Positions 1 through 44,531 of a stretch of DNA of 44,531 nucleotides are shown piece after piece. The notes below the pieces were generated by a model. The model did not search any database, was not told the DNA's origin, and was given only the letters and a program-made list of their open reading frames with translations. Position 1 is the first letter of the stretch. Each line of letters starts with the position of its first letter. The translations under genes were made by a program, and so were the position numbers. Source of the DNA: Gammaproteobacteria bacterium (lineage in GTDB: Bacteria; Pseudomonadota; Gammaproteobacteria; Burkholderiales; Gallionellaceae); NCBI GenBank assembly GCA_018819205.1, contig JAHJQE010000003.1, positions 1 through 44,531 on the forward strand, given 5' to 3'.

Positions 1-345
1 CACGGCCCACAATCCGACTTCAAGCGAATGCCTTAACAGACCACCTTTCGTTCGATGGTGATGCGTTGCGGATGCAGGTAATAGCTGAACCATATTCGCC
101 AGACGCAACATCGCGGGGAGATAGTGTTCATCAAACAATTGCCGATTTGAAACAATTTCCATTAGTGAATCGACAATATCTCGATTACGCTCAAGCAGAA
201 TTTCCGGCGGGCATGCAGGGGTTCCAAAATCTACAGGCGGATAACGCGGTATCGACAAGTCCATACCAATCTCCAAACTTTCAGCAATGTTGCTGTTATT
301 AGATGGCCCAACTTTTCGCAATAAACGTCTTATGGTGTTCAGCAT
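1..345 (-). CDS. MOBH-family conjugative relaxase (TraI_2-like), N-terminal part, runs off the left edge
   Basis: Reverse-strand reading frame open from the ATG at 345 to the window edge (115 codons), so the rest of the gene is outside. Residues 90-108 read PAS-A-T-HHH-RTK-GG-LLR-H-S-L, which matches the MOBH relaxase signature (PASE-x-HHH-x3-GG-x3-H-x-L) except for Ala in place of Glu. The His residues at 95-97 and 106 would be metal ligands of the HD-type relaxase domain. Such proteins nick DNA at oriT to start conjugative transfer. The start is supported by GAGGT six bases upstream of the ATG. The gene begins 9 bp after the stop of the helix-turn-helix gene, so the two are probably one operon. 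Family assignment from the motif is fairly firm. Whether the full protein is intact cannot be seen. Confidence 0.78.
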   Translation of the reverse strand, partial: MLNTIRRLLRKVGPSNNSNIAESLEIGMDLSIPRYPPVDFGTPACPPEILLERNRDIVDSLMEIVSNRQLFDEHYLPAMLRLANMVQLLPASATHHHRTKGGLLRHSLEVGLWAV

Positions 346-354
346 GGCTGTACC

Positions 355-1197
355 TCATTTCTGAAATTTAAGGTGGCGGGCATGGGTAGATCCTTTTTTT
401 ATTCCTTCCTTCATTATTCGAAGCCGTTCGCGGCCAGTATCCTTTTCAACCACGGTTAGTGGTTCTTGCAGCTTCTGGCTCTGACCATCCTTCAGCTCGC
501 ATCCCCTCATCCTGGCTCGTTCATATGCAACCCCCTCGGTTGTGCGCTCAATTCCCTTCACTAGCAAGGCACGCACCCATGAAGCTTTTAGTGAAATTTC
601 TTTCCGTGAAAGCGCGGCCCGTAACTCGTCAAGGGAATATTGTTTTTGTTGGTCAGAATTGGAGCTATACGAAAAGACCTCCTGAATTGCATGTCGCTCT
701 TCAGGGGAAATTTGTGGCGGCCAATCAAAAGAATCTTCCAAGCCACCACTATTCGAGTTTTGATGGGTATTGGATGTGGTGGTTTTATGGCGGTTATCTG
801 GCGGTTTGGGTGCAGCTGTATCGCCCGTCTTGACGCCATTTTTCACCCCTTTCTCGCTGTCATCTGCACCCGCTTCAGAAACGGGTGCAGAATTTTCACC
901 CGGTGGCTGTTTCATCAACAGGTCAAGGGCAGCCAAGTTAATTTCGAGATGACGCGTCGTGCCTGGAGCACCACCGAAGGGATTCTTTATTACGCGCAGA
1001 ACCCCAATGTGAAGAAACCTTCCGATGATGGTTTGAACACTTCTATGTGAAAGCGAAGATTTCTTGGCAATGGTTGAGACGGACGGAAAGATGTTTTTTC
1101 CTTCGTCATTCGCAAAATCCGCGAGCGCAAGAAGCACGATTTTCTTCGATGGTTGAAGATTCGTCGAAAAAACTTTTGACATGATCAAGATACTCAT
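355..1197 (-). CDS. Helix-turn-helix protein, probable element replication/regulatory protein
   Basis: 280 residues. Residues about 6-75 look like an HTH_36-type winged helix (PSVSTIAKKSSLSHRSVQ, then a recognition-helix-like segment and GVLRVIKNP), as found at the N-terminus of replication initiators of phages, plasmids and genomic islands. The middle (about 95-160) is low-complexity, polar and rich in Ser, Thr, Asn and Pro. The C-terminus is basic and has no motif I recognise. The start is chosen at 1197 because AGGAG lies seven bases upstream and the ATG overlaps the TGA stop of the preceding gene (ATGA), implying translational coupling. It is followed 9 bp later by the relaxase. Replication initiation is an inference from the fold and context; a transcriptional regulator is also possible. 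Confidence 0.6.
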   Translation of the reverse strand: MSILIMSKVFSTNLQPSKKIVLLALADFANDEGKNIFPSVSTIAKKSSLSHRSVQTIIGRFLHIGVLRVIKNPFGGAPGTTRHLEINLAALDLLMKQPPGENSAPVSEAGADDSEKGVKNGVKTGDTAAPKPPDNRHKTTTSNTHQNSNSGGLEDSFDWPPQISPEERHAIQEVFSYSSNSDQQKQYSLDELRAALSRKEISLKASWVRALLVKGIERTTEGVAYERARMRGCELKDGQSQKLQEPLTVVEKDTGRERLRIMKEGIKKGSTHARHLKFQK

Positions 1198-1559
1198 TCC
1201 TGAGCTCCTGTCGATATCTTGCGAGCGATTCGTTCTGACTTTGTCGGCGCACCACGCCGCCGAGCACCTCCATTCAAGCCCAGAGGATTGCGAGGTTTAG
1301 GTTTATGCCTTGTTTCGAGCTGAGGCTGTTTTTCTCCCGTCAACTCGTAACGAATCAGATCTGACAAAAGTACATGTTGTCGTCCACCTTCATCGTGTCG
1401 AATCGTAATTGGAAATACAAGGTTACGTATCTGCGCGCGAATTGCGTGTACATTTTTTTTAAAATGTTTTGAAAGTAGTGGTATCTCGATCCTTGGTGGA
1501 TAACCAGCATAACGTTCGCGCATGAATGCAGCGATTTCTTCATTGATATTGATTTTCAT
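1194..1559 (-). CDS. Small putative DNA-binding protein of the integrated element
   Basis: 121 residues from the ATG at 1559, preceded by GGAGG four bases upstream; a longer reading to 1622 has no comparable ribosome site. The N-terminal half (IEIPLLSKHFKKNVHAIRAQ and the following VLLSDLIRYEL) has the layout of small helix-turn-helix proteins in which a short helical domain ends in a conserved DL(A/I) helix, reminiscent of the PrtN/excisionase-like group, but the match is too weak for a name. The C-terminal third is basic and rich in Arg, Lys, Gly and Pro (GGARRRGAPTKSERIARK), suggesting nucleic-acid contact. Its TGA overlaps the ATG of the next gene by four bases. Function unknown; a regulator or directionality factor of the element is a reasonable guess. 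Confidence 0.5.
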   Translation of the reverse strand: MKININEEIAAFMRERYAGYPPRIEIPLLSKHFKKNVHAIRAQIRNLVFPITIRHDEGGRQHVLLSDLIRYELTGEKQPQLETRHKPKPRNPLGLNGGARRRGAPTKSERIARKISTGAQE

Positions 1560-1632
1560 AGCACCTCCATGGAGAAGGCAAGGTGCGGCTCGAATGATTA
1601 GGGTTGTTGCGCCACACCCCACCTGATTTTCA

Positions 1633-1650
1633 AAACCGGATCAAACCGGA
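1633..1650. repeat. Two 8-bp direct repeats, 10 bp apart
   Basis: AAACCGGA occurs at 1633-1640 and 1643-1650, spaced by one helical turn, about 75-90 bp upstream of the start of the small DNA-binding gene at 1559. The arrangement would suit a protein-binding site, perhaps an operator for the small gene. No experimental or family evidence. Confidence 0.3.
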
Positions 1651-1659
1651 AACGAAATG

Positions 1660-2103
1660 TCAGGCGAGGTATAAGCGGGGTGGAATGAATGGAGAGGAAG
1701 GAATGAAGCTATCTGAAGCTTCATTTGAGTGAATAAATTTTATGACCTGCAATGAAGGAAAAAATGGCAAAACTTGCAACGCCTGCAAAGTTTCATTGAC
1801 TGATTCTTCAACCTTTTTCCCAATATCTAAAAGAAACCCACTTCCCGTTTTTGTGCAAAAAAACGCAAACGTAATACACAACAAACTAATGAAGACAATT
1901 CCCAAAATCTCACAAATCTCTTGGGTCGGCAGAATATGAAAATGAATTAAAACTCCCCCTGCACCAATCAACGCAATGGTACCGAGCAATAATATTAACT
2001 GCTCCGCGATAAAAGCAAAGGCGTAACAAAGTACGGCCCGGATTGCGGAGCGCTCCCCGATCTCATTCCTTACATTGTCTTTTTGTTTGTATGCTTCCGG
2101 CAT
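1660..2103 (-). CDS. Hypothetical membrane protein of the integrated element
   Basis: 147 residues, not recognised. Two hydrophobic segments, about residues 27-55 (YAFAFIAEQLILLLGTIALI) and 64-85 (EILGIVFISLLCITFAFFC), would form a membrane hairpin, followed by a short amphipathic region (VEESVNETLQALQVL) and a Pro/Ser-rich tail. There is no ribosome-binding site in front of the ATG at 2103, but a TTGACA-like promoter lies so close (2110-2138) that the transcript could begin at the start codon. It is AT-richer than the core genome to the right, like the rest of the element. It sits between the integrase and the small DNA-binding gene, both in the same direction. The reading frame is convincing as coding; the role is unknown. 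Confidence 0.5.
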   Translation of the reverse strand: MPEAYKQKDNVRNEIGERSAIRAVLCYAFAFIAEQLILLLGTIALIGAGGVLIHFHILPTQEICEILGIVFISLLCITFAFFCTKTGSGFLLDIGKKVEESVNETLQALQVLPFFPSLQVIKFIHSNEASDSFIPSSPFIPPRLYLA

Positions 2104-2109
2104 GCGTGC

Positions 2110-2138
2110 ATATTTTCAGGATATTTACAGGATGTCAA
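2110..2138 (-). promoter_or_regulatory. Candidate promoter for the membrane protein at 2103, possibly leaderless
   Basis: On the reverse strand a perfect TTGACA (2138-2133) is followed after 17 bases by AAATAT (2115-2110), a weak -10. Transcription would start near 2103, which is the first base of the ATG, consistent with the lack of a ribosome-binding site there. The -10 matches poorly, so this is only a candidate. Confidence 0.3.
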
Positions 2139-2141
2139 TAA

Positions 2142-2179
2142 TTGTTTGTCTTTAACTTCAATTAGTTAAATTCAAACAA
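2142..2179. repeat. Two-part inverted repeat downstream of the integrase gene
   Basis: TTGTTTG (2142-2148) pairs with CAAACAA (2173-2179), and inside it TTTAAC (2151-2156) pairs with GTTAAA (2165-2170), leaving an 8-base loop (2157-2164) and a 2+2 internal loop. It lies between the integrase stop (2200) and the next gene start (2103). It is AT-rich with no long T-run, so it may be a weak terminator, an operator overlapping the neighbouring promoter, or a recombinase accessory site. Confidence 0.4.
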
Positions 2180-2199
2180 CTAGAGGTAACCAGAAACAA

Positions 2200-3213
2200 C
2201 TATCTTGGGTTCACCGCCAACTTTGCAGCTAGGTTTTCAGCCTGCAGATGGGTATACCTTTTGAGCATTTGAAGTGTCTTATGACCTGAGACCGCCGCCA
2301 ACTCCAAAACAGTCATATCCCCTCTCTCGGCCAATCGAGAAAGTGCCTCATGACGCAGGTCGTGCCAGGTGAAGTCCTCAATTTTTGCACGCGCGCATGC
2401 AGCTCGGAATGCATGGAACAGCGTCATTCTTTCAACGGGAATGACCTTTCCTCGAATCGAGACTGGCAAAGTATTGAGCACGGCGAGGGCCGCTGGTGAA
2501 AGAGGGACTGCACGCTCTTCTCCATTTTTTGTATCTTTCAAAAAAGCGATAGATCGCTTTTTATCTACGTTCCTCCAAGACAGCCCGAGTAGTTCGCCCT
2601 GCCGCATGCCGGTCTCCACTGCCAATTGCACAGCAGGCCACAAATAGGTGTTCCGGCTCTTGCGACACTCTGCCACCAGCCCTTCCCATTCCTCTTCAAT
2701 TAAACGACGATCACGAGATTTACTTTCCGATGGTTTGCGAATTTTCTCGACTGGGTTCCCACGCGGAAGAACTATGGCGCACTCCGTTTCGGCGAATTTG
2801 AGAATTTTTGAGAGCATGAACAGTTCCTTGCGAACTGTGCTATCCCCCACGGCACAAAGGCGCTTGTCACGATATTGCGCAACCAGTTTTTGATCCAGCG
2901 CAGCGAGTGAGAATTTCCCCAAGGCATTTTTCAGATGGTCACATTGAAAGCGCCAAGCCTCTTTCCCATCTTCACGTGGCTTGTAGTGATAGGGAGCGAA
3001 CTCGGAGGTAAAGCGATCAATAATTTCACCGATGGTGTTGCGTTCGGCATCGCTACGATCAATGAACACTCCGCGCCCCATCTCGCTTTCTGTTGTTGCT
3101 GCCCAGAGGTCTGCATCTGCGCGCGTGTTGAAAGTCTTTGACTGGGGCGGGTAGCCCTTTCGGCGAACCTGAGCTTCCCACTGGAATTCACCTCTTTTCC
3201 TGATCGTCGCCAT
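2200..3213 (-). CDS. int: Tyrosine recombinase / integrase
   Basis: 337 residues, the usual size for phage- and island-type integrases. It should catalyse site-specific strand exchange between the element and its chromosomal attachment site. All catalytic residues are visible: Arg204 (TGMRQGELLGL), Lys229 (DTKNGEERAVPL), His284 and Arg287 (WHDLRHEAL), His311 (SGHKTLQ) and nucleophile Tyr320 (MLKRYTHL). The N-terminus (about 1-60) resembles the small arm-binding domain of these enzymes (IRKRGEFQWEAQVRRKGYPPQSKTF). About 70-165 is the core-binding SAM-like domain. The gene starts about 110 bp from a truncated tRNA-Ser 3' end, the typical place for an integrase that uses a tRNA gene as its target. 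It appears intact, so excision may still be possible. Confidence 0.95.
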   Translation of the reverse strand: MATIRKRGEFQWEAQVRRKGYPPQSKTFNTRADADLWAATTESEMGRGVFIDRSDAERNTIGEIIDRFTSEFAPYHYKPREDGKEAWRFQCDHLKNALGKFSLAALDQKLVAQYRDKRLCAVGDSTVRKELFMLSKILKFAETECAIVLPRGNPVEKIRKPSESKSRDRRLIEEEWEGLVAECRKSRNTYLWPAVQLAVETGMRQGELLGLSWRNVDKKRSIAFLKDTKNGEERAVPLSPAALAVLNTLPVSIRGKVIPVERMTLFHAFRAACARAKIEDFTWHDLRHEALSRLAERGDMTVLELAAVSGHKTLQMLKRYTHLQAENLAAKLAVNPR

Positions 3214-3234
3214 ATTTGAGTTTTCCCTGTGCAG

Positions 3235-3253
3235 TGTGGCAAATTTGTGGCAA
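3235..3253. repeat. Paired TGTGGCAA repeats between integrase and att remnant
   Basis: TGTGGCAA occurs at 3235-3242 and 3246-3253, an 11-bp period, just upstream of the integrase start and about 75 bp from the tRNA remnant. Short direct repeats in helical phase in this position are typical of integrase arm-binding sites or of an integrase autoregulatory operator. Inferred from position only. Confidence 0.4.
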
Positions 3254-3324
3254 TAAATACTTTTATGGATTTTCTACAACCATGAATGCCCCGTCAACAA
3301 AAGGATTCATCAGTTTTCATTAAG

Positions 3325-3387
<63 letters not shown>

Positions 3388-3397
3388 GACAAGTCAA

Positions 3398-3419
3398 GGC
3401 ACCCGCAAGGGTGTCTTTT
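3398..3419 (+). terminator. Rho-independent terminator after the tRNA-Ser remnant
   Basis: GGCACCC (3398-3404), loop GCAA, GGGTGTC (3409-3415), then TTTT. The seven-pair stem has one G-U pair. It lies 10 bases after the CCA end, where a tRNA gene terminator is expected. Confidence 0.7.
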
Positions 3420-3420
3420 C

Positions 3421-3595
3421 ATTTGTGGGATGAGAACCCTTGGGTTCGACAACACGACCGCAAGTCGGTGGTGGTGCGGTGTAGGCTAACCATTAGGTTA
3501 TGCCGTAGCCGCCAGCCGCTCGCGCAGGATGTCTTCAGGCGGTCCCGGGCGCAGCGAGGGATGAGGGTTTCGCGGAGGCAACGTGAAAATCGAAC
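3421..3595. other. Non-coding spacer between the two tRNA tails
   Basis: I see no gene here. A perfect small hairpin GAACCC-TT-GGGTTC is at about 3432-3445. The rest is GC-rich without a convincing reading frame or start site. It probably represents eroded DNA from a previous insertion. Confidence 0.35.
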
Positions 3596-3614
3596 AATCC
3601 CGTCCTCTCCGCCA
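3596..3614 (+). other. Second, degenerate tRNA-Ser 3' tail
   Basis: AATCCCGTCCTCTCCGCCA repeats the last 19 bases of the first remnant (3369-3387) with one C-to-T change. The bases before it (ATCGAAC) resemble a damaged T-loop. No D-arm, anticodon arm or variable arm is present, so it is not a tRNA gene. It is most simply an older attachment-site copy. Confidence 0.65.
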
Positions 3615-3621
3615 AATACGG

Positions 3622-3649
3622 ATCGCCCCTTGTGGGCGATTTTTGTTTT
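3622..3649 (+). terminator. Rho-independent terminator after the second tRNA tail
   Basis: ATCGCCC (3622-3628), loop CTTGT, GGGCGAT (3634-3640), then TTTT-G-TTTT. A strong stem and T-run 7 bases after the CCA. It also shields the downstream sensor gene from read-through. Confidence 0.8.
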
Positions 3650-3741
3650 CGCAGGTTGCAAGAGCGTATAGACTGATTCCCCGTCAGGACTCTGAAGTTC
3701 AGCTCTATCCACATGTTTTCATGCAGGAGAACGCAGGCTAC

Positions 3742-6700
3742 ATGATTCGTAAATCACTTGTTCGAAGAGTGGCGTCCGGGCTGTTTGCTGCATTCGCTGC
3801 ATTCTTCATGCTTATAAGCAGCGTTCACGCCGAACCCAGACAGGTACGGGTCGGCTTGTACGAGAACCCGCCCAAGATATTCACCATGGCTGATGGCAAA
3901 GCTTCCGGCATCCTGGTGGATATTCTGCTAGAAATCGCCAAACAGGAAGACTGGGATATCAGCTTTGTCGCTTGTGAGTGGCAAGTCTGTCTGCAACAGC
4001 TCAGGAGCGGCAAGATCGATCTGATGCCGGATGTCGCCTTTACCGATGGGCGCAGCGATTGGATAGATTTCCATGACACGCCAGTGCTGCATAGCTGGAG
4101 CCAAGTCTTCGGCAATGACTCTACGCGAATCGCTTCCATCCTGGATCTGGAAGGGAAGCGCATCGCCGTGCTCGATGGCGGCGTGCAGCAGGAATTGCTG
4201 GCATCGATGATGGACAACTTCGGTATCAAGGCGCGCATCATTCCCGCACGCAGTTATGAGGAAGCATTCCAATTGACGCAGTCCGGTCAAGCGGATGCTG
4301 TCATCACCAACCATCATTTCGGCGAGTTCCATGCAGGCCGCTATGCCCTGCGCGATACGGCTATTTACTTCAACCCCGCCCGTTTGTTTTATGTGACTGC
4401 ACGGGGCCGCAATGCTGACTTGCTACAGGCCGTAGACCGTCACCTGAACAGTTGGAAGGCTGATCAGGATTCAGTCTATTACCGTATTCTCAGGCACTGG
4501 GGTGCGCCAGAGCCGGCACATATCATCCCTGCCTATATCAAGCAGGCCCTGGCTTTCATCCTTGCCTTGCTGCTCTCGACCTTGGCCGTTGCCCTTGTGC
4601 TGCGCAGCAGGCTGCAGAAACGTACCCGTTTCCTGAGGGATACGAAGTTTCAGTTGCAGTCGACACTCGATGCTCTGCCCGATCTGTTGTTCGAGGTCGA
4701 TGACGAGGGGCGTTATCTGGACTATCACACTCCGCGCACCGAGCTGTTGGCGATGCCGGCGGAATTCTGTATCGGGAAACGATTGAGTGAGGTTTTTCCG
4801 CCGCAGTCCGCGGAGATCTGTGCGCATGCGATCGCCGAAGCGCGGGAGAAAGGCTATTCCCACGGACTGCAGATCGAGCTCGATCTGTCCGACGGCAAAC
4901 ACTGGTTCGAGTTGTCCGTCTCGCGCAAACCGGTGGCACCGGGACAGACACCCAGTTACATCATCCTGTCGCGCGACATCACCGGTCGCAAGACGACTGA
5001 AGGAAAACTGGTGCGCATGACCAATCTTTACAACGCATTGAGTCAGTGCAACCAGGCTATCGTGCGTGGTACGAACGAGGCTGAACTGTTCGACATCATT
5101 TGCCGCGATGTGGTGGAACTGGGCGGTATGGAGATGGCCTGGATCGGTTTGCTTGATCAGGCGGGTTCGCAGCTCAGTCCTGTTGCATCTTTCGGGGCAG
5201 GAACTGAATATCTTGCAGGTCTGCAGATCTCGACAAGTGCGGACGAACCGACCGGGCGCGGGCCGACAGGAACCAGTGTGCGCGAGCGACGACCTTACTG
5301 GTGCCAGGATTTTCAGCGTGACCCAGCAACTTCGCACTGGCACGAACGCGGTGCCAAATTCGGCTGGGGAAGCTCTGCATCGCTCCCCATCTACCGCAAA
5401 GGGCAAGTGGTGGGCGCTATGACGCTTTACGCCAAGGAGATCAATGCGTTCGATGAAGCTGCCAGCAATCTGTTGCTGGAGATGGCGATGGACATCAGCT
5501 TTGCACTGGATCGTTTTGCGGATGATGCTTTCCTGAAGCAGACGACCCGGGATCTTCGTGACAAGGACGAGCTGTACCGTACCGCATTCTTCACCAGCCC
5601 TGATGCGCTCAATATCACGCGGCTCAGAGATGGCATGTATCTGGATGTAAATGAAGGGTTTGAACGTATCACTGGCTGGCGCAGGGATGAGGTGATCGGT
5701 AAGACCTCACTGGAAATAAGTGTGTGGCACTCGCCAGAGGACAGAACGCGCCTGGTGGAAATACTGCAACACGACGGCGTCTGCGAAAACCTGGAAGCAA
5801 CATTTGTCAGGAAAGACGGCAGTTTGCTCACTGGCCTTATGTCCGCGAAAAGCGTGGAGATCAAAGGCGAGCCCAGCATCCTGTCTATCACCCGCGACAT
5901 CTCGCATCTGCGCCAGACCGAGTCTTCTTTGCGCAAGCTCTCTCTCGCGGTCGAACAAAGTCCGAACACCATCGTCATCACTGATCTGGAAGCCCGTATC
6001 GAGTATGTCAATCAGGCATTCACAAATGTCACCGGGTATTCGCAGGAAGAAGCCGTAGGCAAGAATCCGCGCATCCTGCAATCCGGCGATACCCCCAAGG
6101 AAACCTATGACGATATGTGGGCTCACCTTACTGCCGGTAAAGCCTGGCACGGAGAGTTGATCAACAAGCGCAAGGACGGTTCCATTTATATCGAAGCGGC
6201 GACCTTGTCACCTGTGCGACAAGCGGACGGTCGCATCACCCACTATTTGGCGGTCAAGGAGAACATAACAGACCGGAAAATGGATGAGGCACGTATCCAG
6301 CAACTGGCGAATTTCGACCACCTGACGGATCTGCCCAACCGCCGCCTGCTGAATGAACGTCTTAATTACGCCCTTAGTCTGGCGCAGCGCAACGATGAGA
6401 AACTTGCGGTCATGTTCATCGATCTGGATAACTTCCAGAACATCAATGATTCTCTGGGTCACGGCATAGGTGATCACTATCTGATCGAGATAGCCAAGCG
6501 TCTGAAAGAAACTGTCCGCGAGGAGGATACAGTTTCGCGACTGGGCGGTGATGAGTTCATACTTGTTTTTCCCGGGGCCGATTCCGATGCGGCAGCTCTT
6601 GTCGCCAGCAAGCTTCTCACTGCGATATCCCATCCATGCATCATCGACCGGCACGAGTTGCTGAACACCGCTTCCATCGGCATCGCCATCTATCCTGATG

Positions 6701-7590
6701 ATGGACAGAGTCTGGATGAGCTGGTGAAGAACGCGGATACCGCGATGAATCGTCTCAAACAGAGCAGTCGCAACGATTATTGCTTCTTTACACCTGAGAT
6801 GCAGGCGCATTCTGTTCGCAATGCGCAGCTGGTCAATGCCCTGCGCCAGGCATTGGCGCGTAACGAATTGCACCTGAACTATCAGCCGCAAGTCTCTTTG
6901 CGTGACGGAAGCGTGATCGGTGCCGAGGCGTTGCTGCGTTGGCAACACCCGGAACTGGGAATGATATCCCCGGCCGAATTCATACCTTTGGCAGAGGAAA
7001 GCGGACTAATCATTCCAATTGGCGAATGGGTGTTGCGCACTGCCATATTGCAGATGAAAACATGGCAGGATGCGGGCCTGCCTGCCTTGGTGATCGCGGT
7101 TAATCTGTCCGCCATCCAGTTCCGCCAGCCGAAACTACCGGAACTGGTTACACGGATCCTCGAAGAAGCAGGGCTTTCTGCAGATCAACTGGAACTGGAG
7201 CTTACAGAAGCGGTTGCGATGGACGACCCGCAAGCGGCTGTGGGGATGATGGACAAGCTGCACGAGCTTGGCATACGCATGTCCATAGACGATTTCGGCA
7301 CGGGATATTCGTCACTGAGCTATCTCAAACGTTTCAAGGTTTACAAACTCAAAATCGATCAATCGTTCGTACGTGACCTGACTGATGATCCGGATGACAA
7401 AGCCATCGTCACAGCCATCATCAATCTGGCCAGCAGTTTGGGCATGCATACCATCGCAGAAGGTGTGGAAACGGCCGGGCAGCTGGCATATCTGCGCCTG
7501 CAAGGCTGTGACGAAGTTCAGGGCTACTATTTCAGCAAACCACTTCCGGCATCTGAGTTCGAGAGCTATCTGCAACTCCATTCCGCCTGA
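3742..7590 (+). CDS. Periplasm-sensing diguanylate cyclase/phosphodiesterase (SBP-PAS-GAF-PAS-PAS-GGDEF-EAL)
   Basis: 1282 residues from the ATG at 3742, chosen because AGGAGA lies 11 bases upstream and the protein then opens with a signal peptide (residues 1-30, ending VHA). Domains in order: type 3 periplasmic solute-binding domain (about 31-260), one membrane helix (about 262-285), PAS (about 300-410), GAF (about 420-580), PAS (about 600-715), PAS (about 720-840), GGDEF (about 850-1010), EAL (about 1020-1275). GGDEF is intact at 935-939 with an RxxD inhibitory site (REED, 926-929). The EAL domain keeps EALLRW (1062-1067), the Asn of NLSAIQF, the Glu of ELTE, DDFGTGYSS (from 1183) and KLKID. 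Both cyclic-di-GMP synthesis and breakdown are therefore possible. The periplasmic part resembles amino-acid-binding proteins, so a small extracellular solute is the likely signal, but the ligand is unknown. Confidence 0.9.
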   Translation: MIRKSLVRRVASGLFAAFAAFFMLISSVHAEPRQVRVGLYENPPKIFTMADGKASGILVDILLEIAKQEDWDISFVACEWQVCLQQLRSGKIDLMPDVAFTDGRSDWIDFHDTPVLHSWSQVFGNDSTRIASILDLEGKRIAVLDGGVQQELLASMMDNFGIKARIIPARSYEEAFQLTQSGQADAVITNHHFGEFHAGRYALRDTAIYFNPARLFYVTARGRNADLLQAVDRHLNSWKADQDSVYYRILRHWGAPEPAHIIPAYIKQALAFILALLLSTLAVALVLRSRLQKRTRFLRDTKFQLQSTLDALPDLLFEVDDEGRYLDYHTPRTELLAMPAEFCIGKRLSEVFPPQSAEICAHAIAEAREKGYSHGLQIELDLSDGKHWFELSVSRKPVAPGQTPSYIILSRDITGRKTTEGKLVRMTNLYNALSQCNQAIVRGTNEAELFDIICRDVVELGGMEMAWIGLLDQAGSQLSPVASFGAGTEYLAGLQISTSADEPTGRGPTGTSVRERRPYWCQDFQRDPATSHWHERGAKFGWGSSASLPIYRKGQVVGAMTLYAKEINAFDEAASNLLLEMAMDISFALDRFADDAFLKQTTRDLRDKDELYRTAFFTSPDALNITRLRDGMYLDVNEGFERITGWRRDEVIGKTSLEISVWHSPEDRTRLVEILQHDGVCENLEATFVRKDGSLLTGLMSAKSVEIKGEPSILSITRDISHLRQTESSLRKLSLAVEQSPNTIVITDLEARIEYVNQAFTNVTGYSQEEAVGKNPRILQSGDTPKETYDDMWAHLTAGKAWHGELINKRKDGSIYIEAATLSPVRQADGRITHYLAVKENITDRKMDEARIQQLANFDHLTDLPNRRLLNERLNYALSLAQRNDEKLAVMFIDLDNFQNINDSLGHGIGDHYLIEIAKRLKETVREEDTVSRLGGDEFILVFPGADSDAAALVASKLLTAISHPCIIDRHELLNTASIGIAIYPDDGQSLDELVKNADTAMNRLKQSSRNDYCFFTPEMQAHSVRNAQLVNALRQALARNELHLNYQPQVSLRDGSVIGAEALLRWQHPELGMISPAEFIPLAEESGLIIPIGEWVLRTAILQMKTWQDAGLPALVIAVNLSAIQFRQPKLPELVTRILEEAGLSADQLELELTEAVAMDDPQAAVGMMDKLHELGIRMSIDDFGTGYSSLSYLKRFKVYKLKIDQSFVRDLTDDPDDKAIVTAIINLASSLGMHTIAEGVETAGQLAYLRLQGCDEVQGYYFSKPLPASEFESYLQLHSA

Positions 7591-7615
7591 CGGAGGCATA
7601 AGTAAAGAGGATGAA

Positions 7616-8425
7616 ATGAGTCAGAAACGTACCGCCTTCTTCGTCTCCGACCGCACTGGCCTGACAGTGGAAAAGCTCGGGCGCAGCCTGTTATCCCAAT
7701 TCGAGGGGATAGAGTTCGCCCGTATCACCCTGCCCTTCATTGATTCGGAAGAAAAAGCACGTGAAGCGCAAAAGCGCATCAACCAGGCTGCACAGAGCGA
7801 CGGCCAGCGTCCCATCGTATTCAGCACCCTGATCGTGCCGGAGATACACGACATCATCGAAGAGTGTGATGCACTCATCCTCGACCTGTTCGAAAGCTTC
7901 ATCGTACCGCTGGAGAACGAGCTGGGCATGCCGTCCTCGCATGCCATCGGCCGTTCGCACCAGACCGGGATGTACTACAACGAACGTATGGATGCGGTGA
8001 ACTATGCACTGAACCACGATGACGGTGGCGTGACGCGAGACATCGGGCGGGCGGACATCATACTGGTTGGCGTGTCGCGTTGCGGTAAATCGCCGACTTC
8101 GCTATATCTGGCCTTGCAGTTTGGTATCTTCGCAGCAAACTACCCGCTGGTGCCGGAGGATTTCGAGAAACATGCGTTGCCGCAGGCACTCAAATCCATG
8201 ACCGGCAAATTGTATGGATTGACCATTCAGCCCGAACGTTTGAGCCAGATCCGCGCCGAGCGTATGCCCAACAGTCGTTATGCGTCGCTGGAGAATTGCC
8301 GCAAGGAGATCCAGCAGGCCGAGGATCTGATGCAGCAGGCTCGTATCCCCATTTTGGATGTGACTACCATCTCGGTGGAAGAAATCGCCACTACCCTGCT
8401 ACACCTGACCGGATTGAAACGCTAG
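7616..8425 (+). CDS. ppsR: Phosphoenolpyruvate synthase regulatory protein (kinase/pyrophosphorylase)
   Basis: 269 residues, normal for the DUF299 family. PpsR inactivates PEP synthase by ADP-dependent phosphorylation of a Thr and reactivates it by Pi-dependent dephosphorylation, controlling gluconeogenic flux. The N-terminus (KRTAFFVSDRTGLTVEKLGRS) and the P-loop-like GVSRCGKSPTS (152-162) are characteristic. The ATG at 7616 is preceded by AAGAGG five bases upstream; it starts 25 bp after the sensor gene and may be co-transcribed with it. Its TAG stop overlaps the TAG stop of the convergent methyltransferase gene in a shared CTAG. The PEP synthase gene itself is not in the window. Confidence 0.93.
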   Translation: MSQKRTAFFVSDRTGLTVEKLGRSLLSQFEGIEFARITLPFIDSEEKAREAQKRINQAAQSDGQRPIVFSTLIVPEIHDIIEECDALILDLFESFIVPLENELGMPSSHAIGRSHQTGMYYNERMDAVNYALNHDDGGVTRDIGRADIILVGVSRCGKSPTSLYLALQFGIFAANYPLVPEDFEKHALPQALKSMTGKLYGLTIQPERLSQIRAERMPNSRYASLENCRKEIQQAEDLMQQARIPILDVTTISVEEIATTLLHLTGLKR

Positions 8426-9204
8426 CGTCGCTGGCGGGCTGCCTCGAACAGACACACTGCCGTTGCTGCCGCTGCATTCAAGGATTCGACCTTGCCCGGC
8501 ATCGGGATGATGAATCGCTGCTGGGCCTTGCCCTGCAATTCGGCTGACAGTCCCGCCCCTTCGTTGCCGATGGCAAAGGCGATCTTGCCGCGTAACTCAC
8601 AATCATAGAGCTCAGTTTCGGCCTCCAGAGAAGCTGCCAGCAGGCTGCCATCGAAGTGCGAGGCGATATCAAGAAGGTTGCTTGACTCATTGATTGCAAG
8701 CACAAAATGTCCGCCCATTGCGGCGCGCAATACGCGTGGAGACCAGGCATCGGCGCAGCCTTGCGACAGGTAGACCGCGTCGCATCCGGCGGCAGCGGCG
8801 CTGCGCAAGATGGAGCCGAGATTGCCCGGATCCTGAATGTCTTCCAGCAACAACGCGAAGCCGGGGGTGAATGTGTGAGCAGGCTGCGGGATGTCGATCA
8901 GTGTCAGCAGGCCGTTCGGAGTCTTCAGCTCGGACAGCTGTTTGAACAGGGATTCATCGAGCAAGGTACAGGGGACGTTCGGACATTCGGCACGCAAACG
9001 GCTGATCTCGGTGTCGTCCAGCGCGGACGGACTGAGCAGGATATGGGAGGGAAATCGTCCGCTATCAAGCCAGGCTCGCAGCAGATGCGGCCCATCCAGC
9101 AGGGTCTGTGCTACGTCGCGACGCTCCCGAGACGAACTGGTCAGCCTGAGCAGCGATTTGTAGAAAGCGTTGTCGCGCGAGCTGATGCGCTTGCAGTCCG
9201 TCAT
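8422..9204 (-). CDS. TrmH/SpoU-family RNA 2'-O-methyltransferase
   Basis: 260 residues. An N-terminal substrate-binding region (about 1-100) is followed by the SPOUT methyltransferase domain with its three motifs: the early-domain Asn and Arg of DIQDPGNLGSILRSAAAAG, then FAIGNEGAGLS, and the knot motif IPMPGKVESLNAAAATAV. It should transfer a methyl group from S-adenosylmethionine to a ribose in rRNA or tRNA. Which nucleotide is modified cannot be told; RlmB-like 23S rRNA methylation is one option. It is the last gene of the leftward run that contains scpA and scpB; its ATG overlaps the scpB stop (TGATG). Confidence 0.88.
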   Translation of the reverse strand: MTDCKRISSRDNAFYKSLLRLTSSSRERRDVAQTLLDGPHLLRAWLDSGRFPSHILLSPSALDDTEISRLRAECPNVPCTLLDESLFKQLSELKTPNGLLTLIDIPQPAHTFTPGFALLLEDIQDPGNLGSILRSAAAAGCDAVYLSQGCADAWSPRVLRAAMGGHFVLAINESSNLLDIASHFDGSLLAASLEAETELYDCELRGKIAFAIGNEGAGLSAELQGKAQQRFIIPMPGKVESLNAAAATAVCLFEAARQRR

Positions 9205-9878
9205 CAGTCGTGCGCTTCACCGCTCTGGTCGATCAGGCTGCCCATCTCTTCCAGTGCGGGCAGTTCGCTCAGCGTGCGCAGGTTCAGGTCGTCCAACAGT
9301 TGCTGGGTGGTGGCGTACAGCGCCGGTTTTCCCGGTGTGTCGCGCGTGCCGATGGTCTCGATCCAGCTGCGGCCTTCCAGTGTCTTCAATATCTGGGAAG
9401 ACACCGCGACACCGCGGATATCTTCGATATCACCACGGGTGACCGGCTGACGATAGGCGATGATGGCCAGCGTTTCCATCACGGCACGCGAATAACGCGG
9501 GGGTTTCTGTGGATCCAGACGATCCAGAAACTCCTGCATTTCGGGACGGGCGCGGAAACGCCAGCCGCTGGAGACGCGTGTCAGTTCGATGCCGCTGTCG
9601 GTGTATTTCTCGCCCAGTTCCTGCATCAGCACTTCGACCTGACGGGTCTCCAATGCCACACCGCTCAGGCGCTTCAATTCTGCCGGGGACAAAGGCTCCT
9701 GCGTGGTGAGCAAAGCCGCTTCGAATATGCGTCTGAGCTGTGCCATATCCATATTCACAATGGCCAGCTCACCGGCGACCTCCTCGGTCAATACCGGCAG
9801 AGACGGCGATGCCACCATCTCTTCTTGTTCTGTCACCGCTTCTTCATTCTGCAGTGATGGCACGACAGGTTCGGACAT
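9204..9878 (-). CDS. scpB: Segregation and condensation protein B
   Basis: 224 residues. ScpB dimers bind the ScpA kleisin and assist the SMC complex in chromosome condensation and segregation. The two winged-helix domains are visible: the first begins about residue 44 (AQLRRIFEAALLTTQEPLS) and the second about 130 (SRAVMETLAIIAYRQPVTRGDIEDIRGV, followed by TPGKPALYATTQQ). The N-terminal 40 residues are acidic and low-complexity. The start overlaps the end of scpA by 35 bp and has a GGGGA element seven bases upstream. Its stop overlaps the start of the methyltransferase by one base. Confidence 0.93.
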   Translation of the reverse strand: MSEPVVPSLQNEEAVTEQEEMVASPSLPVLTEEVAGELAIVNMDMAQLRRIFEAALLTTQEPLSPAELKRLSGVALETRQVEVLMQELGEKYTDSGIELTRVSSGWRFRARPEMQEFLDRLDPQKPPRYSRAVMETLAIIAYRQPVTRGDIEDIRGVAVSSQILKTLEGRSWIETIGTRDTPGKPALYATTQQLLDDLNLRTLSELPALEEMGSLIDQSGEAHD

Positions 9879-10668
9879 AGATGTTCCCCAATGACTCGGT
9901 TTGTGTGATCTCGATCAGTGTCTCTTTGGCCAGTTCCAGGATGGCCATGAAGGTGACGACCAGCGTCGGGATGCCCTCCTCCAGCTCGAACAGATCCTCG
10001 AACGGGACGAAATCGACATCGCGCAGGCGGCGCAGCACCTTGGTCATCTGTTCGCGTACGGAAAGTTCTTCGCGCCTGACCTTGTGGCTGGCATTGACCT
10101 TGGCACGGGTGAGCAAGGCCAGCCAGGCGGTGCGCAGGTCTTCCACGGTCACATTGGGAAGACGCTCGACCACGGTACGTTCGATCAGCACTTGCACCAA
10201 TTCGAAGTCGCGCCCGGCCTGCGGCAGTTCGTTCAGCTTCTGCGCGGCCAGCTTCATCTGTTCGTATTCAAGCAATCGGCGCATCAGCTCTGCGCGCGGG
10301 TCTTCGTCGCTCACCTCATCGCCCTGCTTGGGCGGACGCGGCAACAGCATGCGCGATTTGATCTCGATCAGTACCGCCGCCATCAGCAGATATTCGGCGG
10401 CCAGTTCCATGCGGTGCTGTTGCATGGCTTCGATGTAGCCGATGTACTGCAGGGTGAGTTGCGCCATCGGAATGTCAAGCGGATCCAGATTGTGGCGGCG
10501 GATCAGGTACAGCAACAGGTCGAGCGGTCCCTGAAATGATTCCAGAGCGACTTCCAGTGCATCCGGCGGGATGAACAGATCGTGCGGCATCTCGGTCATG
10601 GGCTGCCCGTGGACGAACGCCACGGGTTGCGTCATGGGGAGATCGCTCTGCGAAAGCAGTTCGCTCAC
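9844..10668 (-). CDS. scpA: Segregation and condensation protein A
   Basis: 274 residues, using a GTG start at 10668. This GTG overlaps the TGA stop of trpS (GTGA) and has GGAG six bases upstream inside the trpS end. A longer frame to 10740 lies wholly within trpS and is not supported; an internal ATG 11 codons later is an alternative. ScpA is the kleisin subunit that bridges SMC heads. The family hallmark FQGPLDLLLYLIRRHNLDPL is at about 44-63, followed by the long helical middle (AAEYLLMAAVLIEIKSRMLLP) and the C-terminal winged helix (VVTFMAILELAKETLIEITQ). It is co-transcribed with trpS and scpB. Confidence 0.93.
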   Translation of the reverse strand: MSELLSQSDLPMTQPVAFVHGQPMTEMPHDLFIPPDALEVALESFQGPLDLLLYLIRRHNLDPLDIPMAQLTLQYIGYIEAMQQHRMELAAEYLLMAAVLIEIKSRMLLPRPPKQGDEVSDEDPRAELMRRLLEYEQMKLAAQKLNELPQAGRDFELVQVLIERTVVERLPNVTVEDLRTAWLALLTRAKVNASHKVRREELSVREQMTKVLRRLRDVDFVPFEDLFELEEGIPTLVVTFMAILELAKETLIEITQTESLGNIYVRTCRAITAE

Positions 10669-11867
10669 TTGTACTCCAGTCCCATCGCTTCGCGCACATC
10701 GCGCATGGTATCGATCGCCAGTTTGCGTGCCTTCTCGCAACCGTCCGCGATGATGTTGCGTACCAGCGTCGGGTCGTCCAGATAACGCTGCGCGCGTTCA
10801 CGCATCGGTCGCTGCTCGCTCAGCACGCCGTCGATGACAGGCTGCTTGCACTCGATACAGCCGATGCCGGCACTGCGGCAACCCTGTTGTACCCACTGCT
10901 TCACGTTTTCGCCCGAATACACCTCGTGCAACTGCCATACCGGGCATTTGTCCGGATCACCGGGATCTGTGCGGCGGATACGCGCCGGGTCGGTCGGCAT
11001 GGTCTTGATCTTCTTCGCCACCTCGGCCTCGTCTTCACGCAGGCTGATGGTGTTGTTGTAGGACTTGGACATCTTCTGCCCGTCCAGTCCCGGCATCTTC
11101 GAAGCAGCAGTCAGCATTGCCTGTGGTTCGGACAGGATCATTTTGCCACCGCCCTCAAGGTAGCCAAACAGACGCTCGCGGTCGCCGTGCGACAGGTTCT
11201 GCTGTTCATCCAGCAATGCTTTGGCCGATTCCAGCGCATCGTCGTCGCCCTGCTCCTGATAACGGGTGCGCAGTTCGGCGTACAGCTTGCCCTTCTTTCC
11301 GCCCAGTTTCTTCACTGCGGCCTCTGCCTTTTCCTCGAAACCCGCCTCGCGCCCGTAGATATGGTTGAAGCGGCGCGCGATCTCGCGCGTGAACTCGATA
11401 TGCGGCACCTGGTCCTCGCCCACCGGCACCTGGGTGGCGCGGTAGATCAGGATGTCTGCGCTCTGCAGCAAGGGGTAGCCGAGGAAGCCATAGGTGGACA
11501 GATCCTTGCCGGACAATTTCTCCTGCTGATCCTTATAGGTCGGCATACGCTCCAACCAGCCCAACGGCGTGATCATCGACAGCAACAGGTGCAGCTCGGC
11601 GTGTTCCGGCACGCGCGACTGGATGAACATCGTGGCATGCGCCGGATCGACACCTGCCGCCAGCCAGTCAATCACCATGTCCCACACGCTCTGTTCGATG
11701 ATCTGCGGATTGTCGTAATGCGTGGTCAGCGCGTGCCAGTCAGCCACGAAGAACAGACATTCGAACTCGTGCTGCATCTGCACCCAGTTCTTCAGCACAC
11801 CGTGGTAGTGGCCCAGATGTAAATTGCCAGTGGGACGCATCCCGGATAACACGCGATCAGCAAACAT
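10665..11867 (-). CDS. trpS: Tryptophanyl-tRNA synthetase
   Basis: 400 residues. Class Ic synthetase charging tRNA-Trp. The HIGH-type motif is GNLHLGHY (14-21), and the KMSKS loop is GQKMSKSYNN. Other hallmarks are the FVADWHALTTHYDN and PVGEDQVPHIEFTREIARRFN segments. It is longer than the roughly 330-residue E. coli enzyme because of an insertion after the tryptophan-binding region (about 190-245, Lys- and Gln-rich), as in other betaproteobacterial forms. It begins 16 bp after the M50 protease gene, with no good ribosome-binding site, so translation may depend on the upstream gene. Confidence 0.96.
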   Translation of the reverse strand: MFADRVLSGMRPTGNLHLGHYHGVLKNWVQMQHEFECLFFVADWHALTTHYDNPQIIEQSVWDMVIDWLAAGVDPAHATMFIQSRVPEHAELHLLLSMITPLGWLERMPTYKDQQEKLSGKDLSTYGFLGYPLLQSADILIYRATQVPVGEDQVPHIEFTREIARRFNHIYGREAGFEEKAEAAVKKLGGKKGKLYAELRTRYQEQGDDDALESAKALLDEQQNLSHGDRERLFGYLEGGGKMILSEPQAMLTAASKMPGLDGQKMSKSYNNTISLREDEAEVAKKIKTMPTDPARIRRTDPGDPDKCPVWQLHEVYSGENVKQWVQQGCRSAGIGCIECKQPVIDGVLSEQRPMRERAQRYLDDPTLVRNIIADGCEKARKLAIDTMRDVREAMGLEYK

Positions 11868-11883
11868 TATTTTGACTTCACAT

Positions 11884-12519
11884 TCACAAGAAAAAGTTGA
11901 TCAGATTGATCACCGCCATGACAGGCGGCGTCAATATCCAGCCCAGTACCGGCGTGATCGCCAGCCCGATGAGTATGAACAGACCATAAGGCTCGATACG
12001 AGAAAGCTGCCAAGCCTGACGATGCGGCAACAGGCTCACCGCCACGCGCCCGCCGTCCAATGGCGGCAACGGTAACATGTTCAACACCATCAGGATGACG
12101 TTGATTTTAACCCCGATCTGGGCCATTTCCATCAATGGCTCGGAAAAGTAGCCATGCGGGAAGCTCCAGGCCAGTTTAGCCATCAAAGCCCAGAAGACGG
12201 CCATGGCCAGATTGCTGGCCGGCCCGGCGATGGCGACCCACAACATGTCCTGTTTGGGGCGACGCAAGGCAGCGAAATTGACGGGTACCGGCTTGGCCCA
12301 GCCGAACAGGATGCCGCCCAGAACGAGGGTCAACAGCGGCAACAGGATGGTGCCGACCGGGTCGATATGGCGCATGGGATTGAGCGAGATGCGCCCCTGC
12401 TGATAGGCCGTCATATCGCCGAAATGGCGTGCCACATAACCGTGCGCAGCTTCATGCAATGTGATCGCGAACAGGATAGGGATCGCCGCGACGACGATGA
12501 GCTGGATCAGATGTTCCAT
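11884..12519 (-). CDS. Site-2 protease family (M50) membrane metalloprotease
   Basis: 211 residues, mostly membrane-embedded. The zinc site is HEAAH (22-26) in the first helix, and the third ligand is Asp155 in the conserved NMLPLPPLDGGR. Proteins of this short, PDZ-free type are predicted intramembrane proteases, but their substrates are not known. The ATG follows directly on the TAG stop of the YciO-like gene (TAGATG), so it is translationally linked. The placement beside trpS and scpAB is a recurring arrangement in betaproteobacteria. Confidence 0.88.
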   Translation of the reverse strand: MEHLIQLIVVAAIPILFAITLHEAAHGYVARHFGDMTAYQQGRISLNPMRHIDPVGTILLPLLTLVLGGILFGWAKPVPVNFAALRRPKQDMLWVAIAGPASNLAMAVFWALMAKLAWSFPHGYFSEPLMEMAQIGVKINVILMVLNMLPLPPLDGGRVAVSLLPHRQAWQLSRIEPYGLFILIGLAITPVLGWILTPPVMAVINLINFFL

Positions 12520-13149
12520 CTATGCTTCGATCCCGAACGGTGCCGCATCACCACGTCCGGCACGCATCAGTTGCGGTACGGAACCGGTAAGGTCGATGAC
12601 CGTGGTCGGGTCGATACCGACCGTTCCGCCCTCAATGACCAGATCCACACGATTCTCCAGATGATCGCGAATCTCGTCGATATCGGTGAGCGGGAAATGC
12701 GCATCCGGCAGGATCAGGGTTGAGCTCAGCAAAGGTTCGCCCAGTTCTTCCAGCAGTGCCAGCGCTACCGGATGGTCGGGGATGCGTACCCCTACCGTAC
12801 TGCGCTTGGGATGCTGCAAACGGCGCGGCACTTCCTTGGTGGCTTGCAGGATGAAGGTGTAGGCACCGGGCGTGTTGTTCTTGAGCAGGCGGAACTGCAC
12901 GTTATCCACCCGCGCATAGTTTGACAACTCGGACAGATCGCGACAGACCAAGGTCATATGATGCTGCTCATCCAACTCCCTTATCTGGCGGATGCGGGTC
13001 ACTGCTTCCTTGTCGCCAAGATGGCAGCCCAAGGCATAGCCGGAATCGGTCGGATAGACGATGACTGCACCGTCGCGCAACATCTCTGCCGCCTGACGGA
13101 TCAGGCGTGCATTGGGATTGTCGGGGTGGATGTTGAAGAATTGTGCCAT
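12520..13149 (-). CDS. YciO/Sua5/YrdC-like protein
   Basis: 209 residues with the YrdC fold. Visible signatures are AVIVYPTDSGYALGCHLGDK near residue 30, MTLVCRDLSELSNYA, the GAYTFILQAT strand and the STVGVRIPDH motif. TsaC/Sua5 members make threonylcarbamoyl-AMP for tRNA t6A; the YciO branch has the same fold and is not proven to replace TsaC. Sequence features such as HHMTLVCRDLSELS favour the YciO branch. The start overlaps the PHP gene stop by one base (TGATG). Confidence 0.85.
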   Translation of the reverse strand: MAQFFNIHPDNPNARLIRQAAEMLRDGAVIVYPTDSGYALGCHLGDKEAVTRIRQIRELDEQHHMTLVCRDLSELSNYARVDNVQFRLLKNNTPGAYTFILQATKEVPRRLQHPKRSTVGVRIPDHPVALALLEELGEPLLSSTLILPDAHFPLTDIDEIRDHLENRVDLVIEGGTVGIDPTTVIDLTGSVPQLMRAGRGDAAPFGIEA

Positions 13150-14021
13150 CAGGCTGCTTTCAGTTGTGATGCGTCATCCCAGTGCTCCCACACCGGACGA
13201 CAGATTTCAGGCAGATCGGGCAAACGCCCCAGATCACGGTAGCTTTCCTCCGGGCCGTGGAAGTCGGAACCACATGAAGAAAGCAAATGGAATTCATCGG
13301 CATAGCGCGAGAATTCAGCATACTGCGGCGGCGTGTGGCTGCCGGTCACCACTTCCAGCCCACCACCGCCCAACTCGACGAACTCTTCCAGCAGCTCGTG
13401 CATGGTCTGCTTGCCCATGCTGTGGCGTCCCACCATGTAGCGTCCCGGGTGGGCCAATACTGCGATACCGCCACTGCCACGTATCCAGGAGATGGCATCC
13501 GCCAGAGCAGCCCACTGATGCGGGACATAACCGGGTTTGCCAGTGGCAAGGTAACGATTGAATACGCTCTTCACATCCTTGCAGCGACCGGACTCGACCA
13601 GGAAACGGGCAAAATGGGTACGACCGATCATATTGGGATTGTTGGTGAATTTGTAGGCGCCTTCCAGCACGCCGCCGATACCGACCTTGGCCAGCTCATC
13701 TGACATCTTCTGCGCGCGCAGACCGCGTCCGCTGCGCACCTCCTTCAGTCCGGCCACCAAGGGTGGATAAGTCGGATCGATATTCAGGCCGACCAAGTGC
13801 AGCGTATGTTTACGCCAGGAGACGGAGATCTCGACCCCGTTGATGAACGTCATACCGCACTTGGCTGCAGCAGCCCTCGCCCTGTCCAGACCGACGATCT
13901 CATCGTGATCGGTCAGCGCCAGCATGGTCACCCCGCGCTCGGCCGCACGCGCCACCAGTTCCTCTGGAGTCAGCGTGCCGTCGGAACAGCTGGAATGGCA
14001 ATGAAGGTCGATATCAAGCAT
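13149..14021 (-). CDS. PHP-domain phosphoesterase (RnnAM/YciV-like)
   Basis: 290 residues. The PHP metal-site motifs are all present: DLHCHS at the N-terminus, TDHDEIVG, GVEIS, the internal His of IGRTHFARFLV, HPGRY and the C-terminal GSDFHG. The best characterised relatives hydrolyse 3',5'-nucleoside bisphosphates and trim RNA 5' ends. The yciV-yciO adjacency is conserved across proteobacteria, which supports the assignment. The start overlaps the end of rnfH by eight bases. The exact substrate is not visible. Confidence 0.87.
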   Translation of the reverse strand: MLDIDLHCHSSCSDGTLTPEELVARAAERGVTMLALTDHDEIVGLDRARAAAAKCGMTFINGVEISVSWRKHTLHLVGLNIDPTYPPLVAGLKEVRSGRGLRAQKMSDELAKVGIGGVLEGAYKFTNNPNMIGRTHFARFLVESGRCKDVKSVFNRYLATGKPGYVPHQWAALADAISWIRGSGGIAVLAHPGRYMVGRHSMGKQTMHELLEEFVELGGGGLEVVTGSHTPPQYAEFSRYADEFHLLSSCGSDFHGPEESYRDLGRLPDLPEICRPVWEHWDDASQLKAA

Positions 14022-14328
14022 CGCCGCCGCCTTTCTTCATAACCTTGCCCTCTTCGGCGCGTTTGCGTCGCACCTCTTTCGGGTCGGCGATCAACGGACG
14101 GTAGATCTCGATGCGATCGCGATCGCGCATCACCACATCGGCTTTGCTCAGCTTGCCGAAGATGCCGTATTTGGCTTTATCGGGATCGATCTCAGGGTGT
14201 TTGTCGAGAATGCCGGACAAGCGCACGGCGTCACCCAGCGTTGTACCGGCCGGTACATTGAATTTGAGCAGCGTCTGCTCTTGCGGCAAGGCGTAGACCA
14301 GCTCGATATGGATATTTTCGGTGTTCAT
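14014..14328 (-). CDS. rnfH: RnfH family ubiquitin-like protein
   Basis: 104 residues. A beta-grasp domain starts at about residue 6 (IHIELVYALPQEQTLLKFNVPAG) and ends with the family's RDRDRIEIYRPLIADPKEVRRKRAEE. The role is unknown; in many genomes it sits next to ratA, as here (ATGA overlap with the ratA stop). The tail is Lys- and Gly-rich. Confidence 0.9.
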   Translation of the reverse strand: MNTENIHIELVYALPQEQTLLKFNVPAGTTLGDAVRLSGILDKHPEIDPDKAKYGIFGKLSKADVVMRDRDRIEIYRPLIADPKEVRRKRAEEGKVMKKGGGDA

Positions 14329-14762
14329 GCTGTGGCGTAGATCTTCTCTGCACGGTGGATGAAAGCATCCACGAAACTGTTGGCGATGTAATGGAACACC
14401 GGCCCCACCATCCTTTCCAGCAGCTTGCTGGAAAACTCGTAATGCAGACGGAATTCTATTTTACAGGCTTCCTCGTTCAGCGGGATGAAACGCCAGCTGC
14501 CGTCCAATTGCTGGAAAGGGCCTTTCTTGAGCTTCATCTGGATCAGGAACGGCGCTTCGCGCAGATTCTCGGTGGAAAAGTGCTGTTTGATGTGGTGGTA
14601 ATCGATATGCACCGTGGCATGCATGGTCGCGCCCTGCATGTCATCCACCGTCGCGCCACCGCACCATGGCAGGAACAGCGGATATTCTTCGACACGGTCC
14701 ACCAGATTGAACATCTGCTCTGCCGTATGTGCCACCAGCACCGTCTTTTCCACCAACGCCAT
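14325..14762 (-). CDS. ratA: RatA/Coq10-like START-domain protein
   Basis: 145 residues. A single START/polyketide-cyclase domain with the pattern [29 protein letters not shown] and the C-terminal helix ([22 protein letters not shown]). The Coq10 group binds ubiquinone and supports respiration; E. coli RatA has also been reported to bind 50S ribosomal subunits. It is the first gene of the nine-gene leftward run and is divergent from smpB, a pairing conserved in beta- and gammaproteobacteria. Confidence 0.9.
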
Positions 14763-14788
14763 GCTTCATCAAGCCCGTCATCAAAGGC

Positions 14789-14797
14789 TGGTAGAAT
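14789..14797 (+). promoter_or_regulatory. Candidate extended -10 promoter of smpB
   Basis: TGG-TAGAAT gives an extended -10 (TGn) about 30 bases before the smpB ATG, in the 64-bp gap between ratA and smpB. No good -35 is present, as is common for extended -10 promoters. Confidence 0.4.
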
Positions 14798-14826
14798 ATC
14801 GCAACCACAGGCAAAACTCACCCGCC

Positions 14827-15276
14827 ATGAGCATCATTCAGAATAAAAAAGCATTTCACGACTATTTCATCGAAGACAAGTTCGAGGCCGGACTCATGCT
14901 GGAAGGCTGGGAGGTCAAGGCCATCCGCGCCGGACGCGTGCAACTCAAGGAAGCTTATGTACTGACCAAGGACGGCGCACTCTGGCTGTTCGGTTCGCAC
15001 ATCAGCCCCCTGCTGAACGCCTCCACCCACATCCATCCCGACCCCGTGCGTACACGCAAGCTGCTGTTGCACAAGCACGAGATCGACAAGCTCATCGGCA
15101 AGGTACAACGTGCCGGCTTCACCATCATGCCGCTGGACATGCACTACAAGGGCGGCCGCGTGAAGCTGGAAATCGGCCTGGCCAAGGGCAAGAAAGAGCA
15201 TGACAAGCGCGCAACGGAACGTGAGAAGGACGCGAAGCGCGAAGCGGCAAACGCCATGAAGAAAGAGCGCCGCTAA
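14827..15276 (+). CDS. smpB: SsrA-binding protein (trans-translation)
   Basis: 149 residues, the usual length. SmpB carries tmRNA to stalled ribosomes. Family motifs are [20 protein letters not shown] and [20 protein letters not shown] at the N-terminus, [20 protein letters not shown] in the centre, and the basic C-terminal tail ([20 protein letters not shown]) that enters the decoding centre. The start at 14827 begins the conserved MSIIQNKKA. There is no clear ribosome-binding site. No tmRNA gene is seen in the window. Confidence 0.97.
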
Positions 15277-15277
15277 A

Positions 15278-15862
15278 TTGATTCTCAAGGCTTTTTTGAT
15301 ATTTCTTTTGGGTGTCGCCCTCCCCGCTTGGGCGGGACAGAAAGGAAATGCAATGAACGATGCTTCGCAAACTGCATATCTGGCCGGTGGCTGCTTCTGG
15401 GGTATGGAAGAGCTGGTGCGACAGATCCCCGGGGTGCTGGAGACCGAGGTGGGTTATACCGGCGGTGACGTGCCAAATGCCACTTATGACCTGGTGAAGA
15501 TGGGGCGCAGCGGCCATGCCGAGTCTCTGAAGATCGTGTTCGATCCGGCCAAGCTCACCTACCGCCATCTGCTGTTCGAGTTCTTCCGCATGCACAATCC
15601 CACCACGCGCAACCAGCAAGGCAACGACCGCGGCACGCAATACCGCTCTGCCATCTTCCATGTGAGCGCAGAGCAAAAAGCGACGGCTGAAGAAGTGATC
15701 CGCACCGTGGATGCCTCAGGAGAATGGGGTGCCAGAGTGGTGACCGAGGTCACACCGTTCAAGGATTTCTGGCCTGCCGAGGAATATCACCAGAAATATC
15801 TGGTCAAACATCCGCACGGCTACACCTGCCACGTCAACCGTGGATATCGTCTAGGGGAATAA
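15278..15862 (+). CDS. msrA: Peptide-methionine (S)-S-oxide reductase, possibly exported
   Basis: MsrA reduces methionine-S-sulfoxide in proteins. The catalytic Cys is in GGCFWG (Cys39 in this numbering); EVGYTGG, HAESLKIVFDP, QGNDRGTQYRSAIF and FWPAEEYHQKYL are all present. Two starts compete. A TTG at 15278, two bases after the smpB stop, gives 194 residues with a plausible signal peptide (ILKAFLIFLLGVALPAWA before GQ). An ATG at 15353 has AGGA six bases upstream and gives a 169-residue cytoplasmic enzyme. The longer form is listed because its hydrophobic leader looks genuine, but the shorter start has the better ribosome site; both may be used. The function is secure, the start is not. Confidence 0.9.
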   Translation: MILKAFLIFLLGVALPAWAGQKGNAMNDASQTAYLAGGCFWGMEELVRQIPGVLETEVGYTGGDVPNATYDLVKMGRSGHAESLKIVFDPAKLTYRHLLFEFFRMHNPTTRNQQGNDRGTQYRSAIFHVSAEQKATAEEVIRTVDASGEWGARVVTEVTPFKDFWPAEEYHQKYLVKHPHGYTCHVNRGYRLGE

Positions 15863-15864
15863 GG

Positions 15865-16326
15865 ATGAAACTGCGTTTTCTGGATGGTATCGCCCTCACC
15901 CTCTGGGTCGGCAGCTTGTGGACGGTCGGCTATCTGGCCGTACCCATCCTTTTCCAAGCACAACCCGACAAACAACTCGCCGGCATGCTGGCGGGCGAGA
16001 TGTTCCGCGTGCAGGGTTTCGTGGGCATCGCTTGCGGCGTATATCTGCTGCTGCGGGACGGCGTGAAGTTCGGCAAGCTGGCTTTGCGCCAGCCCGCCTT
16101 TCTCGCCATCACGCTGATGCTGATCATCACACTGGCCATCCAGTTTGGCATCCAGCCGCTGATGGCCGGACTCAAATCCCAAGCCTTGCCACTGGAAGTG
16201 ATGAAAAGTACATTGGCGGACAGCTTCGCCATGTGGCACGGCATCTCCAGCATCCTGTACCTGATCGAAAGCCTGCTGGGGCTTTCCTCGATCTATCTTT
16301 TCCTGCGCAACGATCCGGGACACTGA
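15865..16326 (+). CDS. DUF4149-like integral membrane protein
   Basis: 153 residues with four hydrophobic segments: about 8-30 (GIALTLWVGSLWTVGYLAVP), 46-65, 78-100 (AFLAITLMLIITLAIQFGIQ) and 128-148. The Trp-rich first helix and the SFAMWHGISSILYLIES segment are typical of the DUF4149/TMEM205-like group. Function unknown. It starts two bases after the msrA stop and is therefore in the same transcript as smpB and msrA. Confidence 0.75.
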   Translation: MKLRFLDGIALTLWVGSLWTVGYLAVPILFQAQPDKQLAGMLAGEMFRVQGFVGIACGVYLLLRDGVKFGKLALRQPAFLAITLMLIITLAIQFGIQPLMAGLKSQALPLEVMKSTLADSFAMWHGISSILYLIESLLGLSSIYLFLRNDPGH

Positions 16327-16422
16327 ACCTGTTTCCGATAACAGGCGACATGACGCTTCGCCGCTGAGCGCCTTGCCTCGGAACTCGCGTACCATATCGG
16401 CCTTTCGATACACCTGCCCCGC

Positions 16423-17934
16423 ATGCCCACCATCGTCCTCACCACGCTTAACGCGCGCTACATCCATGCCTCGCTGGGCTTGCGCTATCTCGCAGCCAAC
16501 ATGGGCGAGTTGGAGAGTGACACGGAGATCATGGAGTTCACCCTGCAGAACCGGGCTGAAGAGATCGTCGAGGCTTTGCTGGCGGCTCAGCCGCGCATCA
16601 TCGGCTTCGGCGTGTACATCTGGAACGTGAACGAGATCACCCGCGTGGTCGCCTTGCTCAAATGCGTGGCTCCGCAGATCACCGTGGTGCTGGGCGGGCC
16701 GGAGGTCAGTTACGAATGCGATGAGCAGGAGGTCGTGCGTCTGGCCGATCATGTGATCACCGGCTGGGGAGACATCAGCTTTGCCAAACTTTGCCGCGAA
16801 CTTCTGCAACAGCGCCCGCAGGCGCAGAAGATCATTGCCGGCATCCAGCCGAAGCTTGCCGAGATCAAACTGCCCTATGCGTATTACTCGGACAGCGACA
16901 TCGCGCACCGCACGCTGTATGTGGAAGCCTCGCGCGGCTGCCCGTTCAAATGCGAATTCTGTCTGTCGGCATTGGACAAGACGGCTTGGGCTTTCGATCT
17001 GGACCGCATCCTCGACGAGCTGGACAACCTCTATAGTCGCGGTGCGCGCCAGTTCAAATTCGTCGACCGCACCTTCAACCTCAACATCAAAGACAGTGTG
17101 CGCATTCTGGAATTTTTCCTAGAATGCTTGGATGAAAAACTGTTCGTGCACTTCGAAGTCATCCCCGATCACCTGCCGGAGCAACTGAAAGCGCTGATCG
17201 TGAAATTCCCTGCAGGAGCGCTGCAATTCGAGGTGGGCATCCAGACCTTGAACCCGGCAGTGCAAGCGCTGATCTCGCGCAAACAGGACACCGCCAAAGC
17301 CGAGGAGAATCTGCGCTGGCTGCGTCAGGAAAGTCAGGCGCACATCCACGTCGATCTCATCATCGGCCTGCCCGGTGAAGATGTGGCGAGCATCGCGGAT
17401 GGCTTCGACCGTCTGATCGCACTGAAGCAACAGGAGATACAGGTCGGCGTGCTCAAGCGTCTGCGCGGCACGCCCATCACCCGCCACACCGGGACGTACG
17501 CCATGCGCTACACCCCGTATCCACCCTACGCCATCCTCTCTAATGACCGCATCGATTTTCCCACCATGCAAAGGCTGGTGCGTTTTGCGCGCTATTGGAA
17601 TCTGGTGGGCAACTCGGGACGTTTTGCGAAGACGTTGCCACTCTTGCTGGATGAAAGCCCGTTCGCCCGCTTCCTGACTTTCTCCGACTGGCTCTACGCC
17701 ACCACGCGCAAGACGCACCAGATTCCGCTGCCGCAGTTGTTCGATCTGCTTTTCACCGGCCTGACCACAGTCCTTGCCGTAGCGCCGGAAACTGCACGCG
17801 CTACGCTGGAGCAGGATTTCCTTCAGTCGGGCAGCAAGGAGATGCCGCTGTTCTTGAGAAACGAGAAGGATAATCCCCGCCAGAACAGGGCAGGCAATCC
17901 CGCGAAGCGGCAAGCGCGGCTGCAGGCGGAATAA
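16423..17934 (+). CDS. B12-binding-domain radical SAM protein
   Basis: 503 residues. An N-terminal cobalamin-binding-type domain (about 1-140, VVLGGPEVSYE and GWGD) is followed by a radical SAM barrel with the 4Fe-4S motif CPFKCEFC (Cys173, Cys177, Cys180), FEVGIQTLNP and HVDLIIGLPGED. The C-terminal third (about 360-480) is the extra domain found in the DUF4080-type group. These proteins use a 5'-deoxyadenosyl radical; the substrate is unknown. There is no ribosome-binding site of note before the ATG. It ends 42 bases before a bidirectional terminator and is transcribed towards pntB. Confidence 0.85.
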   Translation: MPTIVLTTLNARYIHASLGLRYLAANMGELESDTEIMEFTLQNRAEEIVEALLAAQPRIIGFGVYIWNVNEITRVVALLKCVAPQITVVLGGPEVSYECDEQEVVRLADHVITGWGDISFAKLCRELLQQRPQAQKIIAGIQPKLAEIKLPYAYYSDSDIAHRTLYVEASRGCPFKCEFCLSALDKTAWAFDLDRILDELDNLYSRGARQFKFVDRTFNLNIKDSVRILEFFLECLDEKLFVHFEVIPDHLPEQLKALIVKFPAGALQFEVGIQTLNPAVQALISRKQDTAKAEENLRWLRQESQAHIHVDLIIGLPGEDVASIADGFDRLIALKQQEIQVGVLKRLRGTPITRHTGTYAMRYTPYPPYAILSNDRIDFPTMQRLVRFARYWNLVGNSGRFAKTLPLLLDESPFARFLTFSDWLYATTRKTHQIPLPQLFDLLFTGLTTVLAVAPETARATLEQDFLQSGSKEMPLFLRNEKDNPRQNRAGNPAKRQARLQAE

Positions 17935-17976
17935 CATCTCCTCTCGATCATTTGTGCAGATCGCTGCCACAAATGA

Positions 17977-18000
17977 AAAGAGCCGCATGCGCGGCTCTTT
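17977..18000. terminator. Bidirectional terminator between the radical SAM gene and pntB
   Basis: AAAGAGCCGC (17977-17986) and GCGGCTCTTT (17991-18000) form a perfect 10-pair stem with loop ATGC. Flanking T/A runs serve both strands, as fits two convergent genes. Confidence 0.85.
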
Positions 18001-18021
18001 CATCAGTCCATCCGTGGCGCT

Positions 18022-19440
18022 TTACGCTTTGAGCGCAAGCAGCACTTCATCCAGCATCTTCTTCGCATCGCCGAACAACATGCGGTTGTTCTCTTTGTAG
18101 AACAGCGGATTGTCCACGCCCGCATAGCCGGAAGCCATGCTGCGTTTCATCACGATGGAGGTCTTGGCTTTCCACACTTCCAGCACCGGCATGCCGGCGA
18201 TGGGGCTGCCCGGCTCTTCCTGCGCGGCAGGGTTCACGATGTCGTTGGCGCCGATCACGATAGAGACATCGGTGTCCGGGAAGTCCGCGTTGATCTCGTC
18301 CATCTCCATCACGATGTCGTAAGGCACTTTGGCTTCGGCCAGCAACACGTTCATGTGGCCGGGCATGCGGCCCGCCACGGGGTGGATGCCGAAGCGTACG
18401 TTGACGCCTTTCTCGCGCAGCACTTGGGTGATCTCATTGACCGCATGCTGTGCCTGCGCCACCGCCATGCCGTAGCCCGGCACGATGATCACGTTCTTGG
18501 CATCGCGCAGCAGTTCAGCGGTCTCGACGGCGCTGATGGGTACCACTTCGCCGGCCGGTTGTGCATCGCCGCCGGACTTCTTGACAGGCGCGCCGCCGCC
18601 GAATCCTCCCGCGATGACGCTGACGAAGTTGCGGTTCATCGCTCGGCACATGATGTAGGACAGGATCGCGCCGCTGGAACCGACCAGCGCGCCGGTGACG
18701 ATCAGCAGGTCGTTGTTCAGCATGAAGCCGGTCGCCGCCGCGGCCCAGCCGGAATAGCTGTTCAGCATGGACACCACCACCGGCATGTCGGCACCGCCGA
18801 TGGCCATCACCATGTGGATGCCGAACAGCAGCGCGATCACGGTCATCACGGTCAGGGCGAACATGCCCGCGTCGATCGATTCCGCGTGCAGGAACTGGTA
18901 GCCGAACGCGATGACGAGCAGCAGGCCGATCAGGTTCAGGAAGTGGCGTCCCGGCAGCAACAGCGGTTTGCCGCCGATCTTGCCCGACAGTTTGCCGAAG
19001 GCGATGAGGGAGCCGGAGAAGGTCACCGCGCCGATCAGGATGCCGACATAGACCTCGATCTCGTGAATCGCTTTCTCGGCACTGGACAGATGCAGTGACG
19101 CCATCGGGTCGATGTAATTGGAGAAACCGACCAGACAGGCAGCAAGACCGACCAGGCTGTGCATCAGGGCGACCAGTTCCGGCATCTGCGTCATCTGCAC
19201 TTTGCGCGCGGCATACAGACCGATGCTGCCGCCCACCACCATCGCGCCTATGATCCAGGGCAGACCAGCCATGGTGACGCGCGGACCGAACACCGTGGCC
19301 AACACGGCGATGGTCATGCCGATCATGCCGTACAGGTTGCCGCGTCGCGAAGTCTCGGGGTTGGAAAGGCCGCCGAGGCTGAGGATGAACAGGATCGTCG
19401 CGCCGATATAAGAAACAGTAGCCAAACTTGCAGAAATCAT
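18022..19440 (-). CDS. pntB: NAD(P) transhydrogenase subunit beta
   Basis: 472 residues from the ATG at 19440, which has AAGGA six bases upstream; an in-frame TTG two codons earlier is less likely. PntB forms the larger part of the proton channel and the NADP(H)-binding domain of the inner-membrane transhydrogenase, which couples proton entry to NADPH formation. About eight membrane helices fill residues 1-260. The C-terminal NADP domain begins near 300 and contains [39 protein letters not shown] and [14 protein letters not shown]. It starts 9 bp after the pntA stop and ends just before the bidirectional terminator. Confidence 0.97.
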
Positions 19441-19449
19441 GATCAATCC

Positions 19450-21021
19450 TTACTTGCGGAACATTGACAGCATGCGCTTGGTCACTGCAAAACCGCCGAA
19501 CATATTCACAGCCGTGAGTGCGATCGCCACCACAGCCAACCCGAGGATCCAGCCTTCAGGGCGGGTCAGGCCAAGCATCGTTGGCGGCGCGATCTGCACC
19601 AGCGCACCGATGGCGATGATGCTGCTGATCGCATTGGTCACGCTCATCAGCGGAGTATGCAGGGCCGGGGTGACGTTCCACACCACCATGTAGCCAACAA
19701 AACAGGCGAGCACGAACACCGTGAAATGGCCGAGGAAGGCAACCGGTGCGTAGGCACCGATGAGCAGGAACAGCAAGGCCACCGCGGTGAAAAACGCCAC
19801 GACCTTGCCTGCGGATGCCGGTGCGCCGGCGCTGCCATGTGCTGCAGGTGCAGCAACGGGCTTGGCCGCTGGTTTGGCTGCCGGGGCTGGCATTTTTGGT
19901 GCCGGTGCAGGCCAAGTGATCTCCCCATCTTTGATCACGGTCAGGCCGCGGATCGCGTCGTCTTCCATGTTGACGTCGATGATGCCGTCCTTGGCCTTGC
20001 ACAACTCTTCGGCCAGACGGAACAGGTTGGTGCCGTACAGGGTGGAAGACTGTTTGGCCAGACGACTGTTCAGGTCGGTGTAACCGATGATGGTCACACC
20101 ATGCTTCACCACTGCTTCGCCGGGAACGGTCAATTCGCAATTGCCGCCGCGCTCGGCCGCCATGTCGACGATGACGCTGCCGGGCTTCATGCTCTGCACC
20201 ATCTCGGCGGTGATCAATCTTGGCGCTGGCTTGCCGGGGATCAGCGCGGTGGTGACGATGATGTCCACCTCGCGCGCCTGCTTCGCATACATCTCGCGCT
20301 GCGCCTGCTGGAAGCCTTCGCTCATCACTTTGGCGTAACCGCCGCCGCCCGAACCTTCTTCCTCATATTCGACTTTGACGAATTCGCCGCCCAGCGACTT
20401 GACCTGATCGGCCACTTCGGCACGGGTATCGTTGGCGCGCACGATGGCACCCAGACCGGCAGCCGTACCGATCGCGGCCAGACCTGCCACACCGGCACCG
20501 GCAATGAACACCTTGGCCGGAGGAACCTTGCCCGCAGCCGTGATCTGACCGTTGAAGAAGCGGCCGAAGGCGTTGGCGGCCTCGATGACGGCGCGGTAAC
20601 CGGCGACGCCGGCCTGGGAAGTCAGCGCGTCCATCTTCTGGGCGCGTGAAAGCTGGCGCGGCAATGCGTCGATGGCCAGCACCGTGGCCTTCTTCGCGGC
20701 CAGTTGTTGCATCAACTCGGGGTTTTGGGCAGGCCAGATGAAGCCGATCAGGATGCCGCCTTCGCGCATCAGTTCGACTTCGGCACGCGTCGGTACAGCC
20801 ACTTTGAACACGATGTCGGATTCAGCCCACAGCTTGGACGCACCATCGATGATCTCTGCACCAGCGGAACGATAAGCTTCGTCACTGCAATTTGCCGCGT
20901 CTCCGGCACCCGACTGAACAGCGACTGTGAAGCCCAGCTTGATCAGCTTCTCAACGACTTCCGGTACTGTCGCAACGCGCTTCTCGCCTGCATTAGTCTC
21001 CGCAGGAATCCCAATACGCAT
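19450..21021 (-). CDS. pntA: NAD(P) transhydrogenase subunit alpha
   Basis: 523 residues from the ATG at 21021, preceded by AGGAGG five to six bases upstream; the frame stays open to 21129 without a start site. This is the fused form: NAD(H)-binding domain I (about 1-380; [38 protein letters not shown]) joined to the membrane part (about 425-523, four helices) by an Ala/Pro-rich linker (about 382-420, repeated PAPA and KPAAKP). Together with PntB it makes NADPH from NADH using the proton gradient. It is the first gene of a two-gene operon with its own promoter. Confidence 0.97.
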
Positions 21022-21050
21022 GAAACCCTCCTGTAAACCGCATACTGAAA

Positions 21051-21069
21051 CGCCCGGGCAATCCGGGCG
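21051..21069 (-). promoter_or_regulatory. Hairpin in the pntA 5' leader
   Basis: CGCCCGG (21051-21057) pairs with CCGGGCG (21063-21069) around a 5-base loop, about 30 bases before the pntA start and downstream of the -10. It is a stable GC stem without a following T-run, so a leader structure rather than a terminator. Role unknown. Confidence 0.4.
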
Positions 21070-21087
21070 CACGAAAATTGGCCCGAG

Positions 21088-21093
21088 ATTATA
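21088..21093 (-). promoter_or_regulatory. -10 element of the pntAB promoter
   Basis: Perfect TATAAT on the reverse strand, 67-72 bases before the pntA ATG, within the 111-bp gap after the upstream terminator. No good -35 at 16-18 bases, so activation by a regulator is possible. Confidence 0.5.
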
Positions 21094-21125
21094 TACGAGC
21101 TTTGCGGCCCGCCCCAGTCCATTGA

Positions 21126-21158
21126 GCAAAACAAAGGGCTCGACGAAGCGAGCCCTTT
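21126..21158 (-). terminator. Terminator of the TonB/receptor operon
   Basis: Read leftward: AAAGGGCTCG, loop CTTCGT, CGAGCCCTTT, then GTTTTG. The 10-pair stem (21133-21142 with 21149-21158) lies 28 bases after the exbD stop and separates it from pntAB. Confidence 0.85.
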
Positions 21159-21186
21159 ACCCTTCTTGCAGCGGGGGAATATCCGA

Positions 21187-21594
21187 TTATTTTGATAATG
21201 TGATGAAAGAGAGTTTGGCCACTCCTGCCTTTTGCGCCAATGCCATCAGCGCCGCAACACGACCATAAGGCACCGCGTTGTCTGCTTCGATCTGCAACTG
21301 GAACTGCGGATCGGCAGCGCGGCTGCGCAGCATCCCGGCCAATTCGCTGTCGTTCAACGACTGTTTGTCCATCTCGATATTGCCCTGCGCATCCACCACC
21401 AGACTGACCTGCTGCGGTTTGTCTTTCTGCTGCACGGCGTCGGTTTTGGGCAGGTTGATCTTGAGCGACTGTGGTGCCAGCAAGGGCGCGGTGATGATGA
21501 ATACCACCAGCAACACCAGCATCACGTCCACCAGCGGCGTTACGTTGATCTCGCTCATCATGTTGTCTTCAGAAGAAGAGTTCCCGAAAGCCAT
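21187..21594 (-). CDS. exbD: ExbD/TolR-family biopolymer transport protein
   Basis: 135 residues from the ATG at 21594 (AGGAGG four to five bases upstream; the GTG one codon earlier is too close to it). A single membrane helix near residues 15-40 contains the conserved Asp of INVTPLVDVMLVLLVVF, the proton-carrying residue of ExbD. The rest is the periplasmic domain. With ExbB it uses the proton gradient to drive TonB. It is the last gene of the eight-gene operon. TolR is the alternative, but the adjacency to tonB and two TonB-dependent receptors makes ExbD the better name. Confidence 0.92.
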   Translation of the reverse strand: MAFGNSSSEDNMMSEINVTPLVDVMLVLLVVFIITAPLLAPQSLKINLPKTDAVQQKDKPQQVSLVVDAQGNIEMDKQSLNDSELAGMLRSRAADPQFQLQIEADNAVPYGRVAALMALAQKAGVAKLSFITLSK

Positions 21595-21603
21595 CACCCC
21601 TCC

Positions 21604-22260
21604 TTACAGTTTGAAATCATGCTTTTGCGCCAGACGCATGAAGTCGTGTGCGAAGTTCTCCAGGTCGGTTACATGCACTTTCAGACGACGCAGGAAGAAG
21701 TTGTATGCCAGCACAGCAGGTAGCGCGGTGGCGATGCCGATGGCGGTAGCGATCAGCGCTTCGCCAATGGGTCCTGCCACCACATCCAGAGAAGCGGAAC
21801 CGGTGCGACCGATGTCCTGCAAGGCATGCATGATGCCCCATACCGTGCCAAACAATCCCACGAAGGGCGCGGTGGAGCCGATGGTTGCCAGTTCGGCCAG
21901 CCCACGCTCGTGATAGCGCTGGATGTTCTGCAACTGCTGGCGCAGCATGCGCTCCAACACGTCCTGCGGTGCACCGGAATGTTTAAGGTCCTGTTGTGCA
22001 CCATTGATGGTCTTCAGTTCGGCAAAGCCTGCCTGCGCCAGCCGCGCAATATCACCCTTGCTGCTTTCGGCGACTTTGCCCGCCTCGCTCCACTCGCGCA
22101 CCGCCCAGAACTCGCGATTGAAACGCTGGTCGTGCTGGCGCGATTCATACTGCTTCCATACTTTGAACAGCGCGATGGACCAGGTCACGATGGACAGCAC
22201 GATCAGCAACAGCAAGGTCGCCGAGACGATGGGGGAAGTGACAGAAAAGAGATCGTTCAT
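21604..22260 (-). CDS. exbB: ExbB/TolQ/MotA-family proton channel
   Basis: 218 residues from the ATG at 22260, six bases after the tonB stop; the longer reading to 22350 lies inside tonB. Three membrane helices: about 12-35 (VSATLLLLIVLSIVTWSIALF), about 125-150 (the conserved LATIGSTAPFVGLFGTVWGI) and about 165-195 (IGEALIATAIGIATALPAVLAYNFF). These are the MotA/TolQ/ExbB signature helices. The long cytoplasmic part lies between the first two. It works with ExbD and TonB to energise outer-membrane receptors. Confidence 0.93.
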   Translation of the reverse strand: MNDLFSVTSPIVSATLLLLIVLSIVTWSIALFKVWKQYESRQHDQRFNREFWAVREWSEAGKVAESSKGDIARLAQAGFAELKTINGAQQDLKHSGAPQDVLERMLRQQLQNIQRYHERGLAELATIGSTAPFVGLFGTVWGIMHALQDIGRTGSASLDVVAGPIGEALIATAIGIATALPAVLAYNFFLRRLKVHVTDLENFAHDFMRLAQKHDFKL

Positions 22261-22265
22261 GCGGC

Positions 22266-22922
22266 TTATTCCTCCAGAGAAAATTTGATGGGCACCAGGA
22301 ACCATTGCGTGACCGGCTGGCCGAAACGCTTGGCCGGCGAGAACTTCCATGTCTTGACGGTCTGCAGCGCGGCCTTGTCGAGGATGTCGAAGCCGCTGCT
22401 GGTCTGCAACTTCACTTCGCCCGCCCTGCCCTCGGCCAATACTTCGACGTTGAGTACCACCTTGCCCTGATAGCCCATGCGCCGCGCCACCAGCGGATAC
22501 GGCGGACGCGGATTGTTCAGATAATCGGCGCGGTAATCCGGCTCGGCATCCAGTTGCACAGGAGAAGGTGGTGTCTGCATGGCCGGCGCGGACGGCATCT
22601 CTTCCTGCACCACCGGTTCTGGTGCGGGTGGTGCTTCCGGTTCGATCACACGCGGCTTGGGCTCAGGCTTTTGTTCCGGCTTGATCTCGGGTTGCGGCGC
22701 GATATCCGCCTGCTGCATCTGCATATTGGCGAAGGAGATGGACATCTCGTTCACCGCCACCATGGGCGGTTCCGGCTGCGCCAGCCAGAAGGCGAACAAC
22801 ATCAGATGCGCGAGCACCGCGATGCCGACTGCAGTCAGTCGCTCGTACCACGGCGATTCCAGTGTCGCGTCGTATAACGCGTGCATATATGTCAGCGGCA
22901 GGTTGAGAACTAGGGCCGACAT
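22266..22922 (-). CDS. tonB: TonB energy transducer
   Basis: 218 residues. One N-terminal membrane anchor (about 28-48, LTAVGIAVLAHLMLFAFWLA), a Pro/Glu/Lys-rich periplasm-spanning linker (about 75-125, KPEQKPEPKPRVIEPEAPPA) and a C-terminal TonB domain (about 130-218) with PPYPLVARRMGYQGKVVLNV and AALQTVKTWKFSPAKR. It transmits energy from ExbBD to TonB-dependent receptors. It begins one base after the stop of the upstream receptor gene, so this TonB is made together with the two receptors and is probably dedicated to them. Confidence 0.94.
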   Translation of the reverse strand: MSALVLNLPLTYMHALYDATLESPWYERLTAVGIAVLAHLMLFAFWLAQPEPPMVAVNEMSISFANMQMQQADIAPQPEIKPEQKPEPKPRVIEPEAPPAPEPVVQEEMPSAPAMQTPPSPVQLDAEPDYRADYLNNPRPPYPLVARRMGYQGKVVLNVEVLAEGRAGEVKLQTSSGFDILDKAALQTVKTWKFSPAKRFGQPVTQWFLVPIKFSLEE

Positions 22923-22923
22923 G

Positions 22924-25011
22924 CTACCAGCGCCCCTCCAGCGTCACCAGCAAGGAACGATAGCCGACGCTGCGACTGTTCAAGGAATAGACATCGCTGC
23001 CATTGGTAAAGCGCGTGTTCTGCACGGTGTCCGTCGCCAGCAGATTTCTGGCCGTGGTGCGCAGATTGAACACAGGCGACAGCTTGTACAGCCAGTAACC
23101 GTCCAGTGTGGCACGTGCGTCGGATACGGCGTACTCCTCGCCCGGAATGTCGGTCACGCTACGCCCTGATAGCTGCAGTGACACACCATAACTGGATTTG
23201 AGCTTGGGCAGGTTCTCGTCCAGTCCGGCCGAGAAAATGTATTTGGGTGTGTCGCGTGCCATGCGCGAGATGCCTAGGCGCGCATCGTTCACCGTGGCAT
23301 GCGGCAAGGTCAGATGCGCTTTGACGGTCGCGCCCTTCCATCCCCAGACATCGGTGCGCACCTTGCCGTCCAGCTCCCAGCCCCAGTGGCGTGCACTGCC
23401 CTCGTTCTGAGGGCGATCCACCCAGCGCGTGCCTTCCAGTTGCACGCGGCGCTCGGTGAAATCCTGTGTGTTGCGCGCATAGAAATTCAGTCCGAACACG
23501 CCGGCGTTGTCTGGCAGATAACGTTCCAGCACCGCCTCGAAGTTCACGCTGCGCTCGGGGCGCAGGTTCGGGTTGCCGCGCGTGTCGGCTTCCGTCGGTG
23601 TGTTCGCTGCCACGCTCAGCGTCGCCGCATCGCTGATCTCGTTCAGTCGCGGCATCTTCAGCCCCGCCCCCAGCGAAGAGCGCAGCAGCCATTGTTCCTG
23701 CGGTGCATAGCGGATCGCCAGTGATGGCATCACTTGCCCATGCTGCTGGGCACTGCTGCCGGTATCCAGATCGACGCGTTCTCCGCGCAGACCATAGGTG
23801 AAGGTGGTCTTGTCGCTCAGCATCCAGTCGTCCTGCAGCCACAGGATGTTCTGCCTCTCGCTATTGGCATAGTGGGAAGTCACACCCGAGAAGGTCTGCG
23901 TGTCGCTACTGTTCAGAGATGCGTGTTCCAGCCCGACCGCGAGCAGATGCTGTTCGCCCAGCGGCCTGTCCAGCCTGAACGCCATGCTGGATTCGTGCTC
24001 GTTGCTGGATGTGTCATCCGTGTTTGAGCTGGGCGTGCCGATCGCGTCATGCGACAGACGCAGCACATGCACATCTCGTGTGCCGTGGTTGAGCGAGATG
24101 CGCCCGGTGAGCTTGTTGTCAGCCAGATGCTTCTCGCCTTCCACGCGCAGACGTTGCAGGCGACGGCGCATCTCCTCGCGACTGCTGCGGTCGCCGTTGG
24201 CGATGAAAGTGCTACTGCTTGCCGGACTGGCGGCTGTCTGCGTCATGTCGCTGTTGCGCTTACCCAGTCCGTCGAACAGCAGGGGTGCGACAGTCAGGCT
24301 GTCGCGCTCCTGCTTCCAGGTCATGCGCGGCGACATCACGAATTCGCGGAAGGTGAACAAGCCCTGTTCCTTGTCATGCTCGTTCAATACCGTGACCCCG
24401 GTTGTCTCGTTGCGCCGTTCCAGCATGCTGCCGGCAGGGCGGCGATGCATATTGAGCGTGATCGGCAAGGTCCAGGCGAAGCCGCCCTCGCCGCCGTTCT
24501 CCGTCCAGGTGAACTGGCCGGTCGGCTCGTCGCCATTCATGCCTGCGGCGACTTTCACGGTCGTGGAACGTTTGCTGACAGGTTTCTTCATCACCAGATT
24601 GACGGTCACGGATGCTGCGCCGCCGTATTCCGCGGACGAACCGCGCAATATCTCGACGCGCTCCAGTTCCCCAGCGGGCAGGCGACCGACCACGCCCGCC
24701 ACGATGCGCGAGCCGCCCGCCGGACGCTCGCCGTCCACCAGGATCTGCACACTGTCGCGCGACATGCCGCGTGCGCGGTGACCATCGCCTTTGACTTCCA
24801 CGCCCGGCAACTTGCCCAGCACCTCGCCGATAGTCATCACGCCCATGTTCTCGATGTCCTTGCGGCCGATGATCACCTTTTGCGTGGTCGCATCGCGCCT
24901 TGCAGTGACGTCTTCCTGCTTGCCGGTGACGGTGATCTCTTGCAGGGCGGGTTGGTCTTCGGCCAATGCCAGAAGTGGGAGGAAGGCGAATAACAGACAG
25001 CTACGTTTCAT
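22924..25011 (-). CDS. TonB-dependent outer-membrane receptor (second receptor of the operon)
   Basis: 695 residues from the ATG at 25011; the frame continues upstream to 25275, but that lies inside the neighbouring gene. A signal peptide (about 1-18, ending LALA) is followed by the TonB box region (ALQEITVTGK), a plug domain (about 40-150; IGEVLGKLPGVEVKGDG, DSVQILVDGERPAGG, ERVEILRGSSAEYGG) and a beta-barrel ending VTLEGRW, with the aromatic C-terminal residue expected for an outer-membrane protein. The barrel resembles the OMP_b-brl_3 type. The ribosome site is weak, so coupling to the gene ending 17 bp upstream is likely. The substrate cannot be read from the sequence. Confidence 0.9.
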   Translation of the reverse strand: MKRSCLLFAFLPLLALAEDQPALQEITVTGKQEDVTARRDATTQKVIIGRKDIENMGVMTIGEVLGKLPGVEVKGDGHRARGMSRDSVQILVDGERPAGGSRIVAGVVGRLPAGELERVEILRGSSAEYGGAASVTVNLVMKKPVSKRSTTVKVAAGMNGDEPTGQFTWTENGGEGGFAWTLPITLNMHRRPAGSMLERRNETTGVTVLNEHDKEQGLFTFREFVMSPRMTWKQERDSLTVAPLLFDGLGKRNSDMTQTAASPASSSTFIANGDRSSREEMRRRLQRLRVEGEKHLADNKLTGRISLNHGTRDVHVLRLSHDAIGTPSSNTDDTSSNEHESSMAFRLDRPLGEQHLLAVGLEHASLNSSDTQTFSGVTSHYANSERQNILWLQDDWMLSDKTTFTYGLRGERVDLDTGSSAQQHGQVMPSLAIRYAPQEQWLLRSSLGAGLKMPRLNEISDAATLSVAANTPTEADTRGNPNLRPERSVNFEAVLERYLPDNAGVFGLNFYARNTQDFTERRVQLEGTRWVDRPQNEGSARHWGWELDGKVRTDVWGWKGATVKAHLTLPHATVNDARLGISRMARDTPKYIFSAGLDENLPKLKSSYGVSLQLSGRSVTDIPGEEYAVSDARATLDGYWLYKLSPVFNLRTTARNLLATDTVQNTRFTNGSDVYSLNSRSVGYRSLLVTLEGRW

Positions 25012-25028
25012 CAGGAAGAATTGATTGA

Positions 25029-25676
25029 TTAAACAAATAATAAGATGCGGCGCAATCCCAGCACGATCAGCACGGCGGCTGCGCCCCAGCGTATCCAACG
25101 TGTCAGCCAGTCGCGGTTGTCGCGTAACTGTTTGCCCAGCAGGCTGATCAGCGGCAATAGTATCAGCAGCGGCGTGAGCGCTGCACCCAATCCGAACATC
25201 ACGCCGTTGGCCATGCCAAGCTGCACGCTGCCTGCCGCCGCACACACGGCGAGCAAGGATGCCAGCGGTGCGCACGGCGTAAGGCTGAGCGAGAAGCCGA
25301 GCAACAAAGGCGGCGCACTGCCCGCCCGCTTAGCCACACCACACGGCATATGCGTCTTGCTGGTGCGCAACAGCCACAGTCCGGCGGCGATGGATGCGGC
25401 ACCGATGAACAGATTGCCGCTGCCGCCCTGCATCGCCTGCGACAGCCATGTGCCCGCCGCTGCCGCCAGCGCCCCCAGCATCGTGTAAGCCAGGATGCGT
25501 CCGCTGACGAACAACGTTGTATCGCGCAGCGCCTGCATCTGGCTGCCGCCCCGCCCCAGTATCCAAGTGCCCATGAACGGCAGGCAGGTGGCGGTGCAGG
25601 CAGTCAGCCCCAGCGAGGCACCCAGCAGCCACACGGTGAACAGCGTGGTCTGCTGAGACAGTTGCCACTCATCCAT
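25029..25676 (-). CDS. DsbD/TauE-SafE-like membrane protein (DsbD_2 type)
   Basis: 215 residues, six hydrophobic segments with an internal duplication. The first half has LTACTATCLPFMGTWILGRGG, and the second has the matching LTPCAPLASLLAVCAAAGS. Cys residues in the first helix of each repeat are the hallmark of DsbD/CcdA-like membrane electron carriers. Proteins of this size, often annotated as sulfite exporter TauE/SafE, also occur next to CcoG-type ferredoxins in cytochrome-oxidase assembly clusters. Here the ATG overlaps the stop of the polyferredoxin gene by eight bases, so the two products are made together. Moving electrons or thiol redox equivalents across the membrane is an inference. 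Confidence 0.75.
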   Translation of the reverse strand: MDEWQLSQQTTLFTVWLLGASLGLTACTATCLPFMGTWILGRGGSQMQALRDTTLFVSGRILAYTMLGALAAAAGTWLSQAMQGGSGNLFIGAASIAAGLWLLRTSKTHMPCGVAKRAGSAPPLLLGFSLSLTPCAPLASLLAVCAAAGSVQLGMANGVMFGLGAALTPLLILLPLISLLGKQLRDNRDWLTRWIRWGAAAVLIVLGLRRILLFV

Positions 25677-26718
25677 TCTCTTTGGCGCGCAGGATGGGAA
25701 TGACGCGCTTCTTCGGTTGGCCTTCCGGCGATTCGTGCTTCACGCGCGCCTTGTAATAGTCACGCGAGGAACCGAACAGCTTGAAGCCAAAGAACTTGAG
25801 CTGGATCACATCGTCGTCCGGACAGTATTCGGCACAGCGCCCGCACAGCGTGCAGTCTTCGTGGAAGGCTTTGCTGCCGAAGGCAGTGCCGATCTCGTGG
25901 ATGTCCATCGGGCAGGCTTTCTCGCACACGCCGCACTTGGCGCATTTGTCGTACGACTCCTTCTTCACCAGACGCATCGGCGACAGCTTCTGGAACAGCG
26001 CATTCCACGATAGCAGCGGGCAGATACGGCAGAACGGCTGACGCACGGCCAGCGCTGCGATGATGATGAAGCCGAACATGGCGTTGCCCAGCGCGCCGAG
26101 GAAGAAGTTGATGCCCGTGCCGGTACGCACGGCGAGCTGTTCGGTATCCGCCGTCAGCAAGGTGGTGGCGATGCGCGAAGGACAGACCTGGCAGAACGGA
26201 TCGCCCAGTTCGTTGGCGACGGTGCCCATGCCCGCCAGCGTCGGCAGGCCCAACACCAGCACCAACAGCATGAACCATTTGACCAGACGCACACGGCCCA
26301 CGTTCTCTTTCGTAAAGCGTTTGAGTGGACGGCGGATACGGCGCCCGATCTTGTAGAGCACTTCCTGCACCGTGCCCAACGGACAGACCCATCCGCAGAA
26401 CGCTTTGTTCAAAAAGAAGAAGAACATGAAGAACACGCCCACCGTGATCAGCGTGGGCAGGAACACATTGAGCGCGACATCGCCCGCCTTGGCCAATGCC
26501 GCCCCGACACGGTGATGCAACTGGTGTTGCGCACTGATCAGGATGCAGTGGTCGCCGGTCACTTTGTCGTAGGCGCAAGCCAGCGACGGCAGCGCCTGCG
26601 AGATACGGTCCACGGTGTAGCTGCCCAGCAGTGCGCCGCCGTACACGGTGACGAACAGCATGATGATCTGCACAGTGAAGCGGAAACGCGCCAGCGTGGG
26701 GAACAGATTGTTAAGCAT
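25669..26718 (-). CDS. Membrane-bound 4Fe-4S polyferredoxin (NapH/NosR/CcoG/FtrD-like)
   Basis: 349 residues from the ATG at 26718, which has AGGAG seven bases upstream. Membrane segments lie at about 15-35, 85-108, 150-172, and 215-235. CGWVCP after the second and CQVCP and CRICP further on match the Cys motifs of NapH/NosR/CcoG proteins. The C-terminus has two cytoplasmic 4Fe-4S sites, CAKCGVCEKACP and CTLCGRCAEYCP. It is shorter than CcoG and lacks the C-terminal Ig-like domain. Relatives pass electrons through the membrane, for example to reduce copper or in ferrous-iron uptake (FtrD). It sits between a DUF4198-like protein and a DsbD-like protein inside a TonB operon, which points to metal reduction linked to uptake (inference). 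Confidence 0.85.
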   Translation of the reverse strand: MLNNLFPTLARFRFTVQIIMLFVTVYGGALLGSYTVDRISQALPSLACAYDKVTGDHCILISAQHQLHHRVGAALAKAGDVALNVFLPTLITVGVFFMFFFFLNKAFCGWVCPLGTVQEVLYKIGRRIRRPLKRFTKENVGRVRLVKWFMLLVLVLGLPTLAGMGTVANELGDPFCQVCPSRIATTLLTADTEQLAVRTGTGINFFLGALGNAMFGFIIIAALAVRQPFCRICPLLSWNALFQKLSPMRLVKKESYDKCAKCGVCEKACPMDIHEIGTAFGSKAFHEDCTLCGRCAEYCPDDDVIQLKFFGFKLFGSSRDYYKARVKHESPEGQPKKRVIPILRAKENG

Positions 26719-27598
26719 TGGTTGACTCCTCATTCTTGGCGGCAGCCTTGCGTTTGCGCAGCAAGGGTGCCGCGCCCAGCATGCCGACCAGCATGAATCC
26801 CAGCCCCATGGTCAGGCTGCGATTGGCATAAGCATCTTCGCCATAGCTGCTGTTGAAGGCAGTCAGATATCGTTTGCCGCCGTCTTCATGCGACACCGCC
26901 AGCACGAGATCTGCCCCGCGTCGCATGCCATGGTTGCCCCCCTTGCTTTGTGCTTCTTCTGCTTTGAAATCATCCGGCACATGCATTTTCACCACGCCCG
27001 ACGCATCGGTCATGAATTCAGAATGGCTGCCGTTGGAAGTCTCCAGCACGACTTTCTGTGCAGCCAGCGGCTGGCCCTTGAAGCGCACGATGAATTGCCA
27101 GTCCTCATTGGCACGGTAACGGGAATGTTCGCGCGGATAAGGCTGCGGCACGATCTCCAGTTCGTGCTTGAACTGATCGAACATGGCGGTCGGGTTCTTG
27201 CCGCCGCGCTCGCCGAAGTAGTGCACGGTAGACGCGACGCGCACGCTATCGCTCTGAACTTCGCGTGCGGTCAGCATCTGGAAGCCGCCCGTGGCGGGTT
27301 TGTCCAGTGGTGCGCCGCCCATCTCTATGGATAACTGACGATGTCCGTTCGCATCATCCAGATCGTTCGACCAGGCTTCGACCACACCCGCCGCTATGTT
27401 CTGCGGCTGGATGATGTAACTGCGCGATGACATGTCCTGCCCTTTCATGCGCGGCTTGAGCAGCGGCAGTTGCGTCCAGTCACGTGATTGACTGCGCATC
27501 ATGGCGTTGTGGTCGTGCTGTGCCATCGCCGGCGGTTCGGCAGCGAATGCTGTCGCGGTGCAGGCCGCGAGCAGACAGGAGTAATAGTGGATTTTCAT
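26711..27598 (-). CDS. DUF4198-like periplasmic protein with C-terminal membrane anchor
   Basis: 295 residues. A signal peptide (about 1-19, LLAACTATAFAA) is followed by a His/Met-rich stretch (MAQHDHNAMM, about 25-34) that could bind a soft metal. The central part (about 75-245) resembles DUF4198 proteins: two beta-sandwich-like segments with LEIVPQPYP, a carbohydrate-binding-like WQFIVRFKGQPLAAQKVVLETSNG and the following MTDASGVVKMHVP. Near the end is a membrane helix (about 260-280) followed by RKRKAAAK, a tail anchor. DUF4198 members are linked to nickel/cobalt uptake and to TonB receptors, but the function is unproven. It follows the first receptor by 9 bp; its stop overlaps the polyferredoxin start. 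Confidence 0.7.
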   Translation of the reverse strand: MKIHYYSCLLAACTATAFAAEPPAMAQHDHNAMMRSQSRDWTQLPLLKPRMKGQDMSSRSYIIQPQNIAAGVVEAWSNDLDDANGHRQLSIEMGGAPLDKPATGGFQMLTAREVQSDSVRVASTVHYFGERGGKNPTAMFDQFKHELEIVPQPYPREHSRYRANEDWQFIVRFKGQPLAAQKVVLETSNGSHSEFMTDASGVVKMHVPDDFKAEEAQSKGGNHGMRRGADLVLAVSHEDGGKRYLTAFNSSYGEDAYANRSLTMGLGFMLVGMLGAAPLLRKRKAAAKNEESTNA

Positions 27599-27607
27599 AG
27601 CCGTCCT

Positions 27608-29890
27608 TTAGAAGCTGAGCGAAGCGCCGACCGTCCACACGCGTCCGGGGTTGACGGTGATGGAAACGTCTTCCGCGTTGTACACACCGTCGCCGTTGCT
27701 GTCGGAACCACCACGGATAGTGGAGTAGTAATAACGGTCGAACAGGTTGTCGATACGGGCGAAGGCGGACCATTTCATCCTGCGGTCGCTCTTGAACTCG
27801 TAGTTCGCCATCAGGTTATAGGTGGTACGCCCACCGACCCAGACGATGTTCACCTCGTCCGCGTAGATACCGGATTGCGCATTCATCTCGCCGGTGAAGG
27901 TCCAGCCGTCCATCGGGCGATAGCGCGAGGTCAGATTCAGCTTGTGCTTGGGTGTGCGCGGCACGACGTTGTCGGTGTTGTTGTACAGCACGGAAGGCAG
28001 CGGCAAGCTGCGCGAGCCCATGGACATCCAGTAGACATCGTTGCGGGTGAACACGGCATTAAGATATGTATAGGCCATGTCGCCGGACCAGACTTCGCGA
28101 CTGTCGGTCTTGATGCTGGCTTCCAGTCCGCGATTGCGCACGCCGCCGATGTTCTGGTACTGCTCCAGCGCATTGGCCAGTGTCGCACCGGATGTCGTCT
28201 GATACTGGCCGCCAGTGTTGAGGATGAAGTCCTTGCGGTCGATCTGGAAGATTGCGACGTCGGTATCCAGCGGGATGCCCAGCAGTTCGGTCTTGGCGCG
28301 CAGGCCGACTTCTGCGTTATAGGAATGCTCCGGCTTCAGATCCGGGTTCGGCGCGACGGTACCTGTCGGCGAGATCGTGCCGCCATAAAGCTGCGACAGC
28401 GTCGGCACACGGAAACCGGTGGACAGGTTGGTGTACAGCTCGCGTTCATCGTTGAAGGCATAGTTGAAACCGATGCGTTCCGACAGAACGTTGAAACTCT
28501 TCTCTCCGCTGGTGGTACGGCCTTCCGCGATCTGTGCAGTGGTGAGCGGCAGATAGCTGATGTATTTCTGACCGATATTGTCGTAACGCGCATTGAAGGT
28601 GGCGGTGAACGGTGAACTTAATTGCCATTTCAGTTCGCCATACACCGCGCGCGTGTCGGAGCTGGAGAGGCTGTCTTCGGTGAGGTCACCGGCCAAACGC
28701 AGCGGATTGGTGATACCTACCGGTGTACTGCGGCTGGTATAGGTCACCAGATTGTTGGTCAGCGAACGGTCCTCGAACTGCTGCAGATCCAGACCGCCCA
28801 TCCAGGCGACTTGTTGCCCGCTCTGGCGCCACTCCGCTTTCGCGCCGCTCTGCTTCTGCTGCGTGTCGCGCCCGCTGACATAGGCATCGCGCATGGTGCT
28901 CATGTCGCTGGCAGCGGAGGTGCCGTACAGGAACGCGCCCGTGCTGTCACGCAGGAAGCCGCTCGGGTTCTGCCAGCCGAAAGTGTGGTCCTTGAATAGA
29001 TAGGTGTTGACCAGCAGATTGCCGCCAGCGCCGGTGTCCTTGGCATAGGACAGATTGACCTTGTCCAGCGTCACATCGTATTTGCGTGCATAGTCCTTGC
29101 CGCCGTCCACGCTGGTCGGGTCGAGCAATGCGGCCGTCACACCGCGCACGGTGCCGTGGCTGTCCTTGTTACGTTGGGCATGCTCAAAACCGAAGGTCAG
29201 GTCGCTGGTCTCGTCGAGCATGTACTGCAGCTTGCCGTCGACATAATCGCGGCCCCAGTCGCCCTGATCGTGAAAGGTCTTGGATTGCAGCCTGGATTTC
29301 TGGATGTGTCCCACCCATTTACCATCAGCGAAACCGGCACGCAGGATGCCCTTGTAGGTGTCATAGCTGCCAACTTCGGCGCTGGCGGTATAGCCGGCCA
29401 TCTTTGCACCGCGTTTGGTAGTGATGATCACCGCACCGGACAGCGCGTCCTCGCCGAACAGATAGGATGCACCGCCCTTGATGACTTTGATGGATTCGAT
29501 GTTGTCCAGATCGATATTCACCCGACCGGTACGTTCCACCACCGGCACGCCGTCGATCACGATGGCCACGCCCGGCTTCTCGCCCATGTAGCGCTGCGCT
29601 TCCACGCCGCGCAGCATGATCTTCACCGAGTCGCCGCTCTGTACTTCGGCCGATACGCCGGGAATTGATTCAAGTACTTCGACGATGTTTTGCCCGTGGC
29701 GCGCATCGACTTTCTTGCCACTGATGTTGTTGACGTTGGAGGGCTCGCCGCGCTTGGAATCGAAACGGTCATCGATGGTGGTCGAGGAGACGGTCACTTC
29801 CGGCAGGGCGCCGATCTCGGCCCAGCTTGCCTGCGGTGCTGAAAGTGCCAATGCCACACATGCTGCGATATGTTTGATGCTTTTATCCAC
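27608..29890 (-). CDS. TonB-dependent outer-membrane receptor (first gene of the operon)
   Basis: 760 residues from a GTG start at 29890 with GGAGG five bases upstream. Signal peptide (about 1-24, ending SWA), TonB box (LPEVTVSS), plug (about 45-160; VEVLESIPGVSAEVQSGD, VAIVIDGVPVVERTGRVN, SIKVIKGGASYLFGEDALSG) and a 22-strand-type barrel ending VGASLSF. It resembles colicin I/FepA-type receptors. An unusual DSNGDGVYNAED loop (730-741) has the spacing of an EF-hand or dockerin calcium loop and falls in the last extracellular loop of the barrel. It is the first gene of an eight-gene operon that includes a second receptor and tonB-exbB-exbD. The substrate is unknown; iron, copper, nickel or another chelate are possible. 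Confidence 0.92.
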   Translation of the reverse strand: MDKSIKHIAACVALALSAPQASWAEIGALPEVTVSSTTIDDRFDSKRGEPSNVNNISGKKVDARHGQNIVEVLESIPGVSAEVQSGDSVKIMLRGVEAQRYMGEKPGVAIVIDGVPVVERTGRVNIDLDNIESIKVIKGGASYLFGEDALSGAVIITTKRGAKMAGYTASAEVGSYDTYKGILRAGFADGKWVGHIQKSRLQSKTFHDQGDWGRDYVDGKLQYMLDETSDLTFGFEHAQRNKDSHGTVRGVTAALLDPTSVDGGKDYARKYDVTLDKVNLSYAKDTGAGGNLLVNTYLFKDHTFGWQNPSGFLRDSTGAFLYGTSAASDMSTMRDAYVSGRDTQQKQSGAKAEWRQSGQQVAWMGGLDLQQFEDRSLTNNLVTYTSRSTPVGITNPLRLAGDLTEDSLSSSDTRAVYGELKWQLSSPFTATFNARYDNIGQKYISYLPLTTAQIAEGRTTSGEKSFNVLSERIGFNYAFNDERELYTNLSTGFRVPTLSQLYGGTISPTGTVAPNPDLKPEHSYNAEVGLRAKTELLGIPLDTDVAIFQIDRKDFILNTGGQYQTTSGATLANALEQYQNIGGVRNRGLEASIKTDSREVWSGDMAYTYLNAVFTRNDVYWMSMGSRSLPLPSVLYNNTDNVVPRTPKHKLNLTSRYRPMDGWTFTGEMNAQSGIYADEVNIVWVGGRTTYNLMANYEFKSDRRMKWSAFARIDNLFDRYYYSTIRGGSDSNGDGVYNAEDVSITVNPGRVWTVGASLSF

Positions 29891-29929
29891 TGCTTCCTCC
29901 CTGAATATCCATGTTGAGAATCGGGGCGG

Positions 29930-29935
29930 ATTGTA
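29930..29935 (-). promoter_or_regulatory. Candidate -10 of the receptor/TonB operon promoter
   Basis: TACAAT on the reverse strand about 40 bases before the GTG start at 29890, in the 124-bp gap divergent to mutL. The -35 is poor and I see no convincing Fur box in this gap. Confidence 0.4.
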
Positions 29936-30002
29936 GGAAGCGAAGCAGTGCGCGGGAATGCGTCATGATGTCGCGCGGCGTAATGTCGCACCCCTGTTCC
30001 GC

Positions 30003-30008
30003 TATAAT
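30003..30008 (+). promoter_or_regulatory. -10 element of mutL, implying a leaderless transcript
   Basis: Perfect TATAAT ending six bases before the A of the mutL ATG (30015). Transcription from it would begin at or next to the start codon. There is no ribosome-binding site before the ATG. No strong -35 is seen. Confidence 0.5.
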
Positions 30009-30014
30009 CCGCCG

Positions 30015-31844
30015 ATGTCTTCCATCCAGTTGCTCCCCGACCTGCTCATCAACCAGATCGCCGCCGGCGAGGTGATCGAACGCCCCGCTTCGGCGCTGAA
30101 AGAGCTGCTGGAGAACAGTCTGGATGCGGGCGCGACGGAGATCGCGGTGCAACTGGAAGGCGGCGGCATCAAGTTGCTGCGCGTGCGCGACAACGGCTGC
30201 GGCATCGACAAAGCACAACTGCCGCTGGCGCTGATGCGCCATGCCACCAGCAAGATCGCCTCGCTGGAAGATCTGCAGCGTGTTGCCAGCATGGGTTTCC
30301 GCGGCGAGGCGCTGGCGAGCATGGCGGCGGTGGCACAAGTCACGCTGACCAGCCGCACGGGGGACGCGGCACATGCCTGGCAGATCGGCGCCATCGACGG
30401 TGCACTGAGTGATGCTGCGCCTTCCTCGCATGCGCCCGGCACCAGCTTCGAGATGCGCGAGCTGTATTTCAACACCCCCGCCCGGCGCAAGTTCCTCAAG
30501 AGCGAAAACACCGAGTTCGCCTGGTGCGAAGAGACGTTCAAGCGCATCGCGCTATCCAGGCCGGACGTGGCGTTCTCTTTGCAGAACAACGGCAAATCGA
30601 AATGGCAGCTGGCAAGTCAGGACCTGCCGCAGCGCATCAAAGCCATCCTCGGTAGCGAGTTCGGCCAATACGCGGTCAAAGTCGAACGCGAGATCGGCCC
30701 GCTGCATCTCTATGGCATCGCCGCCCTGCCCGCCTATTCGCGTTCCACGCGCGACGAACAGTATTTTTTCGTCAACGGCCGCTTCGTGCGAGACAAGGTG
30801 CTGATGCACGCCGTGCGCCAGGCCTATCAGGACATCCTGCACCACCAGCGCCATCCGGCCTTCGTGCTGTTCCTCGATATGCCGCCGGAACAAGTGGACG
30901 TGAACGTGCACCCGGCCAAGAGCGAGGTGCGCTTCCGCGAGAGCCAGGGCATCCACCAGTTCGTGTTCCACGGATTGCAGGATGCGTTGAGTGCGACGAT
31001 GGCGGACAAGGGAGAGACACCCGCCGCATCAACACACCAAGCAACCACAACCTTCGCACCGACCCAGCAGCAACCCATGCGCTTTGGTGCAGCCGAACAG
31101 CAAGCGACGTATCGCGTTTGGGAATCACAGAGTCAGGCTTTGGGGGGCAAAGTAGAGCAACAAGGCAGCGTAGGATGGGTTGAGCATAGCGATACCCATC
31201 GATCCTCATCACAAACCAATGATGGGTATCGCTCCGCTCCATCCATCCTACAAAACACCGAACATCCATTGGGCTTCGCGCTAGGCCAACTCTCCGGCAT
31301 CTACATCCTCGCGCAGAACCAGCAAGGCCTGATCGTGGTGGACATGCACGCGGCGCATGAGCGCATCGTGTACGAGCGACTGAAGAACGCCTTCGATGCA
31401 CAGCAGATGCCCACCCAGCCATTGCTGATCCCGGTCACCTTCGGCGCTGATCCGCTGGCCATCGCCACTGTGGAAGAAGAGCAGGATGCGCTGAACAAAC
31501 TCGGTTTCGACATCGCACCGATCTCCACGCACACGCTGGCCGTGCGAGCCATGCCCGCCATGCTCAAGCAATCGCACGCCGAGGCGGCCGCGCGCGAAGT
31601 GCTGCACGAACTGCATGAATTCGGTGCTTCCCGCGCGCTGACCGAACGCCGCAACGAATTGCTTGCCACCCTCGCCTGCCATTCCGCCGTGCGCGCCAAC
31701 CAGCAACTGAGCCTGCCCGAGATGAACGCCATCCTGCGCGAGATGGAGCAGACCGAGCGCGCCGACCAGTGCAACCACGGCCGCCCGACTTGGTTCCAGG
31801 TGACACTGGCGGAGCTGGATGCGATGTTCATGCGCGGCCAATAA
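30015..31844 (+). CDS. mutL: DNA mismatch repair protein MutL (endonuclease-type)
   Basis: 609 residues. The start at 30015 matches the family beginning (IQLLPDLLINQIAAGEVIER). The GHKL ATPase part holds NSLDAGATEI, RVRDNGCGID and MGFRGEALASMA; the transducer domain runs to about 330. The C-terminal domain (about 420-609) has the metal-binding endonuclease motif D-M-H-A-A-H-E-x4-E (443-454), ACHSAVRANQQL and CNHGRPTW. MutL of this kind nicks DNA itself and works without MutH. The linker contains a translated REP-like palindrome (about residues 386-413). It is followed by a DAHP synthase gene and miaA; mutL-miaA linkage is common, an aroG gene between them is not. Confidence 0.97.
   Translation: MSSIQLLPDLLINQIAAGEVIERPASALKELLENSLDAGATEIAVQLEGGGIKLLRVRDNGCGIDKAQLPLALMRHATSKIASLEDLQRVASMGFRGEALASMAAVAQVTLTSRTGDAAHAWQIGAIDGALSDAAPSSHAPGTSFEMRELYFNTPARRKFLKSENTEFAWCEETFKRIALSRPDVAFSLQNNGKSKWQLASQDLPQRIKAILGSEFGQYAVKVEREIGPLHLYGIAALPAYSRSTRDEQYFFVNGRFVRDKVLMHAVRQAYQDILHHQRHPAFVLFLDMPPEQVDVNVHPAKSEVRFRESQGIHQFVFHGLQDALSATMADKGETPAASTHQATTTFAPTQQQPMRFGAAEQQATYRVWESQSQALGGKVEQQGSVGWVEHSDTHRSSSQTNDGYRSAPSILQNTEHPLGFALGQLSGIYILAQNQQGLIVVDMHAAHERIVYERLKNAFDAQQMPTQPLLIPVTFGADPLAIATVEEEQDALNKLGFDIAPISTHTLAVRAMPAMLKQSHAEAAAREVLHELHEFGASRALTERRNELLATLACHSAVRANQQLSLPEMNAILREMEQTERADQCNHGRPTWFQVTLAELDAMFMRGQ
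31170..31251. repeat. REP-like imperfect palindrome inside mutL
   Basis: Left arm 31170-31200 begins GTAGGATGGG and ends CGATACCCATC; right arm 31221-31251 is its inverse with 4 mismatches in 31, around a 20-base loop. Palindromes beginning GTAGGATGGGT and ending CATCCTAC are dispersed repeats in many betaproteobacteria and other bacteria. This one is translated in frame, adding about 28 residues to the MutL linker (segment VGWVEHSDTHRSSS and onward). Confidence 0.75.
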
Positions 31845-31893
31845 TCATCATTACTTATGACGGTGCACCTGCCCGCAAGGCCCCAAGAGCAGG

Positions 31894-31899
31894 CATAAT
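31894..31899 (+). promoter_or_regulatory. Possible -10 of the DAHP synthase gene
   Basis: CATAAT about 40 bases before the ATG at 31936, in the 91-bp gap after mutL. The -35 is not convincing. Confidence 0.25.
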
Positions 31900-31935
31900 G
31901 CGCACCTTTCCTGCCACAACTTGCAGTCTATTGCC

Positions 31936-33003
31936 ATGAAACACATCGTTGACGACGTCCGCATCAAAGAGATCAAAGAACTCACCCCGCCCAGCCATCT
32001 GGTCCGCGAATTCCCGGTCACAGATACCGCTGCAGAAACCACCTACACCGCGCGCGCCTCTATCCACCGCATTCTGCATGGCGCGGAAGACCGCTTGCTG
32101 GTGGTGGTTGGACCGTGTTCCATCCACGATACCGAGTCGGCGATGGAATATGCGGCCAAGCTGAAGGAAGAAGCCCAACGGCACGCTGCCGATCTGCTGA
32201 TCCTGATGCGCGTCTATTTCGAGAAACCGCGCACGACTGTGGGGTGGAAAGGCCTGATCAACGATCCGCATCTGGACGGCAGCTTCAAGATCAACGAAGG
32301 TCTGCACATGGCGCGCAAGTTGTTGTGGGAACTCAATGAATCGGGCTTGCCCTGCGCGACCGAGTTCCTGGATGTGGTCACGCCGCAATACACGGCAGAC
32401 CTGATCTCCTGGGGCGCCATCGGTGCGCGCACCACCGAATCGCAGGTGCACCGCGAACTGGCCTCCGGCATCTCCTGCCCCATCGGTTTCAAGAACGGCA
32501 CTGACGGCAACCTGCGCATCGCGGTGGATGCAATCAAGGCTGCCGCCAGCCCGCACCATTTCCTGTCGGTCACCAAGGCCGGCCATACGGCCATCTTCTC
32601 CACCAATGGCAACGAGGATTGCCATGTGATCCTGCGCGGCGGCAAACAGCCCAACTATGACGCTGCATCAATCGATGCAGCAGGCAAGGAGCTATCCAAT
32701 GCGGGCTTGCCTGCGCGCCTGATGGTCGACTTCTCGCATGCCAATAGTCGCAAGGAATACAAGCGTCAGATCGAAGTTGCACAGGATTGCGCCGCCCAAC
32801 TGGCGAACGGCGAAGAACGCATCTTCGGCGTGATGATCGAATCCAACCTTAATGAAGGTCGGCAGGACATGCGCCCGGGGATGCAATTGACCCGTGGCGT
32901 CTCCATCACCGATGCCTGCATCGGCTGGGATGACACCGTGCGTGTATTGGACATCCTCTCCGAAGGCGTGCGCCAGCGTCGCCTCAAACTGGAAGAACGT
33001 TGA
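31936..33003 (+). CDS. aroG: 3-deoxy-7-phosphoheptulonate (DAHP) synthase, class I
   Basis: 355 residues, the usual size of AroF/AroG/AroH enzymes. It joins phosphoenolpyruvate and erythrose 4-phosphate in the first step of aromatic amino-acid synthesis. Family signatures are LLVVVGPCSIHD (about 57-68), RVYFEKPRTTVGWKGLINDP, SCPIGFKNGTDGN, the metal-ligand His of MVDFSHANSRK and VMIESNLNEGRQ. The ATG at 31936 gives the conserved N-terminus (MKHIVDDVRIKEIKELTPP); there is no clear ribosome-binding site. Which amino acid inhibits it cannot be told, so the symbol is chosen for the family rather than the feedback type. miaA begins 22 bp after it. Confidence 0.93.
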   Translation: MKHIVDDVRIKEIKELTPPSHLVREFPVTDTAAETTYTARASIHRILHGAEDRLLVVVGPCSIHDTESAMEYAAKLKEEAQRHAADLLILMRVYFEKPRTTVGWKGLINDPHLDGSFKINEGLHMARKLLWELNESGLPCATEFLDVVTPQYTADLISWGAIGARTTESQVHRELASGISCPIGFKNGTDGNLRIAVDAIKAAASPHHFLSVTKAGHTAIFSTNGNEDCHVILRGGKQPNYDAASIDAAGKELSNAGLPARLMVDFSHANSRKEYKRQIEVAQDCAAQLANGEERIFGVMIESNLNEGRQDMRPGMQLTRGVSITDACIGWDDTVRVLDILSEGVRQRRLKLEER

Positions 33004-33025
33004 ACGCCAGCAGCTGTAGCTTGCG

Positions 33026-33973
33026 ATGACCACCCGCCCACCGGCCATCTTCCTGATGGGCCCCACTGCCAGCGGCAAGACCGGTGTGGCGGTGGAACTG
33101 GCACAGCACTTGCCGGTTGAACTCATCAGCGTCGATTCCGCACTGGTGTTCCGCGACATGGACATCGGCACGGCCAAACCGGATGCCGCCACCCTCGCCC
33201 GCGCACCGCATCACCTCATAGACATCATAGATCCGACTGAAGCCTATTCCGCCGCCGCCTTCCGCAAGGATGCGCTGCGCCTGATGGCCGATATCACTGC
33301 ACGCGGCAAGGTGCCGTTGCTGGTGGGTGGCACTATGCTGTACTTCAAGGCGCTGCGCGAGGGATTGAGTCCCTTGCCGCAGGCGGATGCCGCATTGCGC
33401 GCGAAACTGGATGCCAAGATCGCCCAGCACGGCATCGAGGCATTGCATGCAAAACTGGCTGAAGTCGATGCAGAGACTGCCGCGCGTTTGCACAGCACCG
33501 ACACGCAGCGTGTGCAGCGCGCGATGGAGATCTATCTTGCTTCGGGAAAACCGATGTCGGAGCTGCTCAGGCAGCAGGAACAGAACCCGTTGCCGTATGA
33601 AGTCCTGTCCATCGCACTCATCCCCTCCGACCGCGCCGTGCTGCATCAGCGCATCGCGCAACGATTCGAGCAGATGCTGAAAGATGGGCTGCTGGATGAA
33701 TTGCGCCTGCTGCGAGAAAGATACCCTCTGCATCGAGACATGACTTCGATGCGCTGTGTCGGCTACCGGCAGGCGTGGGAATATCTGGAAGGCGAGATCA
33801 CTAAAGGTGGATTATTGGAAAAAGGCATCGCCGCCACGCGCCAGCTTGCCAAGCGCCAACTCACCTGGCTGCGCAGCATGCCGGAAAACATCGAGGTGAA
33901 TAGTCTGGCACCGGGGGTATTCGAAAGCGTACTGGCGAAGATAGAGTCCGGCGTTCAGTTCATTCCTGGCTGA
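33026..33973 (+). CDS. miaA: tRNA dimethylallyltransferase
   Basis: 315 residues. MiaA adds a dimethylallyl group to A37 of tRNAs reading codons that begin with U. The P-loop is GPTASGKT (12-19), followed by [19 protein letters not shown], the [20 protein letters not shown] motif, [16 protein letters not shown] and the C-terminal [16 protein letters not shown] and [14 protein letters not shown]. Its last 14 bases overlap the last bases of the convergent hemerythrin gene. Confidence 0.97.
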
Positions 33974-34415
33974 CGGAATTTTTCACTTTGTTCTGTGCAA
34001 GCCAGAAGTCGCGATATTTCATGTCTTCGTTGAGCAGGTGCGCCACCAGCAGCTGTTTGACCTGCAAGCCGGCTTCAACCCAATCGTAATCTATCTCGCT
34101 CTGCTCGATCCGGCGCATGATCTCCTGAAATATCTTTACTGCAGCGGCATGTTGGCGTGCGTGCTGTTCAGTGTCCGGATATGCCCATTCGATGAATAAT
34201 GCTTCCTCATGTTCAAAATGCGCCACTGCATCATCCATTACATCCTGCATACGCTTGCGCACTTCGCTCCGCGACATGCGTTCTGCAATGGCTTCGTTCA
34301 AGGCATTGATGAGTTCGATGAAGTGTTTGTGTTCGGCGTCGATCTCCGGAATGTGCACGCTGAGTTCCTGACTCCATTCCAGGCGCCACGGCATGGGGTT
34401 ATTGGGTGAGTTCAT
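33960..34415 (-). CDS. Bacteriohemerythrin
   Basis: 151 residues from the ATG at 34415, chosen because AAGGAGG lies six bases upstream; an ATG two codons earlier touches the ribosome site. A four-helix bundle with the di-iron ligands in order: His in [14 protein letters not shown] (H-x3-H-x3-E type), [12 protein letters not shown], then HARQHAAAV and [12 protein letters not shown]. It should bind oxygen reversibly. The start overlaps the end of the HD-GYP gene by 17 bases, so the two are co-translated. The oxygen-binding protein may feed a c-di-GMP response or store oxygen; the link is inferred from gene order. Confidence 0.9.
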
Positions 34416-36552
34416 ATCCATCCTCCTTGAATAATGCGGTACACGCGTCCACCACTTGGGCGTCGAAAAGTGTCCCTTTCCCTCTGGCAAGTTCATCCAG
34501 TGCCGCGTCGATACCCAGTCCAGGTCTATACGGGCGGTGCGACGACATGGCTTCCATCATATCTGCGGCAGCCAGTATGCGAGCACCTATGAGGATTTCC
34601 TCGCCTTTGATACCTTGCGGATAACCTGAGCCATCCATGCGTTCATGATGCTGATAGACCATCTCCGCGACGGGCCACGAGAAGTCGATCTCTTTCAGGA
34701 TCTCGTAACCGGCCTGTGGATGCATCTTGATCAGATTGTATTCCATCTCGTTCAGACGTCCGGGCTTGCTCAGGATCTCGGCGGGTATCTTGATCTTGCC
34801 CAGGTCATGCACGATCCCGGCAAGCTGGATAGCTCGACATTCTTCGTACGGCAACTGCATTTTCCTTGCGATCGCTTCCGCGAGTTCGGCGACTCTGCGC
34901 TGGTGACCGGAGGTGTACGGGTCACGCATCTCGACGATGCTGGCGATGGCTTCGACCGTTTTCAGCATGTTTTCCTGCAGACGTTGCTCATGTTCGCGGT
35001 GTGCTAATTTGAGACGCAGGGTCAGGATGCCGAAAGACAGATCTTCGGCCATCTCCTCCAGCAGCTCGATTTCGTCCGCATCGAATACATCGGTCTGTTC
35101 GTCGAACAGCAACAGGACCCCGAATGCATGATCTCCATCCAGCAGGGGTAACGCGATGCACGCTGCATACCCCAATGAAACTGCACTCTCTCGCCAGGCT
35201 TCGCTTCCTGAATCGTTCAGGATGTTCTGCACCACGCGCGTCTTGCCCTGGATGATGGCATCGCCGGCCGGGCAGGATGCCTGTCTGTCATCGCTCCAGC
35301 TAAGCGGTCTCAGGTTTGGGCAACCATCCTCGAAACCCGAGTGTGCCATTTGCTCGATGCTCTTGTCGGCATCATGGCGCGCAAATCCTATCCAGGCCAT
35401 GCGGTAGCCGCCGAATTTGACAGCGACCTCGCACATCTCGCGCAGCAGTGAAGTTTCGTCGAGCGCATGGATCAGCGTCTGGTTTCCCGCGCTGATGGTG
35501 CGTAAGGCCCGGTTCGCCCGCTGCAATGCTTTCTCTTGCCGAATGCGTTCTGTGATATCGATGGTGTAGCCGGCCAGATAGGACTGGTCTTTCATCGGTA
35601 TCGGAAATTTGATGGTCATGTAACTGCGACCGTTCAATTCTTCATCCAGATGCAGCACTTCGCCGCTGCTGACGGTGTGCCAGTCGTCGGCAGTGATCTT
35701 TGCCGCGAAATCTGCGGGGAAAAGTTCCTGCATGGTCTTGCCCTGCATCTCATGGCCCGGGATGCCGATCATGTCCTCATAATTCTCACTGGCGGCCAGT
35801 ACTCTGCTTTCCGATGGGCTGACTTCCTTTATGAAAGCGTAGATCGGCGAGTTCGCAATGAATGCAAGCAACAGTTCCCGGCTCTCACGCAATCTGCTAT
35901 CCATTATCTTGCGCTCGGTCACGTCCTCCAGACTGTGCACACTGAACAGGAATTCACCCTGCGAATCATGGACAGGAAAGGCACGAGAACGGAATATCCG
36001 CCCTTCGATCTCGATCTCTTCATCGAGGTTTGCTACAGGCTTTGCAGCGGTGGACTGCGTCGCAAGCAGGCAGCTGGGCATAGGGCCGTCGGACTTCGGG
36101 AAGAATTCGAAATACGGGTGACCCAGGAATTCCTTGAAAGAGACGCCAGCTCGCTGCTGGTAGGCACGATTGGCACGCATGATACGAAACTTGGCATCAT
36201 GCACGAACACCGGATCATCGATGGCATCCAGCGCGGTCATCCACTCCTGATGTGCCAGCTCGATCTGTTTCAGGGCCTGATCCAGTTCTTGCTGTTTCGC
36301 AACGTGGCTTTGCGGCAGACCGGACTGCAGTTCCGCAATCTGTTCACCCAACTCGGCTATGGTGCGCCTGGCAACCTCGAGTTCGGGATGCGGCACTTTG
36401 GAAGTGTCGCTCACGCTGCGCACTCGTACGGTTGATGTGGAAAATGTCGCAGCACAATCTCTACTGTGCTGGCAACCTGTAGGTTGTTCAGAAGATGAAG
36501 CAGCATACTGAGACCGATACGCATTGCATCCCATCCCATGCATCGTTGCCAC
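34399..36552 (-). CDS. PAS-PAS-GAF-HD-GYP cyclic-di-GMP phosphodiesterase
   Basis: 717 residues as drawn; the true start may lie further in, because the first 50 residues look atypical and no ribosome site precedes the ATG at 36552. After a coiled-coil-like stretch (about 55-100) come PAS (about 100-215; VFVHDAKFRIMRANRAYQQRAG), PAS (about 225-340), GAF (about 350-505; GGYRMAWIGF) and HD-GYP (about 515-715). All HD-GYP residues are present: RDPYTSGHQRRV, VHDLGKIKIP (His582, Asp583), MHPQAGYEIL, YQHHERMDGSGYPQGI (GYP 643-645) and AAADMMEAMSSHRPYR. It should hydrolyse c-di-GMP. No transmembrane segments, so it is cytoplasmic. It overlaps the hemerythrin gene. Confidence 0.9.
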   Translation of the reverse strand: MATMHGMGCNAYRSQYAASSSEQPTGCQHSRDCAATFSTSTVRVRSVSDTSKVPHPELEVARRTIAELGEQIAELQSGLPQSHVAKQQELDQALKQIELAHQEWMTALDAIDDPVFVHDAKFRIMRANRAYQQRAGVSFKEFLGHPYFEFFPKSDGPMPSCLLATQSTAAKPVANLDEEIEIEGRIFRSRAFPVHDSQGEFLFSVHSLEDVTERKIMDSRLRESRELLLAFIANSPIYAFIKEVSPSESRVLAASENYEDMIGIPGHEMQGKTMQELFPADFAAKITADDWHTVSSGEVLHLDEELNGRSYMTIKFPIPMKDQSYLAGYTIDITERIRQEKALQRANRALRTISAGNQTLIHALDETSLLREMCEVAVKFGGYRMAWIGFARHDADKSIEQMAHSGFEDGCPNLRPLSWSDDRQASCPAGDAIIQGKTRVVQNILNDSGSEAWRESAVSLGYAACIALPLLDGDHAFGVLLLFDEQTDVFDADEIELLEEMAEDLSFGILTLRLKLAHREHEQRLQENMLKTVEAIASIVEMRDPYTSGHQRRVAELAEAIARKMQLPYEECRAIQLAGIVHDLGKIKIPAEILSKPGRLNEMEYNLIKMHPQAGYEILKEIDFSWPVAEMVYQHHERMDGSGYPQGIKGEEILIGARILAAADMMEAMSSHRPYRPGLGIDAALDELARGKGTLFDAQVVDACTALFKEDGYELTQ

Positions 36553-36880
36553 CTGAGCACCACTTGCCGGAGGCGGAAAGCCGGCTAGATTATTGCGAGT
36601 GACCCCTCAGAGAGGTTTGTTCAGGTCACAAGCACAACTTCGGTATTTGCGGGGATTGCAGGTCAAATTCCCGGCACTTGTTCTTGAATGGCGTCAGCAA
36701 TATCACATCAAATTAAGCTTGCAGATTTATGCAAGCTCACGTGCATTCTATTTGGGAGCGGGAATGTCGGCCTGCGTCGGAAATGAAACTTGTGCGCCTA
36801 GTTTGTCGATGCTTTTTGCCAGCATGTGCCCTCCCATGGGTACGCTTGCAGTGAAGTTTACGACAATTCGATGAGATTCC
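36553..36880. other. 328-bp gap without a convincing gene
   Basis: Between the arnD stop and the HD-GYP start. A rightward frame of 93 codons (36593-36874) has no ribosome site and no recognisable protein, so I do not call it. The only clear structure is the hairpin at 36716-36737. It should also hold the promoter of the HD-GYP gene and the end of the arn transcript. Confidence 0.4.
36716..36737 (-). terminator. Hairpin downstream of arnD, possible weak terminator
   Basis: AGCTTGCA (36716-36723) pairs with TGCAAGCT (36730-36737) around a 6-base loop. Read leftward it is followed by TAATTTGAT, a poor T-run. It lies 144 bp after the arnD stop and may end the arn transcript. Confidence 0.35.
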
Positions 36881-37777
36881 TTAGTTTTGTATCGCCAGCG
36901 TGCCGCTGCGTCCTTCGATACTGCCCATGCTCACCTCGTGACGCGGCAGTTCGGCGGGATTCAGTCCCTGCAGGTAGTGCTGCATGGACACCAGCTCATA
37001 GCCCTGCTGTTGCCAGCCCTGCAGCAACTGTTCGAATATCGGCATCCACTTCTGGCCCTCCAGTTCGGCGTGCAGGGTGTAGACATGGCCTGTAGCAGAC
37101 GGCGTCCGGGTCAGTTCCAGCAAGTGGTCTGCGACGTTATCGAGCGTGATGCCGGCGCGCCCGATCAATTCATCCAGCGTCGGCAAGGTGGTCGGCAGTT
37201 GCGGGCAGGCGATGATCTCTGCATCCCAGGTCGGGATGAATGGATGGGTGCCGCGCGTATCGGAACTGTAGTCGAATCCCAGACGCTGGGTCTGGCGCAA
37301 GGCATAGCGGTTGGTCTGCCAACCGGCGGCGGCATGCGACCGGGGAGCCTCACCGAAGATGGTGGTGAAACGATCCACTGCAAGTTGCATCTCACGTTCC
37401 GTCCAGATCGCATCCTTGCCTGCCACATGATCCTGCCAGCGGATATGGTCGTAGCAATGGATGCCGACCTCGAAGCCTGCATCGCGTACCGAGCGCATGA
37501 TGTCGCCACACTTTTTGCCGATGTCCGGTCCCGGTAGCAACGTGCCATACATCAGCGTCTTGAAACCATAATGTTCGAGTACCGAAGTGCGTGAGACTTT
37601 CTTCATGAAGCCGGGACGGAACACGCGTTTGATGGCGCGGCCCGTGTGGTCGGGCCCCAATGAGAAATAAAAGCTGGCTTGCGCCTGGTAGCGTTGCAGG
37701 ACCTCGACCAGACGCGGCACACCTTCACGCGTACCACGATAGGTATCGACGTCGATCTTGAGAGCGAGCTTTTTCAT
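36881..37777 (-). CDS. arnD: 4-deoxy-4-formamido-L-arabinose-phosphoundecaprenol deformylase
   Basis: 298 residues. A polysaccharide-deacetylase-like enzyme that removes the formyl group from undecaprenyl-phosphate-L-Ara4FN on the way to aminoarabinose-modified lipid A. The N-terminus ALKIDVDTYRGTREGVPRLV is close to the ArnD start and contains the catalytic Asp and metal-ligand Asp. GIHCYDHIRWQDH carries the metal His residues, and SHAAAGWQTN and YSSDTRGTHPF follow as in ArnD. It is the last gene of the arn operon, 84 bp after the decarboxylase gene; the gap contains tandem heptamers. Confidence 0.88.
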   Translation of the reverse strand: MKKLALKIDVDTYRGTREGVPRLVEVLQRYQAQASFYFSLGPDHTGRAIKRVFRPGFMKKVSRTSVLEHYGFKTLMYGTLLPGPDIGKKCGDIMRSVRDAGFEVGIHCYDHIRWQDHVAGKDAIWTEREMQLAVDRFTTIFGEAPRSHAAAGWQTNRYALRQTQRLGFDYSSDTRGTHPFIPTWDAEIIACPQLPTTLPTLDELIGRAGITLDNVADHLLELTRTPSATGHVYTLHAELEGQKWMPIFEQLLQGWQQQGYELVSMQHYLQGLNPAELPRHEVSMGSIEGRSGTLAIQN

Positions 37778-37783
37778 GGAAAC

Positions 37784-37835
37784 GAGTGTTGAGTGCTGAG
37801 TGCTGAGTTCGGAGTGTGCGGGTTTTCCTCAGCAC
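37784..37835. repeat. Tandem 7-mers with an inverted partner between arnD and the decarboxylase gene
   Basis: GAGTGTT, GAGTGCT, GAGTGCT run from 37784 to 37804 and continue into GAGTTC. GTGCTGAG within them (37793-37800 and 37800-37807) is inverted at 37828-37835 (CTCAGCAC), so a hairpin can form. The only sizeable gap inside the arn operon holds it. Confidence 0.55.
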
Positions 37836-37861
37836 TGGTTACTCGGCACCCGGAACTGTTT

Positions 37862-38905
37862 TTAATCGACCAGACCCTTCGCTTCGGCGATCTGCGTGCG
37901 GTAGGCGTCGAAGATCTTACGCAGGGTGTCGGCCATGGTGGTGGTCGGTTTCCAGCCCAGTTCATCGCAGGTGTTGGTGATCTTGGGTACGCGGTTCTGC
38001 ACGTCCTGGTAGCCCTTGCCGTAGTAGGCGTCGGATGTCGTTTCGACGATCTTCACCTTCTTGGCGGACTCGCTGTACTCGGGGTACTCGTTCGCCAGCT
38101 TGAGCATCATGTCGGCCAGATCGCGGATGGCGTAGTTGTTGGTCGGGTTGCCGATGTTGTAGATCTTGCCGGTGGCGATGCCATCCTTGTTCTCGATGAT
38201 CTTCATCAGCGCATCGATACCGTCATCGATGTAGGTGAAGGCGCGTTTCTGATGTCCGCCGTCTACCAGGCTGATGTTGTTGCCGCGGATGATGTGGCCC
38301 AGGAACTGGGTCACCACGCGCGAGCTGCCTTCCTTCGGCGTGTTGATGGAGTCCAGACCGGCGCCGATCCAGTTGAACGGACGGAACAGCGTGAAGTTCA
38401 GGTTGTCCTGCATGCCGTAGCCCCAGATCACGCGGTCCATCAGCTGCTTGGAGTTGGAATAGATCCAGCGCGGCTTGTTGATCGGGCCGCAGATCAGCTC
38501 GGAATTTTCCGGGTCGAATTCCTCGTCGTGGCACATGCCGTAGACTTCGGAAGTGGACGGGAACACCAGGTGTTTGTTGTACTTTACAGATGCACGCACG
38601 ATAGGCAGGTTGGCTTCGAAGTCCAGCTCGAACACGCGCAACGGTTGCTTGACGTAAGTGGCCGGTGTGGCGATGGCGACCAGCGGCAGGATCACGTCGC
38701 ACTTCTTGACGTGGTATTCGACCCATTCCTTGTTGATGGTGATGTCGCCTTCGAAGAAATGGAAGCGCGGCTTGCCGATCAGGTCGGAGATACGGTCGGT
38801 GCTCATGTCCATACCGTAGACTTCCCAGTCGGTGGTTTCGAGGATGCGGTTGGACAGATGGTGACCGATGAAACCGTTCACACCCAGGATCAGGACTTTC
38901 TTCAT
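37862..38905 (-). CDS. UDP-glucuronic acid decarboxylase (ArnA C-terminal domain as a separate protein)
   Basis: 347 residues from the ATG at 38905 (GAGG eight bases upstream). An NAD-binding extended SDR: Rossmann motif GVNGFIGHH, active-site STSEVYGM (Ser and Glu as in ArnA), Y-x3-K as YSNSK, then FRPFNWIGAGLDS and GKGYQDVQNR, where the Arg equals the catalytic Arg of the E. coli ArnA decarboxylase. It oxidises and decarboxylates UDP-glucuronate to UDP-4-keto-pentose, the first committed step to L-Ara4N. In E. coli this domain is fused behind the formyltransferase; here the two are separate genes 10 bp apart. Confidence 0.9.
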   Translation of the reverse strand: MKKVLILGVNGFIGHHLSNRILETTDWEVYGMDMSTDRISDLIGKPRFHFFEGDITINKEWVEYHVKKCDVILPLVAIATPATYVKQPLRVFELDFEANLPIVRASVKYNKHLVFPSTSEVYGMCHDEEFDPENSELICGPINKPRWIYSNSKQLMDRVIWGYGMQDNLNFTLFRPFNWIGAGLDSINTPKEGSSRVVTQFLGHIIRGNNISLVDGGHQKRAFTYIDDGIDALMKIIENKDGIATGKIYNIGNPTNNYAIRDLADMMLKLANEYPEYSESAKKVKIVETTSDAYYGKGYQDVQNRVPKITNTCDELGWKPTTTMADTLRKIFDAYRTQIAEAKGLVD

Positions 38906-38915
38906 TTTTATAGCC

Positions 38916-39833
38916 TCAACGATTGAATTCAAATTCTTCAGTACCGAATTTCTCGGCGAAATCTTGCGCAGTCATCTCGCTGCCGTCCAGTTCGAAACGT
39001 ACTACCTGTAACGTTCCTGTGCCGCATCGCGCGTAGGCCTTGCCATCACGCACATAGAACGCCGCTTTCCCACTTGCAGCGCCCTGCACCATCAAGGTCT
39101 GCAGGATGCGCATGGGCTTGCCCAGCAGGGTCGTGGTGGCTCCGGGATACGGCGGCGCCACGGCGCGGACGAGATTATGAATGTTTTGCGCATTCTGTGC
39201 CCAGTCGATTTCGCCATCCTGCGGTTTGCGTCCGCCAAAATACCCGCCTTTGGATAGATCCTGCTTGATGCGCGGCGCTTTTCCGGCCAGCAAAGCAGGA
39301 AGGACATCGTTCAAGGCCATTTCAGCCGCGACGGTCACCTTCTGGAACACCTCATGCGCTGTATCGTCCGGCAGGATAGGCACAGCCTGCTGCGCCACGA
39401 TGTCGCCGTTGTCCGGCTTCTCGGTCATGTAATGCAGCGTGGCACCAGTCTCGGTCTCGCCGTGGATGATGGCCCAGTTCACCGGCACCCTGCCCCGATA
39501 TTTCGGCAGCAAAGAACCGTGCATGTTCAACGCGCCCTGTTTGGGGATCGCCAGCAGTTCCGGCTTCAGCATCTCACGGTAGTAGAACGAGAAATAGAAA
39601 TCCGGCCGCAGGGCGCCGATCTGTGCGATCACTTCCGGCACGTTCGGGTTGTCCGGAGTGATGGTCGGGATGCCGTGCAATTCGGCCAGCTTCTGGACAC
39701 TGTCGAACCAGATGTTTTCGTTCGGATTGTCGCGGTGTGTCACTACCAGCGCCACGTCCACACCGTGCGCGAGCAATACGTTCAGGCAACGGTAGCCGAC
39801 GTTGTGATATGCGAAGACGACCGCACGACTCAT
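38916..39833 (-). CDS. UDP-L-Ara4N formyltransferase (ArnA N-terminal domain as a separate protein)
   Basis: 305 residues. A formyltransferase-fold enzyme using 10-formyl-tetrahydrofolate. Catalytic Asn103 and His105 (NMHGSLLPKYRGR) and Asp141 (KPDNGDIVAQQ) match Asn102, His104 and Asp140 of E. coli ArnA with an offset of one. The C-terminal domain (about 200-305) contains IHNLVRAVAPPYPGATT, which is typical of the family. It formylates UDP-L-Ara4N made by ArnB. The start overlaps the arnC stop by four bases, and it is followed by the decarboxylase. Confidence 0.9.
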   Translation of the reverse strand: MSRAVVFAYHNVGYRCLNVLLAHGVDVALVVTHRDNPNENIWFDSVQKLAELHGIPTITPDNPNVPEVIAQIGALRPDFYFSFYYREMLKPELLAIPKQGALNMHGSLLPKYRGRVPVNWAIIHGETETGATLHYMTEKPDNGDIVAQQAVPILPDDTAHEVFQKVTVAAEMALNDVLPALLAGKAPRIKQDLSKGGYFGGRKPQDGEIDWAQNAQNIHNLVRAVAPPYPGATTTLLGKPMRILQTLMVQGAASGKAAFYVRDGKAYARCGTGTLQVVRFELDGSEMTAQDFAEKFGTEEFEFNR

Positions 39834-40843
39834 TCCTTGCCGTCCACGAACAGGTCGACAGGCGTTTCCGCAACGGCTTTAGGCTTGCGCGTGCGCTTCG
39901 GTTTCTCTTCTGTCTGTTCCAGCACAGCTTCGATCAGATAGCGCGGCCTGTGGCGCACTTGCTGATAGATACGTCCGATGTACTCACCCAGCAGGCCGAT
40001 GCCGAACAGCGCGATACCGATCAGGAAGAACATCAGCGCGAACAGGGTGAACAGGCCTTCCGCTTCGGGCCCGATGATCAGGCGGCGTATCACCAGGAAC
40101 ACGAAGAAAGCCCCCGAACCCAGCGAGATCAGCATGCCCAGCATGGAGAATATCTGCAACGGCACCAGCGAGAAGCTGGTCATCAGGTCGAAGTTGAGGC
40201 GGATCAGACTGTACAGGGAATACTTGGACTCGCCCGCAGCACGCTCCTCATGCCCCACCACCACTTCAGCCGGATTCTTGGCAAAACTGTAGGCCAGCGC
40301 CGGGATGAAGGTATTCACCTCCTTGCAACTGTTGACCGCATCGATGATGTTGCGGTCGTAGGCGCGGAACATGCAGCCCTGGTCGGTCATTTTGATACGC
40401 GTGATCTTCTCACGCAGGCCGTTCATGGCGCGCGAGGCGACATGGCGCCACCAGCTATCATTGCGCTGGCGGCGGATGGAGCCGACGTAGTCGTACCCCT
40501 CGTCCATCTTGGCCAACAACAGGTGGGTGTCTTCCGGCGGGTTCTGCAGGTCGGCATCCAGCGTCACCACGCGCTGGCCGCGGCATTGCTCGAAGCCGGC
40601 CATGATCGCCATGTGCTGGCCGAAGTTGCCGTTGAACAGCACCACGCGCGTCACATCGGGACGTTTCTGGAACTGCTCGCGCAGGATGGCGGCGGAACGG
40701 TCGCGGCTGCCGTCATTGACGAACACGATCTCGTAGGGGATGGACAGCTTGTCCAGCGCCGGATAGAGCCGGTCGAACAGGGATTGCAGCCCCTGCTCTT
40801 CGTTGTAGACGGGAATGACGACCGAAAGTTGGATAGCGCTCAT
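39830..40843 (-). CDS. arnC: Undecaprenyl-phosphate 4-deoxy-4-formamido-L-arabinose transferase
   Basis: 337 residues. A family 2 glycosyltransferase with LSVVIPVYNEEQGLQSL, FVNDGSRDRS, the DXD-like VTLDADLQNPPED and the MTDQGCMFRAYDR motif shared with ArnC. Two C-terminal membrane helices (about 230-255 and 265-290) anchor it in the inner membrane. It moves L-Ara4FN from UDP to undecaprenyl phosphate on the cytoplasmic side. The tail is Lys/Pro-rich. It follows arnB by 35 bp. Confidence 0.9.
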   Translation of the reverse strand: MSAIQLSVVIPVYNEEQGLQSLFDRLYPALDKLSIPYEIVFVNDGSRDRSAAILREQFQKRPDVTRVVLFNGNFGQHMAIMAGFEQCRGQRVVTLDADLQNPPEDTHLLLAKMDEGYDYVGSIRRQRNDSWWRHVASRAMNGLREKITRIKMTDQGCMFRAYDRNIIDAVNSCKEVNTFIPALAYSFAKNPAEVVVGHEERAAGESKYSLYSLIRLNFDLMTSFSLVPLQIFSMLGMLISLGSGAFFVFLVIRRLIIGPEAEGLFTLFALMFFLIGIALFGIGLLGEYIGRIYQQVRHRPRYLIEAVLEQTEEKPKRTRKPKAVAETPVDLFVDGKE

Positions 40844-40878
40844 AGGGGCGGCATTCTACCGCAGTGGAAAGAAATCCA

Positions 40879-42003
40879 CTAAGCAGTCAGCACTCCCCGT
40901 ACCGCCGCGACCACTCGTTCCACCTCGGCCTCGCTCATTCTGGGGAACAATGGCAAGGTGACGATGTGACGACCGACGCGCTCCGCGACCGGAAACATGC
41001 CTTCCTTTAAGCCGCGCTCGCGGTACATCCGGAACAGGTGGATGGGCGGGTAATGCACGCCGCAGCCGATCTGGTGCTGTTCCTTCATCTTCGCCATGAA
41101 ATCGGCGCGTGCGATGGTTTCAGGCAGTACGATCTCGAACATGTGCCAGTTGGTGTTCGTGAAGTCCTTTACCGGCAGCTGCACACCACTCTGTTGCGCG
41201 AAATCCGCACCGAAGGTGGTGAAGTAATGTTGCGCCAGTGCGTGACGGCGTGCCGTGATGGTATCCAGTTGCGGCAACTGATGAAGGCCGATGACGGCCG
41301 CGACGTCGGTCATATTGAACTTCCCACCCAGCACATCGACATCCATGCCATCGAAGCCGGTACGCGTGACGCCTTGCAGCCGGTATTTCTCGGCGAGGCG
41401 CGCTTCTTCGTCGTTGTTCAGCACCAGACAGCCGCCTTCGGTGGTGGTAAGGTTCTTGTTGGCCTGGAAGCTGAAGGAAACGAAATCGCCGAAGCTGCCG
41501 ATACGCTTGCCGTTCCATTTCGAGCCCAGCGCCTGCGCAGCGTCCTCCACCACGCGCAGCTTGTGTTTGTGCGCGATGGCATACAGCCGGTCGCGATCCA
41601 CCGGCAACCCAGACAAATCGACTGGGATGATGGCTTTGGTACGCGGTGTGATGGCGACCTCGACCTTGTCCAGATCTATGTTGCGCGTGACCGGATCGAT
41701 GTCTACGAACACCGGGGTGGCGCCGACTTCTATGATGACGTTGGCAGTGGCCACCCAGGAGATGGGCGTGGTGATGACTTCGTCTCCTGCTCCGATACCC
41801 GCGATGCGCAGTGCGATCTCCATGGTACAGGTGCCGGAGTTGAAGGTGCGCACCGGACGTCCACCGAAATATTCGGAGAGTGCTTTCTCGAACGCCTGCA
41901 CCTTGGGGCCTGATGTGATCCAGCCGGAGCGCAACACATCGCCGACCGCGGCGATGGTCGCTTCATCGATGTAGGGTTTGGTAAAGGGTAGAAACTCGGA
42001 CAT
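40879..42003 (-). CDS. arnB: UDP-4-amino-4-deoxy-L-arabinose-oxoglutarate aminotransferase
   Basis: 374 residues from the ATG at 42003; a longer frame lies inside the upstream gene. A PLP-dependent DegT/DnrJ/EryC1-type aminotransferase. The PLP Lys is Lys183 (SFSFQANKNLTTTEGG), with FNSGTCTMEIAL, VVEDAAQALGSKW and the HYPPIHLF motif near the C-terminus. It transfers an amino group from glutamate to UDP-4-keto-arabinose. It starts two bases after the stop of the small transporter gene. Confidence 0.92.
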   Translation of the reverse strand: MSEFLPFTKPYIDEATIAAVGDVLRSGWITSGPKVQAFEKALSEYFGGRPVRTFNSGTCTMEIALRIAGIGAGDEVITTPISWVATANVIIEVGATPVFVDIDPVTRNIDLDKVEVAITPRTKAIIPVDLSGLPVDRDRLYAIAHKHKLRVVEDAAQALGSKWNGKRIGSFGDFVSFSFQANKNLTTTEGGCLVLNNDEEARLAEKYRLQGVTRTGFDGMDVDVLGGKFNMTDVAAVIGLHQLPQLDTITARRHALAQHYFTTFGADFAQQSGVQLPVKDFTNTNWHMFEIVLPETIARADFMAKMKEQHQIGCGVHYPPIHLFRMYRERGLKEGMFPVAERVGRHIVTLPLFPRMSEAEVERVVAAVRGVLTA

Positions 42004-42005
42004 GC

Positions 42006-42377
42006 TTACGCTCTCGAAATGATGATGACGCCGATGATGATCACACCCATGCCGACCAGCTTGGTGACATTGAAGTCCTCGCCGAGCAGGTATTTGGCCG
42101 CGACGGCATTCACCACATAGGCCATGGACAACATGGGAAAAGCGATGCTGACCGGCACGCGCGACAACGCCAGGATCCATACCACTACGCTGATGCCGTA
42201 ACAGAACAAGGCGGTGACGATGTGCCACTCGGTAGCGAGTTTCCAGCCGATGGGCATGACGTTTGCCATGCTGAATTCAAAGTGGCCGATGGCATTGGTG
42301 CCCGCCTTCATCAGGATCTGCGCGGCAGCGTTGAGCATCACGCCGATGAAGATGAGGCTGAAGTTGAGCAGGCTCAT
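42006..42377 (-). CDS. ArnE/ArnF-like SMR-type flippase subunit
   Basis: 123 residues, four membrane helices (about 4-24, 44-68, 72-92 and 103-121), EmrE-like in layout, with LNAAAQILMKAGTN and the SIAFPMLSMAYVVNAVAAKYLLGEDF motif. In E. coli ArnE and ArnF together flip undecaprenyl-phosphate-L-Ara4N to the periplasm; here one gene fills the slot, which suggests a homodimer. The ATG overlaps the arnT stop by four bases. Confidence 0.85.
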   Translation of the reverse strand: MSLLNFSLIFIGVMLNAAAQILMKAGTNAIGHFEFSMANVMPIGWKLATEWHIVTALFCYGISVVVWILALSRVPVSIAFPMLSMAYVVNAVAAKYLLGEDFNVTKLVGMGVIIIGVIIISRA

Positions 42378-44023
42378 GGCTTGATCACCACCACGAGTTG
42401 ATGGTCACGGAATATCTCTTTCATGGGCAGGCCTTTCTCCTCCAGTTCGGGCAACACGCGCAACGGCATGATCGCATAGGCTTCCTTGTCGCTATTCCAG
42501 CGTTGCGCGAACGTGGCGATATCGGGTATCCACTTGTGCGGTTCTTGCTGGATGCCGAATGCCATCTCGTCCTTGAAATCGACCAGAATAAACGTGCGCT
42601 TCAGGTAGAACGGCAGCGTCTGCTCATAGTTCTCGATCGAATAGAACGGTGCTTCGGGTTTGATGTGCGGGGCGATCGCTTCGGCGATCGGATAGCCTGA
42701 TCTTTCACGGGCGATGGTGTTGTAGCCGGTGATGCCGATCTGCCCGGCCAGCAACGAAGCCAGCGCAAGCACTGCCAGAGCGCTCGCCACTTTTTCGCGC
42801 CTGATACCGTAAAGAGCGATGGCCGTTCCCACCAGCCAGATTGCAGCGGCTATCGTCAGCCAGTCGGCGTAGGCGGAATACATCTCATGCTGTACCGGAT
42901 TCTCGGACTGCTGATTGACCAGCGGACCCAGTCCGAACAGCAAGACCAGCAATACCGGCAGCACCGGTGCGATCAACCAGAACAGGCGACGCGCAGACAT
43001 CGCAGCGATCTGCTTGCCCATCAGCAAGGCCAGCGCGGGGAACATCGGCAGCAGATAGGACGGCAGTTTGGAACTGGAAAGCGAGAAGAACAGATAGACG
43101 AACACTGCCCACACCAGCAGGAAACGTTCGGGACTGAAGTGACGAAGCTGTGCGGCACTGCCACGCCATGTGCGCAGCAAAGCATCTACCATCAACAAGG
43201 TCCAGGGCAGCATGCCGAATAGCAGGATGGGCACGAAGTAGTGCCATGGCTGATAGCGTGAGTGCACCTTGGTCAGGAAGCGTTCGAAGTGTTCGTGTAT
43301 GAAGAAGAACTGAAAGAACTCGGGATTGGCCTGCATCACCAGCACGAACCATGGCGCGGCGACCGCGAAGAACGCCAGCAGCCCGCTGATCCAGTGCATG
43401 CGCAGCCATATCGCCGCATCCCGATTGAAGACCGAATAGAGGAATAAGGCAGCAGCGGGCAGGATCAGGCCCATCAAACCCTTGCTCAACACCGCCAATG
43501 CCATGCCAGCCCAAGCCAGCATCATCCAGTTGCGCCTGAAGGGAATCGCTTGTTCATTCTGTGCCAGCAACAGCGAGAAGATGCCAAGCGTGATGAAGAA
43601 GGTCACGCCCATGTCGAGCGTGTTCACATGCGCCATCAATACATAGAGCGTACTGCTGCCAAGGATCAGCGCGGCATACAACCCCGCCGCCCTTCCGAAC
43701 AGGCGCATACCTACGAAACCGGTGAGCAGGATGCCAAGGAAACCGGTCAGCGCGGTCCACAGGCGCGAGGTCCATTGATGTTCACCGAATACCTCGTAAG
43801 CGACTGCCGTGGCCCAGTACTGCAACGGAGGTTTTTCGAAATATTTGAAGTCGTTGAGGTGGGGAGTGACCCAATCACCGCTGGCCACCATCTCGCGCGG
43901 GATCTCTGCGTATCGCCCCTCATCCGGCTTGATCAGTTTGCGGTATTCCAGATTGCCGAACCAGATGACAACCAAGGCCAGTAAAGTCAGCCATAGGGTG
44001 CGTCGAGAGAAAGGAAGATTCAT
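42374..44023 (-). CDS. arnT: Undecaprenyl phosphate-aminoarabinose:lipid A transferase
   Basis: 549 residues. A family 39/83 membrane glycosyltransferase with about 11-12 helices. The catalytic region KPDEGRYAEIPREMVASGDW (about 33-52) follows the first helix, as in ArnT, and the FEKPPLQYWATAVAYEVFGE segment (about 62-81) is conserved. It adds L-Ara4N to lipid A in the periplasm, lowering negative charge and giving resistance to cationic peptides and polymyxin. It is the first gene of the operon here, whereas in E. coli it is fifth. The gap to xseA is only 37 bp. Confidence 0.9.
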   Translation of the reverse strand: MNLPFSRRTLWLTLLALVVIWFGNLEYRKLIKPDEGRYAEIPREMVASGDWVTPHLNDFKYFEKPPLQYWATAVAYEVFGEHQWTSRLWTALTGFLGILLTGFVGMRLFGRAAGLYAALILGSSTLYVLMAHVNTLDMGVTFFITLGIFSLLLAQNEQAIPFRRNWMMLAWAGMALAVLSKGLMGLILPAAALFLYSVFNRDAAIWLRMHWISGLLAFFAVAAPWFVLVMQANPEFFQFFFIHEHFERFLTKVHSRYQPWHYFVPILLFGMLPWTLLMVDALLRTWRGSAAQLRHFSPERFLLVWAVFVYLFFSLSSSKLPSYLLPMFPALALLMGKQIAAMSARRLFWLIAPVLPVLLVLLFGLGPLVNQQSENPVQHEMYSAYADWLTIAAAIWLVGTAIALYGIRREKVASALAVLALASLLAGQIGITGYNTIARERSGYPIAEAIAPHIKPEAPFYSIENYEQTLPFYLKRTFILVDFKDEMAFGIQQEPHKWIPDIATFAQRWNSDKEAYAIMPLRVLPELEEKGLPMKEIFRDHQLVVVIKP

Positions 44024-44052
44024 CTTGGATAAGTATCGGGAAGCGAGCGCGG

Positions 44053-44058
44053 ATTTTA
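44053..44058 (-). promoter_or_regulatory. Possible -10 of the arn operon
   Basis: TAAAAT on the reverse strand about 30 bases before the arnT ATG. No good -35 and no PmrA-type repeat pair was seen in the short gap, so the promoter may instead lie inside xseA. Confidence 0.25.
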
Positions 44059-44060
44059 TC

Positions 44061-44531
44061 CTAAACTACTTTCGGCTCTAGTGTTTCCTGCACCAGAACT
44101 TGTGCTCCGCCTTGTGCAAACTTGATATCCAGCAATTCACCGTTCGTAATTTGGTGACTGTCGGTCACGATGTCTCCGTTCCTGTTTCGCACCAGACTAT
44201 AGCCACGCGCCAGTACTTGATTCGGGTCGAGCAGATGCAGATGTTGTTGTAGCGCGAGCAACCTGTCTTCGTGGCGTTCAAGCTGACGCGCCAAGGCGGC
44301 CGCCATGCGTTGGGAGCAAGTAGCCAGCAGATGGTGCGGTGCCTCTACATCCGGAGCGAGAGCACCCAGGCGTTGCATGAGAGAACGCAACTGCCATGCC
44401 CTTTGCTGCATCAGGCTGCCTTGCGACAGATCGAGGCGGCGGCGCATGGCATCCAGAAGATCCGTCTGCTGCTGTATACGCTGTGCCGGATGTACCAGTC
44501 TGCGCTGCAGATAGTCCAGCTGCTGCATGCG
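44061..44531 (-). CDS. xseA: Exodeoxyribonuclease VII large subunit, C-terminal part, runs off the right edge
   Basis: 157 codons of the C-terminal end. The helical coiled-coil region (LQRRLVHPAQRIQQQTDLLD, LSQGSLMQQRAW and later QLERHEDRLLALQQHLHLLDP) is followed by the family's DPNQVLARGYSLVRNRNGDIVTD and the end domain (LLDIKFAQGGAQVLV). XseA with XseB forms the single-strand nuclease ExoVII. The catalytic and OB-fold parts would be to the right of the window. Confidence 0.9.
   Translation of the reverse strand, partial: RMQQLDYLQRRLVHPAQRIQQQTDLLDAMRRRLDLSQGSLMQQRAWQLRSLMQRLGALAPDVEAPHHLLATCSQRMAAALARQLERHEDRLLALQQHLHLLDPNQVLARGYSLVRNRNGDIVTDSHQITNGELLDIKFAQGGAQVLVQETLEPKVV

Follow-up and report, generated by a model that had tools for sequence, protein, structure and literature searches.

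A conserved TonB operon with a membrane polyferredoxin and a DsbD_2 protein: a candidate for copper uptake coupled to copper reduction in the periplasm

Related systems of metal uptake and reduction

Bacterial copper intake is poorly known. CcoG is a membrane protein with Fe-S clusters, the FtrABCD/P19 ferrous iron system has a NapH-like polyferredoxin (FtrD-like) encoded in a metal uptake operon, and Csp proteins bind much Cu(I). In PMC13038864, CcoG is described as the cupric reductase of cbb3 oxidase assembly. Few TonB-dependent copper receptors are described (excerpts of PMC12914433). The system closest to the operon analysed here is the CruR-CrtA-CrpH copper operon of Bordetella pertussis, which according to excerpts of PMC12914433 and PMC13038864 encodes a TonB-dependent copper receptor and an inner-membrane protein put forward by its authors as a possible copper reductase. 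The same excerpts state that crtA operons elsewhere sometimes include ExbBD/TonB, PCuAC or ScoI genes and report a link to haem-copper oxidases. In the PepSY/DUF2271/DUF4198/ApbE clusters, a DUF4198 protein and a TonB receptor accompany a membrane redox protein proposed to act in periplasmic metal reduction (excerpts of PMC8238504, PMC3751524, PMC7190382 and PMC12004947).

The window, the whole 44,531-nucleotide stretch of DNA analysed here, has Gallionellaceae (Sideroxydans) as nearest named relatives and contains an eight-gene operon at positions 21187-29890 of the minus strand. With CrtA-CrpH it has in common a TonB-dependent receptor made together with a putative reductase and a proposed haem-copper oxidase link, but the redox parts differ: CrpH is a haem-binding PepSY_TM protein, whereas here a polyferredoxin, a DsbD_2 protein and a DUF4198-fold protein are found, with the copper-storage protein Csp1 in relatives. 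The eight proteins gave no match to PepSY or PepSY_TM, and the comparison with CrtA-CrpH covers gene content and proposed function. The window shares the DUF4198, receptor and membrane redox components with the PepSY-type clusters, but lacks the flavinylated DUF2271, ApbE and PepSY proteins, uses an Fe-S membrane protein as carrier and, in Gallionellaceae, has copper rather than iron neighbours. The polyferredoxin resembles CcoG as a membrane Fe-S protein, Cu(II) reduction being the feature of CcoG; the two are told apart by domain content, the window protein having no FixG_C match, and by the location of its gene in a TonB operon instead of ccoGHIS. A NapH-like polyferredoxin in a metal uptake operon is also the point of likeness to FtrABCD, of which neither P19, cupredoxin nor FTR1 permease was matched in the eight proteins, in agreement with the preliminary description as to the permease. 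Many Gallionellaceae relatives have, inside the operon or next to it, a gene for a homologue of Csp1 of methanotrophs (5fjd); the genome of the window has none. The Shewanella SO1188-SO1190 genes, considered at first as a parallel, were rejected: they hold the PepSY_TM protein SO_1188, and no polyferredoxin is named there. Literature searches, including combinations of the parts, gave no description of this gene set among the top matches listed, and the preliminary description had not recognised it as a described system either; with CrtA-CrpH, a close functional relative is in print.

The operon and its products

The genes are arranged in the order TonB receptor, DUF4198-fold protein, polyferredoxin, DsbD_2 protein, second receptor, TonB, ExbB and ExbD, followed by a terminator (Table 1). 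The preliminary description of eight leftward genes with gaps or overlaps of a few bases and a terminator after exbD is borne out. Measured with stop codons included, the junctions are a 9-base gap between receptor 1 and the DUF4198-fold gene, overlaps of 23 bases (first ATG taken) and 8 bases on either side of the polyferredoxin gene, a 17-base gap before receptor 2 (start taken at the ATG at 25011; a GTG at 25275 would give a longer frame), and gaps of 1, 5 (exbB ATG at 22260) and 6 bases from receptor 2 through tonB and exbB to exbD. The terminator-like hairpin region gave -24.0 kcal/mol for 66 bases folded. The operon is flanked by mutL (divergent) and pnt transhydrogenase genes, named from their translations. 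A simple scan found no sigma-70-like promoter, Rfam gave no match at gathering thresholds and a tRNA scan found none.

Table 1. Features of the operon and its downstream end; positions are those of the window.
Feature	Position	Strand	Evidence or remark
Receptor 1, TonB-dependent receptor, 760 aa, GTG start	27608..29890	-	Plug 7.1e-18, b-barrel 1e-48
DUF4198-fold protein, 295 aa	26711..27598	-	predicted structure has DUF4198 fold
Membrane polyferredoxin (Fer4_5, NapH-like), 354 aa	25669..26733	-	Fer4_5 47.6 bits and dicluster ferredoxin
DsbD_2 membrane protein, 215 aa	25029..25676	-	DsbD_2 (PF13386) 65.9 bits, cut-off 24.9
Receptor 2, TonB-dependent receptor, 695 aa	22924..25011	-	b-barrel 5.9e-33, Plug 3.7e-12
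TonB, 218 aa	22266..22922	-	TonB_C 84.9 bits
ExbB/TolQ-type proton channel subunit, 218 aa	21604..22260	-	MotA_ExbB 123.3 bits
ExbD/TolR-type subunit	21187..21597	-	ExbD 105.6 bits
csp1 site in close relatives, empty in window	21158..21187	-	junction vs L021, L022, L023 (present), L024 (absent)
Intrinsic terminator-like hairpin	21132..21159	-	after exbD; 11-pair stem (one G-U), then TTTTGC

The TonB-dependent transport set is complete, with receptor, TonB, ExbB and ExbD all above Pfam cut-offs and both receptors possessing Plug and TonB_dep_Rec_b-barrel domains. Among solved chains, a profile of receptor 1 built from 7 relatives is closest to YncD/PqqU (6v81, 4.1e-38; 9c4o, 4.9e-38), and this resemblance to a PQQ transporter counts against a copper substrate.

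The DUF4198-fold protein has an apparent signal peptide, a His/Met-rich linker and a C-terminal helix (model residues 262-291) that is probably a membrane anchor. Its earlier designation as DUF4198-like is upheld by the fold of the predicted structure but not by the Pfam score (PF10670, 28.4 bits against a curated cut-off of 34), and a PDB sequence search with a profile of such proteins returned just two weak matches, to unrelated surface proteins. DUF4198 is also known from a nickel setting, where the N-terminal histidine following the signal peptide is 79% conserved (PMC12537917), and 9gcb, a relative of solved structure, has a preference for Ni over Cu; both points speak against copper. This metal-binding histidine is missing from the window protein (..AFA-AEPP..), and with cleavage sites judged by eye it is not the rule in 57 relatives either, although L051 and perhaps L105 have one. 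A role of this protein in presenting the metal, as first proposed, gains no support from the histidine. Were the substrate nickel, cobalt, zinc or an organic cofactor, the redox pair would reduce a disulfide or ligand instead of a metal. The missing histidine also argues against this alternative, as do the Csp1 link described below and an unsystematic reading of the neighbourhoods in which no nickel gene was noticed; we give little credence to such a substrate.

The polyferredoxin has four long helices (14-36, 86-108, 142-168 and 207-229) and 16 invariant cysteines. C53, C63, H70 and 14 further cysteines are present in 67/67 aligned type-1 polyferredoxins (of 75) and in 12/12 aligned type-2 proteins (of 14). 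C53 and C63, two invariant extra cysteines, are predicted to sit in a periplasmic loop; this placing was judged by eye from where the helices lie and from the positive-inside rule, and the pLDDT around these residues is about 50. Their position suggests that the protein may serve as an outward electron wire. The protein, earlier labelled NapH/CcoG/FtrD-like, is a Fer4_5 polyferredoxin; the score with the NapH quinol dehydrogenase model TIGR02163 (61.0 bits) is below the cut-off of 213.05, and FixG_C, the CcoG/FixG domain, was absent from the 12 Pfam matches obtained for the eight proteins at E<=0.001. A fold search of the PDB with the polyferredoxin gave no match at E<=0.001. The adjacent DsbD_2 protein is probably a thiol electron carrier, for which C27, C31 and C135, retained in 62/62 aligned homologues, are the putative redox-active residues.

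Conservation of the gene set

A survey around homologues of the polyferredoxin yielded 75 distinct type-1 loci and 14 type-2 loci, distinct by polyferredoxin sequence only (no two of the 89 are identical over their last 200 residues), with possible overlap between genome collections. The denominators below omit loci whose contig ends too early, and the crude ORF caller misses genes in GC-rich loci. A DUF4198-like gene adjoins the polyferredoxin gene in 73 of the 74 usable type-1 loci, a receptor is present at 71/74 and DsbD_2 at 72/74, while TonB, ExbB and ExbD were detected at 55/64, 52/64 and 51/63. A chance neighbourhood is ruled out by the repeated appearance of this core order, seen around polyferredoxin homologues at dozens of separate places. 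The survey for this core next to tonB-exbBD that the preliminary description proposed thus found a conserved unit at the level of gene order. This supports the view taken there that two membrane redox proteins go together with a TonB system that has its own energiser. One distant relative, with 30% identity, is located on a plasmid.

A sister version of the system adds an ATP-driven double-cubane reductase. We tentatively propose, as a possibility that falls short of an even chance, that the polyferredoxin is specialised in conducting electrons outward so that metal can be reduced in the periplasm, with two exchangeable power supplies on a common receptor/TonB/Csp1 backbone. In the window the supply would be ordinary cytosolic or quinol electrons; in the other version an ATP-driven double-cubane-cluster reductase with a BcrAD-type activase would push electrons of very low potential to the periplasm. 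To our knowledge there is no earlier case of a double-cubane reductase that serves metal acquisition, nor of TonB import coupled to a pump of this kind that drives electrons with ATP, and none was found among the best 10 of 423 literature matches. If the proposal is correct, both would be firsts, and double-cubane-cluster reductases would gain a physiological role from the sister version.

Copper and iron genes near the operon

Of the 28 Gallionellaceae genomes with the system, 16 have a Csp1-type copper-storage gene no more than 12 kb from the gene for the polyferredoxin, whereas FeoB, used as iron control, is within this distance in 0/28. One of the 16 (G369) has a partial copy with a stop, and in G477 csp1 is located at 12.1 kb, just beyond the limit. 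By locus, Csp1 is near 17/55 usable type-1 and 3/10 usable type-2 places. Irrespective of distance, Csp1 occurs in 24/28 Gallionellaceae genomes with the system versus 2 of the 10 tested from the 83 without a match (Fisher 3.5e-4, relatedness ignored); of nine Gallionellaceae genomes with only type 2, seven were tested and four have Csp1, two of them nearby. The gene is on the strand of the operon in 17 of 19 loci drawn, and it is found after exbD, after DsbD_2 or upstream; this variety of positions indicates that the link probably arose more than once. Two of the proteins were compared with the PDB, and both are homologous to solved Csp1 5fjd (L032, 2.4e-22; L090, 8.5e-15). At E<=1e-5 four of the 28 Gallionellaceae genomes with the system, that of the window and three more, gave no Csp1, nor did 12 type-1 genomes of other families in the same search; these absences weigh against copper. 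In two genomes of another class csp1 lies some 6 kb off, on the strand opposite to the operon, with a 5fjd match of 8.5e-15.

Our reading, with a probability of roughly 0.6, is that the operon acquires copper with energy supplied through TonB and contributes a reduction module of its own in the periplasm; both the metal and its reduction are inferred. The preliminary description had proposed redox-assisted metal uptake and left the metal open; the unit is conserved, and copper is now suggested by Csp1 and by neighbours in single cases. One of the two receptors would bind a copper complex, whose passage across the outer membrane would, to judge by the protein families, be powered by the operon's own TonB-ExbB-ExbD. 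Electrons may travel outward through the polyferredoxin, from cytosolic ferredoxin clusters to a membrane-face cluster (C113/C117/C235/C238) and on to a periplasmic centre of C53/C63 and C181/C184 next to H70/H74, where Cu(II) could be reduced to Cu(I) and released from its ligand. The DsbD_2 protein would carry electrons outward as thiols and may maintain in thiol form the cysteines of Csp1 and other partners that bind Cu(I), while the DUF4198-fold protein with its His/Met-rich linker might hold or hand over the metal. Cu(I) would not leave the periplasm: most Gallionellaceae bearers would store it in Csp1, or it would go to SCO1/PCuAC for haem-copper oxidases. With copper reduced, stored and used in this compartment, no inner-membrane permease would be needed. 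If this is correct, import and reduction, and in relatives also storage, are combined in a single conserved operon of Pseudomonadota, iron oxidisers among them.

The DUF4198 literature at first pointed to iron: ferric chelates would enter via the receptors, the polyferredoxin and DsbD_2 protein would reduce periplasmic Fe(III), and Fe(II) would be taken up by FeoB encoded elsewhere, making the operon a cousin of the PepSY/DUF2271/DUF4198/ApbE iron-reductase system. FeoB is indeed present in 28/28 Gallionellaceae genomes with the system, and PepSY_TM, common in iron reduction, is near 2/53 usable type-1 loci, 1/8 type-2 loci (one seed) and L110. The bearers include iron oxidisers, presumably living on Fe(II), which we count against iron uptake. 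Excerpts of PMC3751524 report Fur-regulated DUF4198 genes in Caulobacter, and those of PMC8238504 and PMC12004947 place DUF4198 genes in clusters of the PepSY type, for which a role in reducing iron in the periplasm is proposed; the operon's own proteins include no DUF2271, ApbE or PepSY by Pfam. A Fur-box scan of 70 upstream regions, run with no positive control, showed a slight upward shift but no clear excess (scores of at least 12/19 in 12/70 regions versus 8.0 expected from shuffles by two-base blocks; best 13/19). Iron lost ground because Csp1 lies beside the operon and FeoB does not, and we consider it an unlikely substrate.

Outside Gallionellaceae the evidence for copper consists of single cases. 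PCuAC is within 12 kb in 1/45 type-1 genomes (G012) and FeoB likewise in 1/45 (G140, at 6.6 kb, a point for iron), so these uniform tests are level and copper is not favoured there. PCuAC is further found at 14 kb in G032 and at about 6 kb in the type-2 genome G119. In the locus L072 it is 3.4 kb away. Copper genes beyond Csp1, PCuAC and SCO1 were spotted by reading the loci; in L071, NosZ is 2.7 kb away, together with NosD. Just upstream of the operon in L109 are genes for a second DsbD_2 protein, a thioredoxin-fold protein and a P-type ATPase with an HMA domain, which we take to be copper-type by its CPC motif. Such an ATPase, like the large Cu(I) capacity of Csp proteins, would also fit copper defence, i.e. 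periplasmic capture and storage that lowers toxicity. Two TonB receptors with their own energiser constitute an import machine, and the Bordetella copper receptor operon is expressed under copper limitation (excerpts of PMC13038864 and PMC12914433); defence in place of acquisition therefore seems highly improbable. Among the matches listed, SCO1 is about 9 kb from the system in G333 and COX1 about 4 kb in G1006, and COX1 is present in at least 71 of the 73 genomes with type 1.

Organization and conservation of the operon

Translation and family searches of the window confirmed both the positions and the families of the eight genes in the preliminary description (receptor 1, DUF4198-fold protein, polyferredoxin, DsbD_2, receptor 2, tonB, exbB and exbD). 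Neighbouring genes overlap at two junctions and are otherwise 1-17 bases apart, a layout that fits a putative single eight-gene transcript; 3' of exbD there is a strong hairpin followed by a T-rich stretch.

Gallionellaceae are microaerophilic iron oxidisers. The window, contig C89 in a genome of 2.15 Mb, is placed in this family by its nearest named relatives, which are Sideroxydans assemblies (polyferredoxin identity up to 95%), followed by Gallionella and others. With the window polyferredoxin as query (E ≤ 1e-30) and the window's own genome counted at every rank, matches were found in 37/120 genomes at family rank, 20/300 at order rank, 16/369 at class rank and 24/397 at phylum rank. The matches form two groups, the window-like type 1 (43-100% identity) and type 2 (about 28-34%); of the 37 family genomes, type 1 occurs in 28, the other 9 having type 2 alone.

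Neighbourhoods were drawn for 51 loci and then 36 more, with gene labels from profiles built on the first set. Counts were made around 89 polyferredoxin genes, all distinct over the last 200 residues, with denominators excluding loci whose contig ends too early for the gene concerned. Around the type 1 genes (n = 75), a DUF4198-like gene lies directly upstream of the polyferredoxin in 73/74 cases and is preceded by a TonB receptor in 71/74, and DsbD_2 is found downstream in 72/74; the energiser is represented by ExbB (52/64), ExbD (51/63) and TonB (55/64). By these counts the four-gene core and an energiser form a unit, present in at least two classes. The operon is real and conserved.

Several variants were observed (Table). 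Additional genes in some operons encode another receptor, a TlpA-like thioredoxin-fold protein and a BNR-repeat-like protein that contains a Cys-rich stretch; of 53 usable type 1 loci, 12 have the TlpA-like gene nearby and 12 the BNR-repeat-like gene. In L094, L097 and neighbours in one family (f203), a gene for a small protein separates receptor 1 from the DUF4198-like gene; the L094 protein matches LTXXQ (26.8 bits). In L110 the polyferredoxin and DUF4198-like genes are separated by an oppositely oriented gene of 407 aa, judged transposase-like by eye, and the preceding receptor also appears broken.

Coordinates of features in the window, its genome (G000) and polyferredoxin loci of relatives (L)
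Feature	Location	Coordinates
Site lacking csp1, between exbD and pnt gene	window	21158-21187
Tandem PCuAC pair	G000:C20	12109-12947
Sister operon, with double-cubane-cluster reductase and BcrAD-type activase genes lying between those for polyferredoxin and DsbD_2	L079	6081-13301
Same	L078	8611-13353
Same	L039	1-6359
Same	L113	6089-17869
Same	L114	2207-14158
Extra receptor, BNR-repeat-like and TlpA-like genes	L034	12467-16513
Same	L100, L101, L102, L103	
Small protein, 3' of receptor 1	L094	7855-8391
Same	L097	7780-8304
407-aa gene	L110	10685-11908
PepSY_TM gene(s)	L038	15695-18207
Same	L041	16696-18087
Same	L110	15106-16734
Same	L117	

Redox proteins and the type 2 sister operons

The polyferredoxin is predicted to have four long helices. 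All 16 of its cysteines are invariant in the aligned sequences (67/67 type 1, 12/12 type 2), including C53 and C63, which together with H70 belong to the loop that joins helices 1 and 2; in a smaller earlier alignment (n = 41) these three residues were conserved at 90% or more, not invariant. From the positive-inside rule, applied by eye, we hypothesise that the C53/C63 loop and C181/C184 lie on the periplasmic side, and C113/C117/C235/C238 as well as the ferredoxin domain on the cytosolic side. The protein could then act as a wire of Fe-S centres ending at a periplasmic four-cysteine site, which is proposed only as a hypothesis since the model has low confidence in the C53/C63 loop (pLDDT about 50). 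In DsbD_2, residues C27, C31 and C135 are kept in 62/62 aligned homologues, as should be expected of a CcdA-like thiol carrier.

The type 2 operons share the receptor, TonB and ExbBD backbone, with Csp1 (copper storage protein) in some. A double-cubane-type gene is found 3' of the polyferredoxin in 13 of 14 places, and DsbD_2 follows in 11 of 14. All seven double-cubane-type proteins tested scored above the NCBIfam cut-off of 350 bits, and both activase genes tested match BcrAD_BadFG. L039 carries both operon versions in tandem. Because double-cubane reductases deliver electrons in the cytosol in an ATP-driven manner, the type 2 arrangement favours outward electron flow.

Copper as the candidate metal

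We read the operon as most likely a TonB-driven copper acquisition system in which electrons are passed outwards to allow reduction in the periplasm, and give this mechanism as a whole a probability of about 0.6; that copper is involved in some role is slightly more probable. The small Cys-rich protein encoded beside many operons received no Pfam name (three homologues tried) and matches the solved Csp1 structure 5fjd (2.4e-22). In a search of 57 genomes, Csp1 was found in 24/28 type 1 Gallionellaceae genomes, in 4/7 tested genomes of this family with type 2 only and in 2/10 with neither type, and in 0/12 type 1 genomes of other families. In 16 of the 28 type 1 Gallionellaceae genomes csp1 and the polyferredoxin gene are no more than 12 kb apart (distances 1.4-7.0 kb), whereas FeoB, the iron control, is that close in none, though all 28 possess it. 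The csp1 gene is on the operon strand in 17 of 19 mapped loci, located 3' of exbD (also in type 2 operons L113 and L114), 3' of DsbD_2 or upstream (L042); these differing positions argue for linkage that arose repeatedly, not one inherited accident. Within Gallionellaceae the case for copper is strong.

Outside the family it is only suggestive, since the two uniform tests are level there: among 45 type 1 genomes PCuAC is near in one and FeoB in one. In two genomes of another class Csp1 is encoded on the opposite strand, at a distance of about 6 kb. Further copper genes beside individual operons are NosZ/NosD (L071), PCuAC (L072), COX1 (G1006), SCO1 (G333) and, in L109, a copper-type P-type ATPase together with another DsbD_2 and a thioredoxin-fold protein.

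Csp1 was not found in the window's own genome (E ≤ 1e-5). Compared with the close relatives L021, L022 and L023, a segment of about half a kilobase that includes csp1 is absent from the window between exbD and the pnt gene; this segment is also missing in L024, where receptor 2 was not found either. Loss is the simplest account, because the more distant L030, L032 and L054 have csp1 at the same place, ahead of a gene of pnt-like size. The genome retains SCO1, two COX1-type genes and two tandem PCuAC genes, the latter pair as in many Gallionellaceae genomes, and thus has uses for periplasmic copper.

Among the literature matches listed, including those for combined-part queries, no description of this gene set was found. 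The system that comes nearest is CrtA-CrpH, a copper operon of Bordetella (PMC12914433, PMC13038864), and iron systems with DUF4198 proteins are described as well (PMC3751524, PMC8238504, PMC7190382, PMC12004947). PepSY_TM genes, which lie near the operon at four loci (Table), also occur in iron-reductase systems and in the copper operon of Bordetella.
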